DNA of 64,000 nt from Chryseobacterium mulctrae (GTDB lineage Bacteria; Bacteroidota; Bacteroidia; Flavobacteriales; Weeksellaceae). The translations under genes were made by a program, and so were the position numbers. The notes below the pieces were generated by a model. That model was not told the origin of the DNA. It was given only the letters and a program-made list of their open reading frames with translations, and did not search any database. Within the stretch, counting starts at the first letter, position 1. The number at the start of each line of letters is the position of its first letter. Below, in pieces: positions 1-64,000 of this stretch. Where the stretch lies: assembly GCF_006175945.1 (NCBI RefSeq), contig NZ_VAJL01000001.1:1798001-1862000 (forward strand), given 5' to 3'.

Positions 1-174
1 TTTTTTCGAATATTTTAGGATGCTTAAAGCTTTTTCAACTTCTACCCCTCTGATGATATCAGCTACTAATCTCATCTTTCTTGGAGATGAAGGGCAATCA
101 TTGTGTAATGCTTTTACTACATCTTGATTTGTTAATTTACGTGCTAATGCACTTTCTCTTTTTCTTGATCCCAT
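1..174 (-). CDS. rplV: 50S ribosomal protein L22, N-terminal part (cut by window edge)
   Basis: The first 58 codons of L22 read from the ATG at 172-174 to the window edge. The start MGSRKRESALARK and the following SSPRKMRLVADIIRG segment are typical of Bacteroidota L22, a 23S rRNA-binding protein lining the exit tunnel. It begins 2 bases after the rpsS stop codon, so it is translated as part of the S10 operon. The rest of the gene lies outside the window. Confidence 0.95.
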   Translation of the reverse strand, partial: MGSRKRESALARKLTNQDVVKALHNDCPSSPRKMRLVADIIRGVEVEKALSILKYSKK

Positions 175-176
175 GA

Positions 177-455
177 TTATCTGCTTCCTTTGTTTTTGTT
201 ACCACCATGACCTCTGAAAGATCTTGTTGGAGAAAATTCGCCTAGCTTATGACCAACCATGTTTTCTGTAACGTAAACCGGGATAAAAGATTTCCCGTTG
301 TGTACAGCAATAGTTTGTCCTACAAAGTCTGGAGAGATCATAGATGCTCTAGACCAAGTTTTGATAACAGTCTTCTTACCAGACTCTACATTTGCCTGAA
401 CCTTCTTATCTAAAGTATGATGAATGAATGGTCCTTTTTTAAGTGATCTTGCCAT
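177..455 (-). CDS. rpsS: 30S ribosomal protein S19
   Basis: A 92-residue basic protein starting [11 protein letters not shown], with the conserved family block around [16 protein letters not shown] at the C-terminus. S19 sits in the head of the small subunit and forms a complex with S13. Length is normal for the family. It lies 2 bases after rplB and 2 bases before rplV, the standard S10-operon order. Confidence 0.98.
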
Positions 456-457
456 AA

Positions 458-1279
458 TTATTTTCTTTTAGATACGATGTAACGGTTAGACACTTTGTTT
501 TTCTTTCTAGTTTTGTAACCTTTAGATGGCATACCGTTTCTAGATCTTGGGTGACCTCCAGAAGAACGTCCTTCACCACCTCCCATTGGGTGATCTACAG
601 GGTTCATTACTACTGGTCTTGTTCTTGGTCTTCTACCTAACCATCTGCTTCTACCAGCCTTACCTGATACAGTTAACTGGTGATCAGAGTTAGATACAGA
701 TCCAATCATTGCATAACACTCAGTAAGGATCATTCTAGATTCTCCTGAAGGCAATTTGATGATTGCATATTTTCCGTCTCTTGAAGTCAACTGAGCTGAA
801 GAACCAGCACTTCTTGCTAAAATAGCACCTTGTCCAGGCTTCATTTCAACACAAGAAATTACAGTACCCAATGGAATGTTTTTCAATTTCATTGCGTTAC
901 CGATGTTCGGTTCTACGCTTTCGCCAGAAATAATTTTTTGGTCAACTTTGATTCCGTTTGGAGCGATGATATATCTCTTCTCTCCGTCTGCATACTCCAC
1001 TAAAGCGATGAAAGCAGTTCTGTTTGGATCGTACTCTACAGTTTTTACCGTTGCTTCAACATCATGCTTGTTTCTTTTGAAGTCGATAATTCTGTATTTC
1101 TTTTTGTGTCCACCTCCGGTGTAACGCATGGTCATTTTACCAGTTTGGTTACGTCCACCTGACTTACTAATACCAACAGTTAGAGATTTCTCTGGTTTGT
1201 TGGTAGTAATTTCCTCAAAATTGTTTACAATTCTGAATCTCTGTCCTGGGGTGATAGGTTTTAATTTTCTAACAGACAT
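458..1279 (-). CDS. rplB: 50S ribosomal protein L2
   Basis: A 273-residue protein of normal L2 length. The N-terminal RNA-binding domain contains [22 protein letters not shown]. The C-terminal half holds the [17 protein letters not shown] signature, whose His lies close to the peptidyl transferase centre in known ribosomes. It is needed for 23S rRNA assembly and subunit association. It follows rplW with a 22-base gap in the S10 operon. Confidence 0.98.
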
Positions 1280-1301
1280 TACTATTATTTATAATTAATA
1301 A

Positions 1302-1592
1302 TTAATTTACAGCAAAAATATCGATTACTTCCCCTTCAGCAAGAGTGATAACCGCTTTTTTCAATTTGTTTGTCTTTCCTACTTGAAGACCTTTTTTCGT
1401 GTATTTCGAAGAAACTTTAGGCGCATAAATCATGGTTCTAACGTCTGCTACTTTCACACCGTAAGCTTGCTCTATTGCATTTTTAATCTGGATTTTATTC
1501 GCCTTAGGTTGTACTAAGAAAGAATAAGCACCTCTTAAATCTGTAAGATAGTTAGCTTTTTCTGAAATAACTGGTTTAATAATTAGTGACAT
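1302..1592 (-). CDS. rplW: 50S ribosomal protein L23
   Basis: A 96-residue protein starting MSLIIKPVISEKA. The PVISEKA motif followed by a short basic loop and an acidic-hydrophobic tail is the L23 pattern. L23 sits at the tunnel exit and docks trigger factor and SRP. It begins 3 bases after the rplD stop, so translational coupling is likely. Confidence 0.97.
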   Translation of the reverse strand: MSLIIKPVISEKANYLTDLRGAYSFLVQPKANKIQIKNAIEQAYGVKVADVRTMIYAPKVSSKYTKKGLQVGKTNKLKKAVITLAEGEVIDIFAVN

Positions 1593-1595
1593 GAT

Positions 1596-2225
1596 TTATT
1601 TCTTTAAATTTTCCTGGAATTTTTCAACTGCACCTTCTAAGAAAACGATCTCACCTGCATTGATTAAGTCATAAGAAGAAATTTCGTTGAATTTCATAAC
1701 TTTAGTCTTAGGTAAGTTTCTTGAAGATAAATATACGTTCTTGTTAGTATCAGCCAAAATGAATAGAGACTTCTTGTCATTCAATGCCAAAGCATTCAAT
1801 ACCGTGATGAAATCTTTAGTTTTAGGAGCAGCAATGCTTAAACCTTCAACAATTCTGATGCTGTTATCTCTCATTTTCTGAGAAAGAACAGATTTTTTAG
1901 CTAATCTCTTAAGAGCTTTATTCAATTTGAATCTGTAGTCTCTTGGCTTAGGACCGAATACTCTACCTCCACCTCTAAAAGTAGGAGATTTAATATCACC
2001 GTATCTAGCAGAACCAGATCCTTTTTGCTTCTTAAGTTTTTTAGTAGAAGCAGTAATTTCGCTTCTTTCTTTTGATTTATGAGTACCTTGACGCTGTGCA
2101 GCAAGATATTGTTTTACTTCTAAGTAAACCGCGTGCTTGTTTGGCTCAATTCCGAAGATAGATTCGTCTAGAGTTACTTTCTTTCCGGTTTCTTTTCCTG
2201 ATGTATTTAATACTACTAATTCCAT
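1596..2225 (-). CDS. rplD: 50S ribosomal protein L4
   Basis: A 209-residue L4. The central tunnel loop (about residues 45-100) contains the basic [23 protein letters not shown] stretch, seen here only in part ([14 protein letters not shown]). L4 binds 23S rRNA, and in many bacteria it represses its own operon through the leader RNA. Its start overlaps the 3' end of rplC by 10 bases, which implies translational coupling. Confidence 0.97.
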
Positions 2226-2842
2226 TTTCTGATAATTACATAAGAATTTTTAGCTCCCGGAACAGCACCTTTTACTACTAAAAGATTTTGTTCTTGATCC
2301 ACTTTTAATACTTGAAGGTTTTGTACAGTTACCTGCTTACCTCCCATTCTACCTGCCATTCTCATTCCTTTGAATACTCTTGAAGGATCCGATCCAGCAC
2401 CGATAGAACCTGGAGCTCTAAGTCTGTTGTGCTGACCATGAGTAGCTTGCATTACACCTCCAAAACCGTGTCTTTTAACAACACCTTGGAAACCTTTACC
2501 TTTTGAAGTTCCTGTTACGTCAACATATTCACCTTCTGTGAACAAATCAACTTTTACTTCTTCTCCTACCTTTACTTCGTCTACGAATTCTCTGTAGAAT
2601 TCTACCAACTTAGCTTTAGGAGCAGAACCAGCCTTTTTAAAATGGCCAGCTAACGCTTTACCAACGTTCTTTTCACTCTTGTCATCGAAACCTAACTGAA
2701 CAGATTTGTATCCGTCCTTTTCAATGGTTCTGACCTGTAAAACTGAGCAAGGACCTGCCTGAATAACGGTACACGGCATATTTTTGCCGTTTTCGTCAAA
2801 CAGAGAAGTCATCCCAATTTTTTTTCCAATAATACCTGACAT
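2216..2842 (-). CDS. rplC: 50S ribosomal protein L3
   Basis: A 208-residue L3 starting [19 protein letters not shown]. The central segment [22 protein letters not shown] is the diagnostic loop that reaches toward the peptidyl transferase centre. It is the first gene of this transcription unit. rpsJ, which normally precedes it directly, lies about 9.8 kb away at 12625-12930. A strong promoter and a leader of about 100 nt sit just upstream, so the gene is transcribed independently of the str operon. Confidence 0.98.
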
Positions 2843-2981
2843 TATTTATATAATATGTTATAAAATTTTCTTGTATTCACTTTCATTTTTCGAGTGCTCA
2901 AGTAATTACCAAGTTTGAATTGGGCATACTCCTCCCCTAAAATGAGTGTGCAAATGTATGAATAAAATTTAATTTGACAAA
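2843..2981 (-). promoter_or_regulatory. Promoter and structured leader of the rplC operon
   Basis: On the minus strand a TTTG (-33, 2978-2981), 19 nt and TACATTTG (-7, 2951-2958) fit the Bacteroidota promoter consensus very well. The start site should be near 2945, leaving a leader of about 100 nt. In the leader, the minus-strand TCATTTT (plus 2939-2945) can pair with AAAATGA (plus 2883-2889), with a further CAC/GTG pair (2948-2950 with 2878-2880). A short CCAA/TTGG hairpin lies inside. Autoregulation by L4 is an inference from other S10 operons. Confidence 0.7.
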
Positions 2982-3083
2982 TATTTCTTGCAAAATATTT
3001 TGATTTTTAATCATTTAGAGATTTGCACAGATTTTGAAAAGAATTTCTTCTGAATAATTTTTTAATTTTGAGAAAAAAGTAAT

Positions 3084-3497
3084 ATGAAAAATATTTTCAC
3101 CACATTCATTTTATTCTGCGGAGTCATTTCTTTTGCGCAGACTGCCATTCCATTTACAGGGAAAAGAGATTTTAATATCGAAGACGGAGCCAGCGGATCC
3201 GGAACTCCTGCTTATTATTTAGATGTAAAGAAAAACGGAAACGTACACTTTGGTTTTCTGCAAATCAATCAGGCCGACGGAAAAGAAACCAAAGAAGAGA
3301 TGAATGCCGGAAAATACAATCCTAAAGTAATGAAAGTTCATTTTAAAACGTATAATGAAACCTTCTATGTGAAATTTGATAAAGAGAAAATCTACCTTAC
3401 CGATGAGAAAGGCAATATCAAAAAATCAGACGATTGCTGCCCTGTTTCTGAAATGGCAGAAATGAACTGTAACTGCGAAAGTATTCTTTATAAATAA
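3084..3497 (+). CDS. Exported protein of unknown function
   Basis: A 137-residue protein with a clear signal peptide (hydrophobic residues 4-17, cleavage near SFAQ|T). The mature part is small and polar and ends in a Cys-rich tail (DDCCPVSE, then MNCNCES) with four cysteines in two pairs, which could form disulfides or bind metal. I do not recognise the family. Its stop overlaps the next gene's start (TAATG), so the two are translationally coupled and probably act together at the cell envelope. Confidence 0.75.
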   Translation: MKNIFTTFILFCGVISFAQTAIPFTGKRDFNIEDGASGSGTPAYYLDVKKNGNVHFGFLQINQADGKETKEEMNAGKYNPKVMKVHFKTYNETFYVKFDKEKIYLTDEKGNIKKSDDCCPVSEMAEMNCNCESILYK

Positions 3498-4468
3498 TGA
3501 AAATCTTACAACTTCTTTTCGTTTGTTTTTTGGTGATTTCATGTAGCGAGAAACAAAAGCATCCTTATTCATTTTATTACTGGAAAACCCACCTCAAATT
3601 AAATGAAACCGAAAAAAAATCGTTGAGCGAATCAACAAATCCGTTTTTATATACACGGTTTTTTGATGTTGATAAAGTCGGAGGAAAATTTCAGCCTGTT
3701 GCGGTAATTACTAAAGATAAAAGTTTTGAAACTGACAAGCAGATCGTCCCAACAGTTTTTATAACCAATCAAACTTTTTTACATATCAAAAAAGAAGAAA
3801 TACAGTTTCTGGCTGAAAGCATTCATCAACTCATTCAAAAGAAAGCTCAGGATTATCAATTAAAAATCAATAACGAAATTCAAATCGACTGCGATTGGAC
3901 AGCAGGAAGCAAAGATGATTATTTTGAATTTTTAAAACAGTTAAAAAAGATTTCACGAAAAGAAATTACCTGTACTTTAAGACTTCATCAGGTGAAAGAT
4001 AAAAATCTTACAGGAATTCCGCCCGTTGAAAAAGTGTACCTGATGTGCTACTCTACTTCTTCGCCTTTGGAAAATTCAGATAAAAATTCGATTTTAGATT
4101 TGAATATTATGAAAAGTTATTTATCGAAACTGGAAGATTATCCGATTAAAAAAATTGAAGTCGCGCTTCCGATTTATTCGTGGGGAATTGTTACCAATCA
4201 TTTAGGAAAACATAAACTCATTAATGCACTTTCGGCTAAAGATTTGGATAATCCAGATTTCAAAAAAATTTCCGATAACGAAATTGAAATTCTGAAAGAC
4301 GGTTTTTATTTTGGAAATTTCTTAAACAAAGGTTTCAAAATAAAAGTGGAAGAAATCTCACCAGAACAACTTAACAGCGCAATAGAATATTTAGACAAAA
4401 AAATTAGCTCTTACAACATTATATATTATCAATTAGATGGTAAATTTGTAGAAGGAAGGAAATTTTAG
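3497..4468 (+). CDS. Lipoprotein of unknown function, possibly TIM-barrel-like
   Basis: A 323-residue protein with a lipoprotein signal ending in the lipobox VISC (Cys16), so it should be membrane-anchored. The middle contains IQIDCDWT (about residue 130), then a TLRLHQV strand (about 160), VEKVYLMCY (about 180) and VALPIYSWG (about 225). This spacing of strands ending in acidic or aromatic residues suggests a glycoside-hydrolase-like TIM barrel, but no catalytic pair can be assigned. It is coupled to the preceding exported protein by a one-base stop/start overlap. Confidence 0.75.
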   Translation: MKILQLLFVCFLVISCSEKQKHPYSFYYWKTHLKLNETEKKSLSESTNPFLYTRFFDVDKVGGKFQPVAVITKDKSFETDKQIVPTVFITNQTFLHIKKEEIQFLAESIHQLIQKKAQDYQLKINNEIQIDCDWTAGSKDDYFEFLKQLKKISRKEITCTLRLHQVKDKNLTGIPPVEKVYLMCYSTSSPLENSDKNSILDLNIMKSYLSKLEDYPIKKIEVALPIYSWGIVTNHLGKHKLINALSAKDLDNPDFKKISDNEIEILKDGFYFGNFLNKGFKIKVEEISPEQLNSAIEYLDKKISSYNIIYYQLDGKFVEGRKF

Positions 4469-4681
4469 AATGAAGGAGGCTGGAAGCTTGATAATGGAAG
4501 TTTTCAAGTATGCATAAATTAAAAATCCGTGCAAATATGTGTAATTTGTGGGGATATTTTCCTCCCGCAGATCACACAGATTTACACAGATAAAACTTTA
4601 AAAATTATGAAGAAGCCTTGTTAAGGTTTAAAACATTGACAAGGCTTTCAAAAAAAAACAAATAAAACACCAAAAATTAAT
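4469..4681. repeat. Intergenic repeat remnants (GGAAG and CACAGAT families)
   Basis: The spacer contains GAGGCTGGAAGCTTG at 4477-4491 with ATGGAAG at 4494-4500, then a CAGATCACACAGATTTACA-type stretch ending near 4591. Similar short motifs recur at 12589-12619, 44857-44921, 46377-46592 and 54389-54475. No gene was seen in this spacer. Confidence 0.45.
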
Positions 4682-7387
4682 ATGAAAAAGTATATCATTT
4701 CACTTGCGGTTGCATCGCTTTTCTACACCAAGACCGAAGCTTGTGCATGGTCTGATCCTGATCATGATTATTTTAATCTTTTCACGCAAAGCATTATAAA
4801 AGACAAATCGTATCTTCCTTTTTTACATAATTATTCTGATCGATTTTACACCAATTACAAATCGTCTCAGATTCCTGATGAAAATATAGAATCGTGGAGA
4901 AAATTTTTCGGCAATCAAATCAGCTATACAGAAACCAATTATCTGGTCAACAAAATCTCAATGGCAGATTTAAATGATTTAAAAAAAGGAAATCCCAATA
5001 ATCAATTTCTAAAGAAATTAGGACCTGGCTTTTATACAAAATACCGTGAAGCAATCGATTATTTAATTGAAGCAAAATATCTGGAGCCTTACATGAAAAT
5101 CAATTATGTAGAAAGTCCAGATTCTTTTTATTATCGCGAAAATGAAAGTGATAAAAATGCGACCCAACTAGATTACAATAAAACCGTTTCAGCATTAACC
5201 TCTTTATACAACGCAGCTAAAAATCCAGAAATCAAACAGCGATACGGTTATCAATTGGTAAGATTTAACCATTATACGAGAAATTTTGATGCAGCTTTGG
5301 AGGCATTCAAAAAATATGTACAACCGATTTCTTTAAAAGGCGCACCTTATTATATGGCGCTCGATCAATTGGCGGGAGCTCAAAGAGGTCTGGAAATGGG
5401 AAGTGAGGCCAACTGGAATTTCTTTCAGGTTTTTATGAAATCTAAAAGCCGTAAAGAATCTGCATTTATATCGATGAAACTTTCAGACACCGCTTCTTTC
5501 AACAACATTATGAAAAGAGCCGGAACGAATGAGGAAAAAAACATGGCGTATTTTCTTTTAGGCTATGAAGATTTCACCAATCCCATTCCGATGATGGAAA
5601 AGATGTACGACATCGATCCCGATTCTGAAATTCTGAAAGTAATGGCTGCAAGAAGCATCAATGAACTGGAAAGAAATTATCTTCCAACCTATTATTATGC
5701 TTCAAAAGATTCTAAATCAACTTCAGATAAAAAAGGGAACGTAACAGCTGAAAAACCGGAAGTCAAGAAAAAGGAACTGAGTTTCTGGCAGAAAATAGTT
5801 CTCTTCTTTAAAAATCTTTTTGGTGGAAAGAAATCTGACAAAACCAATGATAAATCTGAGCAAAGTAATGATGAATTGTTTGAAAACCCAGACAGGATTC
5901 CAACTTATGTAAAGAACAATGCTTATTATTATTCTCAGGATGAAAATCAGAAAGATTTCTTGGATGATCTGGAAAAATTCACCGCCAAAACAAAAGAAAG
6001 ATCTAAAGATGAATATTGGCAGATCGCAGATGCTTATTTGAAATTCCTCAAAAAAGATTATGAAAAAAGCAGCGATATTTTAGCAGATATTAAAACCAGC
6101 AATCCTGAATATCTTGAAGAGATCAAGAGAATGAAAGTGCTGAATGATATTGTTTCGCAACCCAAAATTGATGCAGATTACGAAGATCATTTAATGAAAG
6201 ATTATGCTGAATATTTTGTGGAAAAAGCAACTGTAAAAAAAGACAGCACCGAAACCAATGATTACGATTATTATGGTGAAGCTCCGTCAACTGCAGATTT
6301 CCTGAAAGATGTTTTAGCCAACCGCTATTTCCTTCAAGGCGAAGACGGAAAATCTTACCTGATGAATAACAAACTTTCTGATCTTCAGTACAACCCAAAT
6401 TCAAGCTTGGTAAAAAGTGTTGAAGAATTTTACAGAAAACCGAATAAAACCCAATTTGAACAACAGATCATTGCCAAAAACCTTGATGACGTAGGAAATA
6501 TTGACGCCTTCTTTGCCAACATTTATGGTGACAGAGCGATGAGACTTGCTGATTTTGATAAGGCAAAATCTTATTATCAAAAAGCAGTAAACTTTTCAGG
6601 AATTCCGAGAGACAATTATGAAAAATATAATCCTGAAACCGGAAAATATGAAAAGCTGGTTTATAATGGTGAAAATTATGACGGTTACCGAAATATTCCG
6701 AATTTAGTTTTCGGACATAATGTTTGGGAAAGTTTCCAAAGTCCTGAATCACAAAGTATGAAAGCAGAAGATTATACCGCATTTCCATTCATAAAAAACA
6801 AAATGAATAAACTGGAATTGGCAGATGCATTAATTCAGCTTAAAAAAATAGGAAACGGAAAAGATGCAAAAGCCACTCAAGCCAATCAGCTCATTGGAAA
6901 TCTGTTGTACAACACTTCTATTCTTGGATATTACAGAGAACTTTTTGTGATGGATGTCGACAACAGCAACGGTGGAAAATATGATTTCTGGAATACAAAA
7001 AGAGAAAATCCGTATCAGTATTATTACAAGAATTTCACCTACACGACTTTTATAGAACCTGATAATTTTGATTTGGCTATCAATTATTATAAAAAAGCGT
7101 ACGACCTTTCTAATGACAGAGAACAGAAAGCAAGAGTACTTTTCCAAATGGCAAGCGCAGAACAGGGAAAATATTATCAGTATGAAGCCAAAAACCAAGC
7201 AAACATTGACTATGCTGATCCGAAATGGTCTGAGAAAAACGATGCTCACGAAAAACAGATGGCTGATCTGAAAAACCAGAAATACAGAACTTACTTTACA
7301 CAGCTCAAATCTCAATATTCAAATACTGAAACTGCCCGCGAACTGATGGGAAGTTGTACGTATTTCGATTATTTTATGAAGAGATAA
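4682..7387 (+). CDS. Large exported protein with repeat-like helical regions, unknown function
   Basis: A 901-residue protein with an N-terminal signal (residues 1-20). The mature N-terminus begins CAWSDPDHDYFNLF. The sequence is rich in Tyr, Asn and Lys and has many helical stretches that look like TPR-type repeats (for example DFDKAKSYYQKAV near 625 and NFDLAINYYKKAYDLS near 795). A low-complexity Lys-rich insert lies at about 345-400 and includes a hydrophobic WQKIVLFFKNLFGG patch that could touch the membrane. I do not recognise the family. It is preceded by its own spacer and followed by a strong bidirectional terminator. Confidence 0.8.
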   Translation: MKKYIISLAVASLFYTKTEACAWSDPDHDYFNLFTQSIIKDKSYLPFLHNYSDRFYTNYKSSQIPDENIESWRKFFGNQISYTETNYLVNKISMADLNDLKKGNPNNQFLKKLGPGFYTKYREAIDYLIEAKYLEPYMKINYVESPDSFYYRENESDKNATQLDYNKTVSALTSLYNAAKNPEIKQRYGYQLVRFNHYTRNFDAALEAFKKYVQPISLKGAPYYMALDQLAGAQRGLEMGSEANWNFFQVFMKSKSRKESAFISMKLSDTASFNNIMKRAGTNEEKNMAYFLLGYEDFTNPIPMMEKMYDIDPDSEILKVMAARSINELERNYLPTYYYASKDSKSTSDKKGNVTAEKPEVKKKELSFWQKIVLFFKNLFGGKKSDKTNDKSEQSNDELFENPDRIPTYVKNNAYYYSQDENQKDFLDDLEKFTAKTKERSKDEYWQIADAYLKFLKKDYEKSSDILADIKTSNPEYLEEIKRMKVLNDIVSQPKIDADYEDHLMKDYAEYFVEKATVKKDSTETNDYDYYGEAPSTADFLKDVLANRYFLQGEDGKSYLMNNKLSDLQYNPNSSLVKSVEEFYRKPNKTQFEQQIIAKNLDDVGNIDAFFANIYGDRAMRLADFDKAKSYYQKAVNFSGIPRDNYEKYNPETGKYEKLVYNGENYDGYRNIPNLVFGHNVWESFQSPESQSMKAEDYTAFPFIKNKMNKLELADALIQLKKIGNGKDAKATQANQLIGNLLYNTSILGYYRELFVMDVDNSNGGKYDFWNTKRENPYQYYYKNFTYTTFIEPDNFDLAINYYKKAYDLSNDREQKARVLFQMASAEQGKYYQYEAKNQANIDYADPKWSEKNDAHEKQMADLKNQKYRTYFTQLKSQYSNTETARELMGSCTYFDYFMKR

Positions 7388-7395
7388 ATTATAAA

Positions 7396-7432
7396 ATTAA
7401 AGCCTTACAAATTTTGTAAGGCTTTAATTTTT
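7396..7432. terminator. Bidirectional intrinsic terminator
   Basis: A 16-base perfect inverted repeat (7396-7411 and 7413-7428, core AAAGCCTTACAAA/TTTGTAAGGCTTT) is followed by a T-rich run on the plus side and preceded by A-rich sequence. It lies between two convergent genes and can end both transcripts. Confidence 0.85.
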
Positions 7433-8270
7433 ATTCTAATTCAAAAGGGTCGTAAAGAAAAGGTTTTGATTTAACCACCATCGGTGAACCATCTTCATTT
7501 ACAGCTTTACCATGAAAATCACCCGGGTTATCGTGATATGTTTTCTCAACTTCTCTAAATTTTGCTCTGCTTATTCTAAGTATTTCTTTATCGTTTCGTA
7601 AATAAATATCCATTGGTTTTTTATCTATTCCAACTGCTATAAAATGATATTTATTTTGTGAATCTTCAATTTCTAAGATCAAACCAGGCAATCCTTCAAA
7701 AACATAAGGACCGTTGTTTATGGGAACTTCCGTTGTGTACCAAGCGATAAATTCTCTTCCTCGGTATTTTACGGTTGCCTTTTTACAGCTGTAATCAAGA
7801 ATTTTTTTCGATTCGTTATGAAGTTGCCACTTTAGTTCCGGCTGAATTTCTTCATACTCGTATTTTGTTTTATATCTTTTTTGATAAGTAACTTTTTTAT
7901 CGGCTTCCGATTTTAAACTTTCCATACTCCATAAAGGATTGTACATAAAAAGCTGATTCATTTCTTTCGCACCGACACTTTCGAGATGAGAAAATTTTTC
8001 AAACAAAGAATCTTTCTGTAATGTTTTTGTATCGCTGAACTTTGAATAGTTTTCGCCAATTTGTAAAACACATAACCCTTCTCTCGGGTTTTCAGAAATT
8101 TTTGCGTCTTTTAAAAATTTAAACTGATAATAAATATTAAGATTGCTCTTCTCAAAAACCTTTGCACTGTAAGAAGAGGCCTTCATCGAAAAATCACCGA
8201 GAATTTTAGTTTGCTGAGCAGAAATTAAAGCTGAACAAAAAATCAAAATTGAAATAAAAACCTTCAACAT
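7431..8270 (-). CDS. GLPGLI family exported protein
   Basis: The motif FEGLPGLILEIED (about residue 195) defines the GLPGLI family of Bacteroidota exported proteins, whose function is unknown. The start is placed at 8268-8270 because this gives a compact signal peptide (MLKVFISILIFCSALISAQQ); an in-frame ATG 7 codons upstream would add a polar extension. Length from this start is 279 residues, normal for the family. A paralogue lies at 11614-12441, on the other side of the TonB receptor and iron permease genes. Confidence 0.88.
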   Translation of the reverse strand: MLKVFISILIFCSALISAQQTKILGDFSMKASSYSAKVFEKSNLNIYYQFKFLKDAKISENPREGLCVLQIGENYSKFSDTKTLQKDSLFEKFSHLESVGAKEMNQLFMYNPLWSMESLKSEADKKVTYQKRYKTKYEYEEIQPELKWQLHNESKKILDYSCKKATVKYRGREFIAWYTTEVPINNGPYVFEGLPGLILEIEDSQNKYHFIAVGIDKKPMDIYLRNDKEILRISRAKFREVEKTYHDNPGDFHGKAVNEDGSPMVVKSKPFLYDPFELE

Positions 8271-8596
8271 ATAAGATAACTTTAGAAACAAAAATAGGAT
8301 GAAAAATTAATTTGTACTAATTCATTACTAAAAAAACACACTTTATAGTGATAAATAATCTCATTTTAAATTAAATAACCGAAGTTCGGTATAAGAAATT
8401 AAATAGAATCTTTTGTCACGCAAAGGTTTTAATTTTTAAGCGTATTATTTTAAGAAGCAAAGAATGGCGACATAGTCGCTGATGAAGCTTGAATAAACAA
8501 GTGCTTCATAAAAATCAAGCTGTGCGTTAAATACATAACAATTTCACAATAGGTAGTTTACTTCTACAGCTTAATCCGAATTCATCTTAAATAAGC
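8271..8596. repeat. Intergenic region with a degenerate TIR-bounded element
   Basis: About 326 bases without a gene. A perfect palindrome ACCGAAGTTCGGT lies at 8378-8390. From 8418 (ACGCAAAG) to 8527 (TGTGCGT) there is a roughly 110-base block that resembles the better preserved 149-base element at 43417-43565, whose ends are perfect inverted repeats. The rest is AT-rich with nothing else recognised. Confidence 0.5.
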
Positions 8597-9082
8597 TTAT
8601 TCCTTTTGTTTCGATAACCATTCTTCATGCTTTCTTTTAAAAAACTCATGCTTATAATCCTGATTTCTTTTTGCCGCATCTATAGAATGTGAAGCATGAA
8701 TGTCTTCATCTTCTTCAGCAAAATCAGCGAGTTTTTCGTAATAGCAGTGTAATTGGTCGAGCTCTTTCTCTGTCAAATCTTCGATGTCAACAATCCGGTT
8801 GCTTGCTTTTTCATTGGCAGCAATCAGTTCGTTTAATTTTATTTGAATCGCTTTAGAATCTTTATTTTGAGATTTCTGAATCAGGAAAACCATCAGAAAA
8901 GTAATAATCGTTGTTCCTGTATTGATGACCAACTGCCAAGTTTCTGAATAATTAAAAACCGGTCCGGAAACTGCCCAAATTACCACGATGGCAACTGCTC
9001 CCAAAAACGCATACGAACTGCCCGTAAATTTTGTTGCCCAGTTTGAAAATCTCTCAAAAACACTGCTATCTGACTTTGCCAT
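8597..9082 (-). CDS. Low-affinity iron permease family protein
   Basis: A 161-residue protein from the ATG at 9080-9082. It has two predicted membrane segments (about residues 20-42 and 47-70), with FSNWATKFTGSSYAFLGA ahead of the first and TGTTIITFLMVFLIQKSQN in the second. This pattern matches the Fip/low-affinity iron permease family. The C-terminal half is an acidic, His-containing helical tail (EEDEDIHASHS). The family is linked to iron uptake mainly in fungi; its bacterial role is not established. The next gene upstream is a TonB siderophore receptor, which fits an iron theme. The ATG 18 codons upstream would add an unlikely leader. Confidence 0.8.
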   Translation of the reverse strand: MAKSDSSVFERFSNWATKFTGSSYAFLGAVAIVVIWAVSGPVFNYSETWQLVINTGTTIITFLMVFLIQKSQNKDSKAIQIKLNELIAANEKASNRIVDIEDLTEKELDQLHCYYEKLADFAEEDEDIHASHSIDAAKRNQDYKHEFFKRKHEEWLSKQKE

Positions 9083-9140
9083 TATTTTTTTATTAAAAGT
9101 AACAAAAAACATGCATCTGTATAGACAAGTATTCAATTAA

Positions 9141-9170
9141 AAAAGGAAAGCCTCTGAAAAAATTCAGAGA
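9141..9170 (-). terminator. Intrinsic terminator after the TonB receptor gene
   Basis: CTCTGAA (9152-9158) and TTCAGAG (9163-9169) form a hairpin, extended by imperfect pairs. An A-run at 9139-9144 gives a U-tract on the minus strand. It separates the receptor gene from the iron-permease-like gene. Confidence 0.7.
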
Positions 9171-9211
9171 CTCTCCCGATATAGATAAAACTATTACTTG
9201 AAAATTATCTA

Positions 9212-11476
9212 TTAAAACTTATAATTGATTTGTGCTGAGAAATTTCTTGGCTGAATCTGATCAATATATCCTCCTCTGAAATAAGAACTATATCCTACTG
9301 AATCAAAGATATTATTAAAGAAGACTCTTAAACCTAATCCGTTTTTCAACTGATAACCGACTTGAGCATCTACGGTTGTGTATTCCGGCATATCAAAAGG
9401 CTTTGTTCCGGCTTCAACACTATTTAAGTGACCTGCAGTAAAAGTTTTCTGAGTCCATTCATCAACCGGACGTTTTCCTACAAAATAAATTCCGGCACCT
9501 ACATCGAGACCATCTAAAACTCCTTGATTGAATTTATAATTCAGCCATCCATTTGCAGTATGCTTAGGAGCATTCATCGGAGCTGAACCGTTTATGTACG
9601 CCGGACTATCTTGATATTGCGCATCTAAATATGCCCATCCAGACATAATTTGTAAGTTGGATAAAATTCTACCTATCAACTCAACTTCTACACCTTTTCT
9701 TCTTAAATTCCCTGCCAAACCGTAAAGAATATTGTTACTATCATCTCTTACGGGTTGATATGCCTGATTTAATATTTGGAATGATAAATTATCCGTATTA
9801 ATGTCAAATAAAGTCACATTAAATCTTAATCTTTCATTAAACCAATCTGATTTAATTCCTGCTTCCCACTGCTTTGTTTGTGAAGCTCCTACATTTCCAC
9901 CTCCCTGCAAAATATTATTTACAGAACGTAGTGATGTTGTTGTCGTATAAGATCCAAAAACATTTACATTTTCAAATGGAGAAACAATAACACCTAATGA
10001 AGGATTCCAAGTGTCTACAATTCGATTTGCTGAACCATTTAGTCTGCTGTATCTGATTCCTAAATGTGCCTTAATATATTTTCCGAAAGACATCACATCC
10101 TGAGCCATCGCACCTATACTTGGAGCTAAGACTGGATTTGATCTTCCCAGATTTTCATAAACTACATTTACAGGAAGTGTATTGGGAATAGAACCATTCA
10201 CTACATCAAAAGTATCTAAAGGATTTGCAGGATAGTTTGTACTTCCAATTTTTGTAGCACGTGCTGTGATTAGATTTTGTGGAGCTATTGAATTTTTATA
10301 AGCATTGTAAGTAACTGCTGAAGTTTCAGTTTCTCGCCAATCAAAACCTACCTGGAATGTGTGGTTGATAAAGCCTGTCTTTACATCCTGACCAATGAAG
10401 TCAAACTGTAAAACTCTGTTTATATCTTCTGACTCAGATTTTCCTATTACCCTTTGTCTTATATTATAATTAGTACCTCCAGTCGGCAATGAAATTGATG
10501 AAGCTTCATTATCGCCATTATTATTTGAGTTGATGAACGCAGCTCTTACCTTAAATTTATCATTAAGTTTTCTTACAGCAGTCGTTGCAAAATTAAAAGT
10601 TTCCGTTTTGTTATAATCGGAAGTATATCCTAGAAATTTTCCTTTCGGCATATGATACAGCGCTTCTATATCACCGGTTGCCGTATTTATTGTACCTCTA
10701 TCTGGAGTTCTGTTATCATTTAGATAATCCATTTCAACATTAATCTCGGTTTTATCATCCGGGCGGTATGTAATTGATGGATTTATATAAATTCTTTCAG
10801 CTCCAACATGAGTTCTGAAAGAATTATTATTTTGATAAGCTCCATTAAATCTTACAGCAACTTTATCATGAGAATCTAAAACTCTCTGAAAATCTACAGT
10901 CGGTCTGTAAAAATCCCAACTTCCGTATCTGAAACCTACATTCGTTTGGTTGATAAACTGAGGACGTTTGGTTACTACATTAATAACTCCACCTGCAGAT
11001 CCCAAACCGTTACCAACACCTTGGCTTATAGCGGCAGAGCCTTTAATAACCTGAATACTTTCTACACCCTGCATATCAGTTATCATTCCTGCAGTACGAA
11101 AATCAGAATCCATTTGCACACCGTTTTTCAGAACAGGAACACCACGATAACCTCTTATAGACATACTTTCATTTGCACCACCATAGCTGGAAAATAAAGT
11201 TACTCCCGGAACATTTTTCGCAACATCCGTCACGGTAAGACCTCCTAATTGCTCGATAACCTTATGTGATACAACTGAAATACTCTGTATTTGATCTCTT
11301 GTTTTTAGAGGCAATCGTGTAATTGCATCTAAACCTTGAGGTTGCTTTTTTTTCTCTCCAAAAAGTTCTACTTCTTCAATCGTGGTTTCTTTTCTGATTG
11401 TATCATTTGCTTTTTGTTGTGCTTTAGAAAAAGCTACTCCCAAAATTAGCAATGAGACAGATACCGTTTTTTTCAT
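9212..11476 (-). CDS. TonB-dependent siderophore receptor
   Basis: A 754-residue outer-membrane receptor from the ATG at 11474-11476 (signal MKKTVSVSLLILGVAFSKAQ). The plug domain spans about 45-190, with DVAKNVPGVTLFSSYGG, SIRGYRG and the GSAGGVINVVTKRP block typical of FhuA/FpvA-type siderophore receptors. The 22-strand barrel follows and ends in the terminal Phe of INYKF. It imports ferric siderophores using TonB-ExbBD energy. An ATG 21 codons upstream is rejected because it precedes the signal peptide. A -7-like TATTTTTG (minus, 11492-11499) and a palindrome at 11534-11545 lie upstream. Confidence 0.92.
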   Translation of the reverse strand: MKKTVSVSLLILGVAFSKAQQKANDTIRKETTIEEVELFGEKKKQPQGLDAITRLPLKTRDQIQSISVVSHKVIEQLGGLTVTDVAKNVPGVTLFSSYGGANESMSIRGYRGVPVLKNGVQMDSDFRTAGMITDMQGVESIQVIKGSAAISQGVGNGLGSAGGVINVVTKRPQFINQTNVGFRYGSWDFYRPTVDFQRVLDSHDKVAVRFNGAYQNNNSFRTHVGAERIYINPSITYRPDDKTEINVEMDYLNDNRTPDRGTINTATGDIEALYHMPKGKFLGYTSDYNKTETFNFATTAVRKLNDKFKVRAAFINSNNNGDNEASSISLPTGGTNYNIRQRVIGKSESEDINRVLQFDFIGQDVKTGFINHTFQVGFDWRETETSAVTYNAYKNSIAPQNLITARATKIGSTNYPANPLDTFDVVNGSIPNTLPVNVVYENLGRSNPVLAPSIGAMAQDVMSFGKYIKAHLGIRYSRLNGSANRIVDTWNPSLGVIVSPFENVNVFGSYTTTTSLRSVNNILQGGGNVGASQTKQWEAGIKSDWFNERLRFNVTLFDINTDNLSFQILNQAYQPVRDDSNNILYGLAGNLRRKGVEVELIGRILSNLQIMSGWAYLDAQYQDSPAYINGSAPMNAPKHTANGWLNYKFNQGVLDGLDVGAGIYFVGKRPVDEWTQKTFTAGHLNSVEAGTKPFDMPEYTTVDAQVGYQLKNGLGLRVFFNNIFDSVGYSSYFRGGYIDQIQPRNFSAQINYKF

Positions 11477-11533
11477 TTCATAAATTTGAAACAAAAATAT
11501 TATTTTTATTAATTCTAAATAAATTATATTAAC

Positions 11534-11545
11534 TGACAATTGTCA
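11534..11545. promoter_or_regulatory. Perfect palindrome upstream of the siderophore receptor
   Basis: TGACAATTGTCA reads identically on both strands and lies about 58 bases ahead of the receptor start codon, upstream of the -7-like box at 11492-11499. Its position suits an operator for an iron or other regulator, but the sequence is not a recognised Fur box. Confidence 0.35.
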
Positions 11546-11613
11546 CTTATGTTAAATTTATGCCAAATTACGCCGCTTTTTTAGAGAATGATCAAAAATA
11601 TATGATCGGAGTT

Positions 11614-12441
11614 TTAATTTACAGGGTATTTTATCGCTTTATCAATCTCGATTGGGTTGTTTTCTCTGAGCATTGCTTTTCTTCTCTCATCAGACATTCC
11701 TTTTAGCTGGTCTAAGCTTTTTATCTGAACACTAGAAACGTAAAAGGTATTTTCAGGATTTGTATTAGACTTAAAGGCTTCCGCGATATCCTGCAGCGGA
11801 TCATTGTAAAGTTCTAACTGTTTTTTTGCAATGACTTTCTCAGTCACGGACAGTGGTTTTTTCCCAGCAAAACTTTCAAGGAATTTGGCTTCATACGTTT
11901 TAGGAAACTTCATACTTTTTGAAAGCTTAAACATAAAGTTATTTTTGTCGTCTTCAATCTCGAAAATCAATCCCGGAAGTCCACGGAATTTGTATGGACC
12001 TTCGCTCAAATTAACATCTTTAGAAAACCATGCGATCCAATTTCTTCCCCCAAAAGTTGTGGTTGCTTTTTGTAATGTATATTGACCATCTACTTTTGTA
12101 TCATTCAGAAGTTTCCAAGTCATCTTGTCTGTTGATTTTAAAGAGAATAAATCATTCAATAAAATCAATGAAGTATTTTCAAAAGAACCTTTTTTTCTAA
12201 TAAGAGCAGGAAGATGATCGTCCCATCTCGATACATGCTGATCTCTAATAATATTTAAAGAATCTGTTTCGGCATAAGAATAAGGATAAAATTTAACATT
12301 ATTAGGATTGACATCCAAGATCATATTTTCGGCAGTCAATTCTGTTGCTGTTGAATCTAATTTGTAGTGAAACTGATAAATGAATCGATGTGTTTGAGCT
12401 GAAATGATTAAAGGAAACAATAATAAAATCAGTTTTTTCAT
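11614..12441 (-). CDS. GLPGLI family exported protein (second copy)
   Basis: A 275-residue protein with signal peptide MKKLILLLFPLIISAQT and the motif FRGLPGLIFEIEDDKN near residue 150. It shares the GxNWIAWFSKDV...GPYKF context with the copy at 7431-8270, where the equivalent is REFIAWYTTEV...GPYVF. Function is unknown in the family. It lies directly upstream of the siderophore receptor on the same strand. A -7-like TATTTTTG (minus, 12456-12463) precedes it. Confidence 0.88.
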   Translation of the reverse strand: MKKLILLLFPLIISAQTHRFIYQFHYKLDSTATELTAENMILDVNPNNVKFYPYSYAETDSLNIIRDQHVSRWDDHLPALIRKKGSFENTSLILLNDLFSLKSTDKMTWKLLNDTKVDGQYTLQKATTTFGGRNWIAWFSKDVNLSEGPYKFRGLPGLIFEIEDDKNNFMFKLSKSMKFPKTYEAKFLESFAGKKPLSVTEKVIAKKQLELYNDPLQDIAEAFKSNTNPENTFYVSSVQIKSLDQLKGMSDERRKAMLRENNPIEIDKAIKYPVN

Positions 12442-12531
12442 ATTTTAATTTTAATCAAAAATATCAATACTATTTGAATTAATATTAATTTATTACTAAA
12501 TATTTAGTTAAAACATTTTTAAAATTTAAAC

Positions 12532-12564
12532 AAAAAAAATCCCTCTTCTTTCGAAAAGGGATTT
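12532..12564 (-). terminator. Intrinsic terminator of the str operon
   Basis: AAATCCCT and AGGGATTT arms (12538-12545 and 12556-12563) close a hairpin. Eight A residues at 12532-12539 give a U-tract on the minus strand. It lies about 60 bases past the rpsJ stop and ends the rpsL-rpsG-fusA-rpsJ transcript before the unrelated genes that follow. Confidence 0.8.
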
Positions 12565-12588
12565 AATATTTAAGGTGTTGCTAAAAAA

Positions 12589-12619
12589 CTTCTGACTTCC
12601 ATCATCCATCTTCCAGCAT
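12589..12619. repeat. GGAAG-family intergenic repeat
   Basis: The minus strand reads TGCTGGAAGATGGATGATGG and then AAGTCAGAAG, a short run of GGAAG/GGATG units. Similar runs lie at 4477-4500, 44857-44921 and 46558-46592. Confidence 0.4.
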
Positions 12620-12624
12620 ATTTA

Positions 12625-12930
12625 TCACACTTTAATTTCAACGTCAACTCCTGAAGGAAGTTCTAATTTCATTAGAGCATCAACAGTTTTAGAAGAAGAA
12701 GAGTAGATATCCATCAATCTCTTGTGAGCTGATAATTGGAACTGCTCTCTTGCTTTCTTGTTTACGTGCGGAGATCTCAACACTGTGAAGATTCTCTTAT
12801 TCGTTGGCAATGGAATTGGTCCGTTTACAACAGCACCAGTAGCCTTTACCGTTTTTACGATCTTCTCAGCAGACTTGTCTACCAAGTTGTAATCGTAAGA
12901 TTTTAGTTTTATTCTGATTCTTTGTGACAT
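12625..12930 (-). CDS. rpsJ: 30S ribosomal protein S10
   Basis: A 101-residue protein starting [20 protein letters not shown], with the family signature [12 protein letters not shown] and the [10 protein letters not shown] block. S10 belongs to the 30S head and also acts in NusB-dependent antitermination. The start at 12928-12930 gives the normal family length; an upstream ATG would add 18 atypical residues. Here S10 ends the str operon instead of being joined to rplC. Confidence 0.97.
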
Positions 12931-12949
12931 TTCTTGTACTTTAAAAAAA

Positions 12950-15067
12950 TTAACCTTTTGCTTTAGCAATGATATCTTCAGCAACGTTTTGAGGAGTAGC
13001 TTGGTACTTCTCTAATTCCATAGAAGAAGTAGCTCTTCCTGATGAAAGTGTTCTTAGAGTAGTAACATAACCAAACATTTCAGACAATGGAACTGAACCT
13101 TTGATAACAACGGCACCGTTCTTCTCTTCTTGTCCACTGATTGTACCTCTTCTCTTGTTAAGGTCACCAATGATGTTACCCATATATTCTTCCGGAGTTA
13201 CAACCTCCAATTTCATAATAGGCTCCATAATTACTGGCTTAGCAGCACGTCCCGCTTCTTTAAATCCTAATTTAGCAGCTAATTCGAAAGAAAGAGCATC
13301 AGAATCCACCGCGTGGAAAGATCCGTCTTTAAGAGTTACTTTAATACCTTCAACTTCGAAACCAGCCAAAGGACCGTTCTTCATTGCAGCTTTAAAGCCT
13401 TTTTCAATTGCAGGAACAAATTCTCTAGGAACGTTACCACCTTTGATCTCATTGATGAATTCTAAACCAACTTTACCTTCGTCAGCAGGTCCTAGTTCAA
13501 ATACAATATCAGCAAATTTACCTTTACCACCAGATTGTTTTTTGTAAACTTCTCTGTGCTGAGCAACTCTTGTAAGATTTTCTTTATATTCTACCTGAGG
13601 TTGACCTTGGTTAACTTCAACTTTGAATTCTCTTCTCATACGATCTACAATGATATCTAAGTGAAGCTCACCCATACCAGAGATAATCGTTTGTCCTGAA
13701 GCCTCGTCAGTTCTAACCGTAAACGTAGGATCTTCTTCAGCCAATTTAGCTAGAGCGTTACCCATTTTATCTTGGTCAGCCTTAGTTTTAGGCTCAACAG
13801 CGATACCAATTACCGGATCAGGGAAAACCATCGATTCTAGAACGATTGGGTTTTTCTCGTCACACATAGTATCACCAGTTTTGATAGATTTGAAACCTAC
13901 AGCAGCACCAATATCACCAGCTTCAATATATTCTACTGGGTTTTGCTTGTTAGCGTGCATCTGATAGATTCTAGAGATTCTTTCTTTATCTCCTGAACGA
14001 GTGTTCAAGATATAAGAACCTGCATCTAGTCTTCCAGAGTAAGCTCTGAAGAATGCCAATCTTCCTACGAAAGGATCGGTAGCAATCTTAAATGCCAATG
14101 CAGAGAAAGGTTCGTTTACGTCTGGCTTTCTGAAAATTTCAGCATCAGTTCTTGGGTCAGTACCTTTGATATCATCTTTATCCAATGGAGAAGGCAAGTA
14201 TTTACATACTGCATCCAACATAAACTGTACTCCTTTGTTCTTAAATGAAGAACCACAAGTCATTGGGATAATAGATAAATCGATAGTAGCTTTTCTAAGA
14301 GCTTCGTTGATTTCGTCTTCAGAGATTGAATCTGGATCTTCGAAGAATTTCTCCATCAAAGTATCATCATAATCTGCAACAGCCTCAACTAATTTCTCTC
14401 TATATTCTAGAACTTCATCTTTCATGTCTTCTGGAATTGGAACTACCTCGAAAGTAGCACCTTGTCCAGCTTCATCCCAGATGATCGCTCTGTTTTTAAT
14501 TAAGTCTACAACACCTTTGAAATCTTCTTCAGCACCGATTGGTAAAACGATAGGAACTGCGTTTGATCCTAACATTGTCTTAACCTGGTTTACCACGTTA
14601 AGGAAGTCAGCACCTTGTCTGTCCATTTTGTTTACAAATCCCATTCTTGCAACTTTGTAGTTGTCAGCAAGTCTCCAGTTTGTTTCAGACTGAGGCTCTA
14701 CTCCATCTACTGCAGAGAATAAGAATACCAACCCATCCAATACTCTCAAAGATCTGTTTACTTCTACTGTGAAGTCAACGTGTCCCGGTGTATCGATGAT
14801 GTTGAAGTGGTAAGGCTTAGTATCAGCTAAAGGTTTTCCTTGGTCTGTTGGAAAGTTCCAAGAACAAGTAGTTGCAGCAGAAGTAATAGTAATACCTCTT
14901 TCTGCTTCCTGCTCCATCCAGTCCATTGTAGAAGCACCATCGTGAACTTCACCAATTTTGTGGTTTACACCTGTATAGAATAAAATTCTTTCTGTAGTGG
15001 TAGTTTTACCAGCATCAATGTGCGCAGCAATACCAATATTTCTTGTAAATTTAAGATCTCTACCCAT
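12950..15067 (-). CDS. fusA: Elongation factor G
   Basis: A 705-residue translational GTPase. The P-loop AHIDAGKTT (residues 15-23), switch region [19 protein letters not shown] and the NKMD guanine-specificity motif are all present, followed by domains II-V of normal length. It drives ribosome translocation. It sits between rpsG (6-base gap) and rpsJ (19-base gap), the standard str order. Confidence 0.98.
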
Positions 15068-15073
15068 TTCAGA

Positions 15074-15550
15074 TTAGAATTTAAAGTGTGAGAAAGCTTT
15101 GTTAGCTTCCGCCATTTTGTGAGTATCAGATTTCTTCTTGTAAGCAGCACCTTCTTCTCTTGAAGCGGCAACTACTTCATTAGCCAATTTCAAAGCCATA
15201 GACTTATCATTTCTCTTTTTAGAGTAGCTAATTAACCATTTCATTGCCATAGAAATTTTTCTATCAGCTCTGATTGGCATAGGAATCTGGAAGTTTGCTC
15301 CACCTACTCTTCTAGAACGTACTTCTACGTGAGGCATAACGTTAGTTAATGCATCTTTCCAGATTTCAAGGGCAGTCTTTTCAGTTTCTCCTTTTTTAGT
15401 TTCTACGATGTCTAATGCATCATAGAATATTTTGAATGCGATTGACTTCTTACCGTCAAGCATCAAGTTGTTTACGAATCTAGTTACCAATTGATCATTA
15501 AATTTTGGATCTGGTAACAACGGTCTTTTTTTCGCTTTTGTCTTTCTCAT
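15074..15550 (-). CDS. rpsG: 30S ribosomal protein S7
   Basis: A 158-residue protein starting [17 protein letters not shown], with the conserved [11 protein letters not shown] and [15 protein letters not shown] blocks. S7 initiates assembly of the 30S head and in many bacteria regulates the str operon. It lies 23 bases after rpsL and 6 bases before fusA. Confidence 0.98.
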
Positions 15551-15573
15551 TGTTTCTGTACCTTATTTAATGA

Positions 15574-15987
15574 TTATTTTTTCTTTCCTTTAGCCGGTGC
15601 AGCTGCAGCTTGACCTGGCTTAGGTCTCTTAGCTCCGTACTTAGATCTTCTTTGAGTTCTTCCGCTTACTCCAGCAGTATCTAACGCACCTCTTACGATG
15701 TGGTATCTAACTCCTGGTAAATCTTTTACTCTCCCCCCGCGTACCAATACTATCGAGTGCTCTTGAAGATTATGTCCTTCACCTGGGATATAGGCGTTAA
15801 CTTCTTTACCGTTTGAAAGTCTTACCCTTGCAACTTTTCTAAGTGCAGAGTTAGGTTTCTTAGGAGTGGTAGTATATACTCTCGTACATACACCTCGTCT
15901 TTGTGGACAAGAATCAAGTGCAGCCGATTTACTCTTCTTGGTAAGTGCGACTCTTCCTTTTCTAACTAATTGTTGAATAGTAGGCAT
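15574..15987 (-). CDS. rpsL: 30S ribosomal protein S12
   Basis: A 137-residue protein starting [12 protein letters not shown]. The loop [18 protein letters not shown] contains the Lys at which streptomycin-resistance substitutions commonly occur, and [24 protein letters not shown] is the second conserved loop. The C-terminus has the Ala/Lys-rich tail usual in this phylum. It is the first gene of the str operon, with a strong promoter upstream. Confidence 0.98.
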
Positions 15988-16010
15988 TTAATTGCTTTTA
16001 TTTTAGGGTG

Positions 16011-16041
16011 CAAAAATAATAATAATTTTTTAATTGACAAG
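16011..16041 (-). promoter_or_regulatory. str operon promoter
   Basis: On the minus strand TTG (16038-16040), 19 nt and TATTTTTG (16011-16018) match the Bacteroidota consensus. Transcription should start near 16005, about 18 nt ahead of the rpsL start codon. Confidence 0.75.
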
Positions 16042-16461
16042 TAGTTATGTAGAAATAATAATCTTTATTTAATTTAAACTAACCTTATGATTACCTACAA
16101 TTTACAGCAAACAGAGACATACAACAAATTTTAAAAATTTTTATAGCCTTAAAATACTTTACCCAATTTTACCTTTGACCCATCTATTTTTATTAATTTA
16201 TTACTAATTGATTCAGCCTTAAACATCATAATTATATTTATCTAATCATTAAACACATTTTAAAATCAAACAAATTAATCCTAATTAAATTAAAAAAATT
16301 TACAATAGTTATCTTCTATGAGATCAAGTTGATTTCGGCACAATATTTCCTGCTTAGAAATATCAAAAAATAAACTCATGAAATCATCACCATTTGCTAT
16401 TATAAAGAATAATGGAAATAAGTGTGATTCCATATGACCTTTAAAAATAAATTATATACAT
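16042..16461. other. AT-rich intergenic region between rpsL and dps
   Basis: About 420 bases without an ORF of note. It separates the divergent str operon and dps. An imperfect palindrome ATTATAAAGAATAAT lies at 16399-16413, about 50 bases ahead of dps. It vaguely resembles a PerR-type box, but the AT content makes chance likely. Nothing else was recognised. Confidence 0.4.
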
Positions 16462-16938
16462 ATGAAAAACGCAAACATTATCGGCCTAAAAGAAGCCGAC
16501 TGCCAAAACATTTCAGAAAAACTGAATATCTTACTAGCTAACTATTCTGTATTTTACCAGAATACAAGAGGTTCTCACTGGAATATCAAAGGTGAACAAT
16601 TTTTCACACTGCATCCTAAGTTTGAAGAATTATACAATAGTTTAGTTTTAAAAATAGATGAGATTGCAGAACGTATATTAACTTTAGGAGCAACTCCGGC
16701 GCACAATTATTCAGATTACCTTCAGGTTTCTACCATTAAAGAAAGCAAAGAAGTAAGCGACGGCAATAAAAGTGTAGAGATCATTCTGAATTCTTTCAAA
16801 GTGGTCATCGATTTGCAAAGAGAGCTTTTAGATATTACAGACAAAGCAGGTGATGAAGGTACCAACTCGCAAATGAGCGACTATATTACAGAGCAGGAAA
16901 AAGAAGTCTGGATGTACAATTCTTATTTAGGGAAGTAA
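16462..16938 (+). CDS. dps: Dps-family DNA-protecting ferritin
   Basis: A 158-residue ferritin-like protein. His39, His51, Asp66 and Glu70 have exactly the spacing of the Listeria Dps ferroxidase ligands (H-12-H-15-D-4-E), and SHWNIKGEQFFTLHPKFEE is the family signature. It should form a 12-mer that oxidises ferrous iron with peroxide and stores it, protecting DNA under oxidative stress. It is monocistronic, with a terminator at 16968-17000. The window shows other iron and oxidative-stress genes but no direct link. Confidence 0.93.
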   Translation: MKNANIIGLKEADCQNISEKLNILLANYSVFYQNTRGSHWNIKGEQFFTLHPKFEELYNSLVLKIDEIAERILTLGATPAHNYSDYLQVSTIKESKEVSDGNKSVEIILNSFKVVIDLQRELLDITDKAGDEGTNSQMSDYITEQEKEVWMYNSYLGK

Positions 16939-16967
16939 AAACAAGACAAAAATCATTACAATATTTA

Positions 16968-17000
16968 AAAAATCGTCTTACATTTAGACGATTTTTATTT
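16968..17000 (+). terminator. Intrinsic terminator after dps
   Basis: AAAAATCGTCT (16968-16978) and AGACGATTTTT (16986-16996) form a perfect 11-bp stem with a 7-nt loop, followed by a T-rich run. Confidence 0.85.
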
Positions 17001-17009
17001 TAAATAAAC

Positions 17010-17017
17010 TAAATTTG
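17010..17017 (+). promoter_or_regulatory. -7 promoter box of pncB
   Basis: TAAATTTG matches the Bacteroidota -7 consensus TAnnTTTG. The putative GTG start at 17017 overlaps this box, so translation must begin downstream (17035 or 17044). No clear -33 TTG was found at the expected distance. Confidence 0.5.
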
Positions 17018-17034
17018 TGTTAAAATTACACAAT

Positions 17035-18213
17035 ATGCAACATATGACGTTTAACTCCATTCTAGACAACGATTTCTATAAAATTACCATGCAAAATGCG
17101 GTGGTAAAACTTTTCCCAAGTCAAACTGTAAAATACGAATTTATCAATCGTGGAAAACATCATTTTCCTGAAGGTTTTGATCATGCTTTAAGAGAAACTG
17201 TCAACAAAATGGCAGAGCTGAAACTGACTAAAGATGAGAAAAAGTTTTTAGCTAAAACCTGTCCTTATTTAAACTTACCTTATCTTGATTTTCTAGAAGG
17301 CTATCATTACGATCCATCTGAAGTAAAAATTGTACAAACAGAAAATGATCTATCGGTTACTGTTGAAGGACTTTGGTACCGAACCATTCTTTGGGAAGTT
17401 CCTTTATTGGCTTTGATTAGTGAATTGCATTACGAAATGAATCATATGGAAAGAGATTCTAACGAAACCGTAATGGCAAAAACGCTGGAAAAAGCAGATT
17501 CACTAAACAAGTTGGGAGTTAACTTTGCAGAATTTGGTACAAGAAGAAGACATTCTTATAAAGTACAAAATTTGGTAATGGAAGCTTTAACCCAGAAAAA
17601 GGACTCTACATTTATAGGAAGCTCCAACGTACATTTCGCAATGAAATACGGTGTAAAACCAATTGGAACTCATGCTCACGAATGGTTTATGTTTCACGGA
17701 GCCGAGTTTGGATTTAAAATGGCCAACGAATTAGCCCTTGAACATTGGGTTGATGTTTATCGTGGAGATTTGGGAGTCGCTCTTTCAGACACTTATACCA
17801 CTGATGTTTTCTTCCAGCAATTTGATAAAAAATTCGCAAAACTTTTCGACGGAGTTCGTCACGACAGTGGTGATCCGTTAGAATTTGCCGACAAAACCAT
17901 TGCTCACTACAAACGACATGGGATTAATCCTTTATTTAAATATATTATTTTTTCTGATGCTTTAAATCTTGAAAAAGTAGAAGAAATCACCAATTACTGT
18001 AAAGGAAAAATCGGAGTTTCTTTTGGGATTGGAACCAATCTTACGAATGATGTCGGTTTAAAACCAATGAACATCGTGATGAAACTTATCGGCGTACAAT
18101 CTCTCAACAACGAATGGATTCCTACCGTAAAACTTTCTGATGAACATGGAAAATACACTGGTGATCCAAAAATGATTGAACTTGCAAAAGAGTTTTTGAG
18201 GATTAAAGATTAA
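17035..18213 (+). CDS. pncB: Nicotinate phosphoribosyltransferase
   Basis: A protein of about 392 residues that joins nicotinate and PRPP to give nicotinate mononucleotide in NAD salvage. Seen here are the N-terminal LDNDFYKITMQNAV, EFGTRRRHSYKVQ (substrate-binding Arg-rich motif), GTHAHEWFMFHGAEF and the PRPP-site region GVRHDSGDPLEFADK. Length is normal for the PncB branch. The start at 17035 is chosen because the upstream in-frame GTG at 17017 overlaps a -7 promoter box; 17044 is an alternative. A YciI-like gene follows 12 bases downstream. Confidence 0.95.
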   Translation: MQHMTFNSILDNDFYKITMQNAVVKLFPSQTVKYEFINRGKHHFPEGFDHALRETVNKMAELKLTKDEKKFLAKTCPYLNLPYLDFLEGYHYDPSEVKIVQTENDLSVTVEGLWYRTILWEVPLLALISELHYEMNHMERDSNETVMAKTLEKADSLNKLGVNFAEFGTRRRHSYKVQNLVMEALTQKKDSTFIGSSNVHFAMKYGVKPIGTHAHEWFMFHGAEFGFKMANELALEHWVDVYRGDLGVALSDTYTTDVFFQQFDKKFAKLFDGVRHDSGDPLEFADKTIAHYKRHGINPLFKYIIFSDALNLEKVEEITNYCKGKIGVSFGIGTNLTNDVGLKPMNIVMKLIGVQSLNNEWIPTVKLSDEHGKYTGDPKMIELAKEFLRIKD

Positions 18214-18225
18214 AAACATTTAAGT

Positions 18226-18735
18226 ATGATGAAAAATTTATTTCTACTTAGCGGAATTATATTCACTTTAATCTCCTGCTCTATTCAAACCAAAGCTCAA
18301 GATGGTAAACCCGGAAAAGACGGAACTTCTGGTGTTTCAAAAATAGGTTTCAACCAAAAACTGGCAGATTCTTTAGGAGCAGATAAATATGGGATGAAAG
18401 CTTACACCATCGTAATGTTGACAACCGGCTCAGCAAAAATTGATGATAAAGAGAAAAAAGCAGAATTAATGAAAGGCCACATGACCAACATCGGAAAATT
18501 AGCCGATGAAGGAAAAATTATTGTAGCCGGACCGTTCTTAGAAAAGAATAAAGAAAACTACCGCGGAATGTTTATCTTCAACACCAAGTCAAAAGAAGAA
18601 GCCGAATCTTGGGTAAAAACTGATCCCGCCGTTGCGGCCGGAATTTTCAGTTATGAAATATTTCCTTGGTACGGTTCCGCAGCTTTGCCTTTGTACTTGA
18701 AACATCATGATGAAATTTCGAAAGAAAATCCTTAA
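18226..18735 (+). CDS. YciI-like domain lipoprotein
   Basis: A 169-residue protein with a lipoprotein signal (LISC, Cys18) followed by a Gly/Lys linker. The C-terminal 110 residues match the YCII-related fold: AYTIVMLTTGS, then MKGHMTNIGKLADEGKIIVAGPF with the conserved His and Gly-Pro, and a final Trp-containing segment ESWVKTDPAV. YciI-like proteins are small dimeric alpha-beta barrels of mostly unknown function. This one is exported. It lies 12 bases after pncB and could be cotranscribed. Confidence 0.82.
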   Translation: MMKNLFLLSGIIFTLISCSIQTKAQDGKPGKDGTSGVSKIGFNQKLADSLGADKYGMKAYTIVMLTTGSAKIDDKEKKAELMKGHMTNIGKLADEGKIIVAGPFLEKNKENYRGMFIFNTKSKEEAESWVKTDPAVAAGIFSYEIFPWYGSAALPLYLKHHDEISKENP

Positions 18736-18745
18736 ATCTTTTTCG

Positions 18746-19486
18746 ATGAAACTATATTGCATCTTATTATTTCTATTGATGCTGATTAATTGCAATAAAG
18801 AACCCAAAGTTTTTGAATTCACCACAGATACTGTTGATAAAAATATTGTACAAGAATTAAAACAAATAACAAACAGGAAACCTTACGGCTTACTTTTCCA
18901 AGATGAAAAATATGAAGTCTGGAATAGCTGTTCCGGAGAATGGGGTGGAACAATTTATTTTAAAAATAAAAACAATGGAGAAATTCGTTATGCACAATCC
19001 ACCTGCGCAGTTTCAGTAAATAAAATTGGTGATAAATATTACATTTCAAACGTATCTACTCACTTGTATGAAAGATCCTCTATCTTGGAAATCATAAATC
19101 CTGAGAAAATGGAATTGACTTTAAAATTACCACCTTTTCATCCTGAAATTATAACAAGAGAATATGAAACTCAAAGCAATTTAGGAATAAAGACAATTGC
19201 AGATTCTACAGGTGTATCTATTTTAACAAGCTTTGTATATAAGGATAATTTATATTCAATCATAAAAAACTACAAAAACGACTTAATAACTATTTCAAAA
19301 GTTGAGAACAATAAATTCAAAACAATACAAACATTGGATGGATTAATTTTAAATGATTCCCCACATATTGTAAAAGAATCGGAAAACCATCAAAAACTTT
19401 ATTTTCAACATCCTAAAAGTGGTATTTTAGATGTAAAAGACAACAAAATAAAATTTACATTTTACAAAAAACAATTGAAAATATAA
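18746..19486 (+). CDS. Lipoprotein of unknown function
   Basis: A 246-residue protein from the ATG at 18746, which gives the lipoprotein signal MKLYCILLFLLMLINCNKE (Cys16). The longer in-frame ATG at 18707 would overlap the previous gene and put 13 polar residues ahead of the signal. The mature part has WNSCSGEWGGTIYFKNK near 65 and is rich in beta-strand-like alternations, which may indicate a beta-propeller or sandwich, but no family is recognised. Codon use is AT-richer than in the neighbours. Confidence 0.72.
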   Translation: MKLYCILLFLLMLINCNKEPKVFEFTTDTVDKNIVQELKQITNRKPYGLLFQDEKYEVWNSCSGEWGGTIYFKNKNNGEIRYAQSTCAVSVNKIGDKYYISNVSTHLYERSSILEIINPEKMELTLKLPPFHPEIITREYETQSNLGIKTIADSTGVSILTSFVYKDNLYSIIKNYKNDLITISKVENNKFKTIQTLDGLILNDSPHIVKESENHQKLYFQHPKSGILDVKDNKIKFTFYKKQLKI

Positions 19487-19552
19487 TCTCGTAAATCTTT
19501 GAGTTATTTCTAATCTAACCTCGCAGACAATAGCAATTATAATTCTCTAATA

Positions 19553-20431
19553 ATGAAAAAAAAATATAACACAAAAGTTCAAATACATTTCATTTTATGC
19601 ATCCTTACCACTTTATTATTTTCATGTGAAACAAAATCACAAAAAAGCGATAGCACATATTTGAATGAAAAGCAGCATTTTCATTCAAAATTAATTAAAA
19701 AAGAAAAAGCACCTCAAGAATACGAAGACTTAGTAAGCACAAAAGATCTATTAAAAGTAGAATATCTTTCAAATGGAATTAATTTGAAAGCATTAATTGT
19801 CAAAAAAAATCTAGATTCAACGAAGCGAAAACCTATCCTTGTCTATTTACACGGAGGTTTTGCATTGGGAGAACAAGATTTATTAGACTGTCAAGTTTTC
19901 ACAAAGCAAGGTTACATCGTATTTGCTCCAAGTTATAGAGGTGAAAATGGAAATGGTGGAAACTTTGAATTATTTCAAGGAGAAGTTGATGATGCAAAGG
20001 AAGCAATAAAATGGATAGCAAAACAACCATTTGCAGACAGTACTAAAATATATGTATTTGGACACAGTATTGGCGGAGGAATATCTTCATTGCTGTCTTT
20101 AGAAAACAATGTTCCAATTGCAAAAAGCGGAAGTAGCGGCGGTTTATATACACAAGATTTTTATGGTTGGGAAGACATAATTCCTTTTGATAATAAAAAT
20201 CCATTAGAAGGTAAAATGCGTGTTTTAGTAGAAAACATTCCTTCGATGCAGATTAATCATTATGCTCTTGTCGGGAAAGAAGATGAGGGATTATATGATC
20301 TAAAAGATGAACTTAACGCTATATCACGTAATTCAAAATTAAAACTTATTTATGTTGATGGAGATCATTTCACAAGTTTAGAACCAGCAATGAAAAAGTT
20401 TATTGAAATAATAAATAACGAGAAAAAATAA
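19553..20431 (+). CDS. Alpha/beta hydrolase lipoprotein
   Basis: A 292-residue protein with a lipoprotein signal (LLFSC, Cys25). The hydrolase core starts near 90 with LVYLHGGFALGEQDLL (oxyanion hole HGG). The nucleophile elbow is GHSIGGG (Ser near 173), a candidate acid is in LVGKEDEGLYD, and the catalytic His is in DGDHFTS near the C-terminus. This fits the dienelactone-hydrolase/prolyl-oligopeptidase-like branch; the substrate cannot be told. Its low GC resembles the preceding lipoprotein. Confidence 0.85.
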   Translation: MKKKYNTKVQIHFILCILTTLLFSCETKSQKSDSTYLNEKQHFHSKLIKKEKAPQEYEDLVSTKDLLKVEYLSNGINLKALIVKKNLDSTKRKPILVYLHGGFALGEQDLLDCQVFTKQGYIVFAPSYRGENGNGGNFELFQGEVDDAKEAIKWIAKQPFADSTKIYVFGHSIGGGISSLLSLENNVPIAKSGSSGGLYTQDFYGWEDIIPFDNKNPLEGKMRVLVENIPSMQINHYALVGKEDEGLYDLKDELNAISRNSKLKLIYVDGDHFTSLEPAMKKFIEIINNEKK

Positions 20432-20570
20432 GATTGAAACGAAAAAAGCATTACTCAAAACTGGAATGGATAAATTCAGCTCAACCATACAACTTCCATC
20501 TTACAAATTAAAAAACATTGAACAATATCCAAGTCTATTTCCCTTATCTTTTTTAAGTTAACTAATCCAA

Positions 20571-20670
20571 ATGAAAATCATAGAAGAAGTCTTAAAAATT
20601 AAACAAAATTATTTTCCGAGCTAGATAAAACATTGAGGTTTCCCATAAAGAAAATCTTTTTTTGTTTTTG
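20571..20670 (+). pseudogene. Possible remnant of a coding sequence
   Basis: An ATG at 20571 opens MKIIEEVLKIKQNYFPS followed by a stop at 20622. A one-base shift at the Pro codon would continue with ELDKTLRFPIKK, which reads like protein, up to about 20665 just ahead of rmuC. This may be the decayed 5' end of a gene. No family is recognised and chance is possible. Confidence 0.25.
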
Positions 20671-20682
20671 TAATTTTGAAAA

Positions 20683-22173
20683 ATGGAAATCACTTATCTC
20701 ATCATTGGATGTTTTGCCGGAGGAATTATCGGCGCTATTTTGATTTATTTTGTTTTGAAATCGTCTATGGTTTCAAGAAGTTCTTATGATGAATTGAATT
20801 ATTTACATATTAAAACTAAAGCTGATTTAGAAAATTTGAATCTGAAAATTCAGGATTTAGATCAAATTATCAAAAATGAAAAAGATTTAAATCTTCAACA
20901 ATCTGATTTATTGAATGATCTTAAAAATGAGTTCTCCAAAATTTCAGCAGAAAACACTTTTCTCCAAACACAATTTGATGAACAAAAATTTTTAAATCAA
21001 AAACAAAACGCTCAAATTGAGTTGATTTTGAATGAAAAACAACATTTGTATGCTAAAAATTCAGAATTATCTGCTCAAAATGAAGGTCTACAAAAATCTT
21101 TAGAAACTCAGAAAGAAGAGATTAAAAAAATTCAGGAAGAAGGAAAACTGCAATTTGAAAATTTGGCGAACAAAATTCTAGAAGAAAAAACAGAAAAATT
21201 CACAACTGTCAATCAAAATAATCTTAAAAATATCCTTGAACCTTTTCAGGAGAAAATCAACGATTTAAAAAACAAGGTCAACGAAGCTTATGAAAAGGAA
21301 AATAAAGAACGTTTTTCTCTGGCTGAAAAAGTGAAAGAATTGGCTTTGCTCAACCAACAAATTTCGGAAGATGCTAAAAAACTGACCAAAGCTCTGAAAG
21401 GTGAAAGCAAAACTCAGGGAAATTGGGGCGAAATGATTCTGGAAAGTATTTTAGAAAAATCAGGATTGGTAAAAGGAAGAGAATATTTCCTGGAGCACGA
21501 ACTGAAAGATGAAGATAATAAAGCTTTGTTTTCAGAGTTTTCGGGTAAAAAAATGCGCCCTGATGCGGTTGTAAAATATCCCGACGAAAGAAATGTGATC
21601 ATCGATTCTAAAGTTTCTTTGACCGCCTTTACAGAATTGGTAGACGAAACAGATTCAGACATTTATCAAATTAAAGTCAACCAACATTTATCTTCTATTA
21701 AAACTCACATCAGCCAATTGAGTCAAAAAGCGTATGACGATTACGGAAAATCTTTAGACTTTGTCATGATGTTTATTCCGAGCGAACCGGCTTATATTGC
21801 TGCAATGCAAGCTGATCAAAATCTTTGGAATTTTGCTTATGAGAAAAGAATTTTACTTTTAAATCCGAGCAACCTGATTACTTCATTAAAACTCATTGCT
21901 GATCTTTGGAAAAGAGAATATCAGAACAGAAATTCTATGGAAATTGCTGAGCGTGGTGCTAAATTATACGACAAATTCGCAGGTTTTGTAGAAAACCTTG
22001 AAAAGGTTGGAAAAAATTTAGACTTAGCAAAAAATGTTTACAATGATGCTTACAAGCAACTATATACAGGAAATGACAACTTAATTGTCCAGACTCAGAA
22101 ACTAAAATCTTTAGGAATTAAAAATAAAAAAGAGCTTCCACAAAGCTTGATCGGAAATATAAGTGATGAATAA
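20683..22173 (+). CDS. rmuC: DNA recombination protein RmuC
   Basis: A 496-residue protein with one N-terminal membrane segment (about residues 4-24), a long coiled coil (about 30-230) and the RmuC nuclease-like domain (about 230-450). The domain contains GNWGEMILESILEKSGL, MRPDAVVKYPDERNVIIDSKVSL and DFVMMFIPSEPAYIAAM. RmuC affects DNA rearrangement at inverted repeats, and its core resembles restriction-endonuclease folds. Length is normal. It stands alone on the plus strand after a 250-base spacer. Confidence 0.95.
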   Translation: MEITYLIIGCFAGGIIGAILIYFVLKSSMVSRSSYDELNYLHIKTKADLENLNLKIQDLDQIIKNEKDLNLQQSDLLNDLKNEFSKISAENTFLQTQFDEQKFLNQKQNAQIELILNEKQHLYAKNSELSAQNEGLQKSLETQKEEIKKIQEEGKLQFENLANKILEEKTEKFTTVNQNNLKNILEPFQEKINDLKNKVNEAYEKENKERFSLAEKVKELALLNQQISEDAKKLTKALKGESKTQGNWGEMILESILEKSGLVKGREYFLEHELKDEDNKALFSEFSGKKMRPDAVVKYPDERNVIIDSKVSLTAFTELVDETDSDIYQIKVNQHLSSIKTHISQLSQKAYDDYGKSLDFVMMFIPSEPAYIAAMQADQNLWNFAYEKRILLLNPSNLITSLKLIADLWKREYQNRNSMEIAERGAKLYDKFAGFVENLEKVGKNLDLAKNVYNDAYKQLYTGNDNLIVQTQKLKSLGIKNKKELPQSLIGNISDE

Positions 22174-22331
22174 ATAAACGTGAATAGTGAATAGTCAATT
22201 CACTTCGTTTGTCAATTTTAAACTCTTTTGTAAAGCAAAATTTACAATTGAGAATTGATTTTTAATCAAATACACTAAATTATATAACTAATCTTCCGCC
22301 AATGAATGATTGATAAGTCTGATGTAAATCT

Positions 22332-22339
22332 TATTTTTG
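22332..22339 (+). promoter_or_regulatory. -7 promoter box of the TrmH-type gene
   Basis: TATTTTTG fits TAnnTTTG. Transcription would start near 22345, downstream of the longest possible ATG at 22306, which supports the start at 22366. Confidence 0.5.
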
Positions 22340-22365
22340 CATCAATTATCAATCATTCCCCATTT

Positions 22366-23133
22366 ATGATCATCGAGAGTTTTCAAAACGAAAAGATAAA
22401 ACACATTACCAAACTTCTTACAGACAACCGTTTTCGTAAAAAATCGGAAGTTTTTGTAGTAGAAGGACAACAGGAAAACGAAAGAGCTCAGAAATACAAT
22501 TTTGAAGCTGTAGAATTCTATATCTGTGAAAACATTTTCAAAGGAAATACTCCTAAAAAGAAAATTCATTTAGTGAGTGATAAAGTCTATGAAAAAATTG
22601 CTTATCGAGGGACTTCAGAAGGAATTATTGGAGTTTATAAAACCAAAGAATCTCATTTAAACAACTTTCAACCAAAAGAAAATTCAACGGTAATCATCGT
22701 AGAAGGTGTTGAAAAACCAGGAAACTTAGGTGCAATCTTAAGAAGCTGCGAAGCTTTCGGAATTGATGCTTTAATTGTTGCCGATGGAAAAACAGATTTT
22801 TATAATCCTAATGTAATTCGATCTAGTGTTGGATGCCTTTTTGGAATGGAAGTTTTTCAGGCAGACAATAACGAAGTCTATGAATTTTTAAAGAAAAACA
22901 ACTTCAACATATATACAACCATTATGGATGAGACTTCCAAAGATATGTTTGAAAGAGATTTCACAAAACGTTCGGCGGTCTTATTTGGTACAGAGCATTC
23001 AGGGTTGAGTGATTTCTGGTATGGTAAAGGTCAAAATACATTAATACCGATGACCGGAAGTATTGACTCTTTAAATTTGAGTAATGCTGTAGCGATTACA
23101 TGTTATGAAGCTTTAAGACAGAAAAAGTCTTAG
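22366..23133 (+). CDS. TrmH/SpoU-family RNA 2'-O-methyltransferase
   Basis: A 255-residue SPOUT methyltransferase. An N-terminal L30e-like substrate-binding part holds FVVEGQQENERA. The catalytic domain then shows motif 1 NLGAILRSCEAFGIDALIV with its key Arg and Asn, motif 2 LFGTEHSGLS and motif 3 IPMTGSIDSLNLSNAVAI, which together form the SAM-binding trefoil knot. It methylates the ribose of an rRNA or tRNA nucleotide; the target cannot be told from sequence. The start is set by the -7 box at 22332-22339. Confidence 0.92.
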   Translation: MIIESFQNEKIKHITKLLTDNRFRKKSEVFVVEGQQENERAQKYNFEAVEFYICENIFKGNTPKKKIHLVSDKVYEKIAYRGTSEGIIGVYKTKESHLNNFQPKENSTVIIVEGVEKPGNLGAILRSCEAFGIDALIVADGKTDFYNPNVIRSSVGCLFGMEVFQADNNEVYEFLKKNNFNIYTTIMDETSKDMFERDFTKRSAVLFGTEHSGLSDFWYGKGQNTLIPMTGSIDSLNLSNAVAITCYEALRQKKS

Positions 23134-23159
23134 TTGTTTTTTTAATAGTAAGACCTAAA

Positions 23160-23192
23160 AAAACCGTCTCGCTGAGCGAAACGGTTCTTTTA
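23160..23192 (+). terminator. Intrinsic terminator
   Basis: AACCGT/ACGGTT closes a stem around TCGCT/AGCGA (23163-23186), followed by a T-rich run (TTCTTTTATTTT). It ends the TrmH-type gene. The convergent small lipoprotein gene ends at 23210. Confidence 0.75.
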
Positions 23193-23209
23193 TTTTAAGT
23201 CGGAGCTGA

Positions 23210-23467
23210 TTAGTGTTTAGCTTCTTCTTTCTTAGCTTCACCTTTAACTGCTTCAGTAGCAACTTTAGCGTCAGCTTTGATAGAATCAGTAGCAACTTCT
23301 GCATTAGTTTTGATAGAATCAACAGCAGCATCTTTAGTAGAATCGATAGCAGTAACTACTGAATCTTTGTTAGCTTCGATTGAATCAGTAGAAGTTGTAG
23401 CTTCACCTTTTTTACAAGCAACTAAAGAGATTGCAGCGATAGCAGCTACGAATAATGACTTTTTCAT
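23210..23467 (-). CDS. Small Ala/Lys/Asp-rich lipoprotein
   Basis: An 85-residue protein with a lipoprotein signal (SLVAC, Cys18). The mature part is a run of related 11-15 residue units rich in Ala, Asp, Lys and Thr (DSVVTAIDSTKDAAVDSIK, then TNAEVATDSIKADAKVA), predicted as one long amphipathic helix. Such proteins are often abundant envelope spacers or coiled coils, but the function is unknown. It is monocistronic. Confidence 0.8.
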   Translation of the reverse strand: MKKSLFVAAIAAISLVACKKGEATTSTDSIEANKDSVVTAIDSTKDAAVDSIKTNAEVATDSIKADAKVATEAVKGEAKKEEAKH

Positions 23468-23651
23468 AATAAATTAAATTTAATTTTGTTAATATTGTTT
23501 TTTAAATCTTTTTCTCTGTTCGGTTATTTGAACAAGACAAAGGTATAGCAGATATGAAATTTGTTTATGAAAAATAATTGTAATAACTTTGTAAAATAGT
23601 TTTACAAATAACAAATACTGATAATCAATAATTTAACTACTTTTTTATAAA

Positions 23652-24818
23652 GTGACAGATTTAGACCTCTTACATTTTGAGCAGCTCAAAAAGGACGTTC
23701 AAGCTCAATATTTGAAAGAATACACCCCTTCTTATGATGAAATATCTAAGTGGAAGGGGATTGATATTATATATTTTCAGGAAGACCTTAGGAAAAAGGC
23801 CAAAGGAAACATCAGTGAAAAATCTTTTTACACCTATTTTAAATCTTCTCCGGTTTCAAAATTACCTCGTATTGATATGCTTAATTTATTGAGTATCTAT
23901 GCGGGTTACGACTCATGGTATGATTTTAAAAAGAACCATCTTTTCGCAGGAGAATTATTAAGTGATGAGAAAGATTTGAGTGATGATGAACTGAAAGAAT
24001 TAGAAAAAACAGTTTCAAGTGCATTAAATTTACCTAAAACCGAAGAAGAGCCTAAAAAAACAGTATTTAATAACGAAGAAAACACCGTTTTACAAGAAAA
24101 GAATACTGAAAATCAAATAATTGAAAAAAAACAAACTATTTTAGAATCTTCTAAAATATCAGAAATAAAACCACCGAAAAAGAACTACCAAAGAACTGCA
24201 TGGATTGCTGCGGCATCAGTTTTTGTTATTTTATTGGGACTTTTAGGTTTTAAGGATGAAATTTTTCAAAAAACTTATAAGTATTGTTTTACGGATGCCG
24301 ACAGAAATCTAAATGTTCAGCGTGATATTGAAATTAAAGTTATTAAAGAAAACGAATCTCCTATTTTATACAGAATTAAACCAGGAGAATGTTTCATCTA
24401 TCCAACAAAGGATAAAACTTTGAAAATGCAAATCAGTTCGACGGTTTATGAAGATCTTGAAGTCAACAGAAATCTTGAGAATGCACCTGAAGAAGAAACG
24501 ATAGAGCTGAAACCCGATGACTATAAGATGGCGCTCTATTATTTCTCTATAAAAGATATTAACGGAGAAAATTCTGAACAGCTCATCAAACAGAAAAGAA
24601 AACAGCTGGAAAACCTCATCAGCAACACAGCTACCATAACGCAGGTTTATGACAGTGATATCTACGGTCTTGAAACTCTAGACAAGCAGGATTATATCAC
24701 TTTGGTGACTACACCTACCACTTCATTAAAAAACCTGAACGTTATTGAAATGAAAAAAGATAAAGGAAAAATAGTATCTATCAAATTTAAAATCTCAAAC
24801 CATGAAAACAATAAATAA
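23652..24818 (+). CDS. Membrane-anchored protein of unknown function
   Basis: A 388-residue protein with a GTG start at 23652. The N-terminal 95 residues form a compact, soluble, helix-rich domain (LRKKAKGNISEKSFYTYFKSS and LLSIYAGYDSWYDFKKNH). A low-complexity linker follows to about 175, then a single membrane segment (WIAAASVFVILLGLLGF, about 180-198) and a C-terminal part of about 185 residues that is probably periplasmic. The layout (cytoplasmic sensor or DNA-binding-like head, TM, periplasmic tail) is like that of transmembrane regulators. No family is recognised. It overlaps the next lipoprotein gene by 17 bases. Confidence 0.78.
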   Translation: MTDLDLLHFEQLKKDVQAQYLKEYTPSYDEISKWKGIDIIYFQEDLRKKAKGNISEKSFYTYFKSSPVSKLPRIDMLNLLSIYAGYDSWYDFKKNHLFAGELLSDEKDLSDDELKELEKTVSSALNLPKTEEEPKKTVFNNEENTVLQEKNTENQIIEKKQTILESSKISEIKPPKKNYQRTAWIAAASVFVILLGLLGFKDEIFQKTYKYCFTDADRNLNVQRDIEIKVIKENESPILYRIKPGECFIYPTKDKTLKMQISSTVYEDLEVNRNLENAPEEETIELKPDDYKMALYYFSIKDINGENSEQLIKQKRKQLENLISNTATITQVYDSDIYGLETLDKQDYITLVTTPTTSLKNLNVIEMKKDKGKIVSIKFKISNHENNK

Positions 24819-25383
24819 CTTTTTGTTTTTGACGATACTTCTTGGCGTCATCATGATTGCCTGTACAAAAAAAGAAGAAAACAACAACATAAGTGATCTT
24901 GAAAAGCTAAGAAACACAAACAATATCAATGTACAAATGGACAGTACACAAGCCATTAACTCTATTACTTTACAAAAAGTACAAGACGTGCTTGATCTGT
25001 CTACTCTTTATCTTTCCGGAAATAAAAAGACTGAAATAGATACTGCTATTTATTCAAAAATTGAGAAGTATTTTCAGAAATCAGATTCTACAACTTTCCA
25101 AGGACTATTTAAAGAACTTGAAAGTTTGAAGGTGAAAAAGGTGAAAGTAAGCCACATTAATGTTTTCAAAAAAATAAACGATAAAGACACTTTAGATTTC
25201 GCAAAATTTAATGTGGAATATATTGGCGACAAAAATAAATCAATAGGAAATTTTGAAAGAAGTGCACAATACACCCTTGTTTCTAAAGCCACAGAAAAAA
25301 ATAAAGAATTTAAATTTTATTTTATTAAATTCTATTCAGACTTGCTGGAAAAAGACAGCACTTCAGTAGGCGTAACCAGATAA
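24802..25383 (+). CDS. Lipoprotein of unknown function
   Basis: A 193-residue protein with a signal ending in the lipobox MIAC (Cys21). The mature part is lysine- and serine-rich with a mixed alpha-beta pattern, and no family is recognised. It starts inside the 3' end of the preceding membrane-protein gene (17-base overlap), so the two are cotranslated and probably interact across the periplasm. Its own 3' end overlaps the convergent cyclo-ligase gene by 52 bases. Confidence 0.75.
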   Translation: MKTINNFLFLTILLGVIMIACTKKEENNNISDLEKLRNTNNINVQMDSTQAINSITLQKVQDVLDLSTLYLSGNKKTEIDTAIYSKIEKYFQKSDSTTFQGLFKELESLKVKKVKVSHINVFKKINDKDTLDFAKFNVEYIGDKNKSIGNFERSAQYTLVSKATEKNKEFKFYFIKFYSDLLEKDSTSVGVTR

Positions 25384-25907
25384 TCTAGGGGAATATCATT
25401 TTCCCAGACATCATCAATCATATCATCGGGGTTAAAATAATTAACTCCGATTTTTTTTGAATCTTTTGAAATATTTTCAAAGAATTGATCATAAAATCCC
25501 TTTCCATACCCTACCCTGTTTCCTTTAAAATCACAATAAAGCAAAGGAGTAATCACAAAATCGAAATCTAAAACTTCTGAATCTTCGTTTGAAACAGGTT
25601 CAGAAATTCCCCAATTATTGGTTTCAAATTGAGTGTCAGAGAAAATTTCAACAGAAATCAATTTTGCATCAACGATTTTAGGAACAAAAACTTTGATATT
25701 TCGGCTTAAAAAGTAATCAATAAAAATCTGGGTATTAATTTCTTTAAACTTTTCAATCGGAATGAAAATATGGATTTTTTGATCAGAAACAGGTTTAAAA
25801 TAATCGATGAAATTTTGAAAAATTCTTTTAGAAAAAAGAGAAATTTCATCTTTTGACAGATTATTTCTTTTTTCAAGATATATTTTTCTGAGTTCTGATT
25901 TTTTCAT
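25332..25907 (-). CDS. 5-formyltetrahydrofolate cyclo-ligase
   Basis: A 191-residue enzyme from the ATG at 25905-25907. It converts 5-formyl-THF to 5,10-methenyl-THF with ATP. The N-terminal KKSELRKIYLEKRNNLS holds the basic ATP-binding helix, and the C-terminal GNRVGYGKGFYDQFF is the family signature. Length is normal. A longer ORF with 22 more residues exists but begins in palindromic spacer DNA. The last 52 bases overlap the 3' end of the convergent lipoprotein gene. Confidence 0.93.
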   Translation of the reverse strand: MKKSELRKIYLEKRNNLSKDEISLFSKRIFQNFIDYFKPVSDQKIHIFIPIEKFKEINTQIFIDYFLSRNIKVFVPKIVDAKLISVEIFSDTQFETNNWGISEPVSNEDSEVLDFDFVITPLLYCDFKGNRVGYGKGFYDQFFENISKDSKKIGVNYFNPDDMIDDVWENDIPLDYLVTPTEVLSFSSKSE

Positions 25908-25954
25908 TTTCAAATTTATAAAAAATAGCATTATACAAAACCATTTTAGAGATA

Positions 25955-25971
25955 GCGCTCCTACGGAGCGC
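25955..25971. repeat. Small palindrome GCGCTCC-TAC-GGAGCGC
   Basis: A perfect 7-bp inverted repeat with a 3-base loop. The same GCGCTCC/GGAGCGC core forms the terminator stem at 26051-26075, and a half-site CCTACGGAG lies at 26010-26018. This looks like a REP-type dispersed palindrome. Confidence 0.55.
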
Positions 25972-26041
25972 AAAGTTTTGTTACATTATGTTTCTACACA
26001 GATAAAAGGCCTACGGAGTTTTCTAATAATATTTAATTCAA

Positions 26042-26075
26042 TAAAAAAAAGGTTGCGCTCCGGAGGAGCGCAACC
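26042..26075 (-). terminator. Intrinsic terminator after trhO
   Basis: GGTTGCGCTCC (26051-26061) and GGAGCGCAACC (26065-26075) form a perfect 11-bp stem with a 3-nt loop. The A-run at 26043-26050 gives a U-tract on the minus strand. Confidence 0.88.
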
Positions 26076-26103
26076 TTTACATCATCATAAATCTGAGGAT
26101 CGA

Positions 26104-27459
26104 CTATCCTAAAATTTTATATATTTTATCTGACAAACGAACTCTGAACGGAAGTTCAAAAGTAATTTGGTCACCTGCTTTTGCTGTTTCGCAAGAACTT
26201 CCATTAACAAATATTTCAGTAATTGTAATTTCCTGTTCTCCTGTTGTTGGGCCAGAGATTAAAACTTTATCTCCAACTGAAACTTCATTATTTTCAATTA
26301 AAAATTGTGCAATTTTTGATTTTGTATAGTAATGTTCAGCTTTTCCAATCAATGTTTTTTTGACTGCAATTTTCTGGCGAATATTTTTAGAATCAACTTT
26401 TGCTAAAGGTTTATTTGGTAAATCTCCTGACTTTTTAAAGGTCAAAGCATCAGACTTTCCTTTTCTGAAAACTTTATTACCAACCTGCAATCCTTTTCTT
26501 AAAGCAACTTGTTCTTCGACCGGCAAGTGTGTTATTTCTAAACATTCTGTAGAACAACAGTTTTCCATCGCCGTTTTACAGTCATCACACTGAATAAACA
26601 ACAAATGACAAGCATCATTAGCACAGTTAGTGTGATTATCACACGGTTTTCCGCATTGGTGACACTGAGAAATAATATCGTCGGTAATTCTTTCTCCTAA
26701 TCGGTGATCAAACACAAAGTTTTTACCAATAAATTTACTTTCAATATTTTCTTCTTTGATTTGACGGGTATATTCAATAATGCCGCCTTCCAATTGAAAA
26801 ACATTTTTAAAACCTTGATGTTTGAAATAAGCACTTGCTTTTTCACAACGGATTCCGCCCGTACAATACATCAAAAGATTTTTATCATCTTTAAAATCCT
26901 GAAGCTGCTCGTTGATAATCGGCAAACTCTCTCTGAAGTTTTCCACATCTGGAGTGATAGCACCTTCAAAATGTCCTACTTCACTTTCGTAATGATTTCT
27001 AAAATCTACTACAATTGTATTGGGATCTTCCAATAAGTTATTAAACTCCTGTGCTTTTAAGTGAATTCCTTTATTGGTCACATCAAAAGTATCATCATTC
27101 AAACCATCGGCAACAATTTTATGTCTTACCTTAATCGTTAATTTCAAGAAAGAATGATTGTCTTGTTCTACTGCAACATTAAGACGAATTCCTTGCATAA
27201 AATCATAGACTTCCAACGTATTTCGAAAATCTTCCAAATGATCTGCAGGAATACTCATTTGAGCATTAATTCCTTCATGGGCAACATAGATACGACCTAA
27301 TGCATCGAGTGCGTTCCAGGCTATAAATAAATCGTCGCGAAATTTTTTGGGATTTTCAATTTTGGCATACGCATAGAAAGACAAAGTAAGGCGTTGCTTA
27401 CCAGCTTCATCAATAAGTTGAGCTCTTTCTTCTGCGCTTAAGGTGTTATACAGTTGCAT
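26104..27459 (-). CDS. trhO: tRNA uridine(34) hydroxylase with extra C-terminal domain
   Basis: A 451-residue protein. Residues about 1-110 are the TrhO N-terminal ferredoxin-like domain. The rhodanese domain (about 130-235) contains the active-site loop MYCTGGIRCEKA. A Cys-rich segment follows (CHQCGKPCDNHTNC, CHLLFIQCDDC, CCSTEC; about 265-310) that can bind zinc. TrhO makes 5-hydroxyuridine at tRNA wobble position 34. Many TrhO proteins end after the Cys-rich segment; here about 100 more residues form a small beta domain (SVGDKVLISGPTTGEQEITI), recalling the C-terminal barrel of U32 peptidase-type tRNA hydroxylases. The function of that part is an inference. Confidence 0.9.
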   Translation of the reverse strand: MQLYNTLSAEERAQLIDEAGKQRLTLSFYAYAKIENPKKFRDDLFIAWNALDALGRIYVAHEGINAQMSIPADHLEDFRNTLEVYDFMQGIRLNVAVEQDNHSFLKLTIKVRHKIVADGLNDDTFDVTNKGIHLKAQEFNNLLEDPNTIVVDFRNHYESEVGHFEGAITPDVENFRESLPIINEQLQDFKDDKNLLMYCTGGIRCEKASAYFKHQGFKNVFQLEGGIIEYTRQIKEENIESKFIGKNFVFDHRLGERITDDIISQCHQCGKPCDNHTNCANDACHLLFIQCDDCKTAMENCCSTECLEITHLPVEEQVALRKGLQVGNKVFRKGKSDALTFKKSGDLPNKPLAKVDSKNIRQKIAVKKTLIGKAEHYYTKSKIAQFLIENNEVSVGDKVLISGPTTGEQEITITEIFVNGSSCETAKAGDQITFELPFRVRLSDKIYKILG

Positions 27460-27776
27460 GCTATAAACGGTTTAAGTGAGAAAATTATTTTTGCAAAGAT
27501 AGTTAATTTTTCAAATGTGGTTGATATGACATAAAGCACCTTCTTATAAGTTACAATTTAACTTTTTGACTGATTTTACAATCTAATAGATGACATTTTG
27601 TCTTTAATAATTTTTTAAGCAGTGTTAAACTCATACGATAATTATTACATAAACTATAAAATGGTATAATTCTCGTTAAATTTTAGTTAAAAATGAAACA
27701 CTTAAGATTATTTACATACATATTTAGCATTAAATTTGTGTAAGATAAAATAACAATCAAACAAAGAAGACATACA
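27460..27776. promoter_or_regulatory. Divergent promoter region between trhO and htrA
   Basis: About 317 AT-rich bases. A TAAATTTG -7 box at 27731-27738 serves htrA, with no clear -33 at the usual distance. CAAAGATA at 27494-27501 is a TATCTTTG -7 box for trhO on the minus strand. No gene or repeat was seen. Confidence 0.5.
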
Positions 27777-29306
27777 ATGAAGAGTACTTTTAAAAAACTT
27801 TTACCATTTGCCGTTGTAGGGGTTCTCTCAGGAGCTACTACCGTTGGCGTGCAACAATATCTAAGTCACGATTCTAACAACGGTGACCAATCTTATTTTA
27901 CAAAATCTACCAATGCTTCGTTTGTGGGAATGAATACTGCAACTGTAGGTGACGATTTTGTAAAAGCATCTAAAATGACAGTTCCGGCTGTTGTAACTAT
28001 TAAAAATTATCAGAATAGGGCATCAAGCAGAGCGTCTGAGCAGGATTTGTTTGATTTCTTTTTCGGCGATCCTTTTGGAGGAAAAGGCCAACAAAGACAG
28101 AGACAGCAACAGCAAGCGCCAGAAAATATGCCTTCAGGTTTAGGATCTGGAGTAATTATTTCTCCGGATGGATATATTATTTCAAACAACCACGTTGTAG
28201 CAGGAGCAAATAAGCTTGAAGTTGTTTTAAGCAATAAAAAATCTTATATCGCAACTTTGGTAGGAACTGATCCAAACACTGACATTTCATTACTGAAAAT
28301 CGAAGAAAAAGGATTGCCATTCTTAAACTTTGCCAATTCTGACAACGTTGAAGTTGGACAATGGGTTTTAGCAGTGGGTAATCCTCTTGGATTAAACTCT
28401 ACGGTTACAGCGGGAATTATTTCTGCAAAAGGAAGAGGAATAGGAATTTTGGGCGGACAAGGAAAAGCAACTAACCCAATTGAAAGCTTTATACAAACCG
28501 ATGCTGCCATTAATCCTGGAAACTCAGGAGGAGCATTGGTAAATGTAAATGGAGATTTGATTGGAATTAACTCAGCGATTTCATCTACAAACGGATATTA
28601 TCAAGGCTACGGCTTTGCTGTTCCTGCGAATTTAGCAAGAAAAATAATCGAGGACATTAAGAAATTCGGTATTGTACAGAGAGGTTTCTTAGGTGTAAAC
28701 TCTTTAGATTTATCGAATGACCAACAAGTTGCTTACTACAATCAAGAAAAGAAAACGAATATAAAACCAGGTTCTGGAGTTTATATTACAGGACTTCCTG
28801 ATAATAGTGGTGCGCAAGAAGCGGGAATGAAAGTTGGAGACATCATTACCAAAATTGACGGAGCCAACATTACAGATTTTGCAGATCTCTCTGTTGCCAT
28901 CGGAAGCAAAAGACCAGGTGATAAAGTACAGGTAACTTACTCAAGAAACGGAAAAGAGACTACCTCTACAGTTACTTTAAAAGATCAAAAAGGCGGAACT
29001 TCTGCAAGAACGAAAGCTGATCTGAGCGTCACTGAAAAAATTGGTGCAGATTTCCAAAGTCTGGATGACAGAACGAAAGCTTACTATGGACTAAGCAACG
29101 GAGTTGTTGCTAAAAATGTAGTGGAAGGAAGCGAAATCGCTAAGGCGGGTATAGTAGACGGTTATATCATTACTGAAATTAACGGGAAGCCTGTAAATTC
29201 TCAGAAAGATGTAGAAAACTTATTAAATAAATTCACCGGAACAGGCCAGATAAAATACATGGATGATTACGGAAGAGGCTATCAAAGAGGATTTAAAATG
29301 CCTTAG
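27777..29306 (+). CDS. DegP/HtrA-family periplasmic serine protease
   Basis: A 509-residue Do-family protease with an N-terminal signal or membrane anchor (residues 8-24). The trypsin-like domain carries the catalytic triad His139 (NNHVVAG), Asp169 (NTDISLLKI) and Ser250 (GNSGGAL). Two PDZ domains follow (about 280-395 and 410-505) and bind unfolded-protein termini. A Gln/Arg-rich insert (about 104-115) lies in the N-terminal loop region. It degrades or refolds damaged envelope proteins. It is monocistronic, with a strong terminator. Confidence 0.95.
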   Translation: MKSTFKKLLPFAVVGVLSGATTVGVQQYLSHDSNNGDQSYFTKSTNASFVGMNTATVGDDFVKASKMTVPAVVTIKNYQNRASSRASEQDLFDFFFGDPFGGKGQQRQRQQQQAPENMPSGLGSGVIISPDGYIISNNHVVAGANKLEVVLSNKKSYIATLVGTDPNTDISLLKIEEKGLPFLNFANSDNVEVGQWVLAVGNPLGLNSTVTAGIISAKGRGIGILGGQGKATNPIESFIQTDAAINPGNSGGALVNVNGDLIGINSAISSTNGYYQGYGFAVPANLARKIIEDIKKFGIVQRGFLGVNSLDLSNDQQVAYYNQEKKTNIKPGSGVYITGLPDNSGAQEAGMKVGDIITKIDGANITDFADLSVAIGSKRPGDKVQVTYSRNGKETTSTVTLKDQKGGTSARTKADLSVTEKIGADFQSLDDRTKAYYGLSNGVVAKNVVEGSEIAKAGIVDGYIITEINGKPVNSQKDVENLLNKFTGTGQIKYMDDYGRGYQRGFKMP

Positions 29307-29325
29307 TAGAAACAAATAATAAACA

Positions 29326-29362
29326 AAAACGCTGCAGATCTTAAGGTCTGCAGCGTTTTTTA
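29326..29362 (+). terminator. Intrinsic terminator after htrA
   Basis: AAAACGCTGCAGA (29326-29338) and TCTGCAGCGTTTT (29347-29359) form a perfect 13-bp stem with an 8-nt loop, followed by T residues. Confidence 0.92.
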
Positions 29363-29374
29363 TGTTTTAAAAGA

Positions 29375-29827
29375 TTACTTTTTATTCATTTTTTCAGCAA
29401 TTCTTTTCTTCTTATTTCTTTCATAAATTATCTCTACGATCTTACCTCCCATCCAAGCAAATGGAAAAAAGACAAGAAAAATAGAAATTTTATAAAATGT
29501 AGGATGATAAGGAAGAATGATTACATCAAGCATTGCTATAAAAAGCATGATGAAACCAATAAGAATTGCATAAGCTACTTTTGCATATTTTACAATCATT
29601 GCCGTAACAACTCCTCCCACGGTAGTTCCTAATCCTGAAATAAAAAGCAAAAAGCCGAAGAAGGCATCATTATTTTTCATGCTTTCTAAAAATCTCTGCC
29701 AATGCTCAAACGGAGCAAATGCATCAAAGGTAACCCACTTTGGAAAAGCCCTTATACCAAGAGTGATAATAAGCCCTGCAATCACAAGACCTACCAAAAC
29801 TGCAAATGTATTTCTTAAAAAATTCAT
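29375..29827 (-). CDS. Small integral membrane protein, unknown function
   Basis: A 150-residue protein with about four membrane segments (residues 6-24, 57-79, 84-105 and 109-128) and a basic C-terminal tail. No catalytic or binding motif is seen and no family is recognised. Its start overlaps the ridA stop by one base (TAATG), so the two are translationally coupled. Confidence 0.75.
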   Translation of the reverse strand: MNFLRNTFAVLVGLVIAGLIITLGIRAFPKWVTFDAFAPFEHWQRFLESMKNNDAFFGFLLFISGLGTTVGGVVTAMIVKYAKVAYAILIGFIMLFIAMLDVIILPYHPTFYKISIFLVFFPFAWMGGKIVEIIYERNKKKRIAEKMNKK

Positions 29828-30207
29828 TAATCCTGATGTGCAATCATAGAAATTTCGATATCAACATTCTTTGGCAAACAAGAAACCTGTACAGTTTCAC
29901 GAGCCGGAAAGCTTTCAGCATCAAGATATGATGCATAAATATCATTCATCACCGCAAAATCATCCATACTTTTAAGGAAGATTGTTGCTTTAACCACATT
30001 TTTAAACGTCATTCCTGCTTCTGTAAGAATCGCTTCAAGGTTTTTCATTACCTGATGTGTTTCCTTTTCAATTCCTTCTACCAGTTTACCCGTTGCAGGA
30101 TCTACAGGAATCTGACCAGAGATATACAAAACTCCGTTGGCAAGATTTGCCTGAGAATAAGGACCAATAGCTGCAGGAGCATTAACTGTGTTGATGATTG
30201 TTTTCAT
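29827..30207 (-). CDS. ridA: RidA family enamine/imine deaminase
   Basis: A 126-residue protein of normal family length. It has the N-terminal APAAIGPYSQA (substrate-pocket Tyr), LYISGQIPVDP, and near the C-terminus ESFPARETVQVSCLPKNVDIEI with the Arg that binds the substrate carboxylate. RidA hydrolyses reactive 2-aminoacrylate and related imines from PLP enzymes. A TATCTTTG -7-like box lies on the minus strand at 30276-30283. A small membrane protein is coupled downstream. Confidence 0.94.
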   Translation of the reverse strand: MKTIINTVNAPAAIGPYSQANLANGVLYISGQIPVDPATGKLVEGIEKETHQVMKNLEAILTEAGMTFKNVVKATIFLKSMDDFAVMNDIYASYLDAESFPARETVQVSCLPKNVDIEISMIAHQD

Positions 30208-30311
30208 ATATAGATTTATTTACTTTAAAAATCATACCAAATCATTTACGACTTGAATATAGTTTATTTTGGGTGCAAAGATAAAATTTATATTGTAAAA
30301 TCAGTATGACT

Positions 30312-32900
30312 TTAGAAAGGTGCATTAGGCTGAGTAAAACTTCTGTCTTTATACTTCAATGCATCGCTCAATATATTTGCTTTAATACCGATAAAGAAAT
30401 CATAAACTTTATACTGTCCAAAAGGAACCCAGTTAAAATTTATCGTAAAACTACGCTGATCTCTTGAGAAACCAATTCTTGTATACGCCAATTCTTTGGT
30501 CACCATATCATAATGCGTACTACCATTAATGTTCCAGTAAGGAGTAAGCTTTAAGCTTCCATCTAAACCAATGGACGCCATTTTAGTTGCTGTTCTCGAT
30601 AAGTTTCTTGAATATTGGTAATTGGCATTCAAATTTAACGTCCATGCCTGATCAAAATGGGCATAATTATCATCGTCAAAGAAATAATTTTCATTTCTGA
30701 TTTCCCCTTTTTGCGAATAAGTTTTGGCGTAATCTTTTTTCTCACCAAACAATTCGTTGCTTAAAGGATAAGAAAGCTGTACATTGAAACCCTGCACGCT
30801 AAAAGATCCAAAATCTTCTGTTCTGATTCCTGTATCTGATCCCGGAGCAAATAGAATCTTATATGGTTCAATCGTTAAACTTGTATTTACGCTTAGCTTA
30901 TTATCAAAGAAAGAAGATTGTCCGTTCACAGAGATAATTGACCACGGATGACTTTTTGCAGCAAAATTATAATTCCCGCTTACATTTAAAGATTCAAAAA
31001 TCTTCATTTTTTTCACTCCAGTAGAATCACTCTTAGACCTTACCTTCATTTCGATATTGTTCCCGATGTTATAGTTTAAAGCTCCCGTCATCCCTGTTGT
31101 AGGTGTTCCTACAACTCCTCTATCAAAAATTGAATACGGTGTTAAGGCTCCATTTGCATTATAGAAATTCTTAAAGTATCCAAATTGTTCCCCACCAAAA
31201 TCCGGAGAATAGGTGAACCCAATACTCGGCGTCATCATGTGTCTTATTGCCTGTATCGTGGATCCTTTTTTGAAGTTTGCCTGACCGTATAATTGAGTCT
31301 GCACACTTGCTGTTGTAGAAAAAATGCTATATCCCGCAATTTTATTATTAAATTGATCAACTTCAATATTCTGAATTGGGTCGTAATATTTTGTAAGCGT
31401 CTTCGTGGTAAGAGCATTATCAATTGTAGCCCCTAAACTAAAAGTAAAAAATTTAGCAAAAGTAGTATTTGTTCCTAAAGCAATATTATTTTTCAAACCT
31501 GTTTGAAGTTTGTCCCACATTGCATCTGTAAACATTTCACCATCCGATGTATTGACAGAATTCGTTAGATTTAAACCTGTATTAACTGTAATATTTTCCA
31601 GCAAACCTGATCTCACACCAGTTTTCGATTTAAATAAATAAAACTGATTGATTGCTACGTTCATTTGAGGCAAACGCAAACTCGCCGTTTTTTCTGCAAA
31701 GTTCTGAGAGTAAGAAGCCGTACTCGTAATCGTTGCAGGAAGTTTCAAAAACCTTTTAGTCAGGGAAAGTGTTGAGTTTTGCTGCGTTCTCAAAACACTT
31801 TGATCCATAATAAAGGCATTGTTTACGGTATTATTATAGAAAGCAGTACTCGTCATATCCACAGACGCAGAAAATGTAAGGAAAGGATTTGCTTTTGTAT
31901 CTTGAGTATGCCTCCAAGCAATTCTATATGTTCCAGTTTTGCTGTAATTATCAAGACCTTTAATTCCACGAACCGTACTTCCGATATCTGCCGAGAAATT
32001 CCCTGAATATCTATATTTTTTAAGATAATTCATTTCAGGTCTTACCGTCCAGCTTCCTTTTGTATAAATATCTGCAAGAACTTTTAAATCGAAATGTTCA
32101 CCAATCGGCTGATAATACCCTATTCCATTTAGGAAAAAACCAACATCTTCTCTTTCACCAAAACTTGGAATAAGAATACCTGCAGCTCTTTTACTTGAAA
32201 ACGGTAAAATAGCAAACGGCAAAATCAAAGGCGTAGGAACATCTTCGATGTACATTTGTGCGGGACCTACAATTAAGGTTGAGCTTTCTTTTCCTTTCTG
32301 CATTTTGATATAAGATGCCAAAAGGTGATAATCGGGTCTTGTATCTTTTTTATCGATGTAATAACTATCGGTCGTAAATTCTGCATGTCGCATTACAAAA
32401 ACAGAATCGTTGTACTTTTTAGTTTTATCCGCAACAATTAAACCTTCACTTTCCTCTGTTCTTGCGTTATAGGCAATAGCTTCTCTGGTTTTCGTATTAT
32501 AATTAAAGCTTTCTACTTCATATTTTTTCCCTGCCTGATTTACCTGGGCAAGCTCAAATACTTTCCCTAAAGAGTCCAGCTTTCCACGGGCAAAAATTAA
32601 GTTTTTTTCTTCATCAATTGAGATATAATCTGCATCGATCTGCATATCCTGATATTTTACCTGAGCATTTTTATTCAGATAAATCATTTTTTTCGGAACA
32701 TCTCTACGAATATCATCGGCTTTATAATCTACCACAGCGTCTAGAGATTCTTTTGGTGCAGCAATGGTATCCTTTTTGGAAATAGTATCGTTAATTATCG
32801 TAGCTTTAACTACTTTTTTAGGACCTTCCTGTGCTAAAAAACTGTTAAAAATTAGGATAATTAAAAATTGTAATATATTTTTGAAGACGGTTTTGTCCAA
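30312..32900 (-). CDS. LPS-assembly outer-membrane protein LptD-like
   Basis: An 862-residue outer-membrane protein. After the signal peptide (ends near FLAQ|E) comes an OstA/LptA-like beta-jellyroll (about 50-190; NAQVKYQDMQIDADYISIDEEKN) and then the LptD barrel, with LILPFAILPFSSKRAAGILIP and GIGYYQPIGEHFDLKVLADIYT. It inserts lipopolysaccharide into the outer leaflet. The start is a TTG (32898-32900), because no ATG precedes the signal peptide. A -7-like TAATTTTG lies on the minus strand at 32923-32930. It is divergent from the amidase gene, 49 bases apart. Confidence 0.92.
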   Translation of the reverse strand: MDKTVFKNILQFLIILIFNSFLAQEGPKKVVKATIINDTISKKDTIAAPKESLDAVVDYKADDIRRDVPKKMIYLNKNAQVKYQDMQIDADYISIDEEKNLIFARGKLDSLGKVFELAQVNQAGKKYEVESFNYNTKTREAIAYNARTEESEGLIVADKTKKYNDSVFVMRHAEFTTDSYYIDKKDTRPDYHLLASYIKMQKGKESSTLIVGPAQMYIEDVPTPLILPFAILPFSSKRAAGILIPSFGEREDVGFFLNGIGYYQPIGEHFDLKVLADIYTKGSWTVRPEMNYLKKYRYSGNFSADIGSTVRGIKGLDNYSKTGTYRIAWRHTQDTKANPFLTFSASVDMTSTAFYNNTVNNAFIMDQSVLRTQQNSTLSLTKRFLKLPATITSTASYSQNFAEKTASLRLPQMNVAINQFYLFKSKTGVRSGLLENITVNTGLNLTNSVNTSDGEMFTDAMWDKLQTGLKNNIALGTNTTFAKFFTFSLGATIDNALTTKTLTKYYDPIQNIEVDQFNNKIAGYSIFSTTASVQTQLYGQANFKKGSTIQAIRHMMTPSIGFTYSPDFGGEQFGYFKNFYNANGALTPYSIFDRGVVGTPTTGMTGALNYNIGNNIEMKVRSKSDSTGVKKMKIFESLNVSGNYNFAAKSHPWSIISVNGQSSFFDNKLSVNTSLTIEPYKILFAPGSDTGIRTEDFGSFSVQGFNVQLSYPLSNELFGEKKDYAKTYSQKGEIRNENYFFDDDNYAHFDQAWTLNLNANYQYSRNLSRTATKMASIGLDGSLKLTPYWNINGSTHYDMVTKELAYTRIGFSRDQRSFTINFNWVPFGQYKVYDFFIGIKANILSDALKYKDRSFTQPNAPF

Positions 32901-32949
32901 TTTTGTTCTATATAATTTGGCTCAAAATTAATATAATTTTTATAACTGT

Positions 32950-34245
32950 ATGATGTACCAACTAAATTTTAAAACAATTTTAGCATTTCTACTGATATTC
33001 TTTACCTCTTTTACTTTTGCTCAAAAAAAATTCACTGTAGTTTTGGATGCAGGACACGGAGGAAGCGATAACGGAGCTAACAGAAATTATCCAGATCTGG
33101 GTCTTGTTCAGGAGAAGCATGTTACGTTAGCAATTGTTCTGAAATTAGGAGCAATGCTTGAGAAAAACAAAGAATTTAAAGTTATTTACACCCGAAAAAT
33201 AGACGAGTATCCTTCTTTAACAGACAGAACCAATACCGCCAACCGAAGCAGGGCAGATTTATTTATTTCTGTACACGTTAATTCTTCGCCAAGTCGTTCT
33301 GCGACAGCAAGAGGAACCGAAACTTTCGTACAGGGTCCTGCTCAAAACAGAGAAAATCTTGAAGTAGCGAAGCAAGAAAACAGCGTAATTTACCTTGATG
33401 AAAAAGATAAAGAGACTTTTGCCTCTTATGATGCATCTTCACCCGAATCTTTAATTGCCTTAAAATTACAGCAAAGTAAATATCTTGAAAACAGCTTAAT
33501 TGTAGGAAGCTTCGTAGAAGGAAACTTTGAAAAAAGCGGCCGTTTTTCGCGTGGTGTAAAACAGGAAAACCTACACATCTTAAGAAGAAGTGCGATGCCT
33601 TCTATTCTTATTGAAACAGGATTTGTAAATAATTATGAAGATGCCGCATTCTTAAATTCTGAAAAAGGACAGCAGGAAACAGCAGAAAATATTTATAAAG
33701 CAATTATTGACTATAAAAAAGCAGTTGACAGAAAAACAGGAGCGCAAGTCATTACCAAAAAACCGGAGCCAGAAAAACCGGCAGAAGTTGCATTGAAAAA
33801 TGACTTCAGAATTTTACTGATGACAATGCCTGTAAAATACAACGATGGAGATCCGGAATTAAAAGGATTGAATTACATTCTTCCTATCAAAGAAAACGGA
33901 TTGTATAAATACTATTATGGTGTAACCAATATGGCATCTGTAAAAGACATTAATCTTAAAACAGCTAAAGATGCCGGATTCAGAAATTCTTATGCGGTAG
34001 GATTTATGCCAAACCAAAAACTGAGCATCGGTTATTATAATATTGAAGTGTATGTAGGAAAAGATAAATTAAGCTCAAATTCTTTCATCCTTCAAACCTT
34101 AAAAGATGTAGAAAGAAACAAATCTAACGGAATGTTCTACTACACTTACGGAAAAGTTTACACCCTGGAAGACGCAGTTAAACTTCAAAAAGAACTGGAA
34201 GCCAAAGGAATAAAAAATACCGTTATTCAGAAGAATTTTAAATAA
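32950..34245 (+). CDS. N-acetylmuramoyl-L-alanine amidase
   Basis: A 431-residue exported amidase (signal to about residue 26). The Amidase_3 domain (about 30-255) shows VVLDAGHGGSDNGAN (Zn His), EKHVTLA (Zn Glu), FISVHVNSSPS (Zn His) and ILIETGFVNN (catalytic Glu). It splits the bond between MurNAc and the stem peptide during cell separation. The C-terminal 140 residues resemble a SPOR-like region (YTYGKVYTLEDAVKLQKELE), suggesting septal targeting. It shares a 49-base divergent promoter region with the LptD gene. Confidence 0.92.
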   Translation: MMYQLNFKTILAFLLIFFTSFTFAQKKFTVVLDAGHGGSDNGANRNYPDLGLVQEKHVTLAIVLKLGAMLEKNKEFKVIYTRKIDEYPSLTDRTNTANRSRADLFISVHVNSSPSRSATARGTETFVQGPAQNRENLEVAKQENSVIYLDEKDKETFASYDASSPESLIALKLQQSKYLENSLIVGSFVEGNFEKSGRFSRGVKQENLHILRRSAMPSILIETGFVNNYEDAAFLNSEKGQQETAENIYKAIIDYKKAVDRKTGAQVITKKPEPEKPAEVALKNDFRILLMTMPVKYNDGDPELKGLNYILPIKENGLYKYYYGVTNMASVKDINLKTAKDAGFRNSYAVGFMPNQKLSIGYYNIEVYVGKDKLSSNSFILQTLKDVERNKSNGMFYYTYGKVYTLEDAVKLQKELEAKGIKNTVIQKNFK

Positions 34246-34300
34246 ACTCTATAATTTTGAAGTTTAAAAGTTTATTTATACTTTTGCAACCTCAAAATTT

Positions 34301-34375
34301 GGTCTATTCGTCTAGTGGTCAGGACTCAAGGTTTTCATCCTTGCAACAGGAGTTCGATTCTCCTATAGACTACCA
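34301..34375 (+). tRNA. tRNA-Glu (TTC), CCA encoded
   Basis: Acceptor GGTCTAT pairs with ATAGACT (34365-34371; a G-U first pair), discriminator A34372, then an encoded CCA. The anticodon stem CAAGG/CCTTG (34327-34331 and 34339-34343) holds loop TTTTCAT with anticodon TTC at 34334-34336. The T-arm contains GTTCGATTC. It differs from the two copies at 38111 and 38281, so it is a distinct isoacceptor gene. Confidence 0.95.
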
Positions 34376-34408
34376 AAAAGCTCTCTATTTCAGAGGGCTT
34401 TTTTTTAT
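34376..34408 (+). terminator. Terminator after tRNA-Glu
   Basis: AAAGCTCTCT and AGAGGGCTTT (about 34377-34386 and 34392-34401) pair imperfectly, and a run of eight T follows (34399-34406). Confidence 0.7.
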
Positions 34409-34551
34409 GCGTTTTTCTAAAACTTTTCAAAGTATAAAAACTCAGAGGAGATCTTCTGTATTAATTTTTATCTTTTGAATCCATAGTTTCCAGAACTAAA
34501 GCCCGAATCTATCTGTAATTTTTTTGTATATTTAGGCTACAACTTATTTTT

Positions 34552-35115
34552 ATGAAAAATTCAATACTCTTAATTTCCTTCTTATTTCTATTTTTCAGTT
34601 GCGACAATAAAGACAAAGCAAACGATTTAGCTCTGAGAGAAAAGGAATTACTGAATAAAGAAAAATTATTTGCACAAAAAGAAGCCGAATACCAATCTCT
34701 GTTAAAAATGAGAGACAGTATTTTTAATCATAAAAATTCAGATTCAACAAGAATCACCAAATGGTCTGATGAAATTTCCGGAGCTTGGACAGGAAAAGTA
34801 ATCTGTACAGAATCTAACTGCGGAGATTATGTTGTAGGAGATCAGCGTACCGACACCTGGGAATTCGACAGCGATTCCATACAGTTATTTACCAAAATCA
34901 TCAATAACAATAATCTGGTAAGATTATATTCAGGAAAATTTGAGAATAACGAAATCAAGCTTAATTTTAAAACAGATTCTACTGCAAAAAAACAGGTAAA
35001 TATGAATGTCTTACTGAATGAGATTTCATCAAACAAAATCAGAGGAACAAGAACCGTTGCAGTTGACAATTGTGTGGCAAAATTCTCTGTAGAATTAATA
35101 CGTTCAACAAAATAA
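34552..35115 (+). CDS. Coiled-coil lipoprotein, unknown function
   Basis: A 187-residue lipoprotein (signal ending LFFSC, Cys17). Residues about 20-65 form a charged coiled coil (LREKELLNKEKLFAQKEAEY). The C-terminal 115 residues look like a small beta-barrel domain starting ISGAWTGKVICTESNCGDY, similar in feel to calycin-like folds of exported Bacteroidota proteins. No family is recognised. It lies 6 bases ahead of the antiporter gene and is probably cotranscribed with it. Confidence 0.78.
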   Translation: MKNSILLISFLFLFFSCDNKDKANDLALREKELLNKEKLFAQKEAEYQSLLKMRDSIFNHKNSDSTRITKWSDEISGAWTGKVICTESNCGDYVVGDQRTDTWEFDSDSIQLFTKIINNNNLVRLYSGKFENNEIKLNFKTDSTAKKQVNMNVLLNEISSNKIRGTRTVAVDNCVAKFSVELIRSTK

Positions 35116-35121
35116 ACACAG

Positions 35122-37245
35122 ATGACTCTATTAAGTATACACAACCTCAGTCTTCCCATTGAAGATCCGGTATTGAAGTTTCTTTTGGTGCTCATCATCA
35201 TTCTTGCGGCACCGCTTTTACTCAATAAAATTAAAGTTCCTCATTTGTTGGGGTTAATTATTGCAGGTGCAGTAATCGGTCCGAACGGATTTAATGTTTT
35301 AGCGAGAGACAGCAGCATTGTAGTGACCGGAACAACCGGACTGCTCTATATTATGTTTCTTGCCGGTCTTGAAATCGATATGGGAGATTTTAAGAAAAAT
35401 AAATGGAAAAGTCTCACTTTCGGGTTGTTTACATTTATCGTTCCGTTTGTTTTGGGATATTTGGGAGGATATTATATTTTGAAATTTTCGGTATTAACCT
35501 CTATTCTTTTTGCCAGCTTATTTTCGTCTCATACTTTAATTGCTTATCCTTTAATAAGTAAATTAGGAATTGCAAAAAATCCTGCAGTGAATATAACTGT
35601 TGGAGGAACGATGATTACAGATGTTTTGGCACTATTGGTTCTTGCCATTATTGTCGGGATGTCTCAAGGTGATGTAGGAACAGAATTTTGGGTAAAACTT
35701 TCGGTTTCCTTTGTGGTTTTTGCATTGGTGGTCTTGGTGATTTTCCCAATGATCGGAAGGTGGTTTTTCAAAAAAGTAAATGATAAGATTTCACAATATA
35801 TTTTTGTATTGGTGATGATTTATCTGGCTGCTTTGTTAGCTGAATTAGCTGGAGTTGAAGCTATTATCGGAGCCTTCTTTGCCGGACTTGCTTTAAACAG
35901 ATTGATTCCACATACTTCTTCGTTGATGAACCGGGTAGAATTTGTCGGGAATGCCATTTTCATCCCTTTTTTCCTGATCAGTGTGGGAATGCTGATTGAT
36001 TTTAAAGTTTTTTTTGAAAGTTGGAAAACTTTGGAAGTTGCAGCGATTATGCTTGTGGCATCCATTGGAGGAAAGTATCTTTCTGCTGTTGCTACACAAA
36101 AAACATTTAAACTTTCAAAAGATGAAGGCAAACTTATTTTCGGTTTAAGTTCTGCTTCTGCAGCAGCAACTTTAGCTTCTGTGATGGTGGGTTATAATAT
36201 TATAATTTCGGAAACAGAAACCGGAGAACCGATTAGATTATTAAACGAACATGTTCTTAACGGAAGTATTTTATTGATTCTTATTTCGTGTACCATTTCA
36301 TCATTCATCTCTATGTCGAGTGCTCAGAAGATTGCAGAACAGGATAATGAGGAAACCGTTTCCGGAAACAGTCACGAACAGGAAAATATTCTTTTAGCAT
36401 TAAATCACGAATCGACTGTTGAAAGAATGGTGAATCTTGGAATTTTAATTAAAGCTCATTCGAATACAGAAAATTTATTTGCTTTAAATGTAATTAATGA
36501 AGATAAAAATGAGTCTTCTGTAAAAAATGCAGAGAAACTTTTACATCAGGCAACCGATATGGCAGCAGCGGCAGATGTGAAAATACAGCCTCTAAAAAGA
36601 TATGATAATGATGTTATCAACGGTGTAAACAACGTAATTAAAGAGCAAAACATCACCGATCTTATTATCGGATTAGAAGACAGCAAAGGTTTTTCGACTT
36701 CCTTCACCGATAATCTTTACAATGGTTATTTACAGCGTGATGATTTGAATGTCTTGGTTTATCATGCAATTCAGCCTTTGGCTACCATAACAAACCATGC
36801 GGTGATGATTCCAGAAAATGCTCATAAAGAAGCCGGATTTTTCCATGCTTTGTTGAGAGTTTGGAATATTGCTAGAAATTCTGGAGCAACGGTGACATTT
36901 TATGCTTCAGAAGAGATTTTGAATATTTTGCAAAGAATTATTAAAAAAGCCAATATTGAAGCCGAATTCATCATTATGAACACTTGGAAAGACGGTGAGC
37001 AAACAGCAACCCAACTTAAAGATAATGAAGCTCTTATTATATTTATGGCAAAAAGAGGAATGAAGTCTTACATTCCACAAATGCGATTGATTCCCGAGCT
37101 TCTCAACAAATATTTGAGTGATAAAAATTATCTACTTATCTTCCCTTTTTCGGAATTTGAAAATACCAATTTTGAAAAAAGATCCGTAGGAAATCACAGT
37201 GATTTTATGGAAATAGGAAATATTGTAAATAAAGTTTTCAGATAA
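35122..37245 (+). CDS. CPA2-family cation/proton antiporter with USP-like tail
   Basis: A 707-residue protein. Residues about 15-400 form 12-13 membrane segments of the Na+/H+ exchanger (CPA2) fold, with LLGLIIAGAVIGPNGFN at the start and the core AELAGVEAIIGAFFAGLALNR. The C-terminal 290 residues are soluble and resemble two universal-stress-protein units (HEQENILLALNHESTVERMVNLGILIKAH; DLIIGLEDSKG), which in related proteins bind nucleotides and gate transport. It likely exchanges K+ or Na+ for H+. The preceding lipoprotein lies 6 bases upstream. Confidence 0.9.
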   Translation: MTLLSIHNLSLPIEDPVLKFLLVLIIILAAPLLLNKIKVPHLLGLIIAGAVIGPNGFNVLARDSSIVVTGTTGLLYIMFLAGLEIDMGDFKKNKWKSLTFGLFTFIVPFVLGYLGGYYILKFSVLTSILFASLFSSHTLIAYPLISKLGIAKNPAVNITVGGTMITDVLALLVLAIIVGMSQGDVGTEFWVKLSVSFVVFALVVLVIFPMIGRWFFKKVNDKISQYIFVLVMIYLAALLAELAGVEAIIGAFFAGLALNRLIPHTSSLMNRVEFVGNAIFIPFFLISVGMLIDFKVFFESWKTLEVAAIMLVASIGGKYLSAVATQKTFKLSKDEGKLIFGLSSASAAATLASVMVGYNIIISETETGEPIRLLNEHVLNGSILLILISCTISSFISMSSAQKIAEQDNEETVSGNSHEQENILLALNHESTVERMVNLGILIKAHSNTENLFALNVINEDKNESSVKNAEKLLHQATDMAAAADVKIQPLKRYDNDVINGVNNVIKEQNITDLIIGLEDSKGFSTSFTDNLYNGYLQRDDLNVLVYHAIQPLATITNHAVMIPENAHKEAGFFHALLRVWNIARNSGATVTFYASEEILNILQRIIKKANIEAEFIIMNTWKDGEQTATQLKDNEALIIFMAKRGMKSYIPQMRLIPELLNKYLSDKNYLLIFPFSEFENTNFEKRSVGNHSDFMEIGNIVNKVFR

Positions 37246-37310
37246 ACATGCTGAAAAACAAGTACGTAAAACTAAACATCAGTAAATTTTCATTCAAAAT
37301 TAAATTTGAT

Positions 37311-37341
37311 TTTGTTTAAAATGCGAAAAACATTACTTTTG
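37311..37341 (+). promoter_or_regulatory. Strong promoter of the small-protein gene
   Basis: TTTG (37311-37314), 19 nt and TACTTTTG (37334-37341) match the Bacteroidota consensus. Transcription should start near 37347, giving a leader of about 100 nt. Confidence 0.75.
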
Positions 37342-37343
37342 CA

Positions 37344-37410
37344 AAAGTTTAGAGACTGAGAAATCAGTCGACAGGATAAAAACTGGTAAACTTTACTCTT
37401 AATGAGTAAA
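37344..37410 (+). ncRNA. Structured 5' leader, unassigned
   Basis: AAAGTTTA (37344-37351) pairs perfectly with TAAACTTT (37387-37394). Inside lies a perfect GACTGA/TCAGTC stem (37354-37359 and 37364-37369) with a GAAA tetraloop, and a weak CAG/CTG pair. A second stem TTTACTC/GAGTAAA (37392-37398 and 37404-37410) overlaps the outer helix by three bases, so the two could be alternatives. No match to a riboswitch class I know. It leads to the gene at 37448. Confidence 0.55.
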
Positions 37411-37447
37411 TAAACACAGGCCTCACAAGACTACCAAATTTTACATC

Positions 37448-37768
37448 ATGCCGAATTTAAAAATTCAAGAAGCGCAACAGCTTTTTAATAAGATTCGCTC
37501 TAACCCGAAAGGGTATGATTTAAAAACTAGTACGGAAGGGATTACAGGCAAGGATGATAAAATTAGTTTCAAACTCTACAAGAGCGGAGAAAAAAGTATT
37601 TTTGAAGTAACCATCGACGGACTTACTTTTTCCAACTCTACCGGAGAATGGAATAATGCAATGATTATGTTGGAAAACATCATCAATAAATTAGGAAAAG
37701 AAACTGAAAATATTAAAGTACAACAGGCCTTAGACAAGCTTAAAAAGTACCTTTCAGAAGAAAACTAA
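37448..37768 (+). CDS. Small conserved-looking protein, unknown function
   Basis: A 106-residue soluble protein starting MPNLKIQEAQQLFNKIRSNP. It has no signal peptide or membrane segment. The middle is beta-rich (ISFKLYKSGEKSIFEVTIDG) and the C-terminus is helical (QQALDKLKKYLSEEN). No family is recognised. It has its own strong promoter and a structured leader of about 100 nt, unusual for so small a gene, and is followed by rpsT with a separate promoter. Confidence 0.75.
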   Translation: MPNLKIQEAQQLFNKIRSNPKGYDLKTSTEGITGKDDKISFKLYKSGEKSIFEVTIDGLTFSNSTGEWNNAMIMLENIINKLGKETENIKVQQALDKLKKYLSEEN

Positions 37769-37795
37769 AAATATTTTAAAATAATTAAAAATAAA

Positions 37796-37827
37796 TTTGG
37801 TGGGTAACAAAAAAGTCTGTAAATTTG
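37796..37827 (+). promoter_or_regulatory. rpsT promoter
   Basis: TTTG (37796-37799), 20 nt and TAAATTTG (37820-37827) match the consensus. The start site should fall near 37833, only about 13 nt ahead of the ATG at 37846, which rules out the longer TTG start at 37825. Confidence 0.75.
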
Positions 37828-37845
37828 CACTCACATTTAAACGAT

Positions 37846-38100
37846 ATGGCTAATCATAAATCAGCACTTAAAAGAATAAGACAAAACGAAGTTAGAAAAG
37901 TTCGTAACAGATACTATCACAAGACTGCTAGAACAGCTCTAAAAGTTTTAAGAAACGAAGAAAATAAAGCAGCAGCTACTGAGCAATTGCCAAAAGTTAT
38001 CGCTTTGTTAGACAAATTAGCTAAGAAAAACATTATTCACAAGAATAAGGCAGCTAACTTGAAAAGTAAATTGACTAAGCACGTTAATAAATTAGCGTAA
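37846..38100 (+). CDS. rpsT: 30S ribosomal protein S20
   Basis: An 84-residue, very basic helical protein starting [18 protein letters not shown], the S20 signature, and ending in the usual Lys-rich helix ([15 protein letters not shown]). S20 binds the 5' domain and h44 of 16S rRNA. The start at 37846 gives the normal family length; an in-frame TTG upstream falls inside the promoter. Two tRNA-Glu genes follow. Confidence 0.96.
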
Positions 38101-38110
38101 TTATATAGTT

Positions 38111-38182
38111 GGCCCGTTCGTCTATCGGTTAGGACCTCAGATTTTCATTCTGGTAAGAGGGGTTCGATTCCCCTACGGGCTA
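38111..38182 (+). tRNA. tRNA-Glu (TTC), copy 1
   Basis: Acceptor GGCCCGT pairs with ACGGGCT (38175-38181; G-U first pair), discriminator A, no encoded CCA. The anticodon stem CAGA/TCTG holds loop TTTTCAT with anticodon TTC. The T-arm is GAGGGGTTCGATTCCCC. It is identical to the copy at 38281-38352. Confidence 0.96.
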
Positions 38183-38280
38183 CTAAACTTAATTACTACT
38201 AACCGGGTAATTAAAATAAGAGTTGAAACTTATAAAAACAAAAAAACTAACCCTGTAAATTCATTTACAGTTTGGTAGAT

Positions 38281-38352
38281 GGCCCGTTCGTCTATCGGTT
38301 AGGACCTCAGATTTTCATTCTGGTAAGAGGGGTTCGATTCCCCTACGGGCTA
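38281..38352 (+). tRNA. tRNA-Glu (TTC), copy 2
   Basis: Identical in all 72 bases to the copy 98 bases upstream, again without encoded CCA. A strong terminator follows directly, so both copies, and possibly rpsT, may be on one transcript. Confidence 0.96.
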
Positions 38353-38353
38353 C

Positions 38354-38387
38354 AAAAAGAGATTTCAAAATTTGAAATCTCTTTTTT
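38354..38387 (+). terminator. Terminator after the tRNA-Glu pair
   Basis: AAAAAGAGATTTCAAA (38354-38369) and TTTGAAATCTCTTTTT (38371-38386) form a perfect 16-bp inverted repeat ending in T residues. Confidence 0.9.
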
Positions 38388-38423
38388 CATTTAATAAAAT
38401 ACTGTTAAAAATCATCAATAAAG

Positions 38424-38456
38424 TTTGCTTATCTATCTCTAAAAGTTATACTTTTG
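38424..38456 (+). promoter_or_regulatory. Promoter of the FadR-type regulator gene
   Basis: TTTG (38424-38427), 21 nt and TACTTTTG (38449-38456). The predicted start near 38462 lies within the operator-like repeat at 38461-38478. Confidence 0.7.
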
Positions 38457-38460
38457 CAAC

Positions 38461-38478
38461 TCATCAGATGATATGATG
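38461..38478 (+). promoter_or_regulatory. Operator copy 1 (regulator gene)
   Basis: TCATCAGATGATATGATG, identical to 39160-39177 ahead of the transporter gene. It has near-dyad symmetry (TCATCA-N7-TGATGT) and covers the predicted transcription start, as expected for autorepression. Confidence 0.65.
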
Positions 38479-38486
38479 TTTTTATC

Positions 38487-39143
38487 ATGCAAATTCAAAG
38501 AAAAACTTTAGCACAAGAAGTAGCAGAAAGATTAATCGAAGGAATATCCAACGATGAATATGCTATTGGGGAAAAACTGCCGATTGAACCTGAGCTGATG
38601 AAGATCTATGGCGTGGGCCGTTCCAGCATCCGTGAAGCGATAAAGATCTTATCTATTCAGGGAATTCTTAATGTACAGCAAGGCGTAGGAACTTTTGTAG
38701 TTTCTAAAAATGTTCACGAATCATTAGAAACTCAAATGAATAAAGCACAGATCGAGGAAGTACAGGAAGTACGTTCATTGCTTGATTCAAAAATTGCAGC
38801 AAAAGCAGCGATTAACCGAACTGAGAAAGATTTAGAAACAATTAAAAATTATCTGAATCTCAGAAATCAATTTGCAGAACAAAATCTTGCGACAGAATGT
38901 TATCAAGCAGACATTAATTTCCATTTAGCCATTGCAGAAGCATGTGGAAATAATCTTTTAAAAGAAATCTACAAAATAGCAACCAAACATATTATGAGTT
39001 CTTTCGAAACGAGACATCATAACAATACAGAATCATTTAAAATTTCTCAGAAAATTCATATCGATCTTTATCTATCGATAGAGAATGGTGATGCAGAGAA
39101 AGCAGCTATCATTGCTCAAAAAATAGTAGATCAGATTTATTAA
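38487..39143 (+). CDS. FadR-family (GntR superfamily) transcriptional regulator
   Basis: A 218-residue repressor. The N-terminal winged helix shows AQEVAERLIEGISNDEYAIGEKLPIEPELMKIYGVGRSSIREAIKIL (about 8-54, quoted in part: GVGRSSIREAIKIL), then GILNVQQGVGTFV. The C-terminal FCD domain has NFHLAIAEACGN, where the His and Asn are typical metal or ligand positions. Ligands of this branch are usually organic acids or sugar acids; here unknown. It is followed by an MFS gene that shares its operator sequence. Confidence 0.92.
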   Translation: MQIQRKTLAQEVAERLIEGISNDEYAIGEKLPIEPELMKIYGVGRSSIREAIKILSIQGILNVQQGVGTFVVSKNVHESLETQMNKAQIEEVQEVRSLLDSKIAAKAAINRTEKDLETIKNYLNLRNQFAEQNLATECYQADINFHLAIAEACGNNLLKEIYKIATKHIMSSFETRHHNNTESFKISQKIHIDLYLSIENGDAEKAAIIAQKIVDQIY

Positions 39144-39159
39144 AAAAATTTAACAAAAT

Positions 39160-39178
39160 TCATCAGATGATATGATGA
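39160..39178 (+). promoter_or_regulatory. Operator copy 2 (transporter gene)
   Basis: TCATCAGATGATATGATGA is a near-perfect palindrome (TCATCA-N7-TGATGA). It sits between the regulator stop and the transporter start, 13 bases ahead of the ATG. Confidence 0.65.
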
Positions 39179-39191
39179 ATAAAATAATAGC

Positions 39192-40397
39192 ATGGAAAAT
39201 ATAACTACCAAAACAGTTGACACCACAAAAATTGTTTATCCTATTCTCTTTATGATCAGTTTTTCGCATTTTTTGAATGACCTGATCCAATCTACTATTC
39301 CTTCATTGTATCCCATTTTGAAAGGAGAATTCAGCTTATCCTTTTCACAAATTGGAATTATCACATTGGTATTTCAACTTACCGCTTCAATTTTGCAGCC
39401 TTTTGTTGGAATTTATACTGACAAAAAACCAAATCCAAGATCTTTGGCAATTGGAATGGCATTATCAATGGCTGGGTTACTTTTGCTAGCTGCTGCTCAC
39501 GAATATTATGTTATTTTAATTTCTGTCGCATTGATCGGAATGGGATCTTCTATCTTTCATCCTGAAGCTTCAAGAGTTGCGCAATTGGCATCGGGCGGAC
39601 AAAAAGGATTGGCCCAATCTATATTTCAGGTAGGTGGAAATTCAGGAAGTGCAATAGGACCGCTTTTGGTAGCATTGATTATTCTTCCTTTGGGACAAGG
39701 TTACGTAGGATTGTTTGCCATCGCAGCTTTCATCGGAATTATTGTATTATGGAGAATCGGAAACTGGTATGCTGAAAGACTATCATTAAAAAGATCTGCT
39801 AAACACCCAAGTGATATTATTGAGATACAGCTTTCCCGCAAAAAGATTTTGTTTTCTGTATCCATTTTATTGGCTCTTATTTTTTCAAAGTACATTTACC
39901 TGGCGTCGATGACCAATTATTTTACCTTCTTTTTGATTGATAAATTCCATGTTTCGGTACAAGATTCTCAACTTTATTTGTTCATATTTTTAGCGGCAGT
40001 TGCTATAGGGACAATTTTAGGGGGAAAATTGGGAGATAAATATGGTAGGAAGAAGATCATCTGGGCTTCTATTTTGGGAGCGGCGCCATTTACGCTTTGC
40101 CTTCCTTATCTTTCATTATTCTGGACGATCATCTTCGCTGTTTTAATAGGATTGATCATTGCTTCAGCATTTTCCGCAATATTAGTTTACGCCACAGACC
40201 TTATGCCTAACAAAATCGGATTGGTTGCCGGATTATTCTTCGGTTTCATGTTTGGGATGGGAGGAATTGGTTCTGCAATATTAGGCGCTGTTGCAGATGA
40301 TACCAGTATAGAATTTGTCTTTAAAATTTGTGCATTCTTACCTTTAATGGGGATCATCACTGCATTTTTACCCAATATAAAAGGACATAAAAAATAG
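39192..40397 (+). CDS. MFS transporter, fosmidomycin-resistance-like
   Basis: A 401-residue permease with 12 predicted membrane segments. It has SHFLNDLIQSTIPSLYPILK at the start, a cytoplasmic loop between TM6 and TM7, and the MFS loop motif GGKLGDKYGRKKI near 280. The N-terminal HFLND motif and overall pattern resemble the Fsr subfamily. The substrate is unknown; control by the adjacent FadR-type regulator suggests an effector-inducible exporter or importer. Confidence 0.88.
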   Translation: MENITTKTVDTTKIVYPILFMISFSHFLNDLIQSTIPSLYPILKGEFSLSFSQIGIITLVFQLTASILQPFVGIYTDKKPNPRSLAIGMALSMAGLLLLAAAHEYYVILISVALIGMGSSIFHPEASRVAQLASGGQKGLAQSIFQVGGNSGSAIGPLLVALIILPLGQGYVGLFAIAAFIGIIVLWRIGNWYAERLSLKRSAKHPSDIIEIQLSRKKILFSVSILLALIFSKYIYLASMTNYFTFFLIDKFHVSVQDSQLYLFIFLAAVAIGTILGGKLGDKYGRKKIIWASILGAAPFTLCLPYLSLFWTIIFAVLIGLIIASAFSAILVYATDLMPNKIGLVAGLFFGFMFGMGGIGSAILGAVADDTSIEFVFKICAFLPLMGIITAFLPNIKGHKK

Positions 40398-40437
40398 TCC
40401 TCACCAAAGCTGATGAGGACTACATAAAATTTAAATT

Positions 40438-40496
40438 AAATAGAATTTTAGGTGTAAAGATCATTTATAAAAATGGCTTTTCCTAAAATTCTATTT
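40438..40496. terminator. Long inverted repeat between convergent genes
   Basis: AAATAGAATTTTAGG (40438-40452) and CCTAAAATTCTATTT (40482-40496) are perfect 15-base inverted repeats, followed by T residues. A second stem TAGTCCTCA/TGAGGACTA lies at 40395-40422. Together they likely end the MFS transcript and the convergent beta-barrel gene. Confidence 0.65.
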
Positions 40497-40501
40497 TTTA
40501 T

Positions 40502-41443
40502 TTAAATCCCAAAGTTGATAAAAACACTGAATCTGGATTTAGCTTCAATATCTCCACCAGCCAAATTGGTGTAAGTCGGAAGCATTAATTCTGTTCCCAT
40601 ACTCAACTTTTTAAAGGAAGCTTCAAACCCCATTTTTCCATATAAAGCACTTCCTGCAGTTTTCGGAAGATGTTCTTTGTACTGACGGTTTCTGTCATAA
40701 ACTTCGCCCTGAAAACCGGCTTTTCCAGAGATAATGGTTTTCTCATTTCTAAAAATTTGATAAAATCCGGTGGCTGAATAATTCCATTGATTGCCAAACT
40801 GGTAGTGTTTCTTATTCTCAGTTTTTATGGTATAATCGGTATTGAGAAGAACAGACACTTTATTTTTTTGAAATCTGTAATTCAAAACAGCCTGATAATC
40901 CCAACTTCCGGTTCCCAACTGAAAACTTGGATTAACTCCCGAAACTCCTTTTTCATCAAATTTTCCGAGCGGAACTTTTACTCCTACTCCACCGTTTAGC
41001 TCATGCATATTGTCTTTTGAGTTGATCAGTTTATAAATTCCCATCAGATTAAAATCACCAGTCCCATTGATATTAATGTCACCCTGCAAAGTTTTCTTTT
41101 CATGAAAATGAAACGGTAAACTTGCATAAACACTTAATTTTTGAGTTAAAGGAACTTTAGCCCAAAGCTGAATCGTATTAAAATACTGGTCTTGGGTTAA
41201 ATCATTCACAAACAAATTCTCTTTCGCTTTGTAATGTTGAGCAAAATATTTAATTCCAATAAACTGAGGATTTAAAAGCGATTCAAAACCGGAAGAGCCG
41301 TTTCCTGCAGCACATCCGCAAGCATCACATTCATTAAATAAAATTTCACTCAGATCGTTTGGAATATATAAACTGTCATTGATCGTTTTAGCTTGATTTA
41401 AATTAAATAAAACCAGACTTAAAATTAAAAATATCTTCTTCAT
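40502..41443 (-). CDS. Putative outer-membrane beta-barrel protein of the MbnP/MbnH-like operon
   Basis: A 313-residue protein with a signal peptide (to about residue 19). The mature N-terminus carries CDACGCAAGNGSSGFESLL (Cys about 37, 40 and 42), a possible metal-binding patch. The rest alternates polar and hydrophobic residues (TQDQYFNTIQLWAKVPL, KLSVYASLPFHFHEK) and ends in a beta-strand (RFSVFINFGI), as in outer-membrane barrels. No named family is recognised. It lies 12 bases after the di-haem peroxidase gene and is the third gene of that operon. Confidence 0.75.
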   Translation of the reverse strand: MKKIFLILSLVLFNLNQAKTINDSLYIPNDLSEILFNECDACGCAAGNGSSGFESLLNPQFIGIKYFAQHYKAKENLFVNDLTQDQYFNTIQLWAKVPLTQKLSVYASLPFHFHEKKTLQGDININGTGDFNLMGIYKLINSKDNMHELNGGVGVKVPLGKFDEKGVSGVNPSFQLGTGSWDYQAVLNYRFQKNKVSVLLNTDYTIKTENKKHYQFGNQWNYSATGFYQIFRNEKTIISGKAGFQGEVYDRNRQYKEHLPKTAGSALYGKMGFEASFKKLSMGTELMLPTYTNLAGGDIEAKSRFSVFINFGI

Positions 41444-41455
41444 TTTAATTAAAAT

Positions 41456-42502
41456 TTATTCCGCAAACTTGGGATTAGAAATAAAACTTTTGTCGGACAA
41501 AGTCTTTAGAAAAGCAATAATGAATTGTTTTTCCTGAGTATTCATCGCAATTCCGATATGATTATTCTGTTTCAATTGCGGGTCGAGATTGGGATCATCT
41601 TCTACATTATCTGAATAAAAATTGAGCACTGCTTCCAACGTATAAAATCTTCCGTCGTGCATGTAAGGCGAAGTATATTCTACATTTCTTAAACTCGGAA
41701 CTCTGAATTTCATCCAGTCATTTTGGTCAAGCGTCACACGATGTCGCCCTGTATCTTTGAATTGAGTATTGTAATACATGCCGGTATTTCTGAAACTTTC
41801 ATCGGTAAATAATTCTCCGCTGTGACACGACGCACATTTTTGCTGAAACAAAGCCATTCCTTGAGATTCTTCAGAGTTTAATTTTTCTTTTCCCTGCTTG
41901 AAACGGTCATATTTTGAATCAGCAGAAATTAAAGTAACCATAAACTGAGACAATGCTTTCAAAACTCTTTCTCCCGTAATACTTTCATCACCATAAGCTT
42001 GCTTAAAAAGCTTTTTATACACCTCATCTTTGCTGAGTTTTGCAATTGCTTCAGGCATCGAGCTATCCATTTCGTTTACATCCGTCATCGGAATAATCGG
42101 TTGTTGATTTAAATTATGAATTACACCGTCCCACATATATCGTTTTAAAAACGCCATATTTTGGATCGGTGGTGCATTTCTGATTCCTAGTCTGTCATCG
42201 ATTCCGTGACTTACTGTGTGACCGTGGTGCGTAAACGCATTTTCCTGAATATGACAGAAGCCACATGAAATCGTATTGTTTCTGGAAAGTCTGCCTTCAT
42301 AAAATAATTTTCTTCCCAACTCCACTCCATTTTTTGTGATGGAATTTTCTGATTGATTGAAAGTCATTTCCGGAAAATAAGAAGGAAATTGAAGATTCAC
42401 CGCTTCGTCTTTTTCCAAAGGCTGAATAACTTCTTCAGAACATGAAATGAAATTCAGGAAAGACATTAAAACCAATCCTGTTTTAAAAATCTGCTTAATC
42501 AT
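41456..42502 (-). CDS. Di-haem cytochrome c peroxidase, MauG/MbnH-like lipoprotein
   Basis: A 348-residue lipoprotein (lipobox FISC). Two haem c sites are visible: CGFCH (about residue 80) and CASCH (about 225). Between them lie RNAPPIQNMAFLKRYMWDG, and near the end RVPSLRNVEYTSPYMHDGRFYTLEAVL, typical of the CcpA/MauG superfamily. These use peroxide for high-valent haem chemistry. It overlaps the upstream MbnP-like gene by 8 bases. In methanotrophs the equivalent MbnH oxidises a Trp of MbnP. Confidence 0.9.
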   Translation of the reverse strand: MIKQIFKTGLVLMSFLNFISCSEEVIQPLEKDEAVNLQFPSYFPEMTFNQSENSITKNGVELGRKLFYEGRLSRNNTISCGFCHIQENAFTHHGHTVSHGIDDRLGIRNAPPIQNMAFLKRYMWDGVIHNLNQQPIIPMTDVNEMDSSMPEAIAKLSKDEVYKKLFKQAYGDESITGERVLKALSQFMVTLISADSKYDRFKQGKEKLNSEESQGMALFQQKCASCHSGELFTDESFRNTGMYYNTQFKDTGRHRVTLDQNDWMKFRVPSLRNVEYTSPYMHDGRFYTLEAVLNFYSDNVEDDPNLDPQLKQNNHIGIAMNTQEKQFIIAFLKTLSDKSFISNPKFAE

Positions 42503-43322
42503 TGTGAACATGGTCTACTTTAAACATTTTGGTTAAATTATTTGTCACATTCACCAAATGCTGATTAGACCCCATCGCCATATCATTTGTTGTGGAAAAA
42601 CTTATTGTTGTTTCTCCGCTCAAATATTGATTAAGATCTGCCAAAATATGAATGGAAGGTTTTACACTTGCAGAAACTCTTGCTGTTGTCGGAAGGTCTA
42701 AAATTACTTCACGATATAAATCCGGAGTATTGTTGGCGGTAACATTTCCCATGTTTCCGGTGTGATTCATAAATTCTGTATTGGCAGAACCTGTTCCGTA
42801 TTTCCCTTCCAATTTCACGAAAATATATCCTGCAGCCCAAGACCAGGTGAGACTTTCTTTTTTAGCTTTTTCCCAAAATTCTGCCTGTCCGTTTTGTCCG
42901 AGTAAATACGCGTTCTGACTGATTCCCAATCCGAATTTTATTTTTATATAATTGTTTTTTGGAATTTCATCTAAATCTACATAAACAATTCCGGCAACTG
43001 CTTTTTCCTGATTGATGATAAAAGCGCCTTTGTCGGGATTATTTTCGTTGTATTTGAATTCGTTTCCGTTTTCATCGATTAAACTGATGTTGCTGATAAC
43101 ATATTTTAAAGTTGAAAACTGATGTTTTTGTCCGTTTGAAGAGGTTTGAGTCGTTTGATTGAGAACAATATTTCCAAGGTTATTGAAACCGTTTTCGAAT
43201 TTGAGCTGAAGTTTTCCATTTGTTTCAGGTGATGAATCTTCTTCATCGTTGTTTCTACATGATGTAAAAGTGAAAAAAGTAAAGACAATAAATAATAATG
43301 ATAAAAATTTATAAATTTTCAT
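42495..43322 (-). CDS. MbnP-like lipoprotein
   Basis: A 275-residue lipoprotein (lipobox FTSC). The mature protein starts GKLQLKFENGFNNLGNIVL and contains FSTLKYVISNISLID, then SLTWSWAAGYIFVKLEGKYG (about 155-175) and HNTGNMGNV-like residues, and ends in a His-containing tail (FKVDHVHND). This is the pattern of the MbnP family, where copper binding depends on a modified Trp. Two Trp lie in the SLTWSWAAGY motif. It is the first gene of the operon. Confidence 0.85.
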   Translation of the reverse strand: MKIYKFLSLLFIVFTFFTFTSCRNNDEEDSSPETNGKLQLKFENGFNNLGNIVLNQTTQTSSNGQKHQFSTLKYVISNISLIDENGNEFKYNENNPDKGAFIINQEKAVAGIVYVDLDEIPKNNYIKIKFGLGISQNAYLLGQNGQAEFWEKAKKESLTWSWAAGYIFVKLEGKYGTGSANTEFMNHTGNMGNVTANNTPDLYREVILDLPTTARVSASVKPSIHILADLNQYLSGETTISFSTTNDMAMGSNQHLVNVTNNLTKMFKVDHVHND

Positions 43323-43416
43323 TTTTTGATTTTTTAGTGATAAATATGTTAGCTTAATTCAGGATAAGAAATATTGATAACAGTTTGCAATCTTTAAAAT
43401 TTGAAAAGATTTTTTT

Positions 43417-43565
43417 ACGCAAAGATTCTTGTATTTAAACTTTATATTTTAGAAAGAAAAGGCAAATAAATTTGCATCGCGAAGCGTGAGCAACGGTTTT
43501 ATCAATCAATTTATTGATTTTTCTTTGCCTACTTAAATCAAAATTATTTTAATAATTCTTTGCGT
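43417..43565. repeat. MITE-like element with 9-bp terminal inverted repeats
   Basis: Ends ACGCAAAGA (43417-43425) and TCTTTGCGT (43557-43565) are perfect inverted repeats bounding 149 bases with no ORF. The inside has the palindromic stretch ATCAATCAATTTATTGAT (about 43501-43518). A decayed relative lies at 8418-8527. Confidence 0.55.
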
Positions 43566-43614
43566 TAAATAACTAACTATTGATATTCATTATTTAACCT
43601 GAACTCAAATTATA

Positions 43615-43760
43615 TTGAGACGCTCCATCGCGATAGGGATGAAAGCAGTTATCCTTTTTTTGGATTCTGACGCAAGGAAGAATCTAAAAAAAGATATGAG
43701 TGGACAGCCCGACCCAAGCAGCTGGAAAAGCCATGGAAAGGGAATCGCCCAAAATAATAA
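43615..43760 (+). repeat. Conserved-looking intergenic element with a long hairpin
   Basis: Bases 43654-43668 pair with 43679-43693 in a continuous 15-bp stem (one G-U pair) closed by the loop GACGCAAGGA. It is flanked by ATCGCGATAGGGATGAAAGC on the left and TGGACAGCCCGACCC on the right. I recall similar hairpin-centred GGGATTGAAGCGG-type elements in other Flavobacteriia intergenic regions, but cannot check this. It ends just before the small-protein gene at 43770. Confidence 0.5.
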
Positions 43761-43769
43761 AAAGGGATA

Positions 43770-44138
43770 CTAAAAAACCGGCGGTCTGAAAATGTGTTTT
43801 AAAAACAGAAACGAGTAGCCTGTTTTGTAAAGGAAATTGGTTGTAGAAAAGATCGACTTTTCTGTGGAATTGACGGCTATAATTTCAGGAAGAACGTAGA
43901 TGTCGAGTAATTTCTGCCCTGAGTTTTTTGTTTTGTTTAAAGGCGAAGAATCGGTATCGGTTGTTTTTGATAATTCTTTAGCAAGGTAACATTTACCATT
44001 ACAGTTGAGCGTAACATTTTTCCTGTTGACGCAGAGTTCTTCGCTAATATATTGATAATTTACAGCATACTCCACCAACGGGATCAGAGGTCTGAAAACC
44101 GTGAAAAAGGTGAGAAATATGCTGCAAATTAAATTCAA
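43770..44138 (-). CDS. Small membrane protein with C-x3-C motif, paralogue 1
   Basis: A 122-residue protein with one N-terminal membrane segment. It shares with the protein at 45952-46314 the pattern RPLIPLVEYAVNYQYI, an LCVNRK segment, CNGKC (about residue 47) followed by AKEL, and a C-terminal tail ending IFRPP. Three cysteines are conserved between the two copies. It starts 4 bases after the SOD stop codon, so it is in an operon with it. Function unknown; the metal or redox neighbours suggest an envelope redox or metal role. Confidence 0.78.
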   Translation of the reverse strand: MNLICSIFLTFFTVFRPLIPLVEYAVNYQYISEELCVNRKNVTLNCNGKCYLAKELSKTTDTDSSPLNKTKNSGQKLLDIYVLPEIIAVNSTEKSIFSTTNFLYKTGYSFLFLKHIFRPPVF

Positions 44139-44142
44139 AAGA

Positions 44143-44817
44143 TTATTTTTTGCTTAACGCTTCATCATATCTTCTGCTGATTTCTTTCCAGTTGGTTACG
44201 TTCCAGATCGCAGTTAAATAATCAGCTCTTTTGTTCTGATATTTCAGGTAATAAGCGTGCTCCCAAACATCGATCCCGAAGATTGGAGTTCCTTTTTCTT
44301 CCACAACATCCATCAAAGGGTTATCTTGGTTTGGTGTTGAAGAAACGAATAATTTCCCGTTTTTATCAACAGAAAGCCATGCCCAACCCGAACCGAAACG
44401 GTCTGCTCCTGCTTTGCTCATTTTTTCCTTAAAAGCATCCATGCTTCCGAAAGCATCAGTAATTGCTTTTGTTAATTTTGCAGATGGTTTCGTGTCTTTT
44501 TGTGGTGTAAGAACCGTCCAGAACAACTCGTGGTTGTAGTGACCTCCCGCATTATTTCTTACAGCCATTGGTAAAGTTCCCGCTTTTGAAAGAATTTCAA
44601 ATAAAGTTTGCTTTTCCTGTGGAGTTCCGGCAATAGCTTTATTCAAATTGGCAACATAAGCCGCTGCGTGTTTTGAATAGTGAATTTCCATCGTTTGCGC
44701 ATCGATATTACCTTCCAATGCATTGTATGCGTATGGTAAAGGGGTCTGCTTAAACTGTGCAAACGCAAACTGCGCCGCAAAAACCGCACTTAGTGCAGCG
44801 ATTTTAAAAATCTTCAT
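44143..44817 (-). CDS. Exported Mn/Fe superoxide dismutase
   Basis: A 224-residue SOD with an N-terminal signal peptide (to FAFAQ). Ligands are seen in [24 protein letters not shown] and [13 protein letters not shown]. The segment [10 protein letters not shown] carries the Gln typical of Mn-type enzymes. It removes superoxide in the periplasm or outside the cell. It is followed 4 bases later by paralogue 1 of the Cys-motif membrane proteins. Most family members are cytoplasmic, so the export signal is notable. Confidence 0.93.
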
Positions 44818-44856
44818 AACTTTTTGTTTATATGGTTTAACATTTATTTTTCTTTT

Positions 44857-44921
44857 GTTGGAAGATGGATGTCTTTTTTCGGTGTCATCATAACTTCAAA
44901 CATCTAGCTTCAAACTTCCTG
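44857..44921. repeat. GGAAG-family intergenic repeat
   Basis: Reads TTGGAAGATGGATGTC and then AACTTCAAACATCTAGCTTC with AACTTCCTGCC. Units of GGAAG/CTTCC in both directions resemble the runs at 4477, 12589 and 46558. Confidence 0.4.
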
Positions 44922-44923
44922 CC

Positions 44924-45607
44924 TTATTTTAATAATTTCTTGATATCCTCGATTAAAATTTCCCGGTCAGGATGAAATTTCCCATTCAATTTAGGGATCT
45001 TTCCTTCGGCGTCTTCATAATTCAATCCTGAATAATAGAGGATCGGCATATTTTCTTTGTTGTAGCGACAACGGATATTTCCTTCTTTATCAACTAAAGC
45101 GATCATTCCGCTGTGATTAAGATTTTCACTTTCATCTTCTTTGTCTCCGACGTAGATATCAAATTTATCTGCAAGATCTCCGATATAAGTTCGGTCACCT
45201 GTCAGAAAATGCCAGTTTGGAGATTTTGTTCCGATCTTTTGCGCATGTTGTTTTAATAATTCGGGAGTATCATTTTCAGGGTCGATGCTTATTGAGATTA
45301 TTCCAAAATCGGGATTGTTGATCTGATCTTCAATAAATCTCATATTGGTATTCATCACCGGACAAATTGTAGGACATTTGCTGAAGAAAAATTCAACTAA
45401 ATATACTTTTCCGAGCATCTCTTTGTTGGTAATTTTTTTACTGTTCTGATCCGTCAGCTCAAAATCCGGAACTTTCATCACCGTGTAAAGACTGCTTTTA
45501 AAATAGCTCATCCCAACTCCAATTCCCAAAAACAACAATGCAATAACCGCAATCGGAATAATGATCTTCTTTTTTGCGCTGCTCTCAGTTTTTTTACTTT
45601 TGGACAT
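44924..45607 (-). CDS. SCO family protein
   Basis: A 227-residue protein from the ATG at 45605-45607. It has one membrane anchor (about residues 14-36) and a thioredoxin-like SCO domain with KCPTICP (Cys78 and Cys82) and the conserved His165 (NHSGM), which together bind copper. SCO proteins deliver copper to cytochrome oxidase CuA or act as thiol reductases. The start overlaps the upstream YHS gene by 14 bases; an ATG 9 codons upstream is also possible. Confidence 0.92.
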
Positions 45608-45869
45608 ACTTCTCAGGATTTTTCTTAAACTCATCCTTACAGTAGCTACTGCAAAAACCGTACGTTTTTCCTTTGTAAACTGCGGTATCTTTCATATCGC
45701 TTTCGGTAGGCATATCACAAATAGGATCTACAGCGTTTGCAAATTTTATTTTTTGTGAGGTTGTTTTTGTAGTTGTATTTTTCTTTTTATGCTTTACTTT
45801 AGGCGTTTCCTGCGCACAGGCGAATAATGAAACAGACAATAATGCCGTTAAGATAACTTTAGATTTCAT
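45594..45869 (-). CDS. YHS-domain lipoprotein
   Basis: A 91-residue protein. The signal has a lipobox-like SLFAC (Cys18). After a Lys/Thr linker the YHS domain reads [19 protein letters not shown], then [19 protein letters not shown]. The Cys residues are the ones that bind metal (often copper) in YHS domains. It overlaps the SCO gene by 14 bases, so the two are probably partners in copper handling. Confidence 0.88.
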
Positions 45870-45951
45870 TAAATAGAATTTAAAATTAAGTTTAATTAAT
45901 ATGAATATAAGCCTTGATAAAAATCAAAACTAAAGTTTCAGGTTAAATAAA

Positions 45952-46314
45952 TTAAACTAAAGGAGGATGGAATATTCGTGAAAAATATTCTGAAGAATGT
46001 AACTGAATATGATTTGAATTAGGGTTTTCTGATTTTAGATCTGCATTACTAATATTTGAAAATGAAAGAATTTCATGAGATAAAAAAACATCTAATCCTG
46101 CAATCTTAATATTTTGAGCATTATTAGATCCCTTTTCGGTCTTTGCTAATTCTTTTTTTACAAAACACTTTCCTTTACAATCAGATTCTATAATTTTTCT
46201 GTTCTCACAAAGGTTTTTCACAATGTAATCGTAGTTGACCGCATAATTTAACATTGGCAAAACAGGGCGAATTGCAATGGTAAATACGATGAAAAAGGAT
46301 AAGAAAAACTTCAA
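45952..46314 (-). CDS. Small membrane protein with C-x3-C motif, paralogue 2
   Basis: A 120-residue protein similar to the one at 43770-44138. The shared pattern is RPVLPMLNYAVNYDYI, LCENRKI, CKGKC (about residue 47) then KKELAK, and a C-terminal tail ending IFHPPLV. One N-terminal membrane segment is seen. It lies upstream of the YHS-SCO pair on the same strand with an 82-base gap. Function unknown. Confidence 0.78.
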   Translation of the reverse strand: MKFFLSFFIVFTIAIRPVLPMLNYAVNYDYIVKNLCENRKIIESDCKGKCFVKKELAKTEKGSNNAQNIKIAGLDVFLSHEILSFSNISNADLKSENPNSNHIQLHSSEYFSRIFHPPLV

Positions 46315-46376
46315 GTATCAAATCTTTAGTACAAATATAGTGTACAAAATTTATTTATGCATTAATTTATGATGAA

Positions 46377-46592
46377 AGTCAGGTAAGATGGAGGTCTTTA
46401 TTTCCCCACAGATTGCACGGATTTACACAGATGTTTGAAAATATATTTATGTTAATATGTTTTGGCTAAAGCCGTTGGAAGTTTGATATTTTTAAGGACG
46501 GACTAAAGTCCGCCCCTATTGATAAAAATTATTAGAAACTTTTGTAGTTTATTTGTAAAACTTCCAACATCAAGCTCCCGTCTTCCAGCATT
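46377..46592. repeat. Intergenic cluster of small repeats
   Basis: From left to right: AAGATGGAGG; a CCCACAGATTGCACGG and TTTACACAGATG run (46404-46432); the palindrome GGCTAAAGCC (about 46465-46474); GGACGGACTAAAGTCCGCCC (about 46497-46516), a palindromic stem; and CTTCCAACATC with GTCTTCCAGC (46560-46589). These are the same small families found in other spacers. No gene was seen. Confidence 0.5.
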
Positions 46593-46593
46593 A

Positions 46594-48540
46594 TTAAAAC
46601 TTCATTCTCTGAATTCTTACTGCATTTAAGATTGCCAATAATGCAACTCCCACATCAGCAAAAACAGCTTCCCACATTGTTGCTAAACCTCCTGCTCCTA
46701 AAACTAAAACAATAGCTTTTACCGCAAATGCTAAAATTATATTTTGCCAAACTATCTTTTTAGTTTGCTTTCCAATGTTGATCGCCATTGGGATTTTGCT
46801 CGGTTTATCATCCTGAATTACGACATCAGCAGTTTCAATTGTTGCATCACTTCCCAATCCGCCCATTGCAATTCCGACATCGCTTAAAGCAACAACGGGA
46901 GCATCATTTACTCCATCACCAACAAAAGCAACGGTTTGGTTTTTAGCTTTCAGTTCTTTGACTTTATTTACTTTATCTTCAGGAAGTAAGTCTCCGAAAG
47001 CATTTTCAATACCCAATTCATTCGCAACAAACTGTACAACAGAAGTTTTATCGCCACTTAACATCGTGGTTTTTACATTCAATGCTTTTAGTTTATTGAT
47101 CGTTAACTGAGCATCTTCTTTGATGGAATCTGCGATGGTAAGATATCCAACAAACTTTTTATCATACGCTATGGCAATTAAAGTATAAACAATATTTTCA
47201 GTTTTCAGATCGTAATTGATGTTGAATTTATCCATCAGCTTAAAGTTTCCAACCAGCAATTCTTTATCTGTAATCGTTGCTTTTAAACCGTGACCTGCAA
47301 TTTCTTCTACATTTTCTAATTGAATAGAATGATCGATCTCGCCCACAAACTGATGAATAGCTGTTGCTACAGGATGCGTACTCTGGCTTTCAAGCGCATT
47401 GACTAGTTTTAAAATTTCATCTTTATTAAATTCATTTCCAAAATTCACTTCCTGAACCTTGAAAACACCTTCAGTCATCGTTCCTGTTTTATCCATCACA
47501 ACGTTTTGAACATTCGCCAAAACATCCAGAAAATTACTTCCTTTAAATAAAATTCCATTTTTACTTCCTGCGCCAATTCCACCAAAATAACCCAATGGAA
47601 TAGAAATCACCAACGCACATGGGCAAGAAATCACTAAGAAAATCAATGCTCGGTACAGCCAACTTTTAAACTCATAATCTTCAACGAAAAAGTAAGGTAA
47701 AAAAGTAATTCCAATCGCCAGAAATACAACAATAGGAGTATAAACTTTAGCAAATTTTCTGATGAATAATTCTGTCGGAGCTTTTTGAGAGGTCGCATTC
47801 TGAACCATTTCTAAAATTTTGCTCAGTTTACTGTCTTTATAAGCGGTCGTCACTTTTACCTGACTGACTGTATTTAAATTGATCATTCCTGCTAAAACCA
47901 TTTCACCTTTCGATTTTGTATCAGGTTTGCTTTCTCCGGTAAGAGCGGAGGTATTGAAAGAGGCTTTCTCAGAAAGTAATTCACCATCCAAACCCAGTTT
48001 TTCACCAGATTTTAATTGAATAATATCTCCAATATTCGCTTTTTCAGCTTTTATTACTTTGGGAGTTCCATTTTCTAAAACGGTCACTTCATCAGGACGC
48101 TGATCGAGAAGAGATCTAATATTGGTTTTAGCTTTGGTAACTGCCATTGCCTGAAAAACTTCACCCACCGAATAAAACAACATCACCGCAACACCTTCAG
48201 GATATTCTCCAATCGCAAAAGCACCGATCGTAGCAATTCCCATCAGGAAAAATTCTGAGAAAACATCACCTTTAACAATACTTTCGTAGGCTTCTTTTAA
48301 AACAGGAATTCCCACAGGAATATAGGCTATCAAATACCAAACAAGACGCACCCAACCGTTAAACCAATTGTTTTCAATGAAATTATCAAACGTAATTCCG
48401 ATCAAAAGCAGACCAAATGATATAATTGCGGGTAAGAAAAGCTGAAGCGTTGATCTGTCTTGAACCTCGTGAGAATGATCATGGTCGTGATCTTCGTGGT
48501 TGTGCTCTTTTTTAGGTTTTGTAGTGCAACATTCTTCCAT
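46594..48540 (-). CDS. Heavy-metal P1B-type ATPase (Zn/Cd/Pb-type)
   Basis: A 648-residue protein from the ATG at 48538-48540. The N-terminus is Cys- and His-rich (MEECCTTKPKKEHNHEDHDH) instead of a classical HMA domain. It contains the membrane-metal motif SCPCALVIS, the phosphorylation site DKTGTMTEG, the HP motif TGHG-like region AGHGLKA and GDGVNDAPVVALSDVGIAMG. It exports divalent metals, most likely zinc or cadmium. A longer ORF start lies inside the fur gene and is rejected. A perfect Fur-family palindrome lies 38 bases upstream. Confidence 0.92.
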   Translation of the reverse strand: MEECCTTKPKKEHNHEDHDHDHSHEVQDRSTLQLFLPAIISFGLLLIGITFDNFIENNWFNGWVRLVWYLIAYIPVGIPVLKEAYESIVKGDVFSEFFLMGIATIGAFAIGEYPEGVAVMLFYSVGEVFQAMAVTKAKTNIRSLLDQRPDEVTVLENGTPKVIKAEKANIGDIIQLKSGEKLGLDGELLSEKASFNTSALTGESKPDTKSKGEMVLAGMINLNTVSQVKVTTAYKDSKLSKILEMVQNATSQKAPTELFIRKFAKVYTPIVVFLAIGITFLPYFFVEDYEFKSWLYRALIFLVISCPCALVISIPLGYFGGIGAGSKNGILFKGSNFLDVLANVQNVVMDKTGTMTEGVFKVQEVNFGNEFNKDEILKLVNALESQSTHPVATAIHQFVGEIDHSIQLENVEEIAGHGLKATITDKELLVGNFKLMDKFNINYDLKTENIVYTLIAIAYDKKFVGYLTIADSIKEDAQLTINKLKALNVKTTMLSGDKTSVVQFVANELGIENAFGDLLPEDKVNKVKELKAKNQTVAFVGDGVNDAPVVALSDVGIAMGGLGSDATIETADVVIQDDKPSKIPMAINIGKQTKKIVWQNIILAFAVKAIVLVLGAGGLATMWEAVFADVGVALLAILNAVRIQRMKF

Positions 48541-48577
48541 AACAAATAATTTTAAACAAATATAGAGTGAACGCGAA

Positions 48578-48592
48578 TGCAATACTATTGCA
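48578..48592. promoter_or_regulatory. Perfect 7-1-7 palindrome, Fur-family operator candidate
   Basis: TGCAATA-C-TATTGCA straddles the stop codon of the Fur-family gene and lies just ahead of the P-type ATPase start. Fur, Zur, PerR and Nur boxes share this 7-1-7 form. The neighbouring regulator is the natural candidate to bind it. Confidence 0.6.
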
Positions 48593-49004
48593 AACTTTCG
48601 AGACAGTTTTCGCAAATACCTTTGGCAAAAAGCCTTATTTCATCAATTCTAAAATTGGTTTTCATGCTTTCGGGGAAAGAAATATCTTCTTTGCAGGTCG
48701 TTTGTTTGCAGATCTTGCAGTAGAAATGCAGATGCCAGTCTTTATGCGTTTTTTCGTTGCAATCATCATGACACAATTTATATTTCGTGGTCGAATTTTC
48801 CTGAATGCTGTGAACAATTCCTTTTTCTTCGAAGGTTTTTAATGTTCTGTAAATTGTGGTTCGATCGGCATTTTCAAAATAATTTTCGATCTCGGACAAA
48901 GACAAAGCTGTTTCTTGTGAACTTAAAAAATCGTAAACCAAGATCCTCATGCTTGTAGGTTTGGTATTTTTGTCGATGAGCTTATTTTCGATTTTTTGTT
49001 TCAT
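48585..49004 (-). CDS. Fur-family metal-responsive repressor
   Basis: A 139-residue protein. The winged helix ends in ADRTTIYRTLKTFEEKGIVHSI, the Fur signature helix. The dimerisation part holds HLHFYCKICKQTTC and a final GICENC, two CxxC pairs that form the structural zinc site, with several His for a sensing site. It lies 44 bases ahead of the heavy-metal ATPase gene, so it is likely a zinc-type regulator (Zur-like) rather than iron Fur. Confidence 0.9.
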   Translation of the reverse strand: MKQKIENKLIDKNTKPTSMRILVYDFLSSQETALSLSEIENYFENADRTTIYRTLKTFEEKGIVHSIQENSTTKYKLCHDDCNEKTHKDWHLHFYCKICKQTTCKEDISFPESMKTNFRIDEIRLFAKGICENCLESLQ

Positions 49005-49074
49005 GATATTGAGCTTTCATTGGTAAAAGCCTTTCAAAGTTAGCTTTTTAGAATATATTTTAATGTTTTAAATC

Positions 49075-49108
49075 AAAAAAAGAGCCTTTGCATTTCTACA
49101 AAGACTCC
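49075..49108 (-). terminator. Terminator of the SusC-SusD operon
   Basis: GAGCCTTTG (49082-49090) and CAAAGACTC (49099-49107) pair with one G-U. The A-run at 49075-49081 gives a U-tract on the minus strand just past the SusD stop. Confidence 0.75.
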
Positions 49109-49123
49109 AAAATAAAATCAAAA

Positions 49124-50617
49124 CTATAAATTTGGATTGTTCTCAATTTCTTTCTGCGGAATTGAAAACAAATAATATCTGCTATTGGGCGCAAAAGCTG
49201 ACTGATCAGGAAATGCAAAAACAGAATGTCCTCTTCCATTAACCGTTTTCACCGTACCATTTGGCGTTGTAATCTGCACCGGGATTGGTTGTCCACTTGA
49301 GTTTACATAAGCTTTTCTTTCCACTTTACCTTGTGTTCTGATGATATCTGAAAGAGAAAAACCTTCTCCGAACAATTCTTTTCTTCTTTCAATCAAAACT
49401 TCTTTAATGACATCATTTTGTGCAATTGAACCCGTATAAACATTGGCTTTTCTTGCTGTTTTTAGTTGGTTTAAAATTGCAACAGCATTGGCAACATTTC
49501 CGCTTCTTGCTTCAGCTTCAGCTTCAATTAAATACATTTCAGCAGCTCTCATGAAAACGATATCGGCAATTAAATTAGCTTTAAACTTAAATTTAGCATA
49601 TCTCAAAAGCCCTTCTCTTCCCGGTAAACCATCCCAAGAAAATAGAGAAGAACGGATATCATTCGTATCAAACAGATCTTTAAAATAAGGATCGGCCATA
49701 AAACTGTAATAATAACTTCCCGAAGATGAAACATCCAAATAGTGGAATGCATAGCTTTCACCAGACTGTTCCTGAGTTTGTGCATGTCCCCAGATCCATT
49801 CTCCGTTGGTAATATCGTTGAAGCCTTCTTTATATTTCTCGGCATTCATTAGCGGAAATCCTGTCTTGGCAATTTGTGCAGAAGCTACAGCTTTCGTCCA
49901 TTCTCCTGTATTCAGATATACTCTTGCCAAAAGCCCGTTAACTACAGAGCGATCGATTTTATCTTTATTATTTCTAGAATAGTTTTGAAGCAATTGGTTG
50001 GCATCAGTTAAATCACTTTTAATTAAATTATAAATTTCTTCAAGACTCGCTTTTTTCTTTCCTACAGAATTGGTCGTTGCTGGTTCTGTATAAATTGGAG
50101 CCGTTGGTGCATTTTTATCTTTTAAATAACTGAACTGATAAAAACTTGCAAGATTCCAGTAACAAAAAGCACGCAAAGCTTTCGCCTGGCCTTTCACCTG
50201 ATCTTTCTTTTCCTGAGTTCCTTCTGCTGCATCAATTTTAGCGATCACGTTATTCATATTATTGATAACAGAATATAAAGATGTCCAGATATAAAGCGAT
50301 CTACTACCTGTATTATTCACCAAATCGGTAAATGCATAAGCCGATGGAAAACCATATTTATTGGTCAAAACCGCAACATCACTTCCCATTGCATCGCTGG
50401 TTCTTAAAACCGTTGAATATCCAATATTGGCATACGTTGTTCCGTCATCATTAAATTTTGCCCAGGTTCCGTTGATCACCGTTTCAGCACTTTCAGCAGT
50501 CTTGAAAATTTCGGCTTCATCTGCCTGATTTGTCGGGGCAGTTTCAAGGTCATTTTCACAACTTATCAGAGAAACTGCAGCAATTAAAGCAAAAGATATA
50601 TATTTTAATTTTTTCAT
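49124..50617 (-). CDS. SusD/RagB family nutrient-binding lipoprotein
   Basis: A 497-residue protein from the ATG at 50615-50617. The signal has lipobox LISC. TPR-like helices form the core, with GQAKALRAFCYWNLASFYQFSY (about 135-160), and the C-terminal segment MRAAEMYLIEAEAEARSGN and RRKELFGEGF is the family signature. SusD-like proteins cap the SusC pore and bind the substrate outside. The gene lies 19 bases after SusC on the same transcript, so it is under the SAM riboswitch. Confidence 0.93.
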   Translation of the reverse strand: MKKLKYISFALIAAVSLISCENDLETAPTNQADEAEIFKTAESAETVINGTWAKFNDDGTTYANIGYSTVLRTSDAMGSDVAVLTNKYGFPSAYAFTDLVNNTGSRSLYIWTSLYSVINNMNNVIAKIDAAEGTQEKKDQVKGQAKALRAFCYWNLASFYQFSYLKDKNAPTAPIYTEPATTNSVGKKKASLEEIYNLIKSDLTDANQLLQNYSRNNKDKIDRSVVNGLLARVYLNTGEWTKAVASAQIAKTGFPLMNAEKYKEGFNDITNGEWIWGHAQTQEQSGESYAFHYLDVSSSGSYYYSFMADPYFKDLFDTNDIRSSLFSWDGLPGREGLLRYAKFKFKANLIADIVFMRAAEMYLIEAEAEARSGNVANAVAILNQLKTARKANVYTGSIAQNDVIKEVLIERRKELFGEGFSLSDIIRTQGKVERKAYVNSSGQPIPVQITTPNGTVKTVNGRGHSVFAFPDQSAFAPNSRYYLFSIPQKEIENNPNL

Positions 50618-50636
50618 ATGTAAGATTTTAAATATT

Positions 50637-53555
50637 TTAAAGAGTAGCCTGCACACCAAAAGTTACCGTTCTCATTGCAGGATATCTGTAGTACGTTGTT
50701 CCGTCTAAAGTTTGCTCAGGATCCATTCCTTTATGCTTATAGAATGTGAAAAGGTTTTCTGCCTGAACATAAACTCTCAGCTTTTTCAATCCGATTTTTT
50801 CAAAATAATCTGAAGGAAGGGTGTATCCTAAGCTTACATTTTTAATTCTTGCATACGTTCCGGAATATAAGAATCTTGACGAAGCGGAAGTCCAGTTATT
50901 GGTTGTTGTGCTTAAAGCCGGAACATCCGTATTGGTATTTTCGGGAGTCCATCGGTTTAACATTTCAGAGCTCCATGCTCTTCCCGCAGCACTTCCATTA
51001 TGCATCAACATCGTATAATCGGTATCAAGAATTTTACCTCCCAAACTGAAAGTCAGTAATCCTGAAAAATCAAAATCTTTATATCTGATGCTTGTTGTAA
51101 GACCACCCATTACTTTAGGCAAAGAAGAACCCTGCAGAGTTTTCGTAGCTTTTGCATACTCAGAAGTCGTTCCTTCTACTGTATTTCCGTTTGCATCAGT
51201 TGTAATTGTTTTCCAAAGCGGATTTCCGTTAGTCGGATCAACTCCCATCCATTCAGGAATAAAGAAATCATAAATAGAACCTCCAACCTGCAAACGTTTT
51301 GTCCCGCTAACAATTGAACCTTTCGGAAGCTTTGTAATTTCATTTTTTAAAGTACTTAGATTCACATCAACATTCCATTCGAAATCATCTGTTTTAACAG
51401 GTGTTGTAAAGAGAGAAAATTCAAAACCTGTGTTTTTTAATTCTCCAATATTCGCCTGATAACCGCTGAAACCAACTGATGGAGCCAAAGGCATATCAAA
51501 CAAAAGATCTTTACTCTGACGCTGGAAATATTCTACATTACCTTTAATTCTGTTTTTCAGAATGGCAAATTCTAACCCCACATTTAAGTTGAGATTGGTT
51601 TCCCACTTCAGATCCGGAGTCGGAAGTCTGCTTGCAACCGTACCGCCTTCACCAAGATTGTTATAAAATGTGTACAAACTTTGGTACGCATAATACGTGC
51701 TCAATTTGTCATTTCCCTGACCACCATAACTTGCACGAAGCGTCAACTGATCAAAAATATTTAAATCTTTAATGAAATTTTCGCTCGAAGCTTTCCATGA
51801 TCCACCAACTGACCAGAAAGTTCCCCATCTGTTTTCGGGCGAAAATCTTGAAGAGCCATCTGCTCTTACCGATCCGGAAATGAAATATTTATTTTTAAAA
51901 TCATACTCCGCTTTTCCTAAGTAACTTAAAAGTCCCAATTTATCACTGCTTCCGCTAAATCCACCTAACAAAGCTGCCGCATCTGGCTCATAATAATATG
52001 GAAGTGAAAATTGGCTTCTGTTTCCAGAAATAGTTTGAAATTCGTAATGATAAAATTCCTGACCCGCTAAAATATTAAAGTGATGCTGGTTGAATTTTTT
52101 ATCAAAAGTCAAAATATTACTGGTTGTATAAGACAGCGTTCTTGAGTTTGTTTTTGTTACTGAACCACCGATTTCACTTCCCTGCCCTATCAAAGGATTG
52201 GAATAAAAGTGACCGTTGTAATTAACCAAATCAACAGAAAAGCTAGATTTAAACTTTAATTCCGGTAAGAAAGTAAAGTCTAAGAACCCTTTTCCTGAAA
52301 AGTTATCTTCACGGTTTTCATTTTTATCTAAAGGTAATGTCGCTGCAGCATTTTGATTCTGTAAAGCACTTGTAGGACGGTATTTTCCAAAGTCATAGAT
52401 ATAATTTCCATTGGCATCTAATCGGTGACTTCCGTCTGCATTTCTTTCGTAATAAGGATAAAAAGAAGGAATTACTCTTGCTGCATTAATAATATTATCC
52501 GTTCTGGAATCTGAAGAAGGTGGCGCTTCCTGAAGACTGTTCGTATAACTTAAATTAGCCCCAACATTTAACCATTTTTTAACTTCAGAGTTTATTTTAA
52601 GTCTTGTACTGTATTTTGTAAAACCTGATCCAATAGCAATTCCTTTATCATCCAAATATCCTAATGAAAAGAAGTAATTGCTTTTTTCGCTTCCACCACT
52701 GAAATCTAGATCGACCTGGCTTCTTGCTGCCACTCTCTGAAGAATATCTCTCCAGTCATCATTCCATAAAGCAGTAGCTCCAGGCAAAAGCTTCCCATCG
52801 GTTCCTACAGGTTTTGCATAATTTGATCCGTATGGATTTATTCCTAAACCATTGCTTCCGGAAACCAAAGCATCACTCGCCATTTGCGCCGCCTGTTGAG
52901 AAGTAACCTGACTTGATTTGTAGCCATTTCTCAAAGCTTCCCAATACAATTGAAAATACTGATCTGTATTTACCTGTTCGTAATCTTTAACCGCTCTTGT
53001 AGAAAAACCCTGACTGATATTAAAATTCACTTTAGCCTCACCTTTTTTTCCGGATTTTGTTGTAATAATAATTACTCCGTTGGCTGCTCTTGAACCATAA
53101 AGTGAGCTTGCTGTAGCATCTTTCAAAACACTGATCGATTCAATATCATTCGGACTTATCGAGTTGATATTCCCGTCAAAAGGAATTCCGTCTACCACAA
53201 ACAAAGGATTACTTGAAGCACTTACCGAGCCAATTCCACGAATACGAATAGATGCCGTTGCACCCGGTTGTCCAGAAGCACTTACCGCCTGAAGACCCGG
53301 AACCTGTCCTTCCAAAGCTTTGGTAATATTGGTAACCGGTCTGTTATTTATTTTTTCGCTCGAAATCGTTGCCACAGAGCCTGTGTAACTTGTTTTTTTC
53401 GCTTTTCCGTAAGCGACAACTACTACTTCATCTATATCCTGTTCGCGAAGTGTATCTTTTTTTGCTTCCTGACCATTAATGTTGATTATTCCTAAGAAAA
53501 ACACTGCAATAGGTGGAATCCAAGCTTTAGAATTAATTAAATTTTTGTTAATCAT
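50637..53555 (-). CDS. SusC/RagA family TonB-linked outer-membrane transporter
   Basis: A 972-residue protein with signal peptide (to about 29), a TonB-box-like DIDEVVVVAYG (about 41-51) and a plug domain with VTNITKALEGQVPGLQ and RIRGIGSVSASSNPLFVVDG and the VLKDATASSLYGSRAANGVI signature, seen as DATASSLYGSRAANGVI. A 22-strand barrel follows. The usual N-terminal carboxypeptidase-regulatory-like domain is absent. It is the first gene of an operon with SusD and is preceded by a SAM-I riboswitch, so its expression should fall when SAM is plentiful. The substrate is unknown. Confidence 0.93.
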   Translation of the reverse strand: MINKNLINSKAWIPPIAVFFLGIININGQEAKKDTLREQDIDEVVVVAYGKAKKTSYTGSVATISSEKINNRPVTNITKALEGQVPGLQAVSASGQPGATASIRIRGIGSVSASSNPLFVVDGIPFDGNINSISPNDIESISVLKDATASSLYGSRAANGVIIITTKSGKKGEAKVNFNISQGFSTRAVKDYEQVNTDQYFQLYWEALRNGYKSSQVTSQQAAQMASDALVSGSNGLGINPYGSNYAKPVGTDGKLLPGATALWNDDWRDILQRVAARSQVDLDFSGGSEKSNYFFSLGYLDDKGIAIGSGFTKYSTRLKINSEVKKWLNVGANLSYTNSLQEAPPSSDSRTDNIINAARVIPSFYPYYERNADGSHRLDANGNYIYDFGKYRPTSALQNQNAAATLPLDKNENREDNFSGKGFLDFTFLPELKFKSSFSVDLVNYNGHFYSNPLIGQGSEIGGSVTKTNSRTLSYTTSNILTFDKKFNQHHFNILAGQEFYHYEFQTISGNRSQFSLPYYYEPDAAALLGGFSGSSDKLGLLSYLGKAEYDFKNKYFISGSVRADGSSRFSPENRWGTFWSVGGSWKASSENFIKDLNIFDQLTLRASYGGQGNDKLSTYYAYQSLYTFYNNLGEGGTVASRLPTPDLKWETNLNLNVGLEFAILKNRIKGNVEYFQRQSKDLLFDMPLAPSVGFSGYQANIGELKNTGFEFSLFTTPVKTDDFEWNVDVNLSTLKNEITKLPKGSIVSGTKRLQVGGSIYDFFIPEWMGVDPTNGNPLWKTITTDANGNTVEGTTSEYAKATKTLQGSSLPKVMGGLTTSIRYKDFDFSGLLTFSLGGKILDTDYTMLMHNGSAAGRAWSSEMLNRWTPENTNTDVPALSTTTNNWTSASSRFLYSGTYARIKNVSLGYTLPSDYFEKIGLKKLRVYVQAENLFTFYKHKGMDPEQTLDGTTYYRYPAMRTVTFGVQATL

Positions 53556-53574
53556 AACTCATTTCATTTATCAA

Positions 53575-53614
53575 ATTTTAAAAATTAACCCTTTGCAGAA
53601 AAGACAGCAAAGGG
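53575..53614 (-). terminator. Riboswitch-controlled intrinsic terminator
   Basis: On the minus strand CCCTTTGC and GCAAAGGG (plus 53607-53614 and 53589-53596) form an 8-bp stem, followed by TTAATTTTT. The P1 3' strand AGCAA (plus 53638-53642) can instead pair with UUGCU (plus 53606-53610), together with AUCG/CGAU, as an antiterminator. Confidence 0.82.
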
Positions 53615-53639
53615 CATCGATAAATACGATTAACCAATT

Positions 53640-53734
53640 GCTTATTTTTCCTTTAAAGGCTGAATGTAACACCTTGCAAAGAGCAGGTTGCTAAGACTTC
53701 ATAGGGTCAGTTCCCTCCATCTTTCTTTATAAGC
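53640..53734 (-). ncRNA. SAM-I (S-box) riboswitch aptamer
   Basis: On the minus strand the RNA reads CTTATAAAGAAAGATGGAGG, then GAACTGACCCTATGAAGTC, TTAGCAACC and further on GGTGTTACATTCAGC. These match the S-box consensus blocks (AGAG-GGUGGAGGG-ACUGGCCC-AUGAA-GCAACC-GGUGCUAAAUCC). P1 forms between GCTTAT (plus 53729-53734) and ATAAGC (plus 53640-53645). S-box RNAs bind SAM and switch expression off when SAM is high. Confidence 0.93.
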
Positions 53735-53751
53735 CGATCGAAATATGTTTG

Positions 53752-53782
53752 CAAATCTAAAAACAATTAGTCTACAAAACAA
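53752..53782 (-). promoter_or_regulatory. Promoter of the riboswitch-SusC-SusD operon
   Basis: On the minus strand TTG (53780-53782), 20 nt and TAGATTTG (53752-53759). The predicted start near 53746 lies 12 bases ahead of the riboswitch P1 helix. Confidence 0.75.
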
Positions 53783-53789
53783 GTAGACT
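53769..53789. promoter_or_regulatory. Inverted repeat around the -33 box
   Basis: AGTCTAC (53769-53775) and GTAGACT (53783-53789) are perfect 7-base inverted repeats with a 7-base spacer that contains the -33 TTG. The position suits an operator for a second, DNA-level regulator. Confidence 0.55.
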
Positions 53790-53977
53790 TTGTGATTTTA
53801 AATCATTATTTAATAAAAATTAACTTCATAAATTCTTAAAAAACACTAAAATAGAGAGTTATAGAGATTATCAAATTCTTAAATATGACAAATATCATTA
53901 AAAATAATGTAATTCTAAAAAATGATTTAAAATAGAAAAGCTTTCGACTTATTAAAAAAACTTTCTAAATTTATACT

Positions 53978-54385
53978 ATGAAAGTTTTAATTATAAATGG
54001 TCCTAATCTCAATCTGTTAGGCACGAGAGAACCCGAAATTTACGGGAGTGTTTCTATGGAAGAGTACTTAGAAAAATTAAGGTCAGAATTTCCTGCACAT
54101 GAATTGAATTATTATCAATCGAATATTGAAGGTGAACTGATTAACAGGCTTCAGCTAGATGATTTTGATGCGATCATTATTAATCCTGGAGCTTTCACGC
54201 ATTACTCTTATGCAATTGCAGATTGTTTAAAGAATATTCAAAAATCGAAAGTAGAAGTTCACATCAGCAATATTTACAAAAGAGAAGAGTTTAGACAGAA
54301 ATCTGTAACGGCAGCTTGTACAGATGCAGTTTTGTCCGGCTTTGGAATGGACGGATATCGATTGGCAGTTTTGAGTTTGAAGTAA
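53978..54385 (+). CDS. aroQ: 3-dehydroquinate dehydratase, type II
   Basis: A 135-residue protein, slightly shorter than many type II enzymes. GPNLNLLGTREPEIYGS contains the catalytic Arg17 and Tyr22. NPGAFTHYSYA carries His75 and VEVHISNIYKREEFR follows. It dehydrates 3-dehydroquinate to 3-dehydroshikimate in the shikimate pathway. It is monocistronic and divergent from the riboswitch operon. Confidence 0.95.
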   Translation: MKVLIINGPNLNLLGTREPEIYGSVSMEEYLEKLRSEFPAHELNYYQSNIEGELINRLQLDDFDAIIINPGAFTHYSYAIADCLKNIQKSKVEVHISNIYKREEFRQKSVTAACTDAVLSGFGMDGYRLAVLSLK

Positions 54386-54388
54386 ATT

Positions 54389-54475
54389 CCCACAGATCGC
54401 TCAGATTTTCACAGATGATCGTGTAAAATGGTTCATGAATTTTGCTCTCGCAGATTTTGGAGATTACGCAGATTA
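54389..54475. repeat. CACAGAT-family intergenic repeats
   Basis: CCCACAGATCGCTCAGATTT continuing to TCACAGATGATC (54389-54421), and CTCGCAGATTTTGG with ATTACGCAGATTA (54446-54475). They match the CACAGAT runs at 4568-4592 and 46404-46432. Confidence 0.45.
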
Positions 54476-54492
54476 TTTTTTAAATACCAAAA

Positions 54493-54523
54493 TAAAAAAG
54501 GCTCATCAAATTGATGAGCCTTT
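54493..54523. terminator. Bidirectional terminator between aroQ and pckA
   Basis: AAAGGCTCATCAA (54497-54509) and TTGATGAGCCTTT (54511-54523) are perfect inverted repeats with A residues on the left and T residues on the right. It serves the convergent aroQ and pckA. Confidence 0.85.
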
Positions 54524-54534
54524 CTTCACTATTT

Positions 54535-56151
54535 CTAAATGGTCTGTTCCTGCAATTGAGGACCAGAAGCAATCAGCTTTTTGCCTTCGTCAGTATTGCA
54601 ATACTGCTCGAAGTTTTTGATATATTTTGCAGCAAGATCTTTTGCTTTTTCTTCCCATTCTGCAACATCGCTGTAGGTATCTCTAGGATCTAAAATCCCT
54701 TCAGAAACATTTGGCAATGAAGTCGGAATTTCTAAATTCATTACCGGGATTGTTGTTTTTTCAGCTTTTTCGATTGATCCGTCGATGATAGAATCAATGA
54801 TTGCTCTTGTATCTTTTAACGAAATTCTTTTTCCGGTACCGTTCCATCCAGTGTTTACCAAATAAGCTTTTGCACCGTGCTCTTTCATTTTCCCGATCAA
54901 TGTTTTAGAATACATTGTTGGATGTAATGTTAAGAAGGCTTCACCAAATGCAGGTGAGAAAGATGGTTCTGGCTCAGTAATTCCTCTTTCAGTTCCTGCT
55001 AATTTTGAAGTATATCCGCAAAGGAAGTGATATTGAGCCTGGTTTTCATCTAAAATAGAAACTGGAGGCAATACTCCGAAAGCATCAGCAGAAAGATAAA
55101 CAATCTTACTTGCGTGACCTGCTTTAGAAGGTAAAACGATTTTGTTGATATGATAAATCGGGTAAGAAACTCTTGTGTTTTCAGTGATAGATCCATCTGT
55201 ATAATCAGCAACACCGTCGTGTACCACAACGTTTTCAAGAAGTGCATCTCTTTTTATTGCTCTGAAAATATCCGGCTCTTTTTCTGCTGACAAATCGATT
55301 ACTTTAGCATAACAACCACCTTCGTAATTGAAAACTCCGTTGTTATCCCAACCGTGCTCGTCATCACCAATTAAATATCTTTTAGGATCTGCAGACAAAG
55401 TAGTTTTTCCTGTTCCCGAAAGTCCGAAGAATAACGCTACATCTCCTTCTTCTCCTACGTTTGCAGAACAGTGCATTGATGCCATTCCTTTTAACGGAAG
55501 ATAATAGTTCATCATTGCAAACATTCCTTTTTTCATTTCACCACCATACCAAGTTCCTCCAATAATCTGAAGTTTTTCAGTAAGGTTAAACATGACAAAG
55601 TTTTCAGAATTTAATTCCTGTGCTTCCCAATTAGGGTTTGTCGTTTTTGATCCGTTAATTACTGTAAAATCCGGTTCTCCGAAGTTTTCTAATTCGAAGT
55701 GAGAAGGACGGATAAACATATTGGTAACGAAATGTGCCTGCCAAGCAACTTCAACGATAAATCTTACTTTTAATCTTGTGTCGATATTGGTTCCACAAAA
55801 AGTATCCACTACATAAATCTTTTTCGCATCAGAAAGTTGAGTCAATACCAAATCTTTACATGATTCGAAAATTTCAGGTGTTGTAGGTAAATTTACTTTA
55901 CCATCCCAGAAAATAGTATCTTTTGTAACATCATCCTGAACAATATACCTGTCTTTAGGCGAACGGCCAGTGAAAATTCCCGTTTTTACAGAAACTGCAC
56001 CAGATTCTGTAAGCTCAGCTTTCTCAAAACCCTGATTTTCAGGTGAAACTTCCGCTTGATATAACTCTTCGTATGAAGGATTATAAATTAATTCGTAATC
56101 TCCTTTAATTCCTAATTTTTGTAAATCTTGGACGATTTTAGCGTTTTTCAT
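54535..56151 (-). CDS. pckA: Phosphoenolpyruvate carboxykinase (ATP)
   Basis: A 538-residue enzyme from the ATG at 56149-56151. It contains [10 protein letters not shown], the kinase P-loop [32 protein letters not shown] (metal and oxaloacetate sites) and [11 protein letters not shown]. It converts oxaloacetate and ATP to PEP and CO2 for gluconeogenesis. Length is normal from this start; the longer ORF adds 33 residues that do not belong to the family. Confidence 0.97.
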
Positions 56152-56278
56152 TTTACTTATATTTTCTTTTTCTTTTTGCCTATTTAACATTATGAATATT
56201 AACAAATTGTTAAACGTGGATAAATATAAACATATAAGCGAAAATGACAAATAAAAAATGACAACTATAAAAACCTGA

Positions 56279-57184
56279 TTAACAACCGATTATTTCATTC
56301 CACTCAAAAACAGTAGTAAAACCTTTTCCCCAAAAATAGTCCTTAAACCCTACAAATTTTGAGCTCATTACAAAATCGCCACCCCAAGCTCCCAAACTTT
56401 TAACAAAACTAGGGCAATCTGAGAAAAACCTTGACTTAACTGTCGGAATTTCAATAAAATCTGAAATTTTTTGCTCATGTAACATCATTAGTTCTGAAAA
56501 ATTTTCCAATTCATCACATAACAAAATATTTCTTGTGAGATTTGAAAATTCATCTACCATAATTTGAGACTTTATTTTTGACCTGTAAAGTTGAATTGCT
56601 TCGCGGCTGTCTTGCTTCTGATTGAGATGAATAAAAATCAAGTCATTTTTAAATGTTGGATTGAAATTTATCTTCTCAAAATGTATTTCGGGTTTGTTCT
56701 GAAACAACACCGCAGATTTTGCATTAGCAACCGCAATATCATATCCGCTTCCACCCAAACTTATAGAATTTAAATGGAAAGGATCAATCTGTGACCATTC
56801 GGCAAGATTGTTCATTAAAGTAGAACTGCTTCCCAAACCATAATCTGATGGAAACTGAAGATTTGTTTTTAATTGATAGGTATCGGTGCTTTTAAATTTA
56901 GTTTCAGAAAGACTCTGAACATTTTTAAGAGTTTTAAGAATAAATTCTGCGCTTTGATTGATATTGGTTTCAAGAATCTGCCATGTTTTATAATCGATGA
57001 CAGCTTTTAACCATAATTTGTTTTGATGATAAGCTTCCCAGAAAACAATTGATTTTCCGTCTTGCTTTTCTTCAAAAAAAAACTCCTGTCCTAGCTTTGT
57101 GGGTACCGCTAAGACAAGAGCTCCGTCTACAGCGAAATATTCTGAAGTAAGCATAAGCTTTCCCGGTGAATAAATTTCGCCCAT
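56279..57184 (-). CDS. GYDIA-type GHMP kinase
   Basis: A 301-residue GHMP-superfamily protein. The substrate-binding start [21 protein letters not shown], the ATP-loop [20 protein letters not shown] and the class motif [15 protein letters not shown] are seen. It is shorter than classic mevalonate-type kinases and the third GHMP motif (WGGDFVMSS) is reduced. Its substrate is not known; the mevalonate pathway has been suggested for this group. It lies 12 bases after fabD on the same strand and is probably cotranscribed. Confidence 0.87.
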
Positions 57185-57195
57185 TTTTATTTTAA

Positions 57196-58071
57196 TTAGA
57201 TGGCAGAAGCAGATGCTACTGCGCTATCAATTTTTTTGATTAATCCCTGAAGTGTTTTTCCAGGACCAACTTCTACAAAATTTGTAGCACCATCTTTGAT
57301 CATATTCTGAACAGACTGTGTCCATTTTACAGGCCCCGTTAACTGAGCGATAAGATTAGCTTTAATCTGATCCGGATCTGTAACAGCAGTTGTTGTAATA
57401 TTCTGATAAACAGGGATAGTTGCCTTTCTGAATTTCGTATTCTCAATTGCAGCTGCCAATCTTTCTTGTGCAGGTTGCATTAATGGTGAATGAAAAGCTC
57501 CGTTTACCGGTAATAATAATGCTCTTTTTGCTCCAGCTTCTTTTAATTTAACACAAGCTTCTTCTACAGCGATCGTTTCACCAGAAATTACCAATTGCCC
57601 AGGACAATTGTAATTTGCAGGAACCACTACTCCACTGATTGATGCACAAATTTCTTCCACTTTAGCATCATCCAAACCTAGAATTGCAGCCATAGAACTT
57701 GGGTTTGCATCACAAGCAGCCTGCATTGCTTTAGCTCTTTCAGATACCAGTTTCAAACCGTCATCAAAAGATAAAACTCCATTGGCAACCAATGCAGAAA
57801 ATTCTCCTAAAGAGTGCCCTGCAACCATTTCGGCACCAAGACCGTTTACCGCTTTTAAAGCAGCAACTGAATGTATGAATATTGAAGGTTGAGTAACCTC
57901 CGTTTTCTTAAGATCTTCATCTGTCCCGCTAAACATAAGGGAAAGAATATCAAAACCTAAAATTTCGTTAGCAGATTCCATCAGATCTTTAATGTCTTTA
58001 CGGGAATCGTATAATTCTTTTCCCATACCTACAAACTGTGATCCCTGACCAGGAAATACAAGTGCTTTCAT
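57196..58071 (-). CDS. fabD: Malonyl-CoA:ACP transacylase
   Basis: A 291-residue enzyme starting MKALVFPGQGSQFVGMGKEL. The nucleophile motif GHSLGEFSAL holds Ser87, and GAFHSPLM carries the catalytic His. The QP (QPSIF) segment and the C-terminal FVEVGPGKTLQGLIKK are typical. It loads malonyl groups onto ACP for fatty-acid synthesis. It is followed by the GYDIA kinase gene. A -7-like TATTTTTG lies on the minus strand at 58093-58100. Confidence 0.97.
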   Translation of the reverse strand: MKALVFPGQGSQFVGMGKELYDSRKDIKDLMESANEILGFDILSLMFSGTDEDLKKTEVTQPSIFIHSVAALKAVNGLGAEMVAGHSLGEFSALVANGVLSFDDGLKLVSERAKAMQAACDANPSSMAAILGLDDAKVEEICASISGVVVPANYNCPGQLVISGETIAVEEACVKLKEAGAKRALLLPVNGAFHSPLMQPAQERLAAAIENTKFRKATIPVYQNITTTAVTDPDQIKANLIAQLTGPVKWTQSVQNMIKDGATNFVEVGPGKTLQGLIKKIDSAVASASAI

Positions 58072-58127
58072 TTATTTATTTAAAGTTTAATACAAAAATA
58101 TCGTTTAATATAAAGTCCTTAAAGAAT

Positions 58128-59858
58128 TTAAGGAACCAATCTGATCACTCTGAAGCCTGTGTTTACATAAGCTCCGTTTGATTTAGATTTTACAAATTCA
58201 AATTTAGTAGCCAACTGAGTCTGTACTTTATTGATTTGTTTAAAGATTTCTCCTTTTTTGTTTTCTCTTGTCAACATATCGTTTACCACATCAAAACCAA
58301 TTACCGCATATTTACCAGGAGTTTTGCAGTACTTTGATTTGTAAGCAGCTAAGATTTCTTTTTCAAAATTTCCATCAGCGTTGATTTTTCTGTCCATCAG
58401 ATACACCAAACTTGCCTGGCTCAACTCATCTACTTTTTTATCGAAACTCGGAACAGCATACATACTGAATGCTTTCATACCCTGAACTTCTTTAGACAAA
58501 GCAATTACTTTATTTGAAAAAGCTTCACCTACCGTATCATTATCACTTGCCAAAATTGCAATAACCGGAGCAGATTGTCCTGTCATCATATTTTGATCCA
58601 GCTGAATTTCTGAAGCAGCATTTACAACAATAATCTGAGCATTTTTAACATTTTTCTCAAGACTTGACTTCAGATAATTGGCATTGTCTTTTTTAGCGTC
58701 TGCAACAATATAAATTTTCTGATCAGAATACACCGATTTTACTTCTTCCGCAATTTTATCGGCATACGTCTGATCGTTGGTTTCAACAATAATCAGGTTG
58801 CTGTAATTATATAATTCCGGTGAGTTTGCAAATGGTGCAACAACAGGAATTTTCTGAGTTTTAGTAAAATCTAAAAGATCAATTACATTCGACTTGAAGA
58901 AAGGCCCGATAATTAAATCGGTATTATTTGGATTAATTTGTGACAAAGAGCTTTTAAATGAAGCTTCGTTACCAGAATCAACAATTTTAATATCTAATTT
59001 TTGTCCTGCTGAAGCATTTCTTTCAATCGCTAATTTAGCTCCCGTAAGGAAATCTGTCGCCATTGCTCGATATTGCGTTTCACCAGTATTGTAACCGAAA
59101 GGAAGCATCAAAACAACACTTAAAGCATCGCCATTCTTTTTGATATAAGCAGCATCAAGCTTTCTGATTTTGATAACCATTCCAGCTTTTAAACCTTTTG
59201 ATAATTCAGGATTTAATGAAACCAGTTCATCAATTGTAATTCCGAACTTATTCACAATTGAAAAAACGGTATCGCCTTGTTCAACAGTATAAGTAGCGTA
59301 TTCATCCTGATTAGAATGAGAATTTCCGGCTGAAGATCTTTCGTTTCCGGAATCTATTTTAGTTTTGTTATTATTTACCGGAGCAGTTTCAGTAACCGTT
59401 TCGACAGGTTTTGTTACTGTAGTCGCTACAGCCTGATTTCCACCATATTTTTTGATGCTATCAAGAGGTAAAGTGATTTCGTCACCGATTTTCATGTGAG
59501 AATCTAAATCTGGATTGAGTTTTCTCAAATCAGTTTCAGAAATTTTATACTGTTTTGTAATTCCGTAAACCGTTTGTTTAGGCTGAAGAATGATTTTCCC
59601 GGTTTTAGAAGAGGCGTTTACAACAGGAGTTTTTGTTGCAACCGCATTTGCAGTTCTCGATTTTACGGTGACTACATCTCCAATCGCCAGTTTTCCGTCT
59701 TTAACTTTAGGATTCAACTTCAACAGCTCGTCTACAGAAATTCCGTATTTCTTTGAAATATTGTAGGGAGTATCACCTTTTATAACCGTGTGTGTTTTCT
59801 GAGCAGTTAAACCAAGAAACAAACATAAACCAGATAGTACAAAAAACCTCTTAATCAT
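58128..59858 (-). CDS. LysM repeats fused to a periplasmic-binding-like domain
   Basis: A 576-residue exported protein (signal to about residue 19). Three LysM repeats lie at about 22-66 (KGDTPYNISKKYGISVDELL), 90-132 (KQTVYGITKQYKISETDL) and 188-234 (EQGDTVFSIVNKFGITIDEL), separated by low-complexity linkers. The C-terminal 335 residues form a type I periplasmic-binding fold (VVLMLPFGYN, AKLAIERNA, DLIIGPFFKSNVIDLL, KIYIVADAKKDNANYL). The layout suggests peptidoglycan binding with an LpoA-like regulatory domain. A -7-like box lies at 59877-59884 (minus). Confidence 0.87.
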   Translation of the reverse strand: MIKRFFVLSGLCLFLGLTAQKTHTVIKGDTPYNISKKYGISVDELLKLNPKVKDGKLAIGDVVTVKSRTANAVATKTPVVNASSKTGKIILQPKQTVYGITKQYKISETDLRKLNPDLDSHMKIGDEITLPLDSIKKYGGNQAVATTVTKPVETVTETAPVNNNKTKIDSGNERSSAGNSHSNQDEYATYTVEQGDTVFSIVNKFGITIDELVSLNPELSKGLKAGMVIKIRKLDAAYIKKNGDALSVVLMLPFGYNTGETQYRAMATDFLTGAKLAIERNASAGQKLDIKIVDSGNEASFKSSLSQINPNNTDLIIGPFFKSNVIDLLDFTKTQKIPVVAPFANSPELYNYSNLIIVETNDQTYADKIAEEVKSVYSDQKIYIVADAKKDNANYLKSSLEKNVKNAQIIVVNAASEIQLDQNMMTGQSAPVIAILASDNDTVGEAFSNKVIALSKEVQGMKAFSMYAVPSFDKKVDELSQASLVYLMDRKINADGNFEKEILAAYKSKYCKTPGKYAVIGFDVVNDMLTRENKKGEIFKQINKVQTQLATKFEFVKSKSNGAYVNTGFRVIRLVP

Positions 59859-59895
59859 TTTCGATATTATAATTTACAAAAATACTTCTTTAAAA

Positions 59896-61482
59896 TTAAA
59901 TGGCAACAATTATTAATTTTGAATCTTCTACCACCATTTCTTCCATGCAAAATTCTATCCAAGAATATCCGAAATCTGCAAAGAATACAGAGAAATTATA
60001 TATTCTTTCCTGCCACGTTTTTGAAGGATGAACATCTAAAAATAGATTTTCTAAACGCTCCAACAATTCGTTTTGTTTTATTTTTTCTGCACGAAGAAGT
60101 CTTTTTTTCATTCTTTCGAAAGACTTAAGCTGTCTCGTTTCTTCCGCTTTTACAAGATTTCCAAAAGACTGATCTGTATTTTCGGCTGCACTTTTCAATT
60201 CCGAAAACTGCTTTGTAAGAAGATTTTCTTTTTGATTAAGCAAATGAAGAATCTCATTATTATCTAAAATCTTATCATTCGTGATTTTTGTGAAATTCTG
60301 AAAGAAGTCATCCAGTTTTAAATTCAGTTTTTCGATTTTACCGATTGTTTTTTCTTTTAAAAACAACATCGAGTTTCTCGGAATCAAAATTGGAAACGGT
60401 AAATTAAGTTGAGTAAAATAATCTTTCAGCTCAAGCCAATACATGATTTCGGCATTCCCACCGATATAAGCCAGATTCGGCAAAACATTTTCCTGATAAA
60501 CAGGTCGCATCAATGCATTTGGACTAAACTTTTCGGGATAGTTTTCAAGCTCGTTTAAAATTTCTTCTTTCGTAAACTGAATATTTTTATCTACAACGAT
60601 ATAATTTTCGCCGTCAAAATCTATTCTATCGCGGGTTTCAGAAAGATAAAATAAATTAATTTCACGCGGATTTACCTGAACTTTACCATATTTATCCGTC
60701 AGAAAATCGACTTTATCTTTTGAGTTTTTATGTAAGCTAAAATTCTCCAGTTCGTCTTTAAAAACATCTTTAATCTGATTTTTCAATGCTTTGGAATCAC
60801 CATCAAGAATCAACAAACCAAAGTCTGAAAACAACCTGTTAACCAAAGTCTGAATTGCTTTCGTTAACGTATTTCCATTTTTGTAAGCTTCTTTAAGCAT
60901 TAAAATAAGCTCAGTTCCGAAAACAGAATCTTTAAATTCTTTTTCAAATTCAGAAATAAAAAAAGTATCGTTGATTTGAATTCTTCCAACTGCACTTCCC
61001 GATTTCTCATTGATTTCGTAATAATTATTTTCGGTTTTGAAATGATTGATTTCCGCAAAATCGTGATCTTCAGAAGCCATCCAATACACCGGAACAAAAT
61101 TGAAATCAGGAAAATTCTGCTGTAAATAAGTACAGGTTTTTATCGTCTGAAGAATTTTGTACACAAAAAAAACAGGTCCGGAAAACAGATTAAGCTGATG
61201 CCCGGTTGTAATGGTGAATGTATTTTTATGCTTAAGATTTTCTAAATTTTCTGTCTGTTTAGAAGACAACTTAAAATCTGAAAGTTGTGATTTTATTGTT
61301 TCAGATAGAATTTCTCTTTTTTCTACTATAAAAGAGTTTTGTTTTAAATGAATTTGCTGAGCAAAGTTTTCAAGCGAAAAAGCCTGTGCTTCAAATCCTT
61401 GTATATCATGATTCAGGAAATCTTTTACCAATTTTGGAATACTTCCGATTTCGCTGAATGCTATTTTGTTTATTGTTTTCAA
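59896..61482 (-). CDS. bshC: Bacillithiol synthase BshC
   Basis: A 528-residue protein of normal family length. TGHQLNLFSGPVFFVYKILQTI is the family signature near residue 96, followed by FVPVYWMASEDHDFAEI. BshC adds cysteine to GlcN-malate in the last step of bacillithiol synthesis, so this organism probably uses that thiol. The C-terminus has a coiled coil (about 390-465) typical of the family. It lies 12 bases after the porin gene on the same strand. Confidence 0.95.
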   Translation of the reverse strand: MKTINKIAFSEIGSIPKLVKDFLNHDIQGFEAQAFSLENFAQQIHLKQNSFIVEKREILSETIKSQLSDFKLSSKQTENLENLKHKNTFTITTGHQLNLFSGPVFFVYKILQTIKTCTYLQQNFPDFNFVPVYWMASEDHDFAEINHFKTENNYYEINEKSGSAVGRIQINDTFFISEFEKEFKDSVFGTELILMLKEAYKNGNTLTKAIQTLVNRLFSDFGLLILDGDSKALKNQIKDVFKDELENFSLHKNSKDKVDFLTDKYGKVQVNPREINLFYLSETRDRIDFDGENYIVVDKNIQFTKEEILNELENYPEKFSPNALMRPVYQENVLPNLAYIGGNAEIMYWLELKDYFTQLNLPFPILIPRNSMLFLKEKTIGKIEKLNLKLDDFFQNFTKITNDKILDNNEILHLLNQKENLLTKQFSELKSAAENTDQSFGNLVKAEETRQLKSFERMKKRLLRAEKIKQNELLERLENLFLDVHPSKTWQERIYNFSVFFADFGYSWIEFCMEEMVVEDSKLIIVAI

Positions 61483-61494
61483 CCTGATTAAATT

Positions 61495-63435
61495 TTAGTT
61501 GAACAGATACCATAAAATTCCAATATTCAGTCTAAAATCATAGACCGGATAATGTGGGAATGCATACGATTTGTTTGGTGAAACGACCGTTCCTATTTGC
61601 TGACCTTCGATAAAGAAAAACATTCTTTTCACTTTCATATTAACATATAGATCAGCAATTGGCTGTCCTCCGATTGAGAAAGAATCTGCGCTTGGCAAAA
61701 TATATTCGTTAAGAATCGGGAAATATTCTCGTGTCGCAAATTTTGAAAAATAATATACTTTTAAACCAGCCTGAATTTCTGCTGCATTTTTGAATGCTTT
61801 AGACTGAAAGAAAAAGTTGGCTCTACCAATAAAAGAAGGCAATGGCAATAATTCTTTATTGGTTAAAACATTTTGAAACTGCAATCTGGTATTTAAATGA
61901 AATTTACCATAACTGAAAGTAGCATCACCTCCAATCTGAGAAATATTTACAGAATTTGCACTCTGTCTCGGCATTGCTGCAGCATCAAAATAAGTATAAT
62001 TATCTACTCTAAAATAGTTGGCAAAAAGTTGAGTTTGGAACCATTTTAAATTAACATTTCCACCAATTTCTGTTACTGACTGATTTTTTGCATCACTAAG
62101 GAAATAATTAAAGTTGTTGTATACCGAAGCATTCGCAAGATAATTAAATGACGGATATGAACTTTGGAAATTTACTTTTGCATTCACAAAGTAATCTTTA
62201 ATCGGCTCAAACTTGATATTGTTTGTCGTCTTCAAATAATTTCCAAACTGATTTCCTTTTGAAATTTCCAAGAATGAATTGACCTGGAATTTATCGAAAA
62301 GTTTAATCTGTAGATTTCCGACAGCTCCTAATCTGTTTTCTTTCATTTCAGAAGGAATTTGAAGAATAGGCAATGTAATTTGATCGACTCCGAATTTCAG
62401 CATCTGATATCTTAATCCTGCATCTAATTTGAAGCGTTCGTTATCGAAAACTAAACTGAAGGTATTGCTGAAATTATTTGAATACTTTTTGGTTGCAAGA
62501 GGAAAACCATTAACAATTTCGGCTTCAGAAGTGTACCAATATGGCTCTAAACTACCTTGGTTGTAATAATATTTATTCCCTTGATTAAAGATGGTGTGTC
62601 TAATTCTAAAAGGGAATTTTTCAGCATTAAAAGGAGTAAACTGATGACTCAGGTAATATCTTCTATAAGAATATTGCGAGCTGGATGATGCCAAATTCAC
62701 CAAAGCTCTGTCACGATTTCTAAACTCACTATCTCCTGATTGGAAAAGGTCATCATTTACAATTCCACCATTCTCCTGATTGTTTACATTTTGATGAAGG
62801 TAATGAGCGAATAATTCATAATCTCCACTTTTGGATGTATAATGTCCAGAAAACAAGGTATTGTTGTTTGCTGACAAAGAGTTTCTGTAAAATCCTTGAG
62901 AACGAAGTCCCATATAATCTAAAGCAAAATTGAATCTCTTCCCTATATTTTGGGTATAAGTTGACTGCAAAGCCGCACCGTTTTTCATCGCAGTATGATA
63001 AATAAAGGTAGCCGTAGGAGTTTTTACATCATAATATTTGATGTCATTAATCCCTAAAATACCATACGATTTATTTGTTGGTAAAAGAGAAAGGTTTTGT
63101 TCGGCATTTACTTCATAAGATAAAGGATTGAATCCCGATCCGATGTTTGCAAACTGCACTCTTCCAAAGTTATCTCTATTATTATATTGAGAAAAAATAT
63201 ACGATTTATTAAAAGTCATCGCTGTATCAAAGATTTTCTTTTCAGAAAACTGGGTCTGATACTGATAATCATTAATCGTCGGTTTAAAAATTTTAAGAGA
63301 ATCTTTTGTCCCGGAATCTATTACTAAGGTGTCTTTTAGTTTTTTCTCAAGCATGTTAGAGTCTGTTTTATTGACAATAACCTGTGCTTTAGTAAATGAG
63401 GCAAGGAAAAATATGATTAGAAAAAGGTATTTCAT
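61495..63435 (-). CDS. Putative outer-membrane porin
   Basis: A 646-residue protein from the ATG at 63433-63435 (signal to about residue 18). It is dominated by alternating amphipathic beta-strands with aromatic ends (RFNFALDYMGLRSQGFYR, YELFAHYLHQNVNN) and ends in the barrel-closing VYDFRLNIGILWYLFN. The pattern fits the Bacteroidota putative-porin family. An ATG 18 codons upstream precedes the signal and is rejected. A -7-like TATTTTTG lies at 63453-63460 (minus). bshC follows 12 bases later. Confidence 0.88.
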   Translation of the reverse strand: MKYLFLIIFFLASFTKAQVIVNKTDSNMLEKKLKDTLVIDSGTKDSLKIFKPTINDYQYQTQFSEKKIFDTAMTFNKSYIFSQYNNRDNFGRVQFANIGSGFNPLSYEVNAEQNLSLLPTNKSYGILGINDIKYYDVKTPTATFIYHTAMKNGAALQSTYTQNIGKRFNFALDYMGLRSQGFYRNSLSANNNTLFSGHYTSKSGDYELFAHYLHQNVNNQENGGIVNDDLFQSGDSEFRNRDRALVNLASSSSQYSYRRYYLSHQFTPFNAEKFPFRIRHTIFNQGNKYYYNQGSLEPYWYTSEAEIVNGFPLATKKYSNNFSNTFSLVFDNERFKLDAGLRYQMLKFGVDQITLPILQIPSEMKENRLGAVGNLQIKLFDKFQVNSFLEISKGNQFGNYLKTTNNIKFEPIKDYFVNAKVNFQSSYPSFNYLANASVYNNFNYFLSDAKNQSVTEIGGNVNLKWFQTQLFANYFRVDNYTYFDAAAMPRQSANSVNISQIGGDATFSYGKFHLNTRLQFQNVLTNKELLPLPSFIGRANFFFQSKAFKNAAEIQAGLKVYYFSKFATREYFPILNEYILPSADSFSIGGQPIADLYVNMKVKRMFFFIEGQQIGTVVSPNKSYAFPHYPVYDFRLNIGILWYLFN

Positions 63436-63475
63436 GAATATTTTTTGTACAGCAAAAATAAGAAATAAAAGGCAA

Positions 63476-63503
63476 TAAAAAACCCACATGAATCATGTGG
63501 GTT
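63476..63503 (-). terminator. Terminator after the second SusD gene
   Basis: AACCCACATG (63481-63490) and CATGTGGGTT (63494-63503) form a 10-bp stem. The A-run at 63477-63482 gives a U-tract on the minus strand. Confidence 0.85.
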
Positions 63504-63523
63504 ATAGGTTTGTAATATTTAAA

Positions 63524-64000
63524 TTACCATCCTACGTTTTGCTTCATATTTGGATTAGCAAATATTTCAGAATAAGGAATTGGTAAAGTCATCTTATCTA
63601 CATTAGGGAAAGATGTATTTGGATAAGCAACTGTAGTATCAGTTGATAATCTTGTAACTATCTTACCATTTCTCTTAAGGTCGATCATTCTCTTTCCTTC
63701 TAACGGGAATTCTCTAAATTTCTCGTCTAAAATCTTATCAATTGCATCTTGTGTAGAAGTAAATGCAACACTAGCTCCAGCATTACGAGATACTCTAATT
63801 AAATCATAGTCAGCAAATGCACCTGCCAAATCACCTGTCTTAGCCTTAGCTTCTGCTCTTACTAAAATCATTTCAGCTAACCTTATCGCTTTAATATTTG
63901 CAATTCCAGGGGTTGCAGCTGGTCCATAATATTTATTAAAGACTGTTGTTAAAGATGTTGGCGTCCCGAAAGTTCTGTAATAAGCTGCAATTCTATAATC
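63524..64000 (-). CDS. SusD/RagB family lipoprotein, C-terminal part (cut by window edge)
   Basis: An open reading frame runs from the window edge to the stop at 63524 (158 codons). Before the first internal ATG it reads IANIKAIRLAEMILVRAEA, the C-terminal SusD signature. Then come LIRVSRNAGA, EKFREFPLEGKRMIDLKRNG and the ending LPIPYSEIFANPNMKQNVGW, all normal for SusD. The N-terminal part and the expected SusC partner lie beyond the window. Confidence 0.9.
   Translation of the reverse strand, partial: DYRIAAYYRTFGTPTSLTTVFNKYYGPAATPGIANIKAIRLAEMILVRAEAKAKTGDLAGAFADYDLIRVSRNAGASVAFTSTQDAIDKILDEKFREFPLEGKRMIDLKRNGKIVTRLSTDTTVAYPNTSFPNVDKMTLPIPYSEIFANPNMKQNVGW

Follow-up and report, generated by a model that had tools for sequence, protein, structure and literature searches.

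SusC/SusD pairs, of which Bacteroidota have many, are generally presumed to import glycans. The pair encoded on the minus strand of the Chryseobacterium mulctrae DNA analyzed here (a stretch of 64,000 nucleotides, hereafter the window) raises the question of what it imports and how it is controlled, and a riboswitch with a known ligand is a substrate clue that can be read from DNA alone. The initial annotation proposed that a SAM riboswitch shuts the pair off when SAM is high and that the pair imports methionine, a methionine-containing peptide or another sulfur source. Our analysis led to a reading that we consider likely, built as it is on sequence: a methionine-source importer, with methionine peptides as its most likely cargo, under double sulfur control.

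The SusC/SusD pair and its SAM-I leader

The first gene, susC (50637-53555, minus strand), encodes a 972-aa SusC/RagA family TonB-linked outer-membrane protein that matched TIGR04056 at 795 bits against a cut-off of 368. It is followed by susD (49124-50617, minus strand), whose 497-aa product has a lipoprotein-like start and scored over the cut-offs of both PF14322 and PF07980. The order of a SusC/RagA TonB-linked protein and then a SusD lipoprotein is that of a RagAB-like pair, and the identity assigned in the initial annotation was thus confirmed. The closest named SusD relatives are those of Chryseobacterium sp. BGARF1 (98% identity) and C. balustinum (95%). An intrinsic terminator 3' of susD (49081-49108, minus strand; a 12-pair stem followed by TTTTTT) sets the pair apart from the downstream Fur-type gene, so susC-susD is a separate two-gene unit, and co-transcription with the Fur-type gene and the Zn/Cd ATPase was rejected. 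This Fur-type gene was present in 38 of 80 loci and the upstream order FabD, GHMP, Pck, AroQ was identical in 73 of 80, some of the remaining loci being incomplete. The next ORF after the pair lay on the opposite strand in 56 of 77 loci, an observation of little weight given that the crude ORF call may pick spurious antisense ORFs.

An S-box aptamer had been read at 53640-53734, with the Rfam SAM model named as the way to check it. A cmscan search of the 64-kb window placed RF00162 at 53639-53735 (minus strand, P1-P4) with 66.5 bits against a gathering cut-off of 44.4 (E 2.8e-13), and the claim stood. The match is full length and untruncated (model positions 1-108), is the sole SAM-I in the window and ends 83 nt from the susC start (53555). 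Conservation was scored on a MAFFT alignment of 102 distinct leaders, drawn from 141 found in 142 SusD sources with several genomes represented twice, using the window-derived structure, a choice that favours the structure of the window. P1, formed by 53729-53734 (5' strand) and 53640-53645 (3' strand), was paired in 612/612 cells of the 102 distinct leaders, and the pseudoknot between the P2 loop and J3/4, CUGA (53707-53710) with UCAG (53660-53663), in 408/408. The ten named SAM-contact bases, which we take to be A6, U7, G11, C44, A45, C47, U57, G58, A87 and U88 in T. tengcongensis numbering, were unchanged in 102/102 distinct leaders. Their identity is partly borne out in passages of PMC3656099.

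Two features of the aptamer count against this reading. The top P1 pair, C8-G86, was replaced by A-A or A-G in 102/102 leaders, and the susC aptamer scored 66.5 bits, below the 80.5 bits of the metX aptamer of the same genome. Alternatively, the leader could be a SAM-I look-alike with a changed ligand, comparable to the spermidine class, that leaves susCD free of SAM control; SAM-I variants with another ligand are described in passages of PMC10853860, and position 8 was A in 102/102 leaders and position 43 in 101/102. However, the spermidine class alters J1/2 and the P3 internal loop, according to the same passages of PMC10853860, whereas the named contacts are invariant here and the genes downstream are susCD and not polyamine genes, which sets our leader outside that class. 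Moreover, the change at position 43 preserves its pair (A-U or G-U), and the genes that share the promoter palindrome described below are methionine and sulfur genes. We therefore consider a changed ligand very improbable.

With respect to the expression platform, a terminator had been claimed at 53575-53614 together with an alternative antiterminator pairing, and both were recovered. The terminator stem spans 53589-53614 (minus strand) and was paired in 777/816 cells (95.2%, 102 distinct leaders); its U-rich tail is interrupted and reaches about 53575. The antiterminator hairpin (53606-53642, minus strand) joins the P1 3' strand, whose AGC is also the antiterminator start, to the terminator 5' strand, so that it excludes both P1 and the terminator; it was paired in 1119/1222 cells (91.6%, 102 distinct leaders). 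When the partners were slid by 1-3 columns as a control, only 29-55% of the antiterminator cells and 30-61% of the terminator cells were paired; pairing in both hairpins exceeds chance. Changes on both sides of a pair were found in 4 pairs of the antiterminator (2-5 in the slid controls) and 4 of the terminator (2-3 in the slid controls), hardly above the controls, and we therefore put the weight on conserved pairing and not on covariation.

Predicted folds of the growing transcript agreed with a platform whose alternative pairing excludes P1. P1 was formed at 97-125 nt, the hairpin 53642-53606, made of AGC from P1 and the terminator 5' strand, was preferred at 131-170 nt, and once the transcript had grown further downstream, to 176 nt, the predicted minimum was P1 plus terminator. 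The computed energies on 165 nt, which include neither SAM nor the pseudoknot, were -39.3 kcal/mol for the antiterminator and -38.4 kcal/mol for P1 plus terminator. A simple terminator scan omitted the terminator of the susC leader, the scan accepting no loop longer than 8 bases and the loop here having 10. The terminator U-tract is broken by an A, which also counts against our reading. Nonetheless, the complete aptamer, the invariant contact bases, the mutually exclusive antiterminator and terminator and their conservation in the genus and in Elizabethkingia indicate that the leader is almost certainly a SAM-I transcriptional off-switch, and they favour the predicted shut-off at high SAM.

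A SAM riboswitch was found in 98/98 genomes of the genus, even though the filters used miss some weak matches, and SusD in 71/98. All 71 SusD-positive genomes carried two or three SAM riboswitches, and the 27 genomes without SusD carried one (19 genomes) or two (8 genomes). The leader itself was found in 141/142 SusD sources scanned (duplicates included), the sole miss being a distant Dysgonomonas relative, and in all 62 genus genomes examined (window, L063-L122, L221) of the 71 SusD-positive ones. A regular expression for the aptamer core, allowing up to two mismatches, matched 59/60 genus genomes; the 60th, L119, had three mismatches and an aptamer of 66.6 bits. Among 120 genomes drawn from across the family, SusD was present in 10 genomes and 2/33 genera. 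In the second genus, the loci that have a name belong to Elizabethkingia, and there too the riboswitch is present, with 64.1 bits in L191 and 62.1 bits in L218. A class-wide search, in which at most three candidates were scored per genome, found SusD in at least 2/395 genomes, including that of the window. On the distant SusD relatives L201 (Dysgonomonas, 48%) and L217 (42-43%) no SAM riboswitch reached the gathering cut-off.

The whole genome (4.87 Mb) contains two SAM riboswitches, the one before susC and another, ~107 kb away, before a metX-like gene whose best models are MetX, with scores below the cut-offs. Sister genomes have a third, before a TonB receptor and an amino-acid permease. 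Among 17 further SAM loci of the genus, nine led a TonB receptor (808-848 aa) plus an amino-acid permease (431-434 aa) and eight led the metX operon, whose later genes (in L207) encode a homoserine dehydrogenase, a Cys/Met-metabolism enzyme and a homocysteine methyltransferase. For the permease of the third locus, the closest counterpart in the window's genome was a poor one, at 26% identity. The metX riboswitch in the same genome raises the possibility that the susC leader is a relic copied from metX, with an import by susCD that is unconnected with sulfur. Against this, the pseudoknot letters differ from those of the metX-type aptamers and still pair (in the 13 metX-type aptamers aligned we found UAGA/UCUA in 11 and CAGA/UCUA, with one mismatched end, in two), the platform is conserved, all 62 genus genomes examined, out of 71 with SusD, have the leader, and SusCD pairs of other families have SAM riboswitches as well. 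We give a relic hardly any credence.

A palindrome in the susC promoter and the sulfur genes that share it

Ahead of the leader, where the initial annotation had claimed a consensus promoter, lie a -33 element TTG (53780-53782, minus strand) and a -7 element TAGATTTG (53752-53759, minus strand), so that TTG-20 nt-TAGATTTG spans 53782-53752. We take this arrangement to be the Bacteroidota promoter consensus; the form TTG-N17..24-TAnnTTTG was present in 103/104 distinct leaders, in line with the claim. A sigma-70 promoter scan listed nothing at 53782-53752. Overlapping the -33 element is a palindrome, AGTCTAC-TTGTTTT-GTAGACT (53769-53789, minus strand), the sole match in the window, which is new here and was absent from the earlier reading.

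The form AGTCTA-N9-TAGACT was exact in 97/104 distinct susC leaders. Of the seven inexact leaders, three had one base changed and four (three named Elizabethkingia and L218) retained mainly the left arm. The leaders of the TonB receptor and permease carried AGTCTA-N9-TAGATT, with the last arm altered, in 9/9 cases, and the metX leaders had the palindrome in 0/31. In the whole genome there are three exact copies. Besides the one at susC, the copy at C1:637910 precedes metN-metI-metQ, a methionine ABC importer of which MetI and MetQ scored over their cut-offs and the open piece of MetN below, the metN frame being broken in this genome. The copy at C1:294808 lies 16 bases 5' of the start codon of a 211-aa 1-Cys peroxiredoxin. 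A further copy with two mismatches (C1:720051) sits between an Rrf2 gene and cysH-cysD-cysN. Allowing two mismatches, the palindrome was rarer than its reversed control (95 vs 436), and its longer form with mismatches gave 6 and 8 matches against 15 and 26 in the reversed control; the argument therefore rests on the positions of the exact copies. From these positions, the palindrome is a probable operator, that is, a candidate site for control at initiation too.

The candidate for its regulator is the Rrf2 protein encoded beside cysHDN, which matched the Rrf2 superfamily model at 107 bits against 73. Its scores for CymR (60.6 bits vs a cut-off of 195) and IscR (70.9 vs 208) were well below threshold, and the curated model does not make it a CymR. 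It shares 49-51% identity with Rrf2 proteins of family f2 whose genes come after metY-like ones in five operons with a SAM riboswitch. On balance we lean slightly towards this protein as the regulator that would bind the palindrome. The genes with the palindrome also overlap with those behind SAM riboswitches elsewhere: peroxiredoxins encoded immediately after SAM riboswitches in family f41 share 68-69% identity with this one, and cysH, the neighbour of the Rrf2 gene, is found downstream of SAM riboswitches in L277 and L347. Regulatory sites of two independent kinds therefore converge on overlapping sets of genes.

SAM-riboswitch-led pairs in other families and the nature of the cargo

A survey of the class found a SAM riboswitch in 286/395 genomes at E 0.001. 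From 20 genomes, a biased sample mostly chosen for having several SAM riboswitches, we collected 65 riboswitches and examined 59. SusC and then SusD came first in 5/59, three in family f41 (L261, L263, L287) and two in family f50 (L342, L352), a count that ignores a 95-aa ORF ahead of SusC in L352. In 2/59 the pair came after one gene, thioredoxin-like in L256 and cysteine-desulfurase-like in L257. TIGR04056 was passed by 6/6 checked of these seven SAM-led SusCs, and four SusDs were checked by Pfam. The comparison of riboswitch-linked SusCD pairs put forward in the initial annotation thus showed that the arrangement recurs in f41 and f50. Of the other 52 loci, 33 lead metY/metX/thrA-like or metH-like genes, according to blastp labels, and the rest lead peroxiredoxin, desulfurase, metE-/metF-like, permease, monooxygenase, thioredoxin-like and sulfate-assimilation genes, several of them named by eye. 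In 21 SAM loci outside the 20 genomes, blastp with the window's pair found no SusCD.

These importers are distant from ours. Identity to the window SusC was 31-32% for the f50 SusCs and 24-26% for the f41 SusCs. Orthology was not supported for the f50 protein (G578), ten other SusCs matching the window SusC better, nor for the f41 proteins (G552, G440), which were absent from the matches at E 1e-30; in the reverse test, two other SusCs of the window's genome, and not the window SusC, matched the f50 protein at E 1e-100. The distance from aptamer to SusC is roughly 320-570 nt in f41 and f50, and simple scans found no clear switch platform in L342, L352 or L287, which makes these links weaker. 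In f50 an M14 carboxypeptidase comes after the pair, and the riboswitch-less relative L217 (SusD 42-43%) has the order thioredoxin-like gene, M28 peptidase, SusC, SusD. A glycosidase-like ORF, named by eye, lies ~1.3 kb after the f41 pair of L287.

The palindrome that susCD has in common with metNIQ and the peroxiredoxin, with its weaker copy before cysH, and the peptidase or amino-acid permease found at SAM-led SusCD and TonB-receptor loci elsewhere make it probable that susCD imports a sulfur source, as the initial annotation had suggested. Among methionine sources we favour peptides because of the metNIQ palindrome, the peptidases encoded beside relatives and the fact that, among solved structures, RagA comes closest to the window SusC (E 1.2e-112), with a small lead over a second solved SusC homolog that we take to be a levan importer. 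On the other side, the two solved structures closest to SusD carry the label carbohydrate-binding, no peptidase was found next to susCD within the window, and the distant L287 locus has its glycosidase-like ORF. Among solved structures, 3snx may correspond to the gene names BT2032/BT2033. Methionine peptides in particular thus have, in our judgement, an even chance of being the cargo.

The same SAM off-switch might instead serve another sulfur cargo, such as a sulfonate, a sulfate ester, a sulfated glycan or a glucosinolate-like compound. SAM riboswitches of f50 also lead a monooxygenase whose best model is SfnG, a dimethylsulfone monooxygenase (246 bits, below the cut-off of 383), and this gene, together with cysH behind the riboswitches of L277 and L347, suggests that SAM reports general sulfur supply; the carbohydrate-binding labels and the glycosidase-like ORF of L287 fit such a cargo as well. 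However, the enzymes beside those related or convergent loci that the family searches covered are peptidases (M14, M28), the sister locus has an amino-acid permease and susCD has its palindrome in common with metNIQ, and we regard another sulfur cargo as unlikely. Free methionine or a small derivative (S-methylmethionine, methionine sulfoxide), in place of peptides, would suit the palindrome that susCD shares with metNIQ, MetQ being a binder of free methionine, and the coupling of TonB receptor to amino-acid permease in the sister locus. Such a cargo is hard to reconcile with the peptidases that adjoin the relatives; in addition, small amino acids cross porins, and oligomers are the cargo for which SusCD pairs are known. 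We deem it rather unlikely.

Proposed control of susCD and comparison with known systems

We propose that SusD catches a methionine source, most likely methionine-containing peptides, and that SusC imports it over the outer membrane with TonB; MetQ-MetNI, which has the palindrome in common, would be the likely inner-membrane route for the released methionine. A first layer of control would act at initiation, where the palindrome at -33 may be the target of a sulfur regulator, for which the Rrf2 protein (CymR/IscR superfamily) beside cysHDN is the probable candidate, so that susCD initiation would track cysteine/sulfide status along with metNIQ, cysHDN and the peroxiredoxin. The second layer, well supported by sequence, would be the SAM-I transcriptional off-switch in the leader. 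At low SAM, the P1 3' strand and the terminator 5' strand would form the antiterminator and susCD would be transcribed; at high SAM, P1 would close, the terminator would form and transcription would end before susC.

If true, this reading would define a class of sulfur-responsive SusCD pairs, reveal a regulated outer-membrane import of methionine sources in Bacteroidota and supply a candidate regulator and operator for sulfur control in this phylum. A broader possibility, to which we are evenly disposed, is that Bacteroidota repeatedly converted SusCD pairs to methionine-peptide or sulfur scavengers, with at least three SAM-led types (Chryseobacterium/Elizabethkingia, f41 and f50), and that in Chryseobacterium an Rrf2-operator/SAM-I switch unites SusCD and MetNIQ into a single uptake route. 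Our searches of the open-access literature (PMC) turned up no description of a SAM riboswitch ahead of SusCD; passages of PMC7160235 list SAM riboswitches merely among many RNAs, and the terms 'outer membrane' and 'TonB' are absent from the main text of PMC3766115.

Compared with known systems, the leader has the four-way junction, pseudoknot, contact bases and P1/antiterminator/terminator competition of SAM-I (RF00162), and a metX-like gene of the same genome has another such riboswitch ahead of it. Unlike that class, it leads a SusC/SusD pair, its top P1 pair is A-A/A-G and its promoter contains an operator-like palindrome. The CymR/Rrf2 sulfur regulons resemble our case in that an Rrf2 gene adjoins cysHDN and the palindrome lies near sulfur genes, but the regulator falls under the CymR and IscR cut-offs and its binding to the palindrome is putative. 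RagAB of Porphyromonas gingivalis, described in the abstract of PMC11817032 as 'implicated in protein uptake', is likewise a SusC/SusD-type pair and includes the best solved relative of the window SusC; in contrast with our pair, no riboswitch is mentioned in that abstract text, and the RagA match is barely above that of another SusC. The closest working analogue that we found is the B12-riboswitch importers of Bacteroides. As described in passages of PMC6143338, the B12 riboswitch of BtuB/BtuG lies ahead of a TonB-dependent importer and its surface lipoprotein and represses them when the micronutrient is plentiful; here, by analogy, the ligand would be SAM, the partner is a SusD and not BtuG, and the cargo is putative.

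The susC aptamer and the genes around susD

The SAM-I aptamer ahead of susC carries a G at one position of its P3 stem, so that 53691 pairs with 53669 as a G-U pair; the same position is an A, giving an A-U pair, in 101 of the 102 distinct susC riboswitch leaders. Just 3' of susD, also on the minus strand, lie a Fur-family gene (48585-49004) and a gene for a heavy-metal (Zn/Cd-type) P-type ATPase (46594-48615). The Fur-type gene recurs in 38 of the 80 related loci. SusD itself is disrupted or divided in a few genomes, with two internal TGA codons in G063 and two separate pieces in G074, and genome G038 holds an additional partial copy. Elsewhere in the window, tRNA matches placed three tRNA-Glu(ttc) genes on the plus strand, at 34301, 38111 and 38281, the last two being 170 bases apart and identical across the matched stretch.

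The palindrome at other transport genes

At nine loci (L202, L203, L204, L205, L206, L208, L210, L213 and L215) the genus has a third SAM riboswitch, located ahead of genes for a TonB receptor and an amino-acid permease. The leaders of all nine contain a palindrome nearly identical to that of susC, lying over a −7-like element, TACTTTTG or TACCTTTG.

At the metNIQ locus of the window's own genome (L430, contig C1 near 637,980, outside the window), the palindrome is followed by a 34-codon ORF, MEMKSKFTYNCMSKININYMMMYCCTPLCGNFSG (L430:1978-2082, plus strand), and then by metN, with a strong hairpin and a T run after the ORF. This arrangement looks like a putative Met/Cys leader-peptide attenuator of metNIQ. 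The metN region (L430:2159-3186, plus strand) has an ATG at the expected position and a stop after 25 codons, while the remainder of MetN continues in a different frame; the interruption is either a frame break or a sequencing error.

SAM riboswitch targets in two further families

Several SAM riboswitches in family f41 have directly behind them either a 1-Cys peroxiredoxin (L254, L258, L264, L326) or a NifS-like cysteine desulfurase, that is, a class-V aminotransferase of the cysteine-desulfurase-like type (L255, L257, L259, L324). In family f50, SAM riboswitches lie upstream of amino-acid permeases, and of an ATP-grasp protein together with an SfnG/SsuD-like monooxygenase (L339, L345, L346, L350; genes at L345 and L350 labelled by blastp or by eye).
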